38,745 nt of DNA, from assembly GCA_025057455.1 (NCBI GenBank), contig JANWWY010000013.1, positions 1-38,745 of the forward strand, in the 5' to 3' direction. Shown here in pieces: positions 1-38,745 of the stretch. This DNA is from Aquificaceae bacterium (GTDB lineage: Bacteria > Aquificota > Aquificia > Aquificales > Aquificaceae). A program made the position numbers and the translations under genes. How positions within the stretch are numbered: the stretch's first letter is position 1; every line of letters begins with the position of its first letter. The notes beneath the pieces are model-generated. The model searched no databases and had not been told where the DNA came from. It worked only from the letters and a program-made list of their open reading frames with translations.

Positions 1-97
1 GAGGTCTGCCTTCTGGAAGGTAGAAATCCTGCTCGTGTTTGCAAACCATGAGGAAAGTATAAATCCCTGCCTCTAGAGGGGCAATGAGTAAGCTCAC
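1..97 (-). CDS. Start of an unknown protein, cut by the window edge
   Basis: An open frame runs from a GTG at 97-95 to the window edge with no stop and would give 32 residues beginning (M)SLLIAPLEAGIYTFLMVCK. The GTG overlaps the TGA stop of cutA (GTGA), the usual form of translational coupling, and the same strand carries the upstream operon. There is no Shine-Dalgarno sequence before the GTG. An in-frame ATG at 49-47 is a weaker alternative. The short 'APLEAGIYTF' stretch followed by a Cys and a His would suit a beta-sandwich metal protein such as a cupredoxin, but the fragment is too short to name a family. The open frame and overlap are seen; the function is not known. Confidence 0.4.
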   Translation of the reverse strand, partial: MSLLIAPLEAGIYTFLMVCKHEQDFYLPEGRP

Positions 98-408
98 CCA
101 AGGGAGTCATCTATCCATCTTAGATAATCCACATTTCCTGCCACTATGGGAAGGGCTATTATCTCTGGGACAGTGTAAGGATGGACTTCCTTCACCCTTC
201 TTAGGAGCTCCTCAAATTTTTTGGCAGAGGTTTTTACCACCAGAAGACCCTCCCTGTCTCTTTCTATGTTGCCCTTCCACCAGTATATGGAGTTAACCTC
301 TGGAACTACGTTCACACAAGCACCCAGCTTATTTTCTATGATAAATTCCGCAAGGTGTTGAGCCTTATCCACCGGCACGGTTATAAGCACCACGTAGTAG
401 CCAAGCAT
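94..408 (-). CDS. cutA: CutA1-type divalent-cation tolerance protein
   Basis: The 104-residue protein matches CutA1 in length and layout: an N-terminal strand (YYVVLITVP), the conserved core NKLGACVNVVP at 26-36, the central SIYWWKG strand, and the C-terminal VHPYTVPEIIALPI block at 75-88. CutA1 proteins are very stable cytoplasmic trimers linked to copper and other divalent-metal tolerance; their biochemical role is unsettled. The gene lies 16 bases after the acyl-synthetase/PlsC fusion on the same strand and may be the last well-defined gene of that operon. It has no Shine-Dalgarno sequence. An extended -10-like TGCTAAAAT ends 7 bases before the ATG, so it may also be made from its own leaderless mRNA. 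Confidence 0.93.
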   Translation of the reverse strand: MLGYYVVLITVPVDKAQHLAEFIIENKLGACVNVVPEVNSIYWWKGNIERDREGLLVVKTSAKKFEELLRRVKEVHPYTVPEIIALPIVAGNVDYLRWIDDSLG

Positions 409-415
409 GATTTAT

Positions 416-424
416 ATTTTAGCA
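416..424 (-). promoter_or_regulatory. Candidate extended -10 element of cutA
   Basis: The minus strand reads TGCTAAAAT here, a TGn extended -10 form, ending 7 bases before the cutA ATG. No -35 was recognised. Transcription would start at or next to the ATG. The AT-rich gap makes a chance match possible. Confidence 0.35.
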
Positions 425-2905
425 CTAAAGCAGTTTTTCCAGCTCTCGCCTTACCTCTTGCATAATATCCTCGTAGCTTTTCCCCTCGGGTATTACGGTT
501 TTGCCGAAAATGACTTCAATCTTTGTCGGTTTTGGAAATTTATCGCGCAAGGACATGGACTCGTAAGTCCCCTTTATGGCTACCGGCACCACTGGAACAG
601 ACAGCTCCTTGCTAAGTATGGCAAAGCCCTTCTTAAAAGGAAGCAGTTTCCCATCCCTTGTTCTTGCACCTTCTGGAAAGATGACTACTACCTTCCCCAA
701 TCTGAGGGCCCAGGCAGTCTTCTGAAGGGATTCCCTCAGTTTCTTGTCAAGGTTTACCGTTATCACATGGGCAATCTTCCCAAAAAGAGAGGTCAGGGGA
801 TTTCTGAAATACTCTTCAGCTCCAAGGAAGTAAGTTTTCTGGGCTATGGAAGAGGGAAGGGCTGAAGCAAGAACAAAGCCATCCAAATAGCTGGCATGAT
901 TGGGTGCAAGTATGAAAGGTTCTTTGGGAAGGTTTTCGTATCCCTTTACCTCTAAGCGGTTGTATAGGGTGAAAAAAATCTTCAGGAGCCACCTGCCTGC
1001 CTGAAAGAGAGGGTTATACTGAGGGAGCTCATAGGGCTTTGAGGAAAGAAGAATTTCCTTCCAGTTAATCTCCCAATATTCCGCCTTCTCCTTGCCTTCA
1101 ACTACTAGCTTTACCAACTCCTGTACGAGGGGATATTTTATGAGGTCTTCCTCACTCAGTTTTACACCAAAGGTCGACTCAAGAAAGCTCAAAAGTTCCA
1201 CCTTACCTAAAGAATCCAGTTCTAAGTCAAGCTCAACATGGTGATAACCTCTCACGTGTTTTTGGGTTAACCTTTCAAGGTAAGACCTAACCATATGACC
1301 TTCCTGGGTGTTCATTATGGGGTCTTCTTCTTTCCTTTCCAGGCCAAACTCGGCGGATTGGTATATTTGAGGAAGCAAAAACCTTTTTATTTTTCCTAAT
1401 CTTGTCTTGGGAAGCTCCTCCTTTATAACTCTAAAGCCCGTTATCCTCTTCCACTCTGGCAATCTTTGATTTACTTTGTCTATAACTTGCCACCTTACAA
1501 ACTCCTCTATGTTTAAAACGCCCCTCTCCCTCAGCTTATCAAAGTCCGGCAGAACAAGAGCCTTTAAAGACCCTTCTACTTCCAAGATAGCTATTTCCTT
1601 TAGCCCCCATGTTTCCTTTAAAATGAGCGACTCCAGCTCTTCTGGGTTTACCTTCTTACCACCAGAAAGAACGATGATTTCCTTCTTCCTGCCCGTTATG
1701 TAAAGGTAACCATCTTCGTCCAAGTAGCCCAGGTCTCCCGTCATAAGCCAACCATCCTTGAAGGCTTTTTTTGTTTCCTCTGGCTTTTTGTAATAGCCTT
1801 GCATTACGTTCACACCCCTTACGAGCACCTCCCCATCCTCAGCAATCTTTACGTAAACCTCTTCTATGGGAAGCCCCACTGAGCCAAGCTTTGGTCTGTT
1901 GGGTGGATTGAAGGAGACTATAGGGGAAGTCTCTGTTAGTCCATAGCCCTCAAGAATCGTAAAACCAAGACGGTTAAGGTCTGTGGCAACTTCAAGGGGC
2001 AATTTAGCCCCACCGCTTACGAGAAACTTGAGCTTTCCCCCAAAAGCCTTGTGAACTTTAATAAAGGCTAACCTTCTTAAACCCATACCCATGTAAGGCG
2101 ATAGGGCAAAGAGCACTCTTCCTATAGGATTTGACCTAATACCTTCCATAATTTTGTGATGTAGGAGCTGGTATAACCTTGGAACACCCACCAGTATTGT
2201 TATTCCATGTTCTCTCAAAGCCTTTAACAGTTCTTCAGAGCTTAGTCTTTCCAGAAAGACTACGGTTGCACCAAGATAAAGGGGAACCAAAAGGGTAACC
2301 ATAAGAGGATAGGAGTGATGAAAGGGCAAAAGGGCTAAGGTTGTATCATTCTTGCCTGCCACACCCACTTTTTCTATGGCCCTTATGTTGGAAAGAAGGT
2401 TTTTGAAGCTTAGCATAACACCCTTGGGTGGACCTGTAGTGCCAGAGGTGTAGAGAATTAGGGCTGTTTCATCGAGCCTTCTACTCATAGATTTGCCATA
2501 GGGTTTTGGAAGAATAAGCTTGTCAAAGTTGTAAGTTACTGGAGCCTTTCCCAATTTCTCAAGGGCTTTTCTTAGAGTGTTCTCCGTTGTATCAGAGCAG
2601 AAAATTATGTTTGGTTCTGTCTCACCTATTATGTAACTTAGCTCCCCCTCTGAAGACATGAAATCTACAGGCACAACTATGCCCCCCCTCTGCCACGTGC
2701 CATAAAAGGCGTATACCCATTCTGGTCTGTTCTCTGCGCATATTAAAACCCTCTCACCTGGCAGGATGTCTACAAGGCTGGCAAAACTGGAGACATTTTC
2801 TATAAGCTCTCTGTAGCTTACCTTTGTGTTTTCCTTAATTAAAGCCAGCTTTCGGTAATCCTCTATCTCTGGTAGGATTACCCCCTCCTCCAGAAGAAGC
2901 TTCAT
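425..2905 (-). CDS. Acyl-activating enzyme / ACP / PlsC acyltransferase fusion
   Basis: This 826-residue protein has three domains in order. Residues 1 to about 515 are an AMP-forming acyl-CoA/acyl-ACP synthetase (ANL family): YTSGTTGPPKG at 152-162, YGLTETSP at 321-328, the TGDL motif ending at 392, and the C-terminal catalytic Lys505 in TRLGKIKR. Residues 535-605 are an acyl-carrier domain with the phosphopantetheine serine in LDSL (Ser565). Residues 640-826 are a PlsC-type 1-acylglycerol-phosphate acyltransferase with NHASYLD at 669-675 and FPEGARTRDG at 743-752. The parts suggest that free fatty acids are activated, loaded on the built-in carrier and transferred to a lysophospholipid. E. 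coli Aas has similar activities in the opposite order, acyltransferase first. The gene follows yajC by 9 bases and has no Shine-Dalgarno sequence. The true acceptor is inferred. Confidence 0.88.
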   Translation of the reverse strand: MKLLLEEGVILPEIEDYRKLALIKENTKVSYRELIENVSSFASLVDILPGERVLICAENRPEWVYAFYGTWQRGGIVVPVDFMSSEGELSYIIGETEPNIIFCSDTTENTLRKALEKLGKAPVTYNFDKLILPKPYGKSMSRRLDETALILYTSGTTGPPKGVMLSFKNLLSNIRAIEKVGVAGKNDTTLALLPFHHSYPLMVTLLVPLYLGATVVFLERLSSEELLKALREHGITILVGVPRLYQLLHHKIMEGIRSNPIGRVLFALSPYMGMGLRRLAFIKVHKAFGGKLKFLVSGGAKLPLEVATDLNRLGFTILEGYGLTETSPIVSFNPPNRPKLGSVGLPIEEVYVKIAEDGEVLVRGVNVMQGYYKKPEETKKAFKDGWLMTGDLGYLDEDGYLYITGRKKEIIVLSGGKKVNPEELESLILKETWGLKEIAILEVEGSLKALVLPDFDKLRERGVLNIEEFVRWQVIDKVNQRLPEWKRITGFRVIKEELPKTRLGKIKRFLLPQIYQSAEFGLERKEEDPIMNTQEGHMVRSYLERLTQKHVRGYHHVELDLELDSLGKVELLSFLESTFGVKLSEEDLIKYPLVQELVKLVVEGKEKAEYWEINWKEILLSSKPYELPQYNPLFQAGRWLLKIFFTLYNRLEVKGYENLPKEPFILAPNHASYLDGFVLASALPSSIAQKTYFLGAEEYFRNPLTSLFGKIAHVITVNLDKKLRESLQKTAWALRLGKVVVIFPEGARTRDGKLLPFKKGFAILSKELSVPVVPVAIKGTYESMSLRDKFPKPTKIEVIFGKTVIPEGKSYEDIMQEVRRELEKLL

Positions 2906-2914
2906 AGGAAAATT

Positions 2915-3256
2915 TTACTCTTCTTTCTCCTTTTCCTCTTTCTTGTACGATGGTTGATAATGGGATATGGCTTCTTTTGTGAAGGTTATCCTTGTATTGG
3001 CATCCACCTTAAGGGTTACCGTATCATCTCCTATTTCTACCACCGTTCCCCATATACCCCCGCTGGTTACTACTCTGTCGCCCTTCTTTAGATTTGCCAG
3101 AAACTCTTGATGTTTTTTCCTTGCCTTGCTTTGCGGTCTTATAAGAAGGAAGTAAAACAAAGCAAAGAGTGCAAGAAAGAATACAAGCTGAAAAAGTAGA
3201 GCCCCTAATGGACTTCCTCCTTGTGTGTTCTGCTGAGCAAAGGCTATGTCTATCAT
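2915..3256 (-). CDS. yajC: Preprotein translocase accessory subunit YajC
   Basis: The 113-residue protein has the YajC layout: a short periplasmic start, one membrane helix (about 18-40, rich in Leu and Phe), the conserved FLLIRPQSKARKKHQEF stretch, and a small cytoplasmic beta domain (LKKGDRVVTSGGIWGTV) followed by a Lys/Glu tail. YajC associates with SecDF in the Sec protein-export machinery; no secD or secF is present here. A Shine-Dalgarno AGGAG lies just before the ATG. It sits 9 bases after the NlpD-like gene and 9 bases before the acyl-synthetase fusion, so it is transcribed with them. Confidence 0.95.
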   Translation of the reverse strand: MIDIAFAQQNTQGGSPLGALLFQLVFFLALFALFYFLLIRPQSKARKKHQEFLANLKKGDRVVTSGGIWGTVVEIGDDTVTLKVDANTRITFTKEAISHYQPSYKKEEKEKEE

Positions 3257-3265
3257 GGTCTCCTA

Positions 3266-3778
3266 TTATAGCACAGGTTCAAAGCTTATAGGCTTGCCTT
3301 CCTGGTCTCTTATTTCAAAAAGTAAACCGCATCCCTCTTGAGAATTCCCTACCCTTCCCAAAGGCTGACCCCTTTTTACTCTCTCTCCCCTTTTTACCAA
3401 AGTACTCTCGGTCTTTGCGTAAACGTATACCAATCCACCTTCACCTTCTACCATAACCACCCACCCATAGCCCCTAATGTCATCCCCAGAATAAAGAACC
3501 TTTCCATCGCTTACTGACCTAAAAAACTCCCCGCAGGAAGTGGTTATGTAGTAACCTCTTTCAGTTTTTGTAAACTTACCCTTGACCGGCAGTTGTACCC
3601 TAAGACTTTCTCTTGGCTGAGATGGTGTTTCTTCTTTTCGTGTCTCAACAACTGTGGACGGTTTTGTTTCCCTGTGTGTTTTTTTTGTTTCTTGAGCTGG
3701 TCTCTTGTCCCTTATTTCTATATGCACTATGCCACAGCTACTAAAGAAGATAAACAAAAGTAGCATCAAAGGTTTCAT
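3266..3778 (-). CDS. NlpD-like lipoprotein with a degenerate LytM (M23) domain
   Basis: From the ATG at 3778 the 170-residue protein starts with a lipoprotein signal ([15 protein letters not shown], lipid Cys15), then a charged linker, then a LytM/M23 domain at about 68-168 with [19 protein letters not shown] and [19 protein letters not shown]. The zinc ligands of active M23 peptidases are missing: the usual YAHL is YAKT and the final HLHFE is GLLFEIR, and no HxxxD precedes the core. This matches NlpD/EnvC-type proteins, which activate cell-wall amidases and do not cut peptidoglycan themselves. A longer reading frame opens at 3823, but the chosen start places the signal peptide at the N-terminus. 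The start lies 38 bases inside nnr. No Shine-Dalgarno sequence is visible. Confidence 0.8.
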
Positions 3779-5264
3779 TTTCAATAAGATTATACGCCTC
3801 TGGAATAGCCTCAACAAGGTCAAGAGCCTTTAAACTTTCTCTGTGTCTTTTCCTCTCTGCAACTTCACCCGCAAGACCGTGCAAGAAGACACCCAACTTG
3901 AGGGCTTCTTCTGTGGGCATAGCTCTTCCCATAAGAGCCAACAGCACTCCAGACAGCACGTCGCCCATACCACCCTTTGCCATAGCCGGCGTTCCTCTCA
4001 CAGAGAGAAATACCTTGCCTTCTGGCGTTGCTATGGCAGTCCTTGAAGATTTCAGTACTAAGTAGCAGTTGTATTTTACGGAAAACTCAAGAGCCACATC
4101 TGTAAGGTTTTCCCTTATGCAATCCTTGTCAAGCCCCGTAAGCCTTTGAAATTCACCCACATGTGGTGTAAGCACGGTAGTGTGCCTTCTTTCCTTCAAA
4201 ATGCTCAAGTCAAGTCCTGAAAGATTGTTTATGGCATCCGCATCCAAAAGCAAGGGTTTTTCCAAGCCAAGTAAGAGCTCTTGAACAATCTCTTTACCCT
4301 CCTCGTACCAATCCATGCCCATGCCTACCGCAACCGCTGAGAACCTTCCCTGCATTTGAAGAACCTGCTTTGCACTTTCTTTAGAGAGCCTCTCCTTACC
4401 TTTTAGCGGTATGCTCATTTCCTCCACAAGGCTTGTTTCAAAGACGAAGTTTAGACCCTCTGGGACACCTACGCTCACAAGACCAGCTCCCGCTGTTGTA
4501 GAGGCTTTGGCACTCATGATGACTGCGCCCGTCTTTCCGATACTTCCACCCACAATTAAAACGTGTCCCATCGTGCCCTTGTGAACATCTGCAGGTCTGT
4601 CTGGGATTTTTACTCTGGTTATGACCTCCCTCCCTACCTTCTCCGCAAGCCACTGAGGTATGCCTATGTTTGCCACGTAGAGCTTACCACACTTTTTACT
4701 GGCAGGATGCAAAAGGTGGCAGAGCTTTGGAAACTGAAAGGTTACCGTCAGGCAAGCCTTCACAGAAGGCTCGAAGGCTTTTCCCGTATCGGCGGATAGA
4801 CCAGATGGTAAATCCACAGAAACTACAGGAACGCCTGAGCTATTCATAAGCTCTATCCAGTATGCAGTCTCGCCCTTTGCTGGTGGCTCAAACCCAGTGC
4901 CAAACAAAGCATCTACAATAAGGTCAAAGGCTTTAACGTCTACATTTTTCAGTGGCTCAAGTCCAAGATTTTTTAGGATATTGAGCTGAGTCCTTGCATC
5001 TCCCTTTAGCTCTTCACCCAACGCCAGAAAATAACCAACTTCATACCCCATGAGATGCAAGTGCCTTGCCACCACAAGACCGTCCCCACCGTTGTTTCCC
5101 TTCCCTGCCACTACCAAAACCTTTCTTGCTCGGGGAAACTCTCTTCTTATAACCTCCACCACCGAAAGCCCTGCCTTTTCCATAAGAAGTAAGGACGGTA
5201 TGCCAAGCTCTTCTATGGCTGTTTTGTCTATACTTTGCATTTCTAAGGCGGTGAGAACCTTCAT
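3741..5264 (-). CDS. nnr: Bifunctional NAD(P)H-hydrate epimerase / ADP-dependent dehydratase
   Basis: The 507-residue protein joins both halves of the NAD(P)HX repair system, as in E. coli YjeF. The N-terminal epimerase (about 1-210) carries [11 protein letters not shown] at 52-62 and VDALFGTG. The C-terminal dehydratase (about 220-500) carries LTPHVGEF and GGMGDVLSG at 431-439, the ADP-binding signature. It restores heat-damaged hydrated NADH and NADPH, a useful function at high temperature. It is the first gene of the minus-strand operon that continues into the NlpD-like lipoprotein. There is no Shine-Dalgarno sequence; a TAAAAT lies 8 bases before the ATG at 5273-5278. Confidence 0.95.
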
Positions 5265-5380
5265 GGTTTTAGATTTTAAGGTAATTGGTATTCTTCAGAT
5301 GGACATTCTTTATCTCAACCAACATTGAATCAGCGAGCACCTTGTCTGTCATCAAAAGACACAAAGACACTTTATAACCT

Positions 5381-5386
5381 TATAAT
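5381..5386 (+). promoter_or_regulatory. Candidate -10 of the dsrE-like gene
   Basis: A perfect TATAAT lies 34 bases before the ATG at 5421, leaving room for a short leader with the AAAGGAGG site near 5407. No clear -35 was found. The 156-base gap 5265-5420 between nnr and this gene is AT-rich and shows nothing else I recognise. Confidence 0.45.
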
Positions 5387-5420
5387 AATATTCATTAAAA
5401 ACTCAAAAAGGAGGCTCGCC

Positions 5421-5795
5421 ATGGAACAGAAAGCACCAGACCTGGTTATAATCCTGCTAACTGGGAAGGAAAATCCAAAGAGGCTACCCTCTGCCTTTTT
5501 CCTTGCCTCTACTGCGGCGGCGGAGGACATGAATGTGGTGGTATACTTTACTGGACCTGCCACCGAGCTTCTCAAGAAGGGTGTGGCGGACAGCATATAC
5601 CCTATGGAGGGTGGACAACCTCTCTCCTACTTTATCAAGCTTGCCCTTGATAATGGCGTTCAGATGGTAGCCTGCAAGCAATCTCTGGACCTTAACAACA
5701 TGAAGGAGGAAGACCTTGCCTACAATTTCCCAGTGCTAACACCCACTCAGGCACTTCCGACACTGGGAATGGCTGGAAGAGTTCTAACTTGGTAA
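5421..5795 (+). CDS. DsrE/DsrF-family small sulfur-relay-like protein
   Basis: The 124-residue protein resembles the DsrE/F (peroxiredoxin-like) fold: a first strand DLVIILLTG, a helix rich in small residues (FFLASTAAAEDMN), the strand VVVYFTGPATELLKKGV, and MVACKQSLDLNN with the one conserved-position cysteine. DsrE-family proteins carry persulfide groups in sulfur oxidation and tRNA thiolation; this one is a single-domain stand-alone copy, so the exact partner is not known. The start was set at 5421, which has AAAGGAGG 8 bases upstream, and not at the upstream in-frame codon 5325. It overlaps the end of the GT9 gene by 12 bases, tail to tail. Confidence 0.75.
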   Translation: MEQKAPDLVIILLTGKENPKRLPSAFFLASTAAAEDMNVVVYFTGPATELLKKGVADSIYPMEGGQPLSYFIKLALDNGVQMVACKQSLDLNNMKEEDLAYNFPVLTPTQALPTLGMAGRVLTW

Positions 5796-6722
5796 AAGGC
5801 TCAAAGCCCTCTCAAATATAAAGTAAGGGTCTATATGTAGGCATGGGTAGGGGTAATCCCCTATCCTGCATTTTCCCTTTCCGTGCAGGTCGCAAGGTTG
5901 GCAGTAAAGACCCTTTAACATGTATATGCCTTCCTCTTCCTTCAGTGCAAAACCGAGTGTGGGATGAGTACCGCCGTAAACTTGAACAGCCTTTGTCCCT
6001 ACAGCCCTAGCCACATGCAAGAGTCCAGAATCGTTACCGAGGAATAGCATTCCACCCTTTATGACCGCCATAACATCCATTAAAGATAGCTGACCGCAGA
6101 AGTTTATACCCTTCCAATCCTCCGACAGCTTTCTGTCTGTTTGGTCCCCCACATAAACAACCTTATAGCCTATGCTAAGAAAAAGTTCCGCCAGCTTATC
6201 AAAGTAAGGGTATCTCTTTTTTTGGTATCTTGCACCCGGTGCTATGCATATGTATCTCTCACCAAGTTTTTCTTTCCAGCTTTTTACTCTGTCTTCGCTC
6301 AGCACAATCTTGGGCCTTCCCTCCTTGTAGCCTATTGTGGAAAGGTAAGCATCTATTACGCTATAGGGTTTTCTAAAGGCTTTAAAATATATGGCAAGTC
6401 TTCTTCTTATGGACTGCTTTCTGTAAACTTTCCAGCTACCGCCTAAAAGAAGTCTGAGCAAGAAGGTTTTTAGGTTTTTGTGTAGGTCAACGTATAGGTC
6501 AAAGTGCTTGAAGGCTTTGAGGTTTTCTTCCTTAAAAAGCTCTTCTTTTCTTATCTGAAAGACCTTCAGTCTTGGGTCTTCTGAAAAAACCTCGCCGTAA
6601 GGAAAAAAGGTAAGAAGATGAGGTCTGTAGCCAAGTTCTATTAGTGGGTCTATAAGGCAAGATGTTAAGACCACATCACCGAAGGAAGAGAGCCTTACTA
6701 TCAATGCCCTTTTTTCAGCCAC
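5784..6722 (-). CDS. Glycosyltransferase family 9 (heptosyltransferase-like)
   Basis: The 312-residue protein shows the GT9 (ADP-heptose:LPS heptosyltransferase) pattern: an N-terminal ALIVRLSSFGDVVLTSCLI, the middle ICIAPGARYQKKRYP, and the nucleotide-sugar site FLGNDSGLLHVARAVGTKA followed by VQVYGGTHPTLG. A C-terminal cysteine cluster (LYCQPCDLHGKGKC) is typical of this family. It probably adds a sugar to the core of lipopolysaccharide at the cytoplasmic membrane; the sugar donor cannot be told from sequence. It overlaps the MoaD-like gene by 8 bases and is likely translationally coupled to it. Confidence 0.87.
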   Translation of the reverse strand: MAEKRALIVRLSSFGDVVLTSCLIDPLIELGYRPHLLTFFPYGEVFSEDPRLKVFQIRKEELFKEENLKAFKHFDLYVDLHKNLKTFLLRLLLGGSWKVYRKQSIRRRLAIYFKAFRKPYSVIDAYLSTIGYKEGRPKIVLSEDRVKSWKEKLGERYICIAPGARYQKKRYPYFDKLAELFLSIGYKVVYVGDQTDRKLSEDWKGINFCGQLSLMDVMAVIKGGMLFLGNDSGLLHVARAVGTKAVQVYGGTHPTLGFALKEEEGIYMLKGLYCQPCDLHGKGKCRIGDYPYPCLHIDPYFIFERALSLLPS

Positions 6723-6948
6723 CGCTCACAGGGGGTATAATGGCTACTCTGTCATTCTGCCCTATAAAGTAGTCTTCGTCCACATATTCCTCGTTTACCG
6801 CAAACCTGACAACCTTTAGAATAGGCTCAAGTTCCGGATATTTCCTTATGAGAAGGTCTCTTAGCTGGGAAACAGTTCCACTAAACTCTATATCTTCCTC
6901 GCTCTTTTTTAGTTTTTCCCTTACCATAGCAAAGTATAGAAGTTTCAT
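6715..6948 (-). CDS. MoaD/ThiS-family small sulfur-carrier protein
   Basis: The 77-residue protein has the beta-grasp layout of MoaD: MKLLYFAMVRE, a region LRDLLIRKYPEL, the VRFAVNEEYV strand, and a C-terminal NDRVAIIPPVSGG ending in Gly-Gly. The exposed Gly-Gly is adenylated and thiocarboxylated in MoaD, so it is most likely the small subunit of molybdopterin synthase, although no other molybdenum-cofactor gene is near. It lies 10 bases after purH and overlaps the GT9 gene by 8 bases. Confidence 0.85.
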   Translation of the reverse strand: MKLLYFAMVREKLKKSEEDIEFSGTVSQLRDLLIRKYPELEPILKVVRFAVNEEYVDEDYFIGQNDRVAIIPPVSGG

Positions 6949-6958
6949 GTTTAATAAT

Positions 6959-8476
6959 CTAATGCCTGAAGTGTCTTGTGCCAGTAAACACCATAGCCAT
7001 CTGGTGCTGGTTTACCGCTTCTATAACTTCCTTGTCCCTTATGGAACCGCCGGGTTGTATTATGGCCCTTATGCCAGCCTCCTTTGCTATGTCTACACTG
7101 TCTCTGAAAGGAAGGAAAGCTTCTGAAGCTACAACACTCCCCTCGGTGTCAAACCCGAACCTTTTAGCCCGCGATATGGCACACCTGAGACTGTCAACCC
7201 TTGATACGTTCCCAGAGCCTATGCCCATGGTTTTACCATCCTTTGCTATAACTACGGCGTTTGATTTTACGTATTTGCAAACCTTCCAAGCAAAAAATAG
7301 GTCTCTTAGCTCTTCTTCTGTGGGTTTTCTCTCGGATACAACCTCAAGCTTTTGGTAGTCTATCGTGTCCTCATCCTGAAGAAGAAAGCCACCGCTTACC
7401 TTCTTTATGTCAAAGGAAGTGGAAAAGCCCATAGCCTTAACAAGCCTTAGGTTTTTCTTCTTTGAAAATACTTCCAAGGCATCCTCCGAAAAGTCTGGGG
7501 CTACGACCACCTCAAGGAATACATCCAATAGCCTTGAGGCTAACTCTCTCTCCACTCTGTCGTTGAAGGCTACTATGCCACCAAAGGCGGATTCCGGGTC
7601 TGCGTTGTATGCCCTTTCAAAGGCTTCCAAAAGGTCTCTGCCTAAAGCTACACCGCAAGGATTGTTGTGCTTTACTATTACACAGGCAGGCTCGTTAAAC
7701 TCGCTTACGAGCCTAAAGGCTGAATCGCTATCAAGGTAGTTGTTAAAGGACATCTCTTTGCCCTGCAGAACTTTTGAAGATACTATACCCAGGTCTTCAA
7801 GGGGGTTTTGGAACATCCAGCCTCTCTGATGGGGGTTTTCTCCGTATCTTAAAGAGCCTATCAACTTCATGGGAATTGCGGAGTGTTTAAAAACATGCTC
7901 TATTTCAAACAACTTCATTAGAACCCCTGATACAAGAGCATCATAGTAAGCGGTAAGAGAGAAGGCTTTCACCGCCAGAAACTTCCTATCTTCAAGGCTT
8001 AGGCTGTCCTCTTCTATTTTCTTCGCTACCCATCCGTAATCTTCTGGGTCCACCACCACCGCAACTCTGTAAAAGTTCTTGGCGGAAGCCCTTATAAGGG
8101 TTGGACCGCCTATGTCTATGAATTCCATAAGCTCCCTTTCTGTGAGGTCTTCCCTTAGCTTTTCTTCAAAGGGGTAGAGGTTTACCACTACAAGGTCTAT
8201 GGGCTCTATGTGGAGCTTTTTTATGTCTTCCGCATCCTCTTTAACCCAATCTCTGAAGAGTATTCCACCGTGCACCACAGGATGAAGGGTCTTCACCCTT
8301 CCATCCAGTATTTCTGGAAAGCCTGTGAGCTCCTCCACAAGCTTGACCTTGTAACCCAAGTCCTTTATAAACTTTGCTGTCCCACCGGTGGATATAATGT
8401 CGTAGCCTTTTTTTTCTAAAGCTTTCAGTAGAGGCTCCAAACCTTGCTTGTAGTATACGGATATAAGTGCCTTCAT
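6959..8476 (-). CDS. purH: AICAR transformylase / IMP cyclohydrolase
   Basis: The 505-residue bifunctional enzyme catalyses the last two steps of purine synthesis in the cytosol: formyl transfer to AICAR and ring closure to IMP. The cyclohydrolase half (about 1-195) carries IISTGGTAKFI, LDGRVKTLHPVVHGG and IDIGGPTLIRASAKN. The transformylase half carries YGENPHQ at 211-217, LQGKEMSFNN at 237-246 and the catalytic KHNNPCG at 269-275, then AIIQPGGSIRD and a C-terminal TGTRHFRH. Length is close to the family norm. No Shine-Dalgarno sequence is seen; a TAAAAT lies about 9 bases upstream. It is followed by the moaD-like and GT9 genes. Confidence 0.97.
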   Translation of the reverse strand: MKALISVYYKQGLEPLLKALEKKGYDIISTGGTAKFIKDLGYKVKLVEELTGFPEILDGRVKTLHPVVHGGILFRDWVKEDAEDIKKLHIEPIDLVVVNLYPFEEKLREDLTERELMEFIDIGGPTLIRASAKNFYRVAVVVDPEDYGWVAKKIEEDSLSLEDRKFLAVKAFSLTAYYDALVSGVLMKLFEIEHVFKHSAIPMKLIGSLRYGENPHQRGWMFQNPLEDLGIVSSKVLQGKEMSFNNYLDSDSAFRLVSEFNEPACVIVKHNNPCGVALGRDLLEAFERAYNADPESAFGGIVAFNDRVERELASRLLDVFLEVVVAPDFSEDALEVFSKKKNLRLVKAMGFSTSFDIKKVSGGFLLQDEDTIDYQKLEVVSERKPTEEELRDLFFAWKVCKYVKSNAVVIAKDGKTMGIGSGNVSRVDSLRCAISRAKRFGFDTEGSVVASEAFLPFRDSVDIAKEAGIRAIIQPGGSIRDKEVIEAVNQHQMAMVFTGTRHFRH

Positions 8477-8542
8477 GAAAATAAGATTTTATCACTTCCG
8501 TAGAGTATGGCATAAAGCAAAACTCCGCCTATTTCTACTATT

Positions 8543-9634
8543 ATGGACCTACAACAAAAAATAAGGCTAATGTCAAGGCTTGCCAACTTTGAAAAGGACA
8601 GCGAAAAAGATTTTGAAAGTTGCATATTTAACGCCTCAACGCCTAAGGGAAAGGTGCCAATCCTAAAGCTTATGCAAACTACCATGTGCGACAAAAACTG
8701 CGTTTACTGTGCTTTTAGAAGGGATAGGGAAGAAACCGTAAGGATGGCACTAAAGCCTGAGGATGTGGCAAGGGGCTTTATGGAGCTATACAAGGTTGGA
8801 AAAGTAAAGGGTTTGTTCCTATCCTCTGGCATCTTTGGAAATCCAGATTTTACCATGGAGAGGATGATAGACTCCGTAAGAATACTCAGAGAAAAGCACC
8901 ACTTTAGGGGTTATGTACACCTTAAAATCATGCCTGGTGCCTCCCTGCAGGCGGTGGAGGAGGCTGTAAAGCTAGCCGATAGGGTATCCATCAACTTGGA
9001 AACATCAAAGGAAGAAAGATTGAAAGGCATAGCCAAGGGCAAAAGCATCCTTCACGACATGCTACCAAAAATAGAATACGTAGACAGGCTTATAAGGGAG
9101 CATAGGGGCAAAAGTCAGATAAGTCAAATGATGGTGGGTGTGGGGGACGAGAAAGATGACGAAATTATAAGGGCTGTGGATTATCTAAACAGGCGTTTTA
9201 AGCTTAGCAGGATATACTTCAGTGCCTTCTTTCCAGTAAAAGGAACACCCCTTGAAAACAAACCTGCGGAAAACCCCATAAGAGAACACAGGCTATATCA
9301 GGTAGACTTTCTCATTAGGGAATACCGCTTTTCTTACGAAGATTTAAAGCCTATCTTGAAAGATGGAAACCTTCCCCTCGATACTGACCCAAAGACCGCA
9401 TGGGCAGAGGCGAATCCTCATCTTTTCCCCGTAGAGATAAACACCGCTGACTATGAGACCCTCATAAGGGTGCCTGGCATAGGAAAAGAGACCGCAAAGG
9501 ATATAATAAGAAGAAGGAGGGAAAATAGAATAAGCTCACCCTTAGACCTAAAGGGTATAAAAAACCTTTCAAGGATTTTAAAGTATGTCCTGCTAAACGG
9601 TAAGAGCTTTTACCAAAAAGAGCTCAGCTTCTGA
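8543..9634 (+). CDS. Radical SAM protein with C-terminal helix-hairpin-helix (putative DNA modification/repair)
   Basis: The 363-residue protein has the radical SAM iron-sulfur motif C49-x3-C53-x2-C56 (TTMCDKNCVYCAFRR) and LFLSSGIFGNPDFTMERM, followed at about 298-335 by a helix-hairpin-helix segment (INTADYETLIRVPGIGKETA). This combination fits the family described as a putative DNA-modification/repair radical SAM protein that is usually encoded next to a uracil-DNA-glycosylase-like gene. No such partner occurs in this window; the neighbours are purH (divergent) and lysA (convergent, 11-base overlap). The substrate is unknown. The start has no Shine-Dalgarno sequence. Family assignment is from motif order and length only. 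Confidence 0.82.
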   Translation: MDLQQKIRLMSRLANFEKDSEKDFESCIFNASTPKGKVPILKLMQTTMCDKNCVYCAFRRDREETVRMALKPEDVARGFMELYKVGKVKGLFLSSGIFGNPDFTMERMIDSVRILREKHHFRGYVHLKIMPGASLQAVEEAVKLADRVSINLETSKEERLKGIAKGKSILHDMLPKIEYVDRLIREHRGKSQISQMMVGVGDEKDDEIIRAVDYLNRRFKLSRIYFSAFFPVKGTPLENKPAENPIREHRLYQVDFLIREYRFSYEDLKPILKDGNLPLDTDPKTAWAEANPHLFPVEINTADYETLIRVPGIGKETAKDIIRRRRENRISSPLDLKGIKNLSRILKYVLLNGKSFYQKELSF

Positions 9635-10868
9635 GGATGTAAGAGTAATCTTCTCTTTCCCTTATGACTCTGTAAAAGCCTTTTTCTACGAGCACCTCGC
9701 AAGCTCTAGGTCTTAGGTTGTAGTGGGACGACATGGCAAAGCCGTATGCTCCAGCGGACAGCACCGCAAGGTATTCACCCCTTTCCACCAAGAGCATTTC
9801 TCTGTCAAGGGCTAAAAAATCTCCAGTTTCGCACACAGGACCTACAACATCTGTCTTTATGTAAGGTCTTTCCTTTTTCTCCACGGGAACTATGTGATGA
9901 TAGGCTTCATACATGGCAGGTCTTACAAGGTCGTTCATGCCTGCATCTACTATGATAAAGTGTTTATGTCCCTTGTCCTTTAGAAACTGCACCTGTGTGA
10001 GAAGCACTCCTCCGTTGCCCACTATGGACCTGCCAGGCTCAAGTATGAGCTTTGCCTCTACGTTGTTAACCACTGGAAGGATAGCCTCCGCAAGGTCTGC
10101 AGGCTCTGGGTTTGACTGTTCTGGCTTGTACTTTATGCCCAAGCCACCACCGAGGTCCAAGTACTGGATTTCAAAGCCTGCCCTTGTAAGGTCATGGTAG
10201 AGCTCTACCACCTTCTGAGCCGCCTCTATGTAGGGGGATACATCCAGTATTTGAGAACCAATATGGCAGTGTATGCCGATTACCTGCAAGTTTTTGAGCT
10301 TCCCTGCGTATTCGTATTCCTTCTTTGCCGTTTTTATGTCCACGCCAAACTTGCTTTTTTTCATGCCCGTTGATATGTAGTGATGAGTTTTTGGGTCTAC
10401 GTCTGGGTTTACCCTTATGGCAATACGGGCTTTTTTTCCAAGCTTGCCCGCAATGTCGTTGAGAACGTCCAATTCCATAAAGGATTCCACGTTGAACATC
10501 AGGATATCTGACTCTATGGCGTATTCCAGCTCTCTTATCGTCTTGCCTACGCCTGCATAGACTATCTTTGAAGGTTCAACACCTGCCTTCAGGCTCGCAT
10601 AGAGCTCACCCCCAGACACTATGTCCGCACCGGCACCCTCTTCCTTGGCAATGGCTATTATGTGTGGGTTGAAGTTGGCCTTGACCGCATAGCATATGAG
10701 GGCATCCGGAAAGGCTTTTTTGTAAGCCCTTAGCCTGTCCCTTATGTAGCTGGCACTGTAGACGTAAAGGGGCGTGCCAAACTCCTCTGCCAGAGCCTTT
10801 AGAGAAACACCATCAAGATAAAGGTTTCCATCCTTGTATTCTAAGTAGGGATTGTACTCTGCAAGCAT
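9624..10868 (-). CDS. lysA: Diaminopimelate decarboxylase
   Basis: The 414-residue PLP enzyme makes lysine from meso-diaminopimelate. The N-terminal barrel has the PLP lysine Lys63 in CYAVKANFNPH, GIHCHIGSQI at 198-206 and the glycine-rich DLGGGLGI at 238-245; the C-terminal domain has EPGRSIVG at 277-284 and the catalytic VGPVCETGD with Cys346. The length is standard. There is no Shine-Dalgarno sequence; instead TATAAT ends 8 bases before the ATG, so it may have its own leaderless transcript in addition to readthrough from thrC and the thioredoxin-like gene. Confidence 0.97.
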   Translation of the reverse strand: MLAEYNPYLEYKDGNLYLDGVSLKALAEEFGTPLYVYSASYIRDRLRAYKKAFPDALICYAVKANFNPHIIAIAKEEGAGADIVSGGELYASLKAGVEPSKIVYAGVGKTIRELEYAIESDILMFNVESFMELDVLNDIAGKLGKKARIAIRVNPDVDPKTHHYISTGMKKSKFGVDIKTAKKEYEYAGKLKNLQVIGIHCHIGSQILDVSPYIEAAQKVVELYHDLTRAGFEIQYLDLGGGLGIKYKPEQSNPEPADLAEAILPVVNNVEAKLILEPGRSIVGNGGVLLTQVQFLKDKGHKHFIIVDAGMNDLVRPAMYEAYHHIVPVEKKERPYIKTDVVGPVCETGDFLALDREMLLVERGEYLAVLSAGAYGFAMSSHYNLRPRACEVLVEKGFYRVIREREDYSYILRS

Positions 10869-10876
10869 GGCTTTTT

Positions 10877-10882
10877 ATTATA
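10877..10882 (-). promoter_or_regulatory. Candidate -10 of lysA
   Basis: The minus strand reads TATAAT, followed by 8 bases (AAAAAGCC) and the lysA ATG. It sits in the 23-base gap after the thioredoxin-like gene. No -35 match was found. Confidence 0.4.
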
Positions 10883-10891
10883 ACAGAGCTC

Positions 10892-11335
10892 TTAACCTTT
10901 TATTGCCCTATCAGGGTAGGCCAAACCTGGATAAGACCTTAAAAATCTTCCCTTACTGTCAAAAAAGTATGTAGAAGGCAAAAAGGTTATGCTAAAGTAG
11001 TCGTTAAAACGCACTGGAGTATCAACAAGCGTTATAAAGCCCTCCGCACTTATGTTTAGCTTTCTGTAGCTTTCTTCCACTTCTTGAGGCTCCATTCCAA
11101 CCGCATAGGAGATAAAGAGATAGTCTTTATGCTCTTTTGAGAGTCTTTCTAGCTCCTTAAGGTCTCTGACATGACCTGCACAGGTTCTGCTCCAAACGTA
11201 TATAACCAAAGGCCTACCCTTAAACTCAGATAGGTAAACAGTCCTATTATCAAGAGTTTTTACTGGCACCTTGGGAAGCCTATCACCCGAGCACGAAACC
11301 GCAAAAAGCAAAAGCAAGAGTAAAACTTTAAACAC
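10892..11335 (-). CDS. Thioredoxin-fold (TlpA/redoxin-like) lipoprotein lacking the second active-site cysteine
   Basis: From a GTG at 11335 the protein has 147 residues: a lipoprotein signal (VFKVLLLLLLFAVSC, lipid Cys15) and a TlpA/redoxin-like domain with VYLSEFKGRPLVIYVWSRTC, a cis-proline segment FLPSTYFF and a final strand DSKGRFLRSYPG. The usual WCxxC is replaced by TC52-A-G-H55, so only one cysteine remains. It may act as a one-cysteine peroxidase, a reductant-dependent thiol protein, or a metal chaperone of SCO type; the Cys/His spacing fits none exactly. The GTG overlaps the end of thrC by 8 bases (GTGTTTAA). The longer frame from 11431 is rejected because it buries the signal peptide inside the protein. 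Confidence 0.75.
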   Translation of the reverse strand: MFKVLLLLLLFAVSCSGDRLPKVPVKTLDNRTVYLSEFKGRPLVIYVWSRTCAGHVRDLKELERLSKEHKDYLFISYAVGMEPQEVEESYRKLNISAEGFITLVDTPVRFNDYFSITFLPSTYFFDSKGRFLRSYPGLAYPDRAIKG

Positions 11336-12557
11336 GTGCAAGTATTTTCTCTTTGAAGTCTGAAAGAGTGGGTTTGATGTGCACAGTTTCCTTAAGGTGG
11401 TTGTCCAGCACTTCCATGGTCTTGTATCCATTTCCTGTGATGTAGGCTACGACTATCTCGTCCTTTTTAAAGACGCCCTTCTGTGCCAGTTTTTTGAGGA
11501 CTGCTATAGTGGTTCCCCCTGCGGTTTCCGTAAAGATGCCCTCAGTTTCCGCTAAAAGCTTTATGCCTTCAATAATCTCTTGGTCTGTGGCTGTTTCCCA
11601 GTCGCCTTTGCTCTCCTTTGTAACCTGAAGCGCATATATACCGTCCGCTGGGTTTCCTATGGCTATAGACTTAGCTATGGTGTTAGGTCTTACGGGTTTT
11701 ATAAAGTCCCTTCCCTCCTTCCATGCCTGGGCTATGGGAGAACATCCTTCAGCTTGTGCCCCGTAAACCCTCGTTTGCATACCGTCTATAAGCCCTACCG
11801 CTACCATTTCCTTAAGACCTTTCCATATTTTTGTTATAAGAGACCCTGAGGCGGCTGGTGCTATCACTGCGTCGGGTGCTCTCCAGCCCAGCTGTTCTAC
11901 CACCTCAAAGGCAAGTGTTTTAGAGCCTTCCGCATAGTAGGGTCTTATGTTTATGTTTACGAAAGCCCACTGTAGCTCGCTGGCTATTTCAGAGCATAGC
12001 CTGTTTACATCGTCGTAGGTTCCCTCCACTGCTACCACGGTGGGTGCAAACACGAGACTTCCGTATATCTTCTGTGACTCAAGGTTGGCTGGTATGAAAA
12101 CAAAGCAGTTAAGACCTGCCTGAGCTGCATGGCTTGCTACCGAGTTGGCGAGGTTTCCCGTGGAGGCACAAGCCACCGTATCAAACCCAAACTCTATAGC
12201 TTTGGAAATGGCCACAGAAACCACCCTGTCCTTGAAGGAGAGAGTAGGATGGTTTACCGAATCGTCCTTTATGTATAGGTTTTCAAGACCTAAAAACTTG
12301 CCCAAGTTTTCCGCCTTTTTAAGGGGTGTAAATCCCGCACTGGCACCAACCCTAGTTTCCTCAACAGGTAGAAGGTCTATGTACCTCCAGAGGCTTTTGG
12401 GACCTTCTTCAATTTTACGCCTGCTTATGCTTTTCTTTATATGCTCGTAGTCATACCTCACTTCCAGAGGTCCAAAGCAGTATTCGCAAACGTGTATGGG
12501 CTCAATCGGGTATTCTCTTCCGCACTCTCTGCATTTCAGTCCTAGGGTTTTTGCCAT
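11328..12557 (-). CDS. thrC: Threonine synthase
   Basis: The 409-residue PLP enzyme turns O-phosphohomoserine into threonine. It begins with a small zinc-ribbon-like segment (C9-x2-C12 and C24-x2-C27), then the PLP lysine Lys109 in HPTLSFKDR, CASTGNLANSVA, and APAASGSLI. The start at 12557 is chosen because GGAGGT lies 7 bases upstream and the protein then begins MAKTLGLKCRECG; the longer frame from 12605 adds a hydrophobic stretch without a ribosome site. It is the first gene of the thrC - thioredoxin-like - lysA group and is divergent from hemL. Confidence 0.95.
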   Translation of the reverse strand: MAKTLGLKCRECGREYPIEPIHVCEYCFGPLEVRYDYEHIKKSISRRKIEEGPKSLWRYIDLLPVEETRVGASAGFTPLKKAENLGKFLGLENLYIKDDSVNHPTLSFKDRVVSVAISKAIEFGFDTVACASTGNLANSVASHAAQAGLNCFVFIPANLESQKIYGSLVFAPTVVAVEGTYDDVNRLCSEIASELQWAFVNINIRPYYAEGSKTLAFEVVEQLGWRAPDAVIAPAASGSLITKIWKGLKEMVAVGLIDGMQTRVYGAQAEGCSPIAQAWKEGRDFIKPVRPNTIAKSIAIGNPADGIYALQVTKESKGDWETATDQEIIEGIKLLAETEGIFTETAGGTTIAVLKKLAQKGVFKKDEIVVAYITGNGYKTMEVLDNHLKETVHIKPTLSDFKEKILARV

Positions 12558-12593
12558 GCCAACTACCTCCGCAGGGTATAGAAGGCTTAAGAT

Positions 12594-12599
12594 TATAAT
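12594..12599 (+). promoter_or_regulatory. Candidate -10 of hemL in the thrC-hemL divergent gap
   Basis: A TATAAT lies 21 bases before the hemL ATG in the 63-base divergent gap, leaving a short leader with AGGAG at 12610-12614. No good -35 was seen, and the match is partly symmetric (ATTATAATAT), so it could also serve the other strand. Confidence 0.4.
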
Positions 12600-12620
12600 A
12601 TACAAATTTAGGAGATGAGC

Positions 12621-13895
12621 ATGAAAAACAGTGAACTTTTTCAGAGAGCAAGAAACCTTATGCCCGGTGGTGTTAGCTCTCCCGTTAGAGCCTTCAAGGC
12701 AGTAGGGGGAGAACCCATAATAATCTCAAGAGCGGAAGGTAGCAGAATATGGGATGTGGAGGGGAAAGAATACATAGACTTTCTCATGTCGTGGGGACCC
12801 CTCATACTGGGACATTCTCATCCGAAAGTGGTAGAGGCTATTCAACAGCAGGCACAGAAGGGACTTTCTTACGGTCTTACCAACGAGCACGAGATAACCC
12901 TTGCGGAGCTCGTGGTATCCGCCATGCCATCGGTAGAGATGGTAAGGTTTGTCTCCTCCGGCACAGAAGCCACCATGTCCGCAATAAGGCTTGCAAGGGG
13001 CTACACGGGGAGGAAGTATGTGGTCAAGTTTGAAGGCTGTTATCACGGACATGCGGACTCACTCCTTGTGAGTGCGGGTTCTGGTGTTGCCACTCTTGGC
13101 ATACCAGGTACACCTGGAGTGCCAGAGGAAGTGGCGAGTTTGACTTTCGTGGTTCCCTACAATGACCTTGAGTCCTTGGAAGAGGTGTTTAAAAAATACG
13201 GGGAGGAAATAGCCTGCGTCATAGTGGAGCCAGTGGCGGGGAATATGGGCGTAGTCCTGCCTAAGCCTGGCTTTCTTGAGGGTATAAGGAACATAACAAG
13301 AAGATACGGAGCTCTGGTTATATGCGACGAAGTAATTACCAACTTTAGGCTTTCTAAGGGGGGTGCTCAGGCTCTCCTTGGAAGAGACCCAGACATTACA
13401 TGCATGGGGAAAATAATAGGTGGTGGTATGCCGCTGGGTGCCTATGGGGGAAGCAAGGAAATAATGACAAAGGTAGCACCAGAAGGACCTATTTATCAAG
13501 CGGGAACACTCTCGGGAAACCCTCTATCAATGGTGGCAGGCATTGCAACGCTGACAGAGCTCTTTGCATTAGACCCGTATCAAAGGCTAGAAGAACTCAC
13601 AAAGAGGCTCACATCTGGCATAGGGGAGATTCTCTCAAGAAAGGGCATTCCCCATCGTATAAATCATATAGCTTCCATGTTTACCGTGTTTTTCACAGAG
13701 GAAGAAGTTTACGACTACAGGAGCGCAAAGAGGTCAAACTTGGAGCTTTTTGCAAAGTTCTTTAGAGCTCTGCTGAGAGAGGGAGTTTTGATACCACCTT
13801 CGCAGTTTGAAGCGTGGTTTTTAAGCACCGCCCACACAGAGGAGGACATAGACTTAGCTTTAGAGAAAATAGAAAGGGCTGTTAGTTCACTTTAA
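12621..13895 (+). CDS. hemL: Glutamate-1-semialdehyde 2,1-aminomutase
   Basis: The 424-residue PLP enzyme forms 5-aminolevulinate for tetrapyrrole and heme synthesis by the C5 route. Typical segments are NLMPGGVSSPVRAFKAVGG near the start, VSSGTEATMSAIRLAR at 111-126, KFEGCYHGHADSLLV at 136-150, DEVITNFR at 236-243, the PLP lysine Lys264 in CMGKIIGGGMPLGAYGG, and AGTLSGNPLSM. The start at 12621 lies 6 bases after AGGAG; the in-frame ATG at 12615 would abut that site and is less likely. It overlaps the lytic transglycosylase tail to tail by 9 bases. Confidence 0.96.
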   Translation: MKNSELFQRARNLMPGGVSSPVRAFKAVGGEPIIISRAEGSRIWDVEGKEYIDFLMSWGPLILGHSHPKVVEAIQQQAQKGLSYGLTNEHEITLAELVVSAMPSVEMVRFVSSGTEATMSAIRLARGYTGRKYVVKFEGCYHGHADSLLVSAGSGVATLGIPGTPGVPEEVASLTFVVPYNDLESLEEVFKKYGEEIACVIVEPVAGNMGVVLPKPGFLEGIRNITRRYGALVICDEVITNFRLSKGGAQALLGRDPDITCMGKIIGGGMPLGAYGGSKEIMTKVAPEGPIYQAGTLSGNPLSMVAGIATLTELFALDPYQRLEELTKRLTSGIGEILSRKGIPHRINHIASMFTVFFTEEEVYDYRSAKRSNLELFAKFFRALLREGVLIPPSQFEAWFLSTAHTEEDIDLALEKIERAVSSL

Positions 13896-15539
13896 AAGTT
13901 CTGAGTAGACATAGTAGTTGTACAGAACTCTCTTTACATAGTCTCTTGTCTCCGTTATTGGGATGAGCTCTATAAAAAGGTAGTCATCCGAGTGGTTTTG
14001 CCAGTTTTTTACCCTTGTGGGTCCTGCGTTGTAACCAGCAAGGGTTCTAACTATGTTCCCATTGAACTGGTCTAAAAGGTATCTCAGGTAAGCGGTGCCT
14101 AAAAGTATGTTGGTTTCAGGGTCGTAGATGTTTTTGAGCCTTATGCCTTCCCTTTTTGCCATGTACTGGGCTGTGCTGTCAATAAGTTGCATAAGACCCC
14201 TTGCCTTTGCCACAGATACAGCGTAAGGGTCAAACAGGCTTTCCTGTCTCATGACTGCGTATATCATTGCTGGCTCTATGGCGTAGGTCTGGGAAGCCTT
14301 TTCCACAGCTTCTCTGTAGGGTTTGGGAAAAGCTACCGCATTGTAGACAAAACTACCATACCCATACCTTCTTACCGCAAGCCTTACCGCAAGAAAAGGG
14401 TCAAAGCGAGAAATGGAGAGGATATCTGAGGAAGACATGTTGCTGAGCCTTTTAAAAGCTTCTAATCGTGCATACTCTGGAAAACCAGCAGACCACACAG
14501 CCCTTATGACTGCTGCGGTTTTTGGTAAGCTCTCATCTTCCATTACAGCCCTTATAGCTTTGCTTGCCACAGGAAGCCCGAGCATTGAGCTTGCTACCGC
14601 ATGGTAAAACCCATTACCGTTGGAAGCCTTTACCAAATACTCACCCGCCCTTTCCTTATCTATATGCAGTAGGGTCTTGTATGCCCAAAAGTAGCTTGTG
14701 GACCTTTCCTCTGCATTTCTCGCATAGTTTACAGAACTTAGAAAATAGTCCAGAGCCCTCGTATAATCTCCCAAACTGTATAGGGATAGTCCTATGTTGA
14801 ACTCTCTTCTGTATGAAGGCTCCATGCGTTGAAAGTATGCCACCGCCTCGTTATAACTTCCCCTGTTTAGGCTATGCCTGCCCATCCTGAAAAGGGCATC
14901 AGACTGTAGGTCCTTCTCCTTAAGGAGGGATAGCATTTCTTCAGCCTTTTCCTTCATGCCCATTTCAAAATAGATAACCGCCAGTTCCGCTCTTGCTCTG
15001 CTGTCCGCACATTTCTCAAAAATTTCAACAGACCTTTCCCTCTCTCTTAAAGCCCTGTAAGCCCTTCCCAAAGTCCAACACACCTGCTGGAATGGCAAGG
15101 GTTCAAGTAGCGCCACAACTTCCGTGTAATACCTCTTCCTAAAAAGCTCTTCCGAAGCTTCTAAGGACTCTTCAACAGACAGTTTAACCTTGGGTATAAA
15201 TTCTCTAAAAAGAACCGGCGATTTTAAAAAGCCTTCTCTCGGGTCAAGTTCCAAATCCTTCCAGAGCTTTAGAAGCTCCTCCTTGAGTTCTTCTCTTAGA
15301 TTTTTAGGGTTTACTTCTCTGAGAAGTTGCCGGGCTTTATCAAGCCTTTGCCTTGATACTTCCCCTTTTGCCAAAAGAACCAGCAAGTCATCTCTGAAAA
15401 CCGCATCCGGGTATTCTTTTATTATTCTGTAGGCTATGTCAACATCGCCCGTTTGTCTGTACCTTATAAAAAGCTCGTACTCTTGAGGTAGCTGAGCTTT
15501 AGCTAACAAAAAGCTTAGTAAGAGCAGGACTACCAGCAT
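13887..15539 (-). CDS. Slt70-like lytic transglycosylase with helical repeats
   Basis: The 550-residue protein starts with a signal peptide (MLVVLLLLSFLLAKAQ), continues with a long region of TPR/superhelical repeats (about 25-400), and ends with an SLT catalytic domain at about 422-535. In it are IYAVMRQESLFDP with the catalytic Glu433, ARGLMQLIDSTA, and TLAGYNAGPTRVKNW. Such enzymes cleave peptidoglycan glycan strands in the periplasm during wall growth and turnover. The ATG follows directly after the stop of the CopD-like gene (TAA then ATG), so translation is probably coupled. Confidence 0.92.
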   Translation of the reverse strand: MLVVLLLLSFLLAKAQLPQEYELFIRYRQTGDVDIAYRIIKEYPDAVFRDDLLVLLAKGEVSRQRLDKARQLLREVNPKNLREELKEELLKLWKDLELDPREGFLKSPVLFREFIPKVKLSVEESLEASEELFRKRYYTEVVALLEPLPFQQVCWTLGRAYRALRERERSVEIFEKCADSRARAELAVIYFEMGMKEKAEEMLSLLKEKDLQSDALFRMGRHSLNRGSYNEAVAYFQRMEPSYRREFNIGLSLYSLGDYTRALDYFLSSVNYARNAEERSTSYFWAYKTLLHIDKERAGEYLVKASNGNGFYHAVASSMLGLPVASKAIRAVMEDESLPKTAAVIRAVWSAGFPEYARLEAFKRLSNMSSSDILSISRFDPFLAVRLAVRRYGYGSFVYNAVAFPKPYREAVEKASQTYAIEPAMIYAVMRQESLFDPYAVSVAKARGLMQLIDSTAQYMAKREGIRLKNIYDPETNILLGTAYLRYLLDQFNGNIVRTLAGYNAGPTRVKNWQNHSDDYLFIELIPITETRDYVKRVLYNYYVYSELLK

Positions 15540-15947
15540 TTAAGTTATGTAGGTGATTATTAAAAGCACAAGAAGACCCAAAAGCAAATTTACCGCTATC
15601 AAGTTGGGGATTTGAGAAAGTTTGTCCCTTCTGTAAAGGAAAAAATAGATATAGGCAAAGATTATGGTCATGAGAGCAAAGAGGAAAAGTTTTGCGTGGA
15701 AAAGCGGGTTTTGGGAAAAGTCTTTCCTGTAGCCGTGCCAAAGACCCATACCCGTTATAAAAAGAATCAAAATAGCCAACCACACCGCTGGGAAGAACCT
15801 GGAAAAAACTCCCTTAAGAACCCTACTTCTCTGGTCCTCTTGTGGCAAAGCCTTCACAGCCGGCTTTAGAAACAAGAGGCTGTATATCATGCCACCTATC
15901 CATAGGATAGCAAAGAGAAGATGAAAGAAGAGCAGACTTTTAATCAC
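15540..15947 (-). CDS. CopD-like four-helix membrane protein
   Basis: The 135-residue protein has four predicted membrane helices (about 3-28, 51-70, 83-104, 113-134). The N-terminal FFHLLFAILWIGGMIYS with His9 and Trp16, and His71 and His84 (NPLFHAK) near membrane edges, resemble the CopD/copper-export superfamily and related heme-binding membrane proteins. The role here is not established. It overlaps rpoZ by 8 bases at its start and abuts the lytic transglycosylase at its end, inside the accA-to-slt operon. Confidence 0.65.
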   Translation of the reverse strand: MIKSLLFFHLLFAILWIGGMIYSLLFLKPAVKALPQEDQRSRVLKGVFSRFFPAVWLAILILFITGMGLWHGYRKDFSQNPLFHAKLFLFALMTIIFAYIYFFLYRRDKLSQIPNLIAVNLLLGLLVLLIITYIT

Positions 15948-16170
15948 TGCTCCCCTCCTTTTTAAGCTTTACAACACGAACCTTACCATGAGCAACATCC
16001 TCTATGGCCTGAAAGGTCTTCTTTATAAGCTCCCCCTTGGTTTTATCTCTGATGAATATATCTTCCCCGCGCTCTAAAAGCTGTTTTACCCTCTTCGTGG
16101 CTGCATGCACCAGTTCATACCGGGAAGATACCTTTTTAAGGGCTTCCTCTATGCTTGGTCTTCTACTCAT
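15940..16170 (-). CDS. rpoZ: RNA polymerase omega subunit
   Basis: The 76-residue protein matches omega: RRPSIEEALKKVSSRYELVHAATKRVKQL, a KTKGELIKKTFQAIEDVAHGKVRV segment, and a short Lys/Glu tail. Omega helps assemble the beta-prime subunit of RNA polymerase. A strong GGAGGT precedes the ATG by 6 bases. In many bacteria rpoZ follows gmk; here gmk lies about 4.4 kb away on the other strand, and rpoZ sits between pncB and the CopD-like gene. Confidence 0.92.
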   Translation of the reverse strand: MSRRPSIEEALKKVSSRYELVHAATKRVKQLLERGEDIFIRDKTKGELIKKTFQAIEDVAHGKVRVVKLKKEGSSD

Positions 16171-16194
16171 GATTTACCTCCTCTGCACTAAATA

Positions 16195-17454
16195 TTATAA
16201 AAGTATAACCCTGTACTCTTCCCTTCTATCCAGGGACTTTAGGGCTGGTGGAAGTTTTGAAAGCTCTTCCATGAAGAGCTCTCTTATTTCCTTCAATGTT
16301 GGTAAACTTTTTACCGCATTACCCTTCTTGCACACCAGCTCTACGAGTCCACCCTCCCTGTATGGCACCACCTCATCGTAGGACATAAGACCGTTCTCGT
16401 AATGTCTTATGACTTGTCTTTTGTAAGGAAAGGTTTTTTTACCTGGGCTTAATTTAAACTTTGGTTTACCCTCGTATTCCACGAGCTTGTAGGCTATGTC
16501 GAGGTAAGGCTCGTCGGATGAGGTTAAAAGCTTTGTCCCAACACCAAAGATGTCTATGGGAGCACCCTCTGATAGCCACCTTTGAATGTCCTCCTCGTCT
16601 ACACCACCGCTCACGACGATTTTCACATCTTTGAAGCCCTCCCTTTCAAATATTTCCTTTACCTCCCTACTAAGGCTTTTCACATCACCGCTGTCAATAC
16701 GCACACCTACGACCTTTATGCCTTCTTTGATTAGTTTTAGAGCTTTTTTTGCCCCCTCAAGGGTATCGTAGGTATCTATGAGAAATACGGTCCTGTTGGG
16801 GAAGCTCTTCGCAAAGGCTCTGAAAGCTTCTTCTTCCTCTTCAAAGACCATCACAAAGGAGTGAGCCATTGTTCCAAAGACGGGGATGTTGTACTTCATG
16901 CCCGCCATCAGATTTGAGGTGCCGGCAAAACCCCCAATATAGCAGGCACGAGCTCCGTAAAGACCCGCATCAAGACCGTGAGCTCTTCTTAGTCCAAAAT
17001 CCACAAGGGTTTTGCCCTTCGAGGCTATGTAGCATCTTGCGGACTTTGAGGCAAGGAGTGTGTTGTAGTGTATGATGTTTATAACCAAGGTTTCCAGTAT
17101 CTGAACATCGGGCAAAGGACCCTCAACCTGAATTATTGGCTCGTTATGAAATATAATTCTCCCTTCTGGTATAGCATAGAGGTCAGCGTTGAACCTGTAT
17201 TCTTTCAGGTAATCCAAAAACCAATCCTTGAAAATTCCCAAGGATTTTATGTACTTGATCTCCTGGTCTTGAAACTTAAAATCTTCCAAAGCCTCAAGAA
17301 GGGGTTCAAGACCGCAGGAAACCAAAAAGTTCCTTCTGTGTGGCATTTTTCTTACAAAGAGACTAAAAACAGCCCTGCCAGTTTTGCCCTCCTCCAAGTA
17401 TGCCTGTGCCATGGTAAGTTCATACAGGTCAGTGAACAGAGCCTTGGAAGGCAT
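16195..17454 (-). CDS. pncB: Nicotinate phosphoribosyltransferase
   Basis: The 419-residue protein is a nicotinate phosphoribosyltransferase of the NAD salvage pathway, making nicotinate mononucleotide from nicotinate and PRPP. It starts ALFTDLYELTMAQAYLEEGK, and carries VDFGLRRAHG at 151-160, FGTMAHSF with the phosphorylatable His198, and RIDSGDV at 252-258 with KIVVSGGVDEEDI after it. No Shine-Dalgarno sequence is present; it lies 9 bases after the GH57 gene. Co-transcription with accA and rpoZ is inferred from spacing. Confidence 0.95.
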   Translation of the reverse strand: MPSKALFTDLYELTMAQAYLEEGKTGRAVFSLFVRKMPHRRNFLVSCGLEPLLEALEDFKFQDQEIKYIKSLGIFKDWFLDYLKEYRFNADLYAIPEGRIIFHNEPIIQVEGPLPDVQILETLVINIIHYNTLLASKSARCYIASKGKTLVDFGLRRAHGLDAGLYGARACYIGGFAGTSNLMAGMKYNIPVFGTMAHSFVMVFEEEEEAFRAFAKSFPNRTVFLIDTYDTLEGAKKALKLIKEGIKVVGVRIDSGDVKSLSREVKEIFEREGFKDVKIVVSGGVDEEDIQRWLSEGAPIDIFGVGTKLLTSSDEPYLDIAYKLVEYEGKPKFKLSPGKKTFPYKRQVIRHYENGLMSYDEVVPYREGGLVELVCKKGNAVKSLPTLKEIRELFMEELSKLPPALKSLDRREEYRVILL

Positions 17455-17463
17455 GTTAGTATT

Positions 17464-19491
17464 TTACGCAAATTCTAAGAACTTTAGGGTTTGAGGGTTA
17501 AGCTTATCCCTGTTTTCCCACGCCCAATTTTGAAGCTCCCATAGGTTCACCATAAGGTCAAACCTCCCAGCGCTCGCATTGTATTCCCTCACAAACTGCA
17601 CTATTTTTACCGCTTCTTCTTCCGATAGTCCTCTATGAGCCTTTTCACTTATGTATCTTTCAATCCAAAACTTAACATTTTCATCCCTTATGGAAAGCCC
17701 GAGACTGTCAGCCTTCCTCAGAAGGTTCCAAACCGTATGTATGGGCTCTACCTCTTTCAAGAGCAGATAGAGTTTTAACTTTATGTGTGCCTCAACCCTT
17801 GACCTTATGAGCTGGCTGCCTTCAAAGGGCTTTCCCCGTGCATGAAGGAGTAAATCCTCCAAAAGAAGCTCGTAATTTTCAGTATATTCAATCTCTTGTT
17901 CTAAGTATTGCAAAGCCCAACGGTCCAAAAGCCAGCTAAGTAAGGGTTGTGGCATGCTATCCGCATTAAACTCTCTCAGGTCTTCTACGCTCTCAAACTC
18001 CTCCTCTGTTTGAACATCCTTTATCCAAACCTTCCAGGGCTCAAAGCCCTCCACTCTGTACTGATAACTTCCCAGCTGTCCCCTTTGGGGTATGGCATCG
18101 GAGAGTTCCAAAACCACTATAGATGTTGCCAGATTTTTCTGAGAGAAAACCTGCGGAAGCACCAATTTATGCCATACGCCCGCACCATTACCGTAAATTT
18201 GTAAATTGCTGGGTGCTTCCGATAATACACTCAAAAACTTCTCTTCAATATTTCCGTCTCCCAAAAGGTCAATGGCCCTTTTTGCAAAGAGGAGGTTTTT
18301 AACTGCCTCTATGCCCGATACGTCCGCAAAAAACCAACCATCGGAAGAGAAGGCAAAACTTACATACTTGTAAGCATACAGATGTTTTAGGAGGACTTTT
18401 CTATCCTCTGAGCTTAAGGTTTTTTTTGCATTCCGTTTTATGTAGTCTTCTACAGACCCATCCATCAAAATGTCCACAAAATCAAACAGTGCCTTCTTCT
18501 GGTCATGGGTAAACTCCGCAAGGACATCAAAAAGCCTTTCCTTTACCGCAGACCTTAAGAACTCTAAGGACTCTCTCATAGGATCTCTCCATTTCTGATG
18601 CCAGCCGGGCATTCCTCCCGTAGAACAACCACAGTCTGACCTCCATCTTTCTATACCGTGCGCACAGCTCCAAGAGGTAAACTCGTTTATCTGTGTTTCT
18701 CTTTCGGGTTTTATTAGTTCATAAACATCTTCCAAGGTTTTTATGTTGGGATGGTTTTCAAGCAGGTATGCAAGCCCCATCTCACCAAACTTTTTATGGT
18801 GACCGAAGGTCTCCCCGTCCACCGCTATAAGCGTCAAGCCCTTTCTATCTTTGGTTCTTCTTATTACTTCCTCCATGTTGTTTATTAGTTCTCCAAAGGC
18901 CATACCGTGGGAAAGCTCGCCATCGTAGACGAATATGTCAATGTGTCCCTCAGGAAGGTGGTACCTCAGATAGGTGCCCTTCGATTTAACCTGGTGGGGT
19001 GCCAATATCACATACTTTATGCCATGCTTTACGAGTAAGGATAGGGTTTTTGTGTCTACCGCCAGCTCAGGAAGCCAAAAGCCCCTCGGCTTTCTTCCAA
19101 ACACCTTCTCAAAAGCCCTTATACCCCAAACTATTTGCACTTCCCTGTCTTCTTCTGGGTCAAGGGGTAGTATGGTGTGGTTAAAACCACTGGCTAAGGC
19201 GTTTTTTGCGTGTTCTCTGACTCTTTCCACAAACCAAGGCTTTTCTTTCAAAAGCCAAGACAGTAAACTGTAGGTAAAGTTGAAGGATATTTTTCCGTAG
19301 TTATTAACTACCTTAAACAACTTTCCGTCTTTTACATAATGAGCATAAAGGTTAGGGAGGTATGACTCTCTGAAAATTCTCTCGTTCCAGTTTTCGAAGG
19401 GGTAGGCGGAGGGTTCTATGGGCACAAGCCCCAGGTAAGGGTTTTCTCTTGGTGGTTGATGAAAATGACAGTGTATGCATAGAAAGTTCAT
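17464..19491 (-). CDS. Glycoside hydrolase family 57 protein with DUF3536 tail
   Basis: The 675-residue protein has the GH57 features: the N-terminal CIHCHFHQPPRENPYLG (His7, His9, His11), the nucleophile Glu142 in GFWLPELAVD, and Asp225 in VDGETFGHHKKFGE. A cysteine-bearing stretch WSCAHGIERWRSDCGCSTGG follows near 285-305, and the rest is the DUF3536 domain. GH57 enzymes act on alpha-glucans (amylase, amylopullulanase, branching enzyme), so a role in glycogen-like storage polymer handling is likely, but the specificity cannot be read from the sequence. No signal peptide, so it is cytosolic. The ATG overlaps the accA stop by 4 bases (ATGA). Confidence 0.88.
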   Translation of the reverse strand: MNFLCIHCHFHQPPRENPYLGLVPIEPSAYPFENWNERIFRESYLPNLYAHYVKDGKLFKVVNNYGKISFNFTYSLLSWLLKEKPWFVERVREHAKNALASGFNHTILPLDPEEDREVQIVWGIRAFEKVFGRKPRGFWLPELAVDTKTLSLLVKHGIKYVILAPHQVKSKGTYLRYHLPEGHIDIFVYDGELSHGMAFGELINNMEEVIRRTKDRKGLTLIAVDGETFGHHKKFGEMGLAYLLENHPNIKTLEDVYELIKPERETQINEFTSWSCAHGIERWRSDCGCSTGGMPGWHQKWRDPMRESLEFLRSAVKERLFDVLAEFTHDQKKALFDFVDILMDGSVEDYIKRNAKKTLSSEDRKVLLKHLYAYKYVSFAFSSDGWFFADVSGIEAVKNLLFAKRAIDLLGDGNIEEKFLSVLSEAPSNLQIYGNGAGVWHKLVLPQVFSQKNLATSIVVLELSDAIPQRGQLGSYQYRVEGFEPWKVWIKDVQTEEEFESVEDLREFNADSMPQPLLSWLLDRWALQYLEQEIEYTENYELLLEDLLLHARGKPFEGSQLIRSRVEAHIKLKLYLLLKEVEPIHTVWNLLRKADSLGLSIRDENVKFWIERYISEKAHRGLSEEEAVKIVQFVREYNASAGRFDLMVNLWELQNWAWENRDKLNPQTLKFLEFA

Positions 19492-20438
19492 GCTTCTACG
19501 AAAACTCCCATCTTTTCATATTTTCTAATTCTTTCCTCAACCAGCTGTTCCGCATCCTTACTGAGAAGTTGACGAAGGTGTTTACGTAGAAAGCATTTAA
19601 GTATCCTCGCACTCCTTCGGTGGTCCCAGTGGGAAGCCCCCAGAGGTTCTGGAACTATTTCATCAATAACACCAAGCTTTAGAAGGTCCTTAGCCGTTAG
19701 CTTGAGTGCCCGCGAAGCCTCCTTGAGCTTACTTTGGTCCTTCCACAGTATAGCCGCACAACCCTCGGGGGATATTACTGAGTATATGGCATTTTCCAGC
19801 ATGAGGACCCTGTTGGCAACTCCCAAGGCTAAGGCACCACCAGAGCCCCCCTCCCCTATAACAACCGCTATGGTAGGTACTCTCAGGTAGCTAAACACAT
19901 ACAGACTCTGTGCAATGGCTTCTGACTGTCCCCTCTCTTCCGCACCAATTCCAGGGTAAGCCCCCGGCGTATCTATAAAAGTAATCACGGGCATACGGTA
20001 GCTTTCTGCGAGTTTTGCCACTCTTATGGCTTTTCTGTAGCCCTCTGGATGTGGCATGCCAAAGTTTCTTTCCATCTTCTCCTTTGTTGTCCTACCCTTT
20101 TCCTGTCCTATTACCGCAACGGGCATATGGTCCAAGTAAGCAAAACCGGCCACTATGGACTTGTCATCACCGAAGTATCTGTCTCCATGCAATTCAATGA
20201 AATTTTTAAAGATGAGGCTTACATAATCAAGTGTATGAGGTCTGTGGGGGTGCCTTGCTAATAGGACCTTCTCCCAAGCGTCCAATCTTGAATATATCTC
20301 TTTTGCCTTTTTCCTGAACTCTCTCTGAAGTTTTCTTAAATCCCTTTCCTTTTCCTTATCTCCAAGAGCGTACAGTCTTTTAAACTGTTGCACTTTCTGA
20401 TTTAGCTCTTGGAGCTCTTTTTCAAAGTCCAAGTACAT
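19488..20438 (-). CDS. accA: Acetyl-CoA carboxylase carboxyltransferase alpha subunit
   Basis: The 316-residue protein matches AccA: DFEKELQELNQKVQQFK, HPHRPHTLDYV, FIELHGDRYFGDD, KGRTTKEKMERNFGMPHPEG, FIDTPGAYPGIGAEERGQSE and IGEGGSGGALALGVANRVL. It forms the carboxyltransferase with AccD, which is not in this window, and makes malonyl-CoA for fatty acids. The ATG at 20438 has no Shine-Dalgarno sequence; the minus strand reads TGGTATAAT 7 bases upstream, just past the tRNA-Val 3' end. A longer reading frame runs through the tRNA gene and is rejected. It heads the accA-GH57-pncB-rpoZ-copD-slt group. Confidence 0.97.
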   Translation of the reverse strand: MYLDFEKELQELNQKVQQFKRLYALGDKEKERDLRKLQREFRKKAKEIYSRLDAWEKVLLARHPHRPHTLDYVSLIFKNFIELHGDRYFGDDKSIVAGFAYLDHMPVAVIGQEKGRTTKEKMERNFGMPHPEGYRKAIRVAKLAESYRMPVITFIDTPGAYPGIGAEERGQSEAIAQSLYVFSYLRVPTIAVVIGEGGSGGALALGVANRVLMLENAIYSVISPEGCAAILWKDQSKLKEASRALKLTAKDLLKLGVIDEIVPEPLGASHWDHRRSARILKCFLRKHLRQLLSKDAEQLVEERIRKYEKMGVFVEA

Positions 20439-20445
20439 CTGGAAG

Positions 20446-20454
20446 ATTATACCA
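20446..20454 (-). promoter_or_regulatory. Candidate extended -10 of accA, abutting tRNA-Val
   Basis: The minus strand reads TGGTATAAT, a perfect extended -10 form. It begins at the base right after the encoded CCA of tRNA-Val and ends 7 bases before the accA ATG, so transcription from it would start at the ATG. No good -35 exists in the T-arm region, which is usual for extended -10 promoters. Confidence 0.5.
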
Positions 20455-20530
20455 TGGTAGGCGCGGGCGGATTCGAACCGCCGACCTCTGGCGTGTCGGG
20501 CCAGCGCTCTGCCAGCTGAGCTACGCGCCT
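20455..20530 (-). tRNA. tRNA-Val (GAC anticodon), CCA encoded
   Basis: The minus strand folds as a 76-base tRNA: acceptor AGGCGCG/CGCGCCT (7 pairs), D arm GCTC/GAGC, anticodon stem CTGGC/GCCAG, variable AGGTC, T arm GGCGG-TTCGAAT-CCGCC, discriminator A and an encoded CCA at 20457-20455. The anticodon loop reads CCGACAC, giving anticodon GAC (valine) at the middle of the loop. Position 33 is C in place of the nearly universal U. The gene lies between divergent gmk and co-directional accA, 16 bases before the accA ATG. Confidence 0.93.
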
Positions 20531-20535
20531 TTGTC

Positions 20536-20547
20536 TTATAATTATAA
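20536..20547. promoter_or_regulatory. Palindromic divergent -10 element for gmk and tRNA-Val
   Basis: The 12-base perfect palindrome TTATAATTATAA contains TATAAT on both strands (20537-20542 plus; 20546-20541 minus). On the plus strand it ends 6 bases before the gmk ATG. On the minus strand it ends 10 bases before the tRNA-Val 5' end, placing the tRNA transcript start a few bases upstream. No strong -35 was found on either side. Confidence 0.55.
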
Positions 20548-20548
20548 C

Positions 20549-21181
20549 ATGCTGTTTGTTCTTTCCGCACCTTCTGGAGCTGGAAAAACTACTGTAGCCC
20601 AGCGCCTGCTTAAAACCTGCCCAAAGCTCAAGAGAATAGTTACAGTGACAACAAGACCTAAAAGGGAAGGAGAAGTCCAAGGTGTTGACTATATTTTTAT
20701 GAATCGTGAGGAATTTGAAGTAAAAGTAAGGGAAAACTACTTCTTGGAATATTCTGAGGTTTATGGCAACTACTACGGCACACCTGCAGACCAGGTGGAA
20801 AACAACGAAAGAGAAGATTTAGACTCCCTTTTGGTAATAGATGTGCAAGGTGCAAAGAAGGTAAAAGACTCCTACGGTGAATGCCTTCTCCTCTTTTTGA
20901 TGCCTCCCAGCCTTGAAGAGCTAAGAAGAAGGCTTCTAAGCAGAGGATACGGCATGGAAAACCTTGAACAGAGATTAAAAAAGGCTGAGGAAGAGATAGC
21001 CTGTGCCAGATATTTTGATTACATAATAGTCAATGAGTTTATAGACAAAACAGTAGAGGCTATTCACACCATAGTAATTGCTCAGAGATACAGAAAGGAC
21101 ATTTTCATGAGAAAACCCACCGTAAACGATAAAAAAGTATTAGAGCTTATTCAAAGGGGTGTATGCTCTGCGTTTACGTAA
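20549..21181 (+). CDS. gmk: Guanylate kinase
   Basis: The 210-residue enzyme phosphorylates GMP to GDP. It starts MLFVLSAPSGAGKTTVAQRLL with the P-loop at 7-14, followed by VTVTTRPKREGEVQGVDY (GMP-binding), FLEYSEVYGNYYGTP and VIDVQGAKKVK. The start at 20549 is preferred; the in-frame TTG at 20531 would add six residues lying in the promoter palindrome. No Shine-Dalgarno sequence exists, and TATAAT ends 6 bases before the ATG, so a leaderless mRNA is likely. Confidence 0.96.
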   Translation: MLFVLSAPSGAGKTTVAQRLLKTCPKLKRIVTVTTRPKREGEVQGVDYIFMNREEFEVKVRENYFLEYSEVYGNYYGTPADQVENNEREDLDSLLVIDVQGAKKVKDSYGECLLLFLMPPSLEELRRRLLSRGYGMENLEQRLKKAEEEIACARYFDYIIVNEFIDKTVEAIHTIVIAQRYRKDIFMRKPTVNDKKVLELIQRGVCSAFT

Positions 21182-21205
21182 TCTTCATCTACAATTCGTT
21201 AGCCT

Positions 21206-21218
21206 CTCATAATATGAG
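21206..21218. repeat. Short inverted repeat downstream of gmk
   Basis: CTCATA-A-TATGAG is a 6-base perfect inverted repeat in the 99-base gap between gmk and the DsbC-like gene. It has no T-tract, so it is not a typical terminator. It could be an operator or chance. Nothing else is recognised in the gap except the -10 listed separately. Confidence 0.3.
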
Positions 21219-21267
21219 TATATGAATCGCTATCAGACATAGCACTTTGAACCTCTACTTCCGGTCG

Positions 21268-21273
21268 TATAAT
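21268..21273 (+). promoter_or_regulatory. Candidate -10 of the DsbC-like gene
   Basis: TATAAT ends 7 bases before the ATG at 21281 and the following TATAAAC repeats the form seen before gmk. A TTGAAC lies at 21247-21252, 15 bases upstream. There is no Shine-Dalgarno sequence. Confidence 0.5.
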
Positions 21274-21280
21274 TATAAAC

Positions 21281-21778
21281 ATGAAGCACTTGATTTTGTT
21301 ATTTCTTATTCTCGGTTTTGCCTTAGGTCAGGAACTGTACACGGAATTTATAAAGTCGCAGATAAAGGAGATTCCTCTCAACAAAGCCATAGTGCTAGGA
21401 AAGGGGAAAAGAGAGCTCATAACCTTTATAAACCCAGACTGTGGACACTGCAGGAAGGAGTGGCAGGCTCTCAAGCCACATCTTGATAAGGTAAAGGTTT
21501 ACGTATTTCTACTTCCCTTCAGAAGTTTTCCAGAAAGCTTTGCCAAGTCCAACTATATAGCATGCTCAAGGGATAAGCTAAAAGCCCTTGATGAGGTTCT
21601 CTCTGGCAAGTTTGATGGGAATCCTCCTCAGGTAAAGGATTGTCCTCTCGTGCAAGAACATATAAGGGTGGCGGAAAAGCTAAATGTACAAAGCACACCC
21701 TACAACATAATTCTTGGAAAATACAAAGTAATAGAAGGCTACAGTCCTGCCCTCTTGGAACATCTCGGCATAAGATGA
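21281..21778 (+). CDS. Periplasmic DsbC-like thiol-disulfide protein
   Basis: The 165-residue protein has a signal peptide (MKHLILLFLILGFALG, cleaved about residue 16), a thioredoxin-like core with CGHC at 54-57 in FINPDCGHCRKEW, a second cysteine pair (Cys95, Cys121) like that in DsbC, and a cis-proline at Pro140 in QSTPYNIILG. It probably isomerises or reduces disulfide bonds in the periplasm. The short N-terminal part lacks a full DsbC dimerisation domain, so it may be monomeric. No Shine-Dalgarno; likely leaderless. Its stop overlaps the ATG of the next gene (ATGA). Confidence 0.85.
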   Translation: MKHLILLFLILGFALGQELYTEFIKSQIKEIPLNKAIVLGKGKRELITFINPDCGHCRKEWQALKPHLDKVKVYVFLLPFRSFPESFAKSNYIACSRDKLKALDEVLSGKFDGNPPQVKDCPLVQEHIRVAEKLNVQSTPYNIILGKYKVIEGYSPALLEHLGIR

Positions 21779-22317
21779 TTGTGGTAGTTATGGGTCTCTC
21801 TGGTTCAGGTAAATCCTTTCTCGCAAGCATTCTAAAGGAAGAGTTTGGCTTTGAATGGGTCAGAAGCGACAGCATCAGGAAAGAATTGGCTGGCATCGCA
21901 GAAAGTCAGAAAACTAAAGTAGGTTATGGAGAGGGTATATATTCTCCCGAGTGGACAAAGAAGGTTTACGAAGAGATGCTCAAAAGAGCGGAATCAATGG
22001 CAAGGGAAGGCAAGGATGTGGTGTTGGATGCAACTTTCATAGAAGAGTGGCAGAGAAACATGGTAAAGGGTAAATTTCCGGAGGCTGTTTTCCTTTTAGC
22101 CCATGCGGAAGAGGAAGAGATTCTGAGAAGGTTAAAGGAAAGAAAAGACATATCAGACGCAGGCGTGGAGGTTTACCTTAAACAAAAAGAGAGGTTTACA
22201 CCTCCAGACTACGCCCGCACGATAAACACCCAAAGAAGCAAAGATGAGCTTAAGGTTGTCCTGTTGGAAGTCCTGCAGGAACACGGATGGACATGCAAGC
22301 GAGGGATGCATCAATAG
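21775..22317 (+). CDS. Predicted P-loop kinase (AAA/zeta-toxin-like NTP-binding protein)
   Basis: The 180-residue protein has a Walker A GLSGSGKS at 7-14, a RSDSIRKELAG segment, the Walker-B-like VVLDATFIEEWQR, and a LID-like RRLKERKDISDAG followed by YLKQKERFTPPD. This resembles the family of predicted small-molecule kinases related to gluconate/zeta-type kinases; the substrate is unknown. The ATG overlaps the stop of the DsbC-like gene (ATGA), so translation is coupled, though the two functions are not obviously related. Its last 68 bases overlap the S41 protease tail to tail. Confidence 0.75.
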   Translation: MIVVVMGLSGSGKSFLASILKEEFGFEWVRSDSIRKELAGIAESQKTKVGYGEGIYSPEWTKKVYEEMLKRAESMAREGKDVVLDATFIEEWQRNMVKGKFPEAVFLLAHAEEEEILRRLKERKDISDAGVEVYLKQKERFTPPDYARTINTQRSKDELKVVLLEVLQEHGWTCKRGMHQ

Positions 22318-23356
22318 GGTCCCCCTGCAACTTACAGTCTGGGTTTATACCTTTTTCTGTGGTTATGGTTTCTCCGTTGGGTAGCTTCATTTCAAAGGTA
22401 ACAAGCCTTAACATATTGCCACAGGCATCAAAGCTGTACATATTACTCCCCACATACTTACCTACAGTATTTTCACCTACCACTACCGCCTTGGAGTAGT
22501 ATCTTAGAAGAGATGTAATCAACTCAGCGGCGGAGGCTGTATGCTTATTTACTATCACCACTATAGGCTTGTTAAAGCCTTCACGGTTTTTAAAGGGATA
22601 AACGCCCAAGTTTCTACCCCTTCCTTCAAGGTAGAACATGACTCCGTCGCCACCTATGAGCATATCCGCTATACCCTTTGCTACAGAAATAAGACCTCCG
22701 CCATTATCTCTTAGGTCTATGAGGAGCACTTCTACATTCTCAGCTTTGAAAAGCTCCATAGCTTCCCTAAAACCCTGCAATGCTGGATTGGTAAAGTTGG
22801 TCAGCTTAACATAACCTATGGTTCTGTTGCCATTCCTTATGACCCTAACCTCTTCAACGGCTGGCACATGAAATTCACCCTTTTTTACGTCAACTCTCAT
22901 AAATAAGCCATCTCTTATAAGCTCTATCCTTAGATATGCTCCATGTCCTGCTTCCCTTATTACTTTTCTCCACTGATTTTTGTCGGTTACATCCTGAATT
23001 GCCACTATCAAGTCCCCTTCTCTTATGCCATACATTTCCGCTGGTGAGTCCTTGAAAACTTTTGTCACATACCCCTTTTCGTCCCACCTTATGCCCAAAC
23101 CTACCATCTTAGAACTAGAGTACCAAAGTCTGTCCTCTTCTTGTTTTGTAATGGCTGTCCATCTGTCCCCTATTTTCCTAAGCTGTTCCAATAGCTCTTT
23201 TTCATCCTTCCAGCTTATGTCCTTTATCCTGTCCCACCACAGGTAATGCCTTTCCAGCAGAGCTTGAAGCCTTGAAAGAGCCTCCTCCCTCGGGCAGTCT
23301 TCTGCTCCAAGAGCTATTTGAAAGAGTAGCAGCACAAAAAAGAGTGGTACACTCAT
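22250..23356 (-). CDS. C-terminal processing (S41) protease with PDZ domain
   Basis: The 368-residue protein has a signal peptide (MSVPLFFVLLLFQIALG), a helical lead, a PDZ domain at about 82-150 (FKDSPAEMYGIREGDLIVAI), and an S41 peptidase domain with LIDLRDNGGGL at 212-222. The catalytic Ser275 (HTASAAEL) and Lys300 (NTVGKYVG) are both present and 25 residues apart, as in Tsp/CtpA. It would degrade or trim proteins in the periplasm. A short C-terminal stretch beyond the family core overlaps the kinase gene by 68 bases. Confidence 0.9.
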   Translation of the reverse strand: MSVPLFFVLLLFQIALGAEDCPREEALSRLQALLERHYLWWDRIKDISWKDEKELLEQLRKIGDRWTAITKQEEDRLWYSSSKMVGLGIRWDEKGYVTKVFKDSPAEMYGIREGDLIVAIQDVTDKNQWRKVIREAGHGAYLRIELIRDGLFMRVDVKKGEFHVPAVEEVRVIRNGNRTIGYVKLTNFTNPALQGFREAMELFKAENVEVLLIDLRDNGGGLISVAKGIADMLIGGDGVMFYLEGRGRNLGVYPFKNREGFNKPIVVIVNKHTASAAELITSLLRYYSKAVVVGENTVGKYVGSNMYSFDACGNMLRLVTFEMKLPNGETITTEKGINPDCKLQGDPIDASLACMSIRVPAGLPTGQP

Positions 23357-23385
23357 GTTAGTTCAGTTTTACGAATATATTTCTG

Positions 23386-23418
23386 TTGACAAAATATTCA
23401 AGGGTATTAACTTATAAA
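23386..23418 (+). promoter_or_regulatory. Candidate promoter of the por operon
   Basis: A perfect TTGACA at 23386-23391 is followed by TATAAA at 23413-23418. The spacing is 21 bases, longer than the usual 16-18, so the true -10 may be a weaker TAACTT or ACTTAT between them. The 90-base gap also holds the promoter region of the divergent protease, and AGGAGG at 23435-23440 serves porE. Confidence 0.45.
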
Positions 23419-23446
23419 CACCCAATTACTCTTCAGGAGGCATGGC

Positions 23447-23677
23447 ATGTACTATGTGGCAGAGGTAATCAACGAGGAGTGCAGTAAGTATAACTGTAAG
23501 CAGTGCACTCTCTTTTGTCCAGAGCCAAACACCCTTATGTACACAGATGATGAACACCACGCCTATGTAATACAGGAAAGGTGCAAGGGCTGTGCCCTAT
23601 GTGTTTATGTATGTTCCACGTTACTTAAAAGAAACGCCATACACATGGTAATGCCAGAAGTGCATGCGGAGAAGTAG
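23447..23677 (+). CDS. porE: Pyruvate:ferredoxin oxidoreductase ferredoxin-like subunit (E)
   Basis: The 76-residue protein carries two [4Fe-4S] motifs: C12, C17-x2-C20-x3-C24-P, and C46-x2-C49-x2-C52-x3-C56. It would pass electrons between the catalytic subunits and the external ferredoxin. It opens the five-gene cluster E-D-A-B-G, the order reported for the anabolic five-subunit enzyme of Hydrogenobacter thermophilus. AGGAGG lies 6 bases before the ATG. A nearer ATG at 23442 is out of frame and stops soon. Assignment to pyruvate over 2-oxoglutarate rests on gene order. Confidence 0.85.
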   Translation: MYYVAEVINEECSKYNCKQCTLFCPEPNTLMYTDDEHHAYVIQERCKGCALCVYVCSTLLKRNAIHMVMPEVHAEK

Positions 23678-23700
23678 AAAACTTTATAAGGAGGTAAGGT

Positions 23701-24270
23701 ATGGCAACATTAGGACCCAGTGCTTTTTCACCCTACCCAGTAGCTGTATATGAAAGTGTTCTTAACCCACCGCCTGGGAAGGCACTTCTAATAAATGAGA
23801 TAGTGGACGAAGAAATAGCGATGAGAGAAGCTGCCAAAGCAATGCTTACAAGGCCCAACCCTACCATATTTCCAGGACCACAAGTGCTGTACGCTTGGAA
23901 CGAAGAAGCTAAGGAAAAGGCAAAACTGGTCAGGAAAATGGCGGAAGTGCTAAATGCAAAAATCATCCCCATGTACGACTACAGACCTAAGTACCCCAAA
24001 ATAAATCCTGCTGTAGAAATAAACCCCAACCATCCAAACTTAACCATATGGCATAACAAGATTAAAGCCTGTATCTTTGTAGGTGTTCACTGTCATTATG
24101 CCAATGTGGCTCTCAAAATAATAAGAGCGGAAACGGACTGCTTTACTATAGCCATGTGTGGTATGGCAGGTCACGAAGATGCTATGATAACTCTAAGAGA
24201 CCAGCATGTGGAAGAGATGGAAAAGTTCATAAAAATCGCAGAAGAAGTCAAGAGGGAACTTGGGAAATGA
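23701..24270 (+). CDS. porD: Pyruvate:ferredoxin oxidoreductase delta subunit, CdhB-like
   Basis: The 189-residue protein is the delta subunit by position between porE and porA. It has no cysteine clusters. Residues 128-170 (ACIFVGVHCHYANVALKIIR and MAGHEDAMITLRD) resemble the small subunit (CdhB, epsilon) of archaeal CO dehydrogenase/acetyl-CoA synthase, a Rossmann-like fold. The N-terminal part PSAFSPYPVAVYESV is of unknown role. The likeness to CdhB is from pattern reading and not confirmed. AAGGAGGT precedes the ATG. An 82-base gap follows before porA. Confidence 0.75.
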   Translation: MATLGPSAFSPYPVAVYESVLNPPPGKALLINEIVDEEIAMREAAKAMLTRPNPTIFPGPQVLYAWNEEAKEKAKLVRKMAEVLNAKIIPMYDYRPKYPKINPAVEINPNHPNLTIWHNKIKACIFVGVHCHYANVALKIIRAETDCFTIAMCGMAGHEDAMITLRDQHVEEMEKFIKIAEEVKRELGK

Positions 24271-24314
24271 CAAAGGTAGTGTTTTCTGACTGAAATCATG
24301 CTTATTAGGGCGTG

Positions 24315-24334
24315 TTTCTATACATTTATAGAAA
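24315..24334. repeat. Perfect hairpin between porD and porA
   Basis: TTTCTATA-CATT-TATAGAAA is an 8-base perfect stem with a 4-base loop in the 82-base gap inside the por operon, just before the AAGGAGG of porA at 24340. It has no T-tract directly after, so readthrough is expected. It could stabilise or process mRNA, or bind a regulator. Confidence 0.55.
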
Positions 24335-24352
24335 ACTTTTAAGGAGGTTGCC

Positions 24353-25558
24353 ATGCAAACTATTACGGAAGCTGTAATATACAATAGGGCAGGGCAAAGG
24401 ATTGTATCGCCCGATTACTTGCTTTTTGAAGCACCAAGGACAAAACACTTCATGACAGGTTCAGAGGCAGTCAAAGAAGCGGTTAAAAGGGCTTCTGTTG
24501 ATGCTTCCGTATCCTATCCCATAACCCCACAGTCAGAAGCTGCACACCTGATAGGAGAGCTGTGGGTAGAAGGATATGTGGGAGTTTACTTTAGAGGCGA
24601 ATCTGAGTTTGGTGTTATGTCTGAAATAGCTGGGTGTGCTCTGGCAGGAGCTAGGACGATAACTACCACATCAGGTCCTGGAACTCTGAGAGCTTTTGAA
24701 AACTTTCCCATGTGGGCCGGCACAAGGATACCAGTCCAGCTTGTCCTTATGGCAAGGGGTGTTAATTCTCCTCTTTCCATACAGCCCGACAACCTTGAGG
24801 TAGGCTTTTTGCTGGATACAGGATGTATGATATGGTATGCGGAGAATGCTCAAGACCTTTTTGATATGATACTGGCAGGTTTTGTGGTAGCAGAACAGCC
24901 TGACGTGCACGTGCCCGTCATAACCGTAGTGGATGGTTTCTTCGTTTCACACACAAGAGAAGCCATAATGCTACCGCCTGACGATATAGCACTTCCGCCC
25001 TACAACCCCTACAAGGCACCCATGCCCGTTATAGACGCTGAGGTTCCACCAGGAAGATTTTTAAGAGACCCCTTTGTGATGAAGTCCAATTACATATCCT
25101 ATGCTACTCACGCCAGCTGGCAATGGGAGGTAAGGTCCGCCATAGAGAGGTCAAGACCCTATGCAAAGCGTTATCTTAGAGGACTTATAGAGGAGTTTGG
25201 AGACCCTACCGCAGACCTTGTGTTTGTTGCCTGCGGGACAGCCGCAGCCCAGGCAAAAGAAGCGGTTAGACTCTTAGAGGACGAAGGCATAAAGTCTAGG
25301 GTGGTAAAGCTAAAAACCATAAGACCCTTCCCAGTAGAAGAGCTAAAGCAGGCTGTGAAAGGTGCAAAGTACATATTTGTGCCAGAGTTTAACGTGGTAG
25401 GATGGCTTGAGCGTGAGGTAAGGAGGTATCTCTATGGATATTCTGATGCGGAAGTAATAGGTGCGCCCAGGGTTGCCGGTGGTATGACCATGCCTGCGGA
25501 AGTAATAGTTAGAGAGGTTTTAAACCTGACAGGAAAGGAGGTGAAGCATGTCATATAA
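24353..25558 (+). CDS. porA: Pyruvate:ferredoxin oxidoreductase alpha subunit
   Basis: The 401-residue protein has the TPP-enzyme pyrimidine-binding region: VSYPITPQSEAAHLIGELW, YFRGESEFGVMSEIAGCALA and TTTSGPGTLRAFENFPMWAG. The C-terminal part (about 285-390) carries the Rossmann-like domain with DLVFVACGTAAAQAKEA and RVVKLKTIRPFPVEELK. In this enzyme it pairs with PorB to reductively carboxylate acetyl-CoA to pyruvate. AAGGAGG precedes the ATG by 6 bases. It overlaps porB by 11 bases. Confidence 0.93.
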   Translation: MQTITEAVIYNRAGQRIVSPDYLLFEAPRTKHFMTGSEAVKEAVKRASVDASVSYPITPQSEAAHLIGELWVEGYVGVYFRGESEFGVMSEIAGCALAGARTITTTSGPGTLRAFENFPMWAGTRIPVQLVLMARGVNSPLSIQPDNLEVGFLLDTGCMIWYAENAQDLFDMILAGFVVAEQPDVHVPVITVVDGFFVSHTREAIMLPPDDIALPPYNPYKAPMPVIDAEVPPGRFLRDPFVMKSNYISYATHASWQWEVRSAIERSRPYAKRYLRGLIEEFGDPTADLVFVACGTAAAQAKEAVRLLEDEGIKSRVVKLKTIRPFPVEELKQAVKGAKYIFVPEFNVVGWLEREVRRYLYGYSDAEVIGAPRVAGGMTMPAEVIVREVLNLTGKEVKHVI

Positions 25559-26408
25559 AATATACGAGATAAACGAAGAATTTTTGGATGTTATGCCCCA
25601 AGAAATAAAAGACCTTCAGTTTAGAGCCACGTGGGGCAATCCCAAAAGGGGTGTGATGGACCTACCCTACTCCAAGGAACTTATAGAGGAACACTCCCTC
25701 TGCGCTGGTTGCCCAGAATCCATGGCACTCAGATACATACTGGCTTCTTTGCCCAATCCTGAAGATACCATCATAGTAAACTCCACAGGATGCACATCTT
25801 TGGTGTTCCCGCACATAGCACTTCATACGGTGCACTCCTTGTTTGGAAATCAAAATGCGGTAGCTTCTGGAATAAAGAGAGTGCTTGAGTGGAGATTTCC
25901 CGACAAGGTCAAAGATGTGGTGGTGCTTGCAGGTGACGGTGCTACGGTGGACATAGGCTTGGACTGCACCCTTCAGTCCTTCTTTAGACAAGAAAAGATA
26001 ACCACCATATGCTTTGACAACGAAGTTTATGCCAACACGGGTGGTCAGGAAAGCGGTCTCACGGTAAAAGGGCATGTGTTCAAGATGGCTCCCAAAGGCA
26101 AGCAGTGGGACAAAGTTCCCTTCTGGCAAATAGCCATAGATTCTGGATGCCATTACGTAGCAAGACTAACGGTGTCCTCCCCGAAGAAGGTAGAAACGGT
26201 CATAAAGAAGGCCATATACGTGGCAAGAGAGGTTGGTCCCACCTATGTACATCTTTATACACCCTGCATCTTAGAAATAGGTCTCAATTCTGACGATGGT
26301 TTGGATGAGATGAGGCAAAGAGATAAGGAAAGGTTTGCTTTCTTTGAATACATGACGCCTCAGGCTCAGGAAGTTATAGAGCGTAAGAAAGAGGAGGGTC
26401 TGTTATGA
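25548..26408 (+). CDS. porB: Pyruvate:ferredoxin oxidoreductase beta subunit
   Basis: The 286-residue protein binds TPP: LAGDGATVDIGLDCTLQSFF with GDG at 129-131 and FDNEVYANTGGQESG. The iron-sulfur cysteines Cys52 and Cys55 (LCAGCPESMALRY) and a later Cys in TPCILEIG are present. It would form the catalytic core with PorA. The start is set by AAAGGAGGTG a few bases before the ATG, within the end of porA; the stop overlaps porG (ATGA). Confidence 0.93.
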   Translation: MSYKIYEINEEFLDVMPQEIKDLQFRATWGNPKRGVMDLPYSKELIEEHSLCAGCPESMALRYILASLPNPEDTIIVNSTGCTSLVFPHIALHTVHSLFGNQNAVASGIKRVLEWRFPDKVKDVVVLAGDGATVDIGLDCTLQSFFRQEKITTICFDNEVYANTGGQESGLTVKGHVFKMAPKGKQWDKVPFWQIAIDSGCHYVARLTVSSPKKVETVIKKAIYVAREVGPTYVHLYTPCILEIGLNSDDGLDEMRQRDKERFAFFEYMTPQAQEVIERKKEEGLL

Positions 26409-27118
26409 AAAGGAGAAGGGTTAACATACGTATGCCCGCTTTGGGTGGTCAGGGTGCTGTAACCGCAGCCCACATAATAGCTACCGCAGCCGACTACGAG
26501 GGCTACCATGCTGTTTCTAATCCCTTCTTTGGTGCGGAAAAGAGGATGGCACCAGCGGAGAGCTACGCCCGCATAGGTATGGAACCTATATACGATAGGG
26601 GTGAGGTTGTCTATCCAGATGTGATAATGGTGTTTCATCCTCAAGTCATAACAATGGGTAAATCCTACACCATGCCCTTCTACTCAGGGATAAAGAGAAA
26701 GGGTCTTATTATCATAAACACTGAAGAAGACCTCCTTACGGAAGAAGACAAGGAAAGGTTGGAAAGCTTGGAAGTAAAAGTGTTTAACTTTCCCGCCACC
26801 AAGTTTGCCATAGACATAGCCGGCACCGAGCTTTCCACCAACATGGCTATGATAGGTGCCCTCTTTGGTGCTATAGGTGCCGTGGGTGTAGAGGCAATAG
26901 AGGAAGGTATAAAGTCAAGGTTTCTGAAAAAGTTTGTGGCCTCCGGTGGAACAGCTTCCCTTGACTCCGCACTTGAGAGAAAGTTTAAGAAAAAATTGGA
27001 GCTGATAGAGAAAAACCTCAACACCGCAAAGGCTGCTTATGAACTTGCTAAAAGGTGGGCCCAGGAACAGGGGCTGGAATCTTTCCTTCCACCACCGCCT
27101 AAAAAGGTGGCTGTTTGA
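26405..27118 (+). CDS. porG: Pyruvate:ferredoxin oxidoreductase gamma subunit
   Basis: The 237-residue protein matches the gamma domain: MPALGGQGAVTAAHIIATAA, FFGAEKRMAPAESYARIG, and a long C-terminal helical tail (LERKFKKKLELIEKNLNTAK) ending in LPPPPKK. The gamma domain binds coenzyme A in this enzyme class. It is the last gene of the cluster. A GC-rich hairpin follows at 27126-27140. Confidence 0.92.
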   Translation: MKRRRVNIRMPALGGQGAVTAAHIIATAADYEGYHAVSNPFFGAEKRMAPAESYARIGMEPIYDRGEVVYPDVIMVFHPQVITMGKSYTMPFYSGIKRKGLIIINTEEDLLTEEDKERLESLEVKVFNFPATKFAIDIAGTELSTNMAMIGALFGAIGAVGVEAIEEGIKSRFLKKFVASGGTASLDSALERKFKKKLELIEKNLNTAKAAYELAKRWAQEQGLESFLPPPPKKVAV

Positions 27119-27125
27119 AACCCTT

Positions 27126-27140
27126 GGGGGCTTTGCCCCC
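27126..27140 (+). terminator. Terminator hairpin after porG
   Basis: GGGGGC-TTT-GCCCCC is a perfect 6-base GC stem 8 bases after the porG stop. The tail is only TTGAATTG, so it is a short or weak intrinsic terminator. It also sits beyond the end of the convergent hisF and may act on both strands. Confidence 0.7.
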
Positions 27141-27164
27141 TTGAATTGTATGTATTGCTCTCCG

Positions 27165-27923
27165 TTAATTTAGTCTTACAGCCACACCTCTTGATGCTAA
27201 ATAAGCCTTTAACTCTGGTATGCTGACTTCCCTAAAGTGAAACAGGGAAGCGGCAAGACAAGCATCAGCCTTCCCCAAGACAAAGCATTCATAAAAATGC
27301 TCCATTTTACCCGCACCACCGGAGGCTATAACAGGAATCCTAACCACTTCCGCTATAGACCTAGTCAGCTCAAGGTCATAACCTAACTTTGTACCGTCCC
27401 TATCCATGGAGGTTAGAAGGATTTCTCCTGCACCGAGGCTCTCAACCTTCTTTGCCCACTCTATTACATCCATGCCAGTGGCCGTCCTGCCACCGTGTAT
27501 GTAAACCTCCCAGCTATTACCCTTTCTTCTTGCGTCTATGGCAACGACTATGCACTGGGACCCAAACCTTTTAGCACCCTCGTATATTAGTTGTGGATTT
27601 TTTACAGCTGCTGTGTTTATGGAAACCTTGTCCGCACCAGCTTCAAGTAGTTTTCTCATATCTTCAAGATTAGAGATACCACCACCAACGGTAAAGGGCA
27701 TAAAGACCTCCTCCGCTACGTGCCTGACAACATCAAGGGTAATCTTCCTATCTTCTGCGGATGCGGTTATGTCGAGGAAAACCAGCTCGTCAGCACCCTG
27801 CTCTTCATAAACTTTGGCTACTTCAACAGGGTCACCTGCATCCACAAGGTCTAAAAACCTTACGCCCTTTACAACCCTTCCCTTGTCAACGTCCAAGCAA
27901 GGTATTATCCTCTTTGCCAGCAT
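27165..27923 (-). CDS. hisF: Imidazole glycerol phosphate synthase cyclase subunit
   Basis: The 252-residue barrel protein makes imidazole glycerol phosphate and AICAR for histidine synthesis, using ammonia from HisH. It starts [20 protein letters not shown] with catalytic Asp11, then [31 protein letters not shown] with catalytic Asp130, [23 protein letters not shown] and VIASGGAGK. No hisH is in the window. Its start overlaps the end of mutL by one base. Confidence 0.97.
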
Positions 27924-29197
27924 TAGTAAACCCTTCCCAATTTTTTGTACAGTTCTCCAAGGTACACTCTATAATAGAGGGTCCTTCCGTGGGGGCAAGA
28001 CTCCTTATTCTTGAGTTGAACCCACCCTCTAAGGAGTTCCCTTGCAGTTTGCACGCTCAACCTTTCACCTGCTTTTATGGAAACCTTGCAAGCTTTGTCC
28101 TCATTCAATCCTTTAAACTCATAGTTGTAACTTTCTGAAAGTAGGTGCTGGTCAAAAAAGTATAAATAATCGCCATACTTGGCCACGATGACAGTGTTAT
28201 CTATTATACCAATAAACTCGGGCTCTAAGGAGTACTCAGGCTTTTCCTGAGCCAGAGTTGGTAGCGAATGTTTGTGCCTTAGGTTAAAGGCTTTTTTAAG
28301 TAGCTCTCTTACCCTTCCTTCCAAATGAATTTTTACCTCGGTCTTTTTAGGATGAACGTTTACATCCACCAAATAGGGGGGTATTTGAAGATGGCAGACG
28401 GTTATTCCACCGTATGTTTTTAGATGCTCTATTAACTTTTTGTTTTGAACAGGTCTTCCGTTTACAAACAGGTAAGATTCCCTTTTTCCCTTTTCAAGTG
28501 ATAGAATAAGCTCCACTCTGACAGGAGGGTCTTCAAGGGATATATATTCCATCTTTTGCCGTAAGACATCCTCAGACCTATCTCTTAGGTCCTTTGCAGG
28601 TTTTATGTTGAACACCTCTCTGCCCTCGGCCTCCAAACGAAAGGCTATGTGAGGATTGGCAAGGGCAAGCTCTTTGAAAACCCTGTAAATCCTTCTCCTC
28701 TCCTTATCCTCACTACCCAAAAAAGACCTTCTTACTGGCACGTTGTAGAAAAGGTCGTAAACTTCAACCTGCGTGCCTACAGGCATGCCTACCTCTCTTT
28801 GTGCTATCACTTTGCCCCCTTCTATCCTTAATTCTCTTCCAGTTTCCTCCTGGTAAAAGCGTGACCTGATAACCATTCTACTGACGAGGGAAATTGCATG
28901 GAGAGCCTCGCCCCTGTAGCCGTATGTGTTTAGGTTTTGAAGGTCTTCCAGTGTCCTTATTTTACTGGTGGCACCGCTCATTATAGCCTTCGGAAGGTCT
29001 TCTGATGGTATACCGTAGCCATTATCCTTTACGCATATGTATCTTTTTCCCCCCTTTAGTATTTCCACTTCAATCCTTGTAGCATTGGCATCAATAGAGT
29101 TTTCCAAGAGTTCCTTTAGGCATTCCGCCGGTCCATCTATAACTTCACCAGAGGATATGTGACTCTTAACCTCTTCTGGGAGCAGATTTATACGCAT
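27923..29197 (-). CDS. mutL: DNA mismatch repair protein MutL (compact form)
   Basis: The 424-residue protein has the GHKL ATPase domain: [11 protein letters not shown] at 28-38, KDNGYGIP at 57-64 and [13 protein letters not shown] at 91-103, then the transducer with [12 protein letters not shown] and [13 protein letters not shown]. The short C-terminal part (about 330-424) keeps the endonuclease metal motif as [13 protein letters not shown] (Asp349, His351, Glu355), with Leu for the usual Ala, and CPHGR at 401-405. This compact size resembles that known from Aquifex-type bacteria. It would nick DNA in mismatch repair with MutS. No Shine-Dalgarno sequence; hisF follows directly. Confidence 0.93.
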
Positions 29198-29289
29198 GAG
29201 AATATAAGATACACTTATTTACGGACTAAGCACCTTTAATTGCATTTCATCCCAGTATTTGGCAATTTAATAAGAAGGAGGTGGAAAAA

Positions 29290-29757
29290 ATGATTAAACA
29301 CATGTTTTATCTTTTTGTTCTCATAATGTTTTCCTTTGCACAGGAGGAAGAAATCCTTATCAAAACACCTCTTACCAAAAGGCTTGAAGACTTTAACGTA
29401 AGCATAGGTGTGGTAAGCATTGAAGAGCTAAAGAAAACCTTTCCAAGAGCTTATGCCCTTCTGGAGAAACATAACGGCGTACCCAGCAAGCACGACACCC
29501 ATCATTTGGCTGTAGCCATATGGAAAAAGGAAGGCAATAGGATAGTATACCTCTCAGAGTTCAAAGTGGAAGCGGAGGTAAGGTCACCCATATTAAGGGC
29601 TCAAAGAAGAGAACTGCATAAGTATCCCCATCAACATGGGGATAACTTTGGTGGCTGGTTCCAAATGGGAGAAAAAGGGCTCTATTCCATAAACCTATAC
29701 ATAAAAAATGACAAGGGTAAAACCTGGAAGATAAACTACGATTACATGCTTCAGTAG
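29290..29757 (+). CDS. Secreted protein of unknown function, histidine-bearing
   Basis: The 155-residue protein starts with a signal peptide (MIKHMFYLFVLIMFSFAQ). The mature part has SKHDTHHLAVAIW and KYPHQHGDNFGGWFQMGE, both with His clusters, and ends in short beta strands (YSINLYIKNDKGKTWK). The GDN-plus-strand ending resembles Ig-like periplasmic metal-related proteins such as P19/Tp34 or YtkA, but I cannot assign a family. The start follows AAGGAGGTGG; the GTG at 29281 lies inside that site and is rejected. It lies upstream of the YyaL/DUF255 protein on the same strand. Confidence 0.7.
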   Translation: MIKHMFYLFVLIMFSFAQEEEILIKTPLTKRLEDFNVSIGVVSIEELKKTFPRAYALLEKHNGVPSKHDTHHLAVAIWKKEGNRIVYLSEFKVEAEVRSPILRAQRRELHKYPHQHGDNFGGWFQMGEKGLYSINLYIKNDKGKTWKINYDYMLQ

Positions 29758-29822
29758 TCCCTTTGGGACTTACCTGAAAGCTGAGATTTCTCAGTGTGGG
29801 AAACCGCCTCTGCGATAGCTTT
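29756..29822 (+). other. Tandem hairpins and possible three-way RNA fold before the YyaL-type gene
   Basis: AGTCCC-TTT-GGGACT (29756-29770) overlaps the stop of the secreted protein. It is followed by CTGAG-ATTT-CTCAG (29781-29794) and a small GTGG-GAAA-CCGC tetraloop (about 29796-29807), closed by AAAG at 29777-29780 with CTTT at 29819-29822. No T-tract follows. The AGGAGGG of the next gene stays outside the fold. It may be a transcript-processing or control element. Confidence 0.35.
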
Positions 29823-29839
29823 AAATATAGGAGGGAATT

Positions 29840-31771
29840 ATGGCAAACAGACTGCTAAAAGCAAAAAGTCCCTATCTTCAAAAGTCTGCCCATCAACCCG
29901 TAGACTGGTATGAATGGTCCGATGAAGCCTTCCAAAAAGCAAGGGAGGAGGACAAGCCAATACTTCTCTCTATAGGTGGCGTGTGGTGTCATTGGTGTCA
30001 TGTGATGGCTCACGAGAGCTTTGAAAATCCAGAGATAGCACGTATCATAAACGAAAATTTTATAGCCATAAAGGTTGACAGGGACGAAAGGCCTGATGTG
30101 GACAGAAGATATCAGGAGGTGGTTATAGCCCTTACGGGTTCTGGTGGATGGCCCCTTACCGTCTTTCTTACGCCAGATGGTAAAGCCTTTTTTGGCGGAA
30201 CCTACTTTCCACCCGATGACCGCTGGGGTAGACCAGGCTTTAAGAGCCTTCTTCTAAGAATATCAAAACTCTGGAAAGAGGAAAGGCACAGAGTGCTAAA
30301 GTCTGCGGAAAGCATATATGAGAGCCTTATAAACTACAGCAAACAAAACTTCAAAGACCCAATAGAAGAGGTTCTTCTTCAAAAAGGTATATCTACGCTT
30401 CTTGCGAGTATAGACTATCAATTTGGTGGCGTTGGCTCTGCACCTAAGTTCCATCACGCAAAGGCCTTTGAGCTTTTGATTATCCACGACTATTTTAATC
30501 CCTCTGACATTCTCAAAAAGGCTGTAATCCTTTCTCTGGACGCTATGGCTAAGGGTGGTGTATACGACCATATTCTTGGGGGCTTTTTTAGGTATTCCAC
30601 CGATGAGAAGTGGCACATTCCACACTTTGAGAAGATGCTCTACGACAATGCGGAGCTTCTCAGCCTTTATTCCATAGCCTACAAAACACTGGGCAAAAAC
30701 CTCTACAAAAAAACTGCAGAAGGAATACTGAGGTACTACAAAACGTACGGTTATGACCCAGATGGTGGCTTTTACGCATCTCAGGATGCGGACATAGGTA
30801 TGCTGGACGAAGGTGGATACTACACCTTTACAGAAAAGGAAATAGAAGGACTTCTTAGTCCAGAGGAGCTAAGGGTATTTGCACTGCATTTTGGTTTTGC
30901 TAGCATGCCACATGAACCCGCTAAAAAGGTGCTCTACATAAACATGGAAGAAGAAGAGGTGGCAAAGGCTACGGGCATGTCGCCAGAAGAGGTGGAAAAG
31001 CTGTTAGAGAGTGGAAAAAATAAGCTACTGCACTACAGGCAGGAGAGGGAAATGCCTTACATAGATAAAACCATATACACCAACTGGAACGCTCTTATGA
31101 TTTCAGGTCTTTGCGATTATTGGAAGGTATTTAAAGACGAAGAAGCTCTTCGTATGGCTCTAAAGACTGCTGAGAGGCTTTTAAGGGACCATTACAAGGA
31201 TGGAGTAGTCTACCATAAGGAGGGTATAGAAGGTTATTCTGAGGACTACATTTTCTTAGCCAGAGCTCTTTTGGACCTCTTTGAAGTCACCCAAGATAGG
31301 ACATACCTTGAAACCTCACGGGATATTATGAAAAGGGCTATAGAGTTCTTCTGGGACCATACGGATTGGGGTTTTTACGATTCTGCCAAGGGGGGTGAGG
31401 GTCTTCTTTCTGTTAGGTTGAAAAACCTTCAGGATACGCCTACTCAGTCTTCCAACGGGTCCGCAGCCTACACGCTTTTACTTCTGGGTGCTCTCACGGA
31501 TGATACAGACTTTATAAATTATGGCGAGAAGACCCTTCAAGCCTTTTCAAGGTTTGTAAAAGATGTACCCATGGTCTCTCATTCCTATCTCGTGAGCCTG
31601 TATGCCTATCTTAAGGGTATATACAAGGTGGAAACAAGGGATTTCTTCCAAGAGGCACTCCACCTTTTCAGACCCTTTAAGTTTGTCGTAAAGTCAGATG
31701 TTGATGGTCTCTTGGTGTGCGAAGGTCAAACCTGTCAAAAGTATGAAAACATTAATCAAATCTTAACATAA
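29840..31771 (+). CDS. YyaL/DUF255 (SSP411-type) thioredoxin-domain protein
   Basis: The 643-residue protein begins with the thioredoxin-like DUF255 domain: [20 protein letters not shown], then [15 protein letters not shown] with the Cys50-x2-Cys53 pair, and [15 protein letters not shown]. The rest is an alpha/alpha-barrel related to N-acylglucosamine epimerase-type folds, with [24 protein letters not shown] and [12 protein letters not shown]. The function of the family is not settled; no signal peptide is seen, so it is cytosolic. AGGAGGG precedes the ATG. The last 45 residues form an extra C-terminal piece with one Cys pair (CEGQTC). Confidence 0.93.
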
Positions 31772-31804
31772 GGGGATTATTTTTATTATTAAAGGAGGTA
31801 AGTC

Positions 31805-31987
31805 ATGAAGGTTGTGAACGTAAAGGATAGAAAGGTAGCCAGCAAACTTACAGAAAGGCTCCTAAAAAAGGGACTCGTGGTAGCTCAGGTAGAAAGAGGA
31901 GAGGACCTTAAAAAGGAACTTCCAAAGAAGGCTGATGTGGTAATCGTGCTTTCACAGTCAGAGGGTGTATCCGAAGCTCTTGACTAA
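31805..31987 (+). CDS. 60-residue protein of unknown function
   Basis: A small frame with a strong AAAGGAGGT 6 bases before the ATG encodes MKVVNVKDRKVASKLTERLL, then a mixed alpha/beta pattern with ADVVIVLSQSEGVSEALD. It has no cysteine, signal or membrane segment. It lies 33 bases after the YyaL-type gene and overlaps the end of era by 30 bases, tail to tail. I do not recognise the family. The good ribosome site argues that it is real. Confidence 0.65.
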   Translation: MKVVNVKDRKVASKLTERLLKKGLVVAQVERGEDLKKELPKKADVVIVLSQSEGVSEALD

Positions 31988-32863
31988 TTCTGGTCTTTTC
32001 TTCCAATCTGGCTTTACCCTCACAAAAAGCTCTAAGTAAACTTTCCTGCCAGTTATGAGTTCAAGCTCCTCCCTTGCCATCTTTCCTATAGCCTTTATCA
32101 TACGACCGCCCTTTCCTATGATTATGGGTTTGTAGTTTTCCCTATCCACTATTATGTCAGCCTTTACCACCAGCACGTTGGGGTCATGGACTCCTTCCGA
32201 GACCTCTGTGACCATTACAGCCACTCCCTGCGGAATTTCCTGATGAACCTTAAGAAGCACTTTTTCTCTTATTATCTCTGCAGCCATAAGCCTAAAAGGT
32301 AGGTCTGTGACCATATTTTCTGGAAATAGAGGTTCACCCTCTGGTAGGTACTTTAGTAAAGTTTTAATGAGCTCCTCCACGTTGTAGCCCTTTAGTGCAC
32401 TTATGGGGATTATTTCTTTGATTTGAGGGTATTCCTTTGACAACTCCTCAGCCATGGGAAGGAGGTTTTCTACACCTCCCACCCTGTCCACCTTGTTTAT
32501 TATTAAGAATATCACCTTGTCTTTTGCGTAGGGTTTTATGTATCTTTCGAAGACCTGTCTGTCATCCTCTCTGAAACCATCCTCCGCATCTATCATAAAG
32601 AGTATTACGTCTGCATCGCTCAGAGAACTGCTTGCCATCTCCACCATAGCTTCTCCCAGCGCATCTTTGGGTTTGTATATGCCGGGTGTATCGAGGAACA
32701 CTATTTGGGCTTGACCTGGTATGTTCTTCACTCCCAAGACCCTTATACGCGTGGTTCCAGGTTTTGGTGAGATGATGGATATTTTACTTCCCAGTATTTG
32801 GTTTAGTAGTGTGGACTTACCCACGTTGGGCTTTCCCACTATGGCAACATACCCTACTTTCAT
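31958..32863 (-). CDS. era: GTPase Era
   Basis: The 301-residue protein has the GTPase domain: Walker A IVGKPNVGKS at 8-17, FLDTPGIYKPKDALGEAM, and INKVDRV. The C-terminal KH domain has PIIIGKGGRMIKAIGKMARE and LELFVRVKPDWK. Era binds 16S rRNA and helps 30S assembly. The ATG at 32863 is preceded at once by AGGAGGTG; the GTG at 32866 is a possible but less typical start. It follows the TSUP permease by 9 bases on the same strand. Confidence 0.96.
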   Translation of the reverse strand: MKVGYVAIVGKPNVGKSTLLNQILGSKISIISPKPGTTRIRVLGVKNIPGQAQIVFLDTPGIYKPKDALGEAMVEMASSSLSDADVILFMIDAEDGFREDDRQVFERYIKPYAKDKVIFLIINKVDRVGGVENLLPMAEELSKEYPQIKEIIPISALKGYNVEELIKTLLKYLPEGEPLFPENMVTDLPFRLMAAEIIREKVLLKVHQEIPQGVAVMVTEVSEGVHDPNVLVVKADIIVDRENYKPIIIGKGGRMIKAIGKMAREELELITGRKVYLELFVRVKPDWKKRPELVKSFGYTL

Positions 32864-32872
32864 CACCTCCTA

Positions 32873-33598
32873 TTATAAGCCAACCTCCGCAAAGACCACT
32901 ATCAAAAGCCCAAGAAAAATAACAGCATAAGGTGTCCCTCTTCTGTATTGGTTCACATGCAACCTTTTTGCCAACATTCCGCCAGCAAAAAGCCCAAGCA
33001 GGAGACCAAGGGACCCAAAAACTATAAAATTCCAATCAACGAGGGATACCTCTAAACTTTGGTAAAAGAAAAGTCTGAAGAGAATGTTAAAGGTAAAGTA
33101 TGTGTTTAGCATCAATCTTATGGAGTGTGGGTCCGTTATGTGTTGACTGAGAAAAACAAGGGGTGGAGGACCACCCATGCCCACAAGACCAGCAAAAAGA
33201 CCTCCCAGGAAACCTACAGGCACACCCATATGCCTGCTAAGCCCTATTTTAATCCATCCCCTGCTTACGCCGAGGTCATAAAGACCGAGGAATACTATAA
33301 AAAAACCTATGACAAAGTTCAGGGTTCTTTTATCCATAATGTCAAGGAGGTAGGCACCTATAAATATACCAGGCAAGGACCCAAGGAGAAGAGAAAAGAG
33401 AAGATAAAGGTTTAATTTTCCCTTTCTGTTCTGATATAAAAGCCCAAGAGTTCCAAGGAGGTTAAACACTGCCGAGGAAACTATTACCATTTTAGGGTCG
33501 TAAAAGAGGGATAAAACGCCTACTATAAATATGCCCGCACCAAAACCCGTAACTGATTGAAAAAACCATGCAAAAAAGACTACGAAGAAAGGAATCAT
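32873..33598 (-). CDS. TSUP/TauE-SafE family membrane permease
   Basis: The 241-residue hydrophobic protein has about eight membrane segments in two repeated halves, with FFQSVTGFGAGIFIVGVLSL at the start and LGGLFAGLVGMGGPPPLVFL after the middle, both typical of the TauE/SafE sulfite-exporter family. Members move sulfonates, sulfite or other small organic anions across the inner membrane; the substrate cannot be told. Its ATG overlaps the stop of the 151-residue protein (ATGA), so translation is coupled. Confidence 0.85.
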   Translation of the reverse strand: MIPFFVVFFAWFFQSVTGFGAGIFIVGVLSLFYDPKMVIVSSAVFNLLGTLGLLYQNRKGKLNLYLLFSLLLGSLPGIFIGAYLLDIMDKRTLNFVIGFFIVFLGLYDLGVSRGWIKIGLSRHMGVPVGFLGGLFAGLVGMGGPPPLVFLSQHITDPHSIRLMLNTYFTFNILFRLFFYQSLEVSLVDWNFIVFGSLGLLLGLFAGGMLAKRLHVNQYRRGTPYAVIFLGLLIVVFAEVGL

Positions 33599-34050
33599 TT
33601 ACCAAATAAAGACTTAATCCAGTTTATTAAGCCCCCAAACCTTCTTTTAAACTCCATGCTTAGGTTTTCTATCCACTCGCCTACTTTACCGGAAACTCTT
33701 GAAAGGGTAGACTTGTCCCTTATTTGGTCCCCGTATAGGAACTCTTTTAAAACTTCGTTTGTTTCTTCCAGGGTCCTTATAAGTCTTATTAATTCCTCTT
33801 TATTATGTAGGTTTGTTCTGTTTATTGCTTCTTCCAGGCTTCTAAGAATGCCTTCAATAGCACTGTCAAAGCTTACATTCCTTGCCTGTGCGTCCGTTGG
33901 AAATTGGCTGAGAAGCTCCACCAGTTTAGACTTAAGTCTAAACCTGTAATCGGAAAGAAGGGAAGGAAAGGGCTCCTTAGAGCCCAAGTCCTTAGTAAAC
34001 TCCTGGACAATAAGGACAACCCTTTCTTCTATGCTGTATATCTTATCCAT
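33595..34050 (-). CDS. Helical protein of unknown function
   Basis: The 151-residue protein is almost wholly alpha-helical by composition, with no cysteine, signal peptide or clear membrane segment. Segments such as LIRTLEETNEVLKEFL suggest coiled-coil. It ends in a basic amphipathic tail (FKRRFGGLINWIKSLFGK) that could attach to the membrane. The start overlaps the stop of fbp by one base (TGATG) and its stop overlaps the TSUP permease, so it is translated with both. I do not recognise the family. Confidence 0.75.
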   Translation of the reverse strand: MDKIYSIEERVVLIVQEFTKDLGSKEPFPSLLSDYRFRLKSKLVELLSQFPTDAQARNVSFDSAIEGILRSLEEAINRTNLHNKEELIRLIRTLEETNEVLKEFLYGDQIRDKSTLSRVSGKVGEWIENLSMEFKRRFGGLINWIKSLFGK

Positions 34051-35195
34051 CAGTCTGTCTCCGTGTGGTGTTCTTCTCCCGTTGGTGCCTTTTTGCCCTC
34101 TTCAAGCTCGTAAAACCTGCCTTCTAACTTCTTGAGTATTTTGGGAAGGGTGGTATATTCCATCTCTTCCGATGGTAGCCTATGGGGTTCAAATATGCCC
34201 TGACGCCTAAGTATGTCAGCTATCAGCTGTGCTTGACGCCTTGCTTCATCGTAGGCTGGGTCGTCAAAGAGGTCTCTTGGACCTATGAGTTTACCGTTGG
34301 CTATCTGATAGCCCGCGGCTATAACCCGTGGGGGTCCGTCAAACCTTGAAGGCGTTGCATTCCTGAAGGATACGGGCATTAGTGGTCCGTTGTGGGAACC
34401 CCTCATCCAACCCTCCACTATCCAAGGCCTTGCAAAGGGCTCAAGTATTTCACCTATGGCTGGAAAGCCCGACTGAGCCCTTACAATCATCACCGGGTCA
34501 TCTTTACCCACATACTTACCCGCTATAAGAGACAGCCTTTGGGTCGAGGCTACCGCAGCAATCTCGCCGTCAGAGTTTCTCCACACGCTTTTTACCGCAT
34601 ACCTTTCCACGCTTCCTATAAGAGCCAAAAGGTCATAAAGCTCTGCAGGGGTTGAGAGCTTTACCGCTTTGCCGGTGAAAGTATCCAGCACCTCAAAGGT
34701 AAAGCCATCGTGCATCTTTGGGTCTATTACAAGCCCGGCACATACCATAGGGTCTGCGAACATCTCATAAAGAGGCAGACTCCATGCACTGGGCGCTGTC
34801 TTGTCTGCAAAGAAAACTATTACGGGTTCAGAGGGTCTTTCCTCAAATTCCATCTCTGCCACTCCAGGACCCATGCCTTTTACGTTGCCCGAGAAGGTAT
34901 CAGAAAGAAGGTCCTGACCTGCACCGTAGAGCTTTAACTTCTTTGCTACCTGAGTTCCCTCTTCAAAGGCTCTCCAGGCTATGCCGTGAACCAGCTCGCT
35001 GTCAACACCATGCTCGTGAGTCATCACCAAGGCTATATCATCACCGCACACGAGAATGTCACAGTCAATAAGGTTTCCGTTTTCCACTTCCCTTACACCT
35101 ATCTCTTTTACCTTTTCCACCACTTCTGGATGTGCGCAAGAGTGTCCCACATACCCTCCAATATCAGCCTTAATTACACTCAAGGTAAGCTTCAT
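34050..35195 (-). CDS. fbp: Class V fructose-1,6-bisphosphate aldolase/phosphatase
   Basis: The 381-residue protein matches the archaeal-type bifunctional FBP aldolase/phosphatase, which makes fructose 6-phosphate from triose phosphates and drives gluconeogenesis one way. It starts MKLTLSVIKADIGGYVGHS with metal-binding Asp11 and His18, and has CGDDIALVMTHEHG, VIVFFADKTAPSAWSLPLYE and MRGSHNGPLMPV. The aldolase residues Tyr228 and the Schiff-base lysine Lys231 (KYVGKDDP) are both present. GAGGAGGT precedes the ATG. A short Lys/Glu/His-rich C-terminal tail extends the core. It opens the fbp-unknown-TSUP-era group. Confidence 0.96.
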   Translation of the reverse strand: MKLTLSVIKADIGGYVGHSCAHPEVVEKVKEIGVREVENGNLIDCDILVCGDDIALVMTHEHGVDSELVHGIAWRAFEEGTQVAKKLKLYGAGQDLLSDTFSGNVKGMGPGVAEMEFEERPSEPVIVFFADKTAPSAWSLPLYEMFADPMVCAGLVIDPKMHDGFTFEVLDTFTGKAVKLSTPAELYDLLALIGSVERYAVKSVWRNSDGEIAAVASTQRLSLIAGKYVGKDDPVMIVRAQSGFPAIGEILEPFARPWIVEGWMRGSHNGPLMPVSFRNATPSRFDGPPRVIAAGYQIANGKLIGPRDLFDDPAYDEARRQAQLIADILRRQGIFEPHRLPSEEMEYTTLPKILKKLEGRFYELEEGKKAPTGEEHHTETD

Positions 35196-35225
35196 GACTA
35201 CCTCCTCGCTTTTTTCTTGCCTTAT

Positions 35226-35233
35226 ATTATAAC
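35226..35233. promoter_or_regulatory. Overlapping divergent -10 elements for fbp and topA
   Basis: The minus strand reads TATAAT at 35231-35226 for fbp, leaving about 23 bases of leader with a GAGGAGGT site. The plus strand reads TATAAC at 35228-35233, ending 6 bases before the topA ATG. The two overlap by four bases. No clear -35 was found. Confidence 0.45.
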
Positions 35234-35239
35234 ATTTTG

Positions 35240-36847
35240 ATGAGAATCTTTATAGTGGAAAGCCCCACTAAGGCAAAGACTATATCAAGGTATCTTGGAA
35301 AGGGTTGGACGGTAAAAGCTACCTTAGGGCATATAAAGGAGCTTCCAGTGGACAGCCTTGGCGTTGATGAGGATACGCTTAGTCCTACCTTTGTATGGGT
35401 GAAGGGCAAAAAGAAGCTCTTTGATGAGATAAAAAGGATAGCTCAGAGGTCTGAGAGCATATACATAGGCACAGACCCAGACAGAGAAGGGGAAGCCATA
35501 GCCTATTTTGTCTACAAAGAACTGGAAAGGCTAAAAAAGCCCATAAGCAGGGTAGTCTTCTACGAGATTACGCCAGAAAGCATAAGGGAGGCTGTTACCA
35601 GACCGGGAAATATAAACATGAACTTAGTCAAAGCTCAATTTGCTCGCAGAGTGCTGGATAGACTCATAGGCTACAAGTTGTCCCCTTACCTTTGGAAGGC
35701 TCTGGGTAAGAATACTCTCTCTGTTGGAAGGGTTCAGTCGCCAGCCCTAAGACTTATAGTGGAAAGAGAAAGGGAAATATTGGCCTTTAGAAAAAGGGAC
35801 TACTACTACATAAGGGCTTTCTTTGAAAAAGATGGGATAGAGTTTTCCGCTGTGTGGGACTACAGGTTTGAAAAGCCTGACAATGCAAAGCCCTACCTTG
35901 AAAAGCTAAAGGATGCATTTTTTGAAGTAAAAGACTACGAACATAGAAAGGAAAAAAGGGAACCACCAAAGCCTTTTATCACCTCAAGCCTTCAACAAAC
36001 CGCCAACCAAAGGCTAAAGCTAAGCGTGGATAAGGTGCAGAAAATTTCTCAAAGCCTTTATGAAGAAGGATACATTACTTACCCAAGAACCGACAGCCAC
36101 AGGATGAATCCCAAAAAAGCCCAAGAGTTTATGAGCCACATTGAAAAAAACTACGGCAAGGAATACGTAGGCAAGCTTAGAACCTTCAAAGAAAAAGCTA
36201 TAGCCCAGGGTGCTCACGAGTGTATAAGACCCACAAGTCCAAGCGTGCCACCTCTAAAGGGCGTGGAGCTGGAACTCTACCTTCTTATTTTCCAGAGAAC
36301 CCTTGCAAGCCTTTCAAGCCCGGCGGTGCTTCTCAAGAAGAAAGCTTTACTCTTGCCCCTGCATGAGGAAAAGAAAGGTGAGGAGATGGTCTTTGTTGCA
36401 AAGGCTACGGAGCTACTTTTTGATGGGTATCTTAGAATATATCCAGAAGATTTAGAGCTTAACGAGCTACCCCTTTTAAGAGAAGGAGAGATTTTAAAGC
36501 CCAAAAAGATTGTCCTCGAAAAAAGACAAACCCAACCACCACCTCGCTACACAGAGGGAACATTGGTCAAAAAACTGGAGGACCTTGGAATAGGAAGACC
36601 TTCCACCTATGCCACCATAGTAAAGACCCTGAAAGACCGTGGTTATATAGTGGAAGAGAAAGGCTATCTTAAGCCTACGGAGTTGGCTTTTCATGTGGTA
36701 GATTTTATAAAGGATAGATTTCCAAAGGTTATTGAATACCAATTTACCCGTCGGATGGAGGAGGGATTGGACCAAGTGGAAGAAGGGCACAGAGAGTGGA
36801 AGGAGGTGGTTAGAGAATTCTTTTCAGAAGTGGAGGCAGGACTATAA
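35240..36847 (+). CDS. topA: DNA topoisomerase I (type IA)
   Basis: The 535-residue enzyme relaxes negative supercoils. It has the TOPRIM domain (IVESPTKAKTI with Glu7; GTDPDREGEAIAY with DPDREGE at 79-85), SVGRVQSPALRLI, the catalytic tyrosine Tyr281 in GYITYPRTDS, and the IGRPSTYATIVKTLKDRGY region. It stops before any C-terminal zinc-finger domain, so it is a short form. The ATG at 35240 is chosen over the TTG at 35237. There is no Shine-Dalgarno sequence, and a -10-like TATAAC ends 6 bases upstream. Confidence 0.96.
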   Translation: MRIFIVESPTKAKTISRYLGKGWTVKATLGHIKELPVDSLGVDEDTLSPTFVWVKGKKKLFDEIKRIAQRSESIYIGTDPDREGEAIAYFVYKELERLKKPISRVVFYEITPESIREAVTRPGNINMNLVKAQFARRVLDRLIGYKLSPYLWKALGKNTLSVGRVQSPALRLIVEREREILAFRKRDYYYIRAFFEKDGIEFSAVWDYRFEKPDNAKPYLEKLKDAFFEVKDYEHRKEKREPPKPFITSSLQQTANQRLKLSVDKVQKISQSLYEEGYITYPRTDSHRMNPKKAQEFMSHIEKNYGKEYVGKLRTFKEKAIAQGAHECIRPTSPSVPPLKGVELELYLLIFQRTLASLSSPAVLLKKKALLLPLHEEKKGEEMVFVAKATELLFDGYLRIYPEDLELNELPLLREGEILKPKKIVLEKRQTQPPPRYTEGTLVKKLEDLGIGRPSTYATIVKTLKDRGYIVEEKGYLKPTELAFHVVDFIKDRFPKVIEYQFTRRMEEGLDQVEEGHREWKEVVREFFSEVEAGL

Positions 36848-36856
36848 TTTTCCAGT

Positions 36857-37846
36857 ATGGACACCCTTCTTGATAAGTTTAAAGGCGTTCTTTTGGGTTG
36901 TGCCCTTGGGGATGCAATAGGTAAGTCCCTTGAGGACGTGCCGCAGTACGAAGCCCTGGAGTTTTACGGAGGTTTTTTGAGAGGTTTTTCAGAACCTCAT
37001 CCCATGAGCCCTTCTGTAGGTTTAAAACCCTATCAGACTACAGACGAAACCACTATAAGCCTTTTGCTTGCGGAGAGTATAGTGGAGAAGAAGGGATTGG
37101 ACCCATACCACTTTTTTGAAAAACTAAGAAAGTGGGCAGAGAGGGAAGAAACACATCGTTATCCTGACCCAGCACTCATTACAGCTATAGACCTTATATC
37201 CTCTGGTGTTAAGCTTGAGGATGTTGGTCTTATATCCTCTTCCGTGGAAGGTGTTCTAAGATGCACTATCACAGGGCTTTTCCACTACTACAATCCGTAC
37301 CTTGCAGTGGAAGCAGGAAGGCTTGTAAGCTTGATAACCCACAGGAGCAAGGAAATTTACGATGCCAGTGCGGTGGTCTCTGCCTTAGTATCCTATCTAC
37401 TCCTTGAAAGCTTTAACCTTGAGCATCCACAAGAAAAGCTCATGTTATTGGAGCATCTCAAAAAATTCATAAAATACGAAAGAAACAGGCAATACTTAGA
37501 CAGAGTTGAAGAGCTACTTAGTAGGAATGCGGATGCTGAAGAAGCCATTAGTTTGTTGGGCAACTCCACTTTTGTCTTTGAAGCCTTGCCCCTGTCTATT
37601 TTCCTGTTCCTACGCTACGCGGATGAGCCAATGGAGGCCTTTTGGATGGCAATTAACGCCTGCGGTGCGGTAGGTGGTGACACAGATGCCATAGGCTACC
37701 TCGTAGGCTCTTTTGTGGGTGCTTACGCAGGAATGTGGGTTTTTCCTTATGAACTCCTTGAAAATCTTGAAAACTACCAGTATTATATTTCTTTGGCTGA
37801 AAAACTTTACGATACCACTGTGGAATTCTTAGAAAGGAGGAGATAA
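36857..37846 (+). CDS. ADP-ribosylglycohydrolase-family protein
   Basis: The 329-residue protein has the DraG/ADP-ribosylglycohydrolase pattern: GVLLGCALGDAIGKSLED, the metal site TTDETT at 61-66 (TDDT in most members, here with Glu), and GGDTDAIGYLVGSFVGA at 273-289. Such enzymes remove ADP-ribose from proteins (DraG acts on nitrogenase reductase) or hydrolyse related molecules; no ADP-ribosyltransferase is seen here. It lies 9 bases after topA and 2 bases before hfq. No Shine-Dalgarno sequence; a TATAAT spans the topA stop 8 bases upstream. Confidence 0.87.
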   Translation: MDTLLDKFKGVLLGCALGDAIGKSLEDVPQYEALEFYGGFLRGFSEPHPMSPSVGLKPYQTTDETTISLLLAESIVEKKGLDPYHFFEKLRKWAEREETHRYPDPALITAIDLISSGVKLEDVGLISSSVEGVLRCTITGLFHYYNPYLAVEAGRLVSLITHRSKEIYDASAVVSALVSYLLLESFNLEHPQEKLMLLEHLKKFIKYERNRQYLDRVEELLSRNADAEEAISLLGNSTFVFEALPLSIFLFLRYADEPMEAFWMAINACGAVGGDTDAIGYLVGSFVGAYAGMWVFPYELLENLENYQYYISLAEKLYDTTVEFLERRR

Positions 37847-37848
37847 GA

Positions 37849-38091
37849 ATGGCTTACAAGCTTCAGGAGGCTTTTCTAAACACCGCAAGGAAAAGAAGGG
37901 TGAAGGTAACCGTGTACCTCATAAACGGTGTGAGACTTCAAGGAAGGATTAGGTCTTTTGACCTTTACACAATTTTAATGGAAGATGGGCGTCAGCAGAC
38001 TCTCGTGTACAAGCACGCCATAACTACCATAATACCCGCAGAGAAGATGGAAATAGAGTTTGAAGAAGAAGGAATACCCGGGGCTGTATAG
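37849..38091 (+). CDS. hfq: RNA chaperone Hfq
   Basis: The 80-residue protein matches Hfq: LQEAFLNTARKRRVKVTVYL and LINGVRLQGRIRSFDLYTIL (Sm1) and YKHAITTIIPAE (Sm2). It forms a hexamer that helps small RNAs pair with mRNAs. AAAGGAGGAG lies before the ATG within the end of the ADP-ribosylglycohydrolase gene. A terminator hairpin overlaps its stop. Confidence 0.96.
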   Translation: MAYKLQEAFLNTARKRRVKVTVYLINGVRLQGRIRSFDLYTILMEDGRQQTLVYKHAITTIIPAEKMEIEFEEEGIPGAV

Positions 38092-38095
38092 CCCC
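38080..38095 (+). terminator. Terminator hairpin overlapping the hfq stop codon
   Basis: GGGGCT-GTAT-AGCCCC is a perfect 6-base stem that includes the hfq TAG stop, followed by ACATTTTAAAAC. It ends the topA-DraG-hfq transcript and lies beyond the convergent ferredoxin gene, so it may act for both. Confidence 0.65.
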
Positions 38096-38100
38096 ACATT

Positions 38101-38433
38101 TTAAAACATCCCTGGTGGTTTACCCTTAGAAACAATCAGCCTCTCCACTGGCTGACCACCCTTGAGGTGGCTTTGAACTATCTCGTCCACATCTGATGTT
38201 TTTACATTTCCATACCAAACACCTTCAGGATAGACCACTATGGTGGGACCAAGCCCGCAAGGTCCAAGACAGCCCGTTGGAGTTACCGCAGTACTCATAA
38301 ACAGCTCTGGGTCCATCTGAAGCTTTTCCATAAGCTTCATGTATATGTCCCTTCCGCCCTTTTCCGCACAGGAACCCATGGGATGACCTGGGGGTCTCTG
38401 GTTTACGCACACAAAAACATGCTTGAACTCCAT
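38101..38433 (-). CDS. Thioredoxin-fold [2Fe-2S] ferredoxin
   Basis: The 110-residue protein has cysteines at 9, 22, 55 and 59 (FVCVNQRPPGHPMGSC and TGCLGPCGLGP), the same positions as the thioredoxin-like [2Fe-2S] ferredoxin described from Aquifex aeolicus. These proteins resemble NuoE-type subunits and shuttle electrons; the partner is not known. AAAGGAGG precedes the ATG. It lies downstream of the porin gene, past that gene's terminator, and converges with hfq. Confidence 0.93.
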   Translation of the reverse strand: MEFKHVFVCVNQRPPGHPMGSCAEKGGRDIYMKLMEKLQMDPELFMSTAVTPTGCLGPCGLGPTIVVYPEGVWYGNVKTSDVDEIVQSHLKGGQPVERLIVSKGKPPGMF

Positions 38434-38463
38434 AAAACAACCTCCTTTGAAAGTTTTGGAAGA

Positions 38464-38472
38464 ATTCTACCA
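38464..38472 (-). promoter_or_regulatory. Candidate extended -10 of the ferredoxin gene
   Basis: The minus strand reads TGGTAGAAT, an extended -10 form, 30 bases before the ATG, leaving a leader of about 24 bases with the AAAGGAGG site. No -35 was recognised. The gap 38434-38541 otherwise holds only the porin terminator. Confidence 0.45.
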
Positions 38473-38514
38473 GAAGATTCTTAGCTTTTGTATGAGCCTA
38501 ATCAATTAGAAGAA

Positions 38515-38533
38515 GGGGAGGAAGAGCCTCCCC
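38515..38533 (-). terminator. Terminator after the porin gene
   Basis: On the minus strand GGGGAGG-CTCTT-CCTCCCC forms a perfect 7-base stem about 8 bases after the porin stop, followed by TTCTTCT. This is a good intrinsic terminator and separates the porin from the ferredoxin. Confidence 0.8.
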
Positions 38534-38541
38534 ACAAAGCC

Positions 38542-38745
38542 TTAAAACTTCCAGTTGAGGCCTACGGATACTGCGTTCTGTGCGTTCTGTGCCTCTACTA
38601 TAAAAGCACCAGATGGGTCTGTAGCCTTTACCTTCTTGTTGAAAGCATGCTTGTAGGCAAGGTCTACGCTGAAGCTTTTTGTGAACTCGTATCCAAGTCC
38701 GAGGGTTACGTGATGTTCCGTGATGGCAGGAAAGCCTACGAGGTA
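38542..38745 (-). CDS. C-terminal end of a FadL/OmpP1-type outer-membrane protein (partial)
   Basis: The frame enters from the right edge and gives 67 residues before a TAA. The sequence alternates as outer-membrane beta strands (HHVTLGLGYEFTKSFSVDLA, then AYKHAFNKKVKATDPSGAF) and ends NAVSVGLNWKF, with the terminal phenylalanine needed for assembly by the BAM complex. The shape and the 'YKHAF...K..ATDPSG' pattern match FadL/OmpP1 hydrophobic-substrate channels. The start is outside the window. Confidence 0.75.
   Translation of the reverse strand, partial: YLVGFPAITEHHVTLGLGYEFTKSFSVDLAYKHAFNKKVKATDPSGAFIVEAQNAQNAVSVGLNWKF

Follow-up and report, generated by a model that had tools for sequence, protein, structure and literature searches.

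Bacterial tRNA-Val(GAC) repeatedly carries C33, an anticodon-specific variant that may tune decoding

U33 is taught as a nearly invariant base of tRNA because it makes the U-turn. We found that the tRNA-Val(GAC) gene of an Aquificaceae bacterium carries C33 instead and that the same variant recurs across bacteria in this anticodon class. Taken together, the data indicate a genuine and most likely functional tRNA-Val(GAC) with a natural C33, and we give a probability of about 0.5 to the reading, drawn from sequence comparison, in which this recurrent, anticodon-specific variant most likely tunes decoding.

RESULTS

A complete tRNA-Val(GAC) gene with C33

The window (the whole stretch of 38,745 nucleotides that was analysed) contains a single tRNA gene, a tRNA-Val(GAC) of 76 bases with encoded CCA on the minus strand (20455 to 20530). 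Both ARAGORN and Rfam model RF00005 identified it as complete. The Rfam match scored 68.3 bits (gathering score, 29), covered the full length (1-71), and gave a cloverleaf with all stems intact. An anticodon stem of CUGGC/GCCAG encloses the loop C32 C33 G34 A35 C36 A37 C38, in which C33 lies at position 20498 (a g on the plus strand), the anticodon GAC (positions 34 to 36) at 20495 to 20497, and C38, whose position shows the coupling to base 33 described below, at 20493. The gene thus lacks the usual U33, a feature that is not strictly defining for a tRNA. A sequence-only reading of this DNA had described C33 in the loop CCGACAC of an otherwise sound tRNA with encoded CCA, and the sequence, ARAGORN, and RF00005 bear this description out. 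With C33, GAC, and A37, the loop belongs to the recurrent class described below, and its anticodon, GAC rather than CAU, sets it apart from initiator-type C33 tRNAs. Charging with valine by ValRS is predicted from the anticodon.

The genome itself offered a first comparison. Using the Rfam tRNA model and ARAGORN typing, we found 41 tRNA genes. The set is incomplete in lacking Ile(GAU) and Ala(UGC), both of which probably belong to an rRNA operon that is missing from the assembly. Forty of the 41 have T33, including both Val(UAC) and Val(CAC); C33 occurs in tRNA-Val(GAC) alone, which is also the only GAC valine tRNA that we found in this genome.

Two protein genes flank the tRNA gene. The start of accA (acetyl-CoA carboxylase carboxyltransferase alpha; 19488 to 20438, minus strand; Pfam PF03255, E 7.3e-139, and translation) lies 16 bases past the 3' end of the tRNA on the same strand, and gmk (guanylate kinase; 20549 to 21181, plus strand; Pfam PF00625, E 2.2e-40, and translation) is divergent. 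The longest accA open reading frame (19488 to 20570, minus strand) has a GTG start at 20570 and overlaps the whole tRNA gene; the true start is likely the ATG at 20438. Including our own genome, 13 of the 14 genus genomes have the tRNA at 95% identity or more, and one relative (G001) has a 76-base gene that is 100% identical; the fourteenth (G004) gave weak tRNA matches only. As a synteny marker, accA adjoins the tRNA gene in 13/13 genus loci, and gmk is in the corresponding place in 12 of them. Without exception, the 13 genus genomes in which the gene was found have C33.

C33 in the phylum and across bacteria

A strict pattern detected C33 tRNA-Val(GAC) in 90 of 136 genomes of the phylum, which we take to be Aquificota. 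When a relaxed pattern was applied to 28 strict-negative genomes, six more had C33 (two from g9 and four from g11), which brings the total to 96/136. The relaxed pattern also found T33 in 15 genomes, all from one family (f5; e.g., L089) and all with G37 in the loop TTGACGC, a loop that is also common in Bacillota and Actinomycetota. C33 is therefore present in 96 of the 111 phylum genomes that were typed; of the other 25, seven were unmatched by the relaxed pattern and 18 lay outside the relaxed search. The sequence-only reading had proposed to look at the same tRNA in related genomes, and these relatives clearly do not all have T. When C was excluded at position 33, the pattern gave one match in the 136 genomes. 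This was an extra T33 tRNA-Val(GAC) in G042, with the loop TTGACAT, that is cut by the end of contig 1 (L082, 1489 to 1550). G042 also carries a C33 gene; its T33 copy is possibly of different origin or a contamination.

We then scanned the genome collection for C33-GAC-A37, which returned at least 118 stretches, 80 of which were made into loci. Among the matches listed, ARAGORN called 79/80 as genuine C33 tRNA-Val(GAC), and the remaining one was not a tRNA. The loops of these listed matches were TCGACAA (42), TCGACAC (24), TCGACAT (9), CCGACAC (3), and ACGACAT (1). With phylum assigned from record titles, they came from at least about 15 bacterial phyla, including Planctomycetota, Bacteroidota, Actinomycetota, Spirochaetota, Bacillota, Pseudomonadota, Campylobacterota, cyanobacteria, and Patescibacteria. 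A C33 pattern with the anticodon left open was run on the genomes of 40 of the 80 loci, where it covers tRNAs having AGAGC, a purine at 37, and GTTCRA. All 40 rows that it returned were tRNA-Val(GAC); within this reach, C33 was found with no other anticodon in the 40 genomes. The specificity of C33 for tRNA-Val(GAC) and its wide spread in bacteria had been overlooked in the sequence-only reading.

In a survey of five evenly sampled phyla, with base 33 open and a purine at 37, C33 was present in 56/84 matching genomes of Planctomycetota (119 examined), 29/95 of Actinomycetota (119 examined), 3/88 of Bacteroidota (118 examined), 1/59 of Bacillota (119 examined), and 1/137 of Pseudomonadota (150 examined, with the spurious row G253:C3 dropped from the counts). 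These fractions include the seed (center) genome of each search, which was picked for having C33; G172, in the Bacteroidota search, came from the same C33 scan, and the single C33 genomes of Bacillota and Pseudomonadota are the seeds. The pattern may miss genes in the genomes that gave no match (35/119 in Planctomycetota, 24/119 in Actinomycetota, 30/118 in Bacteroidota, 60/119 in Bacillota, and 13/150 in Pseudomonadota). As C33 and T33 both occur inside each of the five phyla, the change to base 33 must have happened repeatedly.

Base 33 is coupled to bases 37 and 38

A hand tally of the survey rows gave gene counts for bases 33, 37, and 38. Over the five phyla, A38 was present in 60 of 93 C33 genes compared to only 2 of 393 T33 genes. 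G37 showed the opposite bias, with 0/93 C33 genes compared to 68/393 T33 genes. The A38 association recurred inside separate phyla, with 43/59 C33 versus 2/30 T33 genes in Planctomycetota (P = 1e-9) and 14/29 versus 0/72 in Actinomycetota (P = 1.5e-9); both P values ignore kinship, and for these two phyla they were also computed without the seeds. The repetition within phyla is a stronger argument than P values of this kind. At the level of whole loops, TCGACAA accounts for 60/93 C33 genes and TTGACAA for 1/393 T33 genes. The two T33 genes with A38 are both from Planctomycetota (TTGACAA in G588 and GTGACAA in G585). The other 33 of 93 C33 genes lack A38, C33 being found with C38 and U38 as well. 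CTGACAC, with U33, was found in 21 Actinomycetota genes.

The tRNA set of the Aquificaceae genome shows a related pattern at position 38. Only Ala(GGC), Gly(GCC), Leu(GAG), Pro(GGG), and Val(GAC) lack A38, which amounts to 5 of 7 tRNAs with G34 that read four-codon boxes versus 0 of 34 others (P = 2.8e-5).

DISCUSSION

How C33 might tune decoding

The distribution of C33, its restriction to one anticodon, and its coupling to bases 37 and 38 are observed; from them we infer a mechanism. According to the accessible part of PMC11194099, bases 32, 33, 37, and 38 influence the efficiency and fidelity of decoding, and the 32-38 pair of a native tRNA is tuned to its anticodon so as to adjust affinity, with tRNA-Ala(GGC) as the worked case. 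Combined with the lack of A38 in the same kind of tRNA in our genome, this leads us to read C33 as a GAC-specific member of the 32/33/37/38 tuning set. In our model, the standard U33...A37 A38 loop would make binding or reading by G34 tRNAs of four-codon boxes too strong, and the loop could be weakened by either of two routes. One would be to avoid A38, by keeping U33 and having a base other than A (U, C, or G) at 38, or else G37. The other would be to replace U33 with C33, which would relax the U-turn and then permit A38. C33 would thereby substitute for, or add to, the non-A38 base of the other G34 four-codon-box tRNAs. On this model the C would be kept at position 33 of the mature RNA, codon reading would be weaker, and selection would have favored both; that tuning goes toward weakening is an assumption.

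Several observations sit awkwardly with this model. The window loop, CCGACAC, already has C38, so C33 is not needed there to permit A38, and C38 is the base that accompanies C33 in this lineage. CTGACAC with U33 is common elsewhere, the two exceptional T33 genes do carry A38, and about a third of the C33 genes (33/93) do without it. Somewhat more tentatively than for the tRNA studied here, and by extension from the comparative counts, we propose for bacteria at large that U33 of elongator tRNA-Val(GAC) has repeatedly been replaced by C33 and that bases 33, 37, and 38 may act as one coupled switch, set either to U33 with a non-A38 base or G37 or to C33 with A38 permitted, which would determine how GUC and GUU are read. 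The U-turn base would then be a natural site of anticodon-specific tuning.

Alternative explanations

Of the three options that the sequence-only reading had left standing, namely, a real variant, a sequencing error, and a C-to-U edited base, the relatives favor the first. An error of sequencing or assembly, or a pseudogene, has nothing in its favor but the unusualness of the variant; the gene lies beside accA in every one of the 13 genus loci, is identical in G001, keeps its stems, is the single GAC valine tRNA found in its genome, and shares C33 with 96/136 phylum genomes. We therefore rejected sequencing error, pseudogene, and an oddity specific to the window, with C33 conserved in relatives and in other phyla. 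Editing of C to U, which is known for tRNA in other systems, would give the mature tRNA a U33 again. A deaminase acting at this one site of one tRNA would have to exist in at least about 15 phyla, and the edited loops would mostly read U32 U33 GAC A37 A38 even though just 2/393 genes that encode U33 have A38. The C33-A38 coupling thus makes editing improbable, though less so than an error. A better case can be made for neutral tolerance, in which C33 would be nearly equal to U33 for anticodon GAC, the base would drift, and the coupling to base 38 would reflect shared ancestry. Among the matches listed, base 38 of the C33 genes is indeed A, C, or U, and one Planctomycetota genome (G574) carries both a C33 gene and a T33 gene. 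To our knowledge, U33 is also not essential for amber suppression in yeast, which we count in favor of tolerance. However, C33 is fixed in the 13 genus genomes with the gene and present in 96/111 typed phylum genomes, the 33-38 coupling recurs within separate phyla, and a general tolerance should have produced C33 with other anticodons, of which the any-anticodon pattern gave none in 40 genomes. We regard neutral tolerance as unlikely, at something like one chance in a handful.

An explanation of about the same standing is that C33 keeps the loop from closing. U33-A37 and U32-A38 would pair across the loop to leave a three-base loop, and C33 would break the U33-A37 pair so that the loop stays open. 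A37 of tRNA-Val(GAC) is not known to carry a bulky modification. In a folding model, bases 33 and 37 of the UUGACAA arms were paired with a probability of 0.67 at 37 C but were never paired in UCGACAA, in keeping with the counts for TTGACAA (1/393 T33 genes) and TCGACAA (60/93 C33 genes). The combination of C33 with G37, which could pair, is likewise missing (0/93), and the accessible part of PMC9654439 describes a U33-A37 intraloop pair that is prevented by t6A. Conversely, TTGACAG is also predicted to be closed (0.56) yet is present in 12 T33 genes, the absence of CTGACAA, which has no 32-38 pair, is left unexplained, and Gly(CCC) of our own genome carries a TT...AA loop. In the same folding model, the window loop CCGACAC is open with either C or U at 33. 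We thus rejected loop closure as a full explanation; as predicted by folding, it may contribute part of the story at most. That C33 tunes decoding remains the reading that we prefer.

We also asked whether C33 might protect the tRNA from tRNA-guanine transglycosylase or from an anticodon nuclease. This idea was dropped, as Phe(GAA) and Leu(GAG) of the same genome, both with G34 A35, keep T33.

Relation to known tRNAs

The C33 gene shares its anticodon, length class, and core with the canonical bacterial U33 tRNA-Val(GAC) (loops TTGACAT, TTGACAC, CTGACAC, and TTGACGC), with which it is homologous across phyla; it differs in having C at 33, with which A38 loop combinations become possible. Natural C33 tRNAs are known from two other settings. 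Eukaryotic initiator tRNA-Met is also a functional tRNA with C33 (PMC9023262, in its accessible part), but it is an initiator, whereas the window tRNA is an elongator for valine. Closer is tRNA-Cys(GCA) of Sulfolobales, which the accessible part of PMC7668247 presents as a natural elongator with C33 and G34. That tRNA is archaeal, has another anticodon, and belongs to one clade, whereas bacterial C33 tRNA-Val(GAC) spans at least about 15 phyla. As a case of an anticodon-specific loop base that adjusts reading by a G34 four-codon-box tRNA, tRNA-Ala(GGC) is the nearest parallel in what is accessible of PMC11194099; it is tuned through the 32-38 pair, while in tRNA-Val(GAC) base 33 itself is altered.

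We found no description of C33 in bacterial tRNA-Val(GAC) in the open literature searched, and an earlier publication may exist. Public tRNA databases contain C33 tRNA-Val(GAC) sequences. A 2007 study by Saks and Conery reportedly compared bacterial tRNA genes by anticodon, as its title says, and may well show C33. With C33 known before from eukaryotic initiator and Sulfolobales cysteine tRNAs, we consider the pattern in bacterial tRNA-Val(GAC) well supported and moderately surprising. One whole anticodon class repeatedly breaks the U33 rule, and it does so in coupling with a base across the loop. For annotators, this means that C33 in a tRNA-Val(GAC) is no sign of an error or a pseudogene. 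The class also supplies natural matched loop pairs with which to ask what U33 actually does. The two genes of Planctomycetota G574, one with C33 (TCGACAA) and one with T33 (TTGACAC), form a natural pair for such a comparison.
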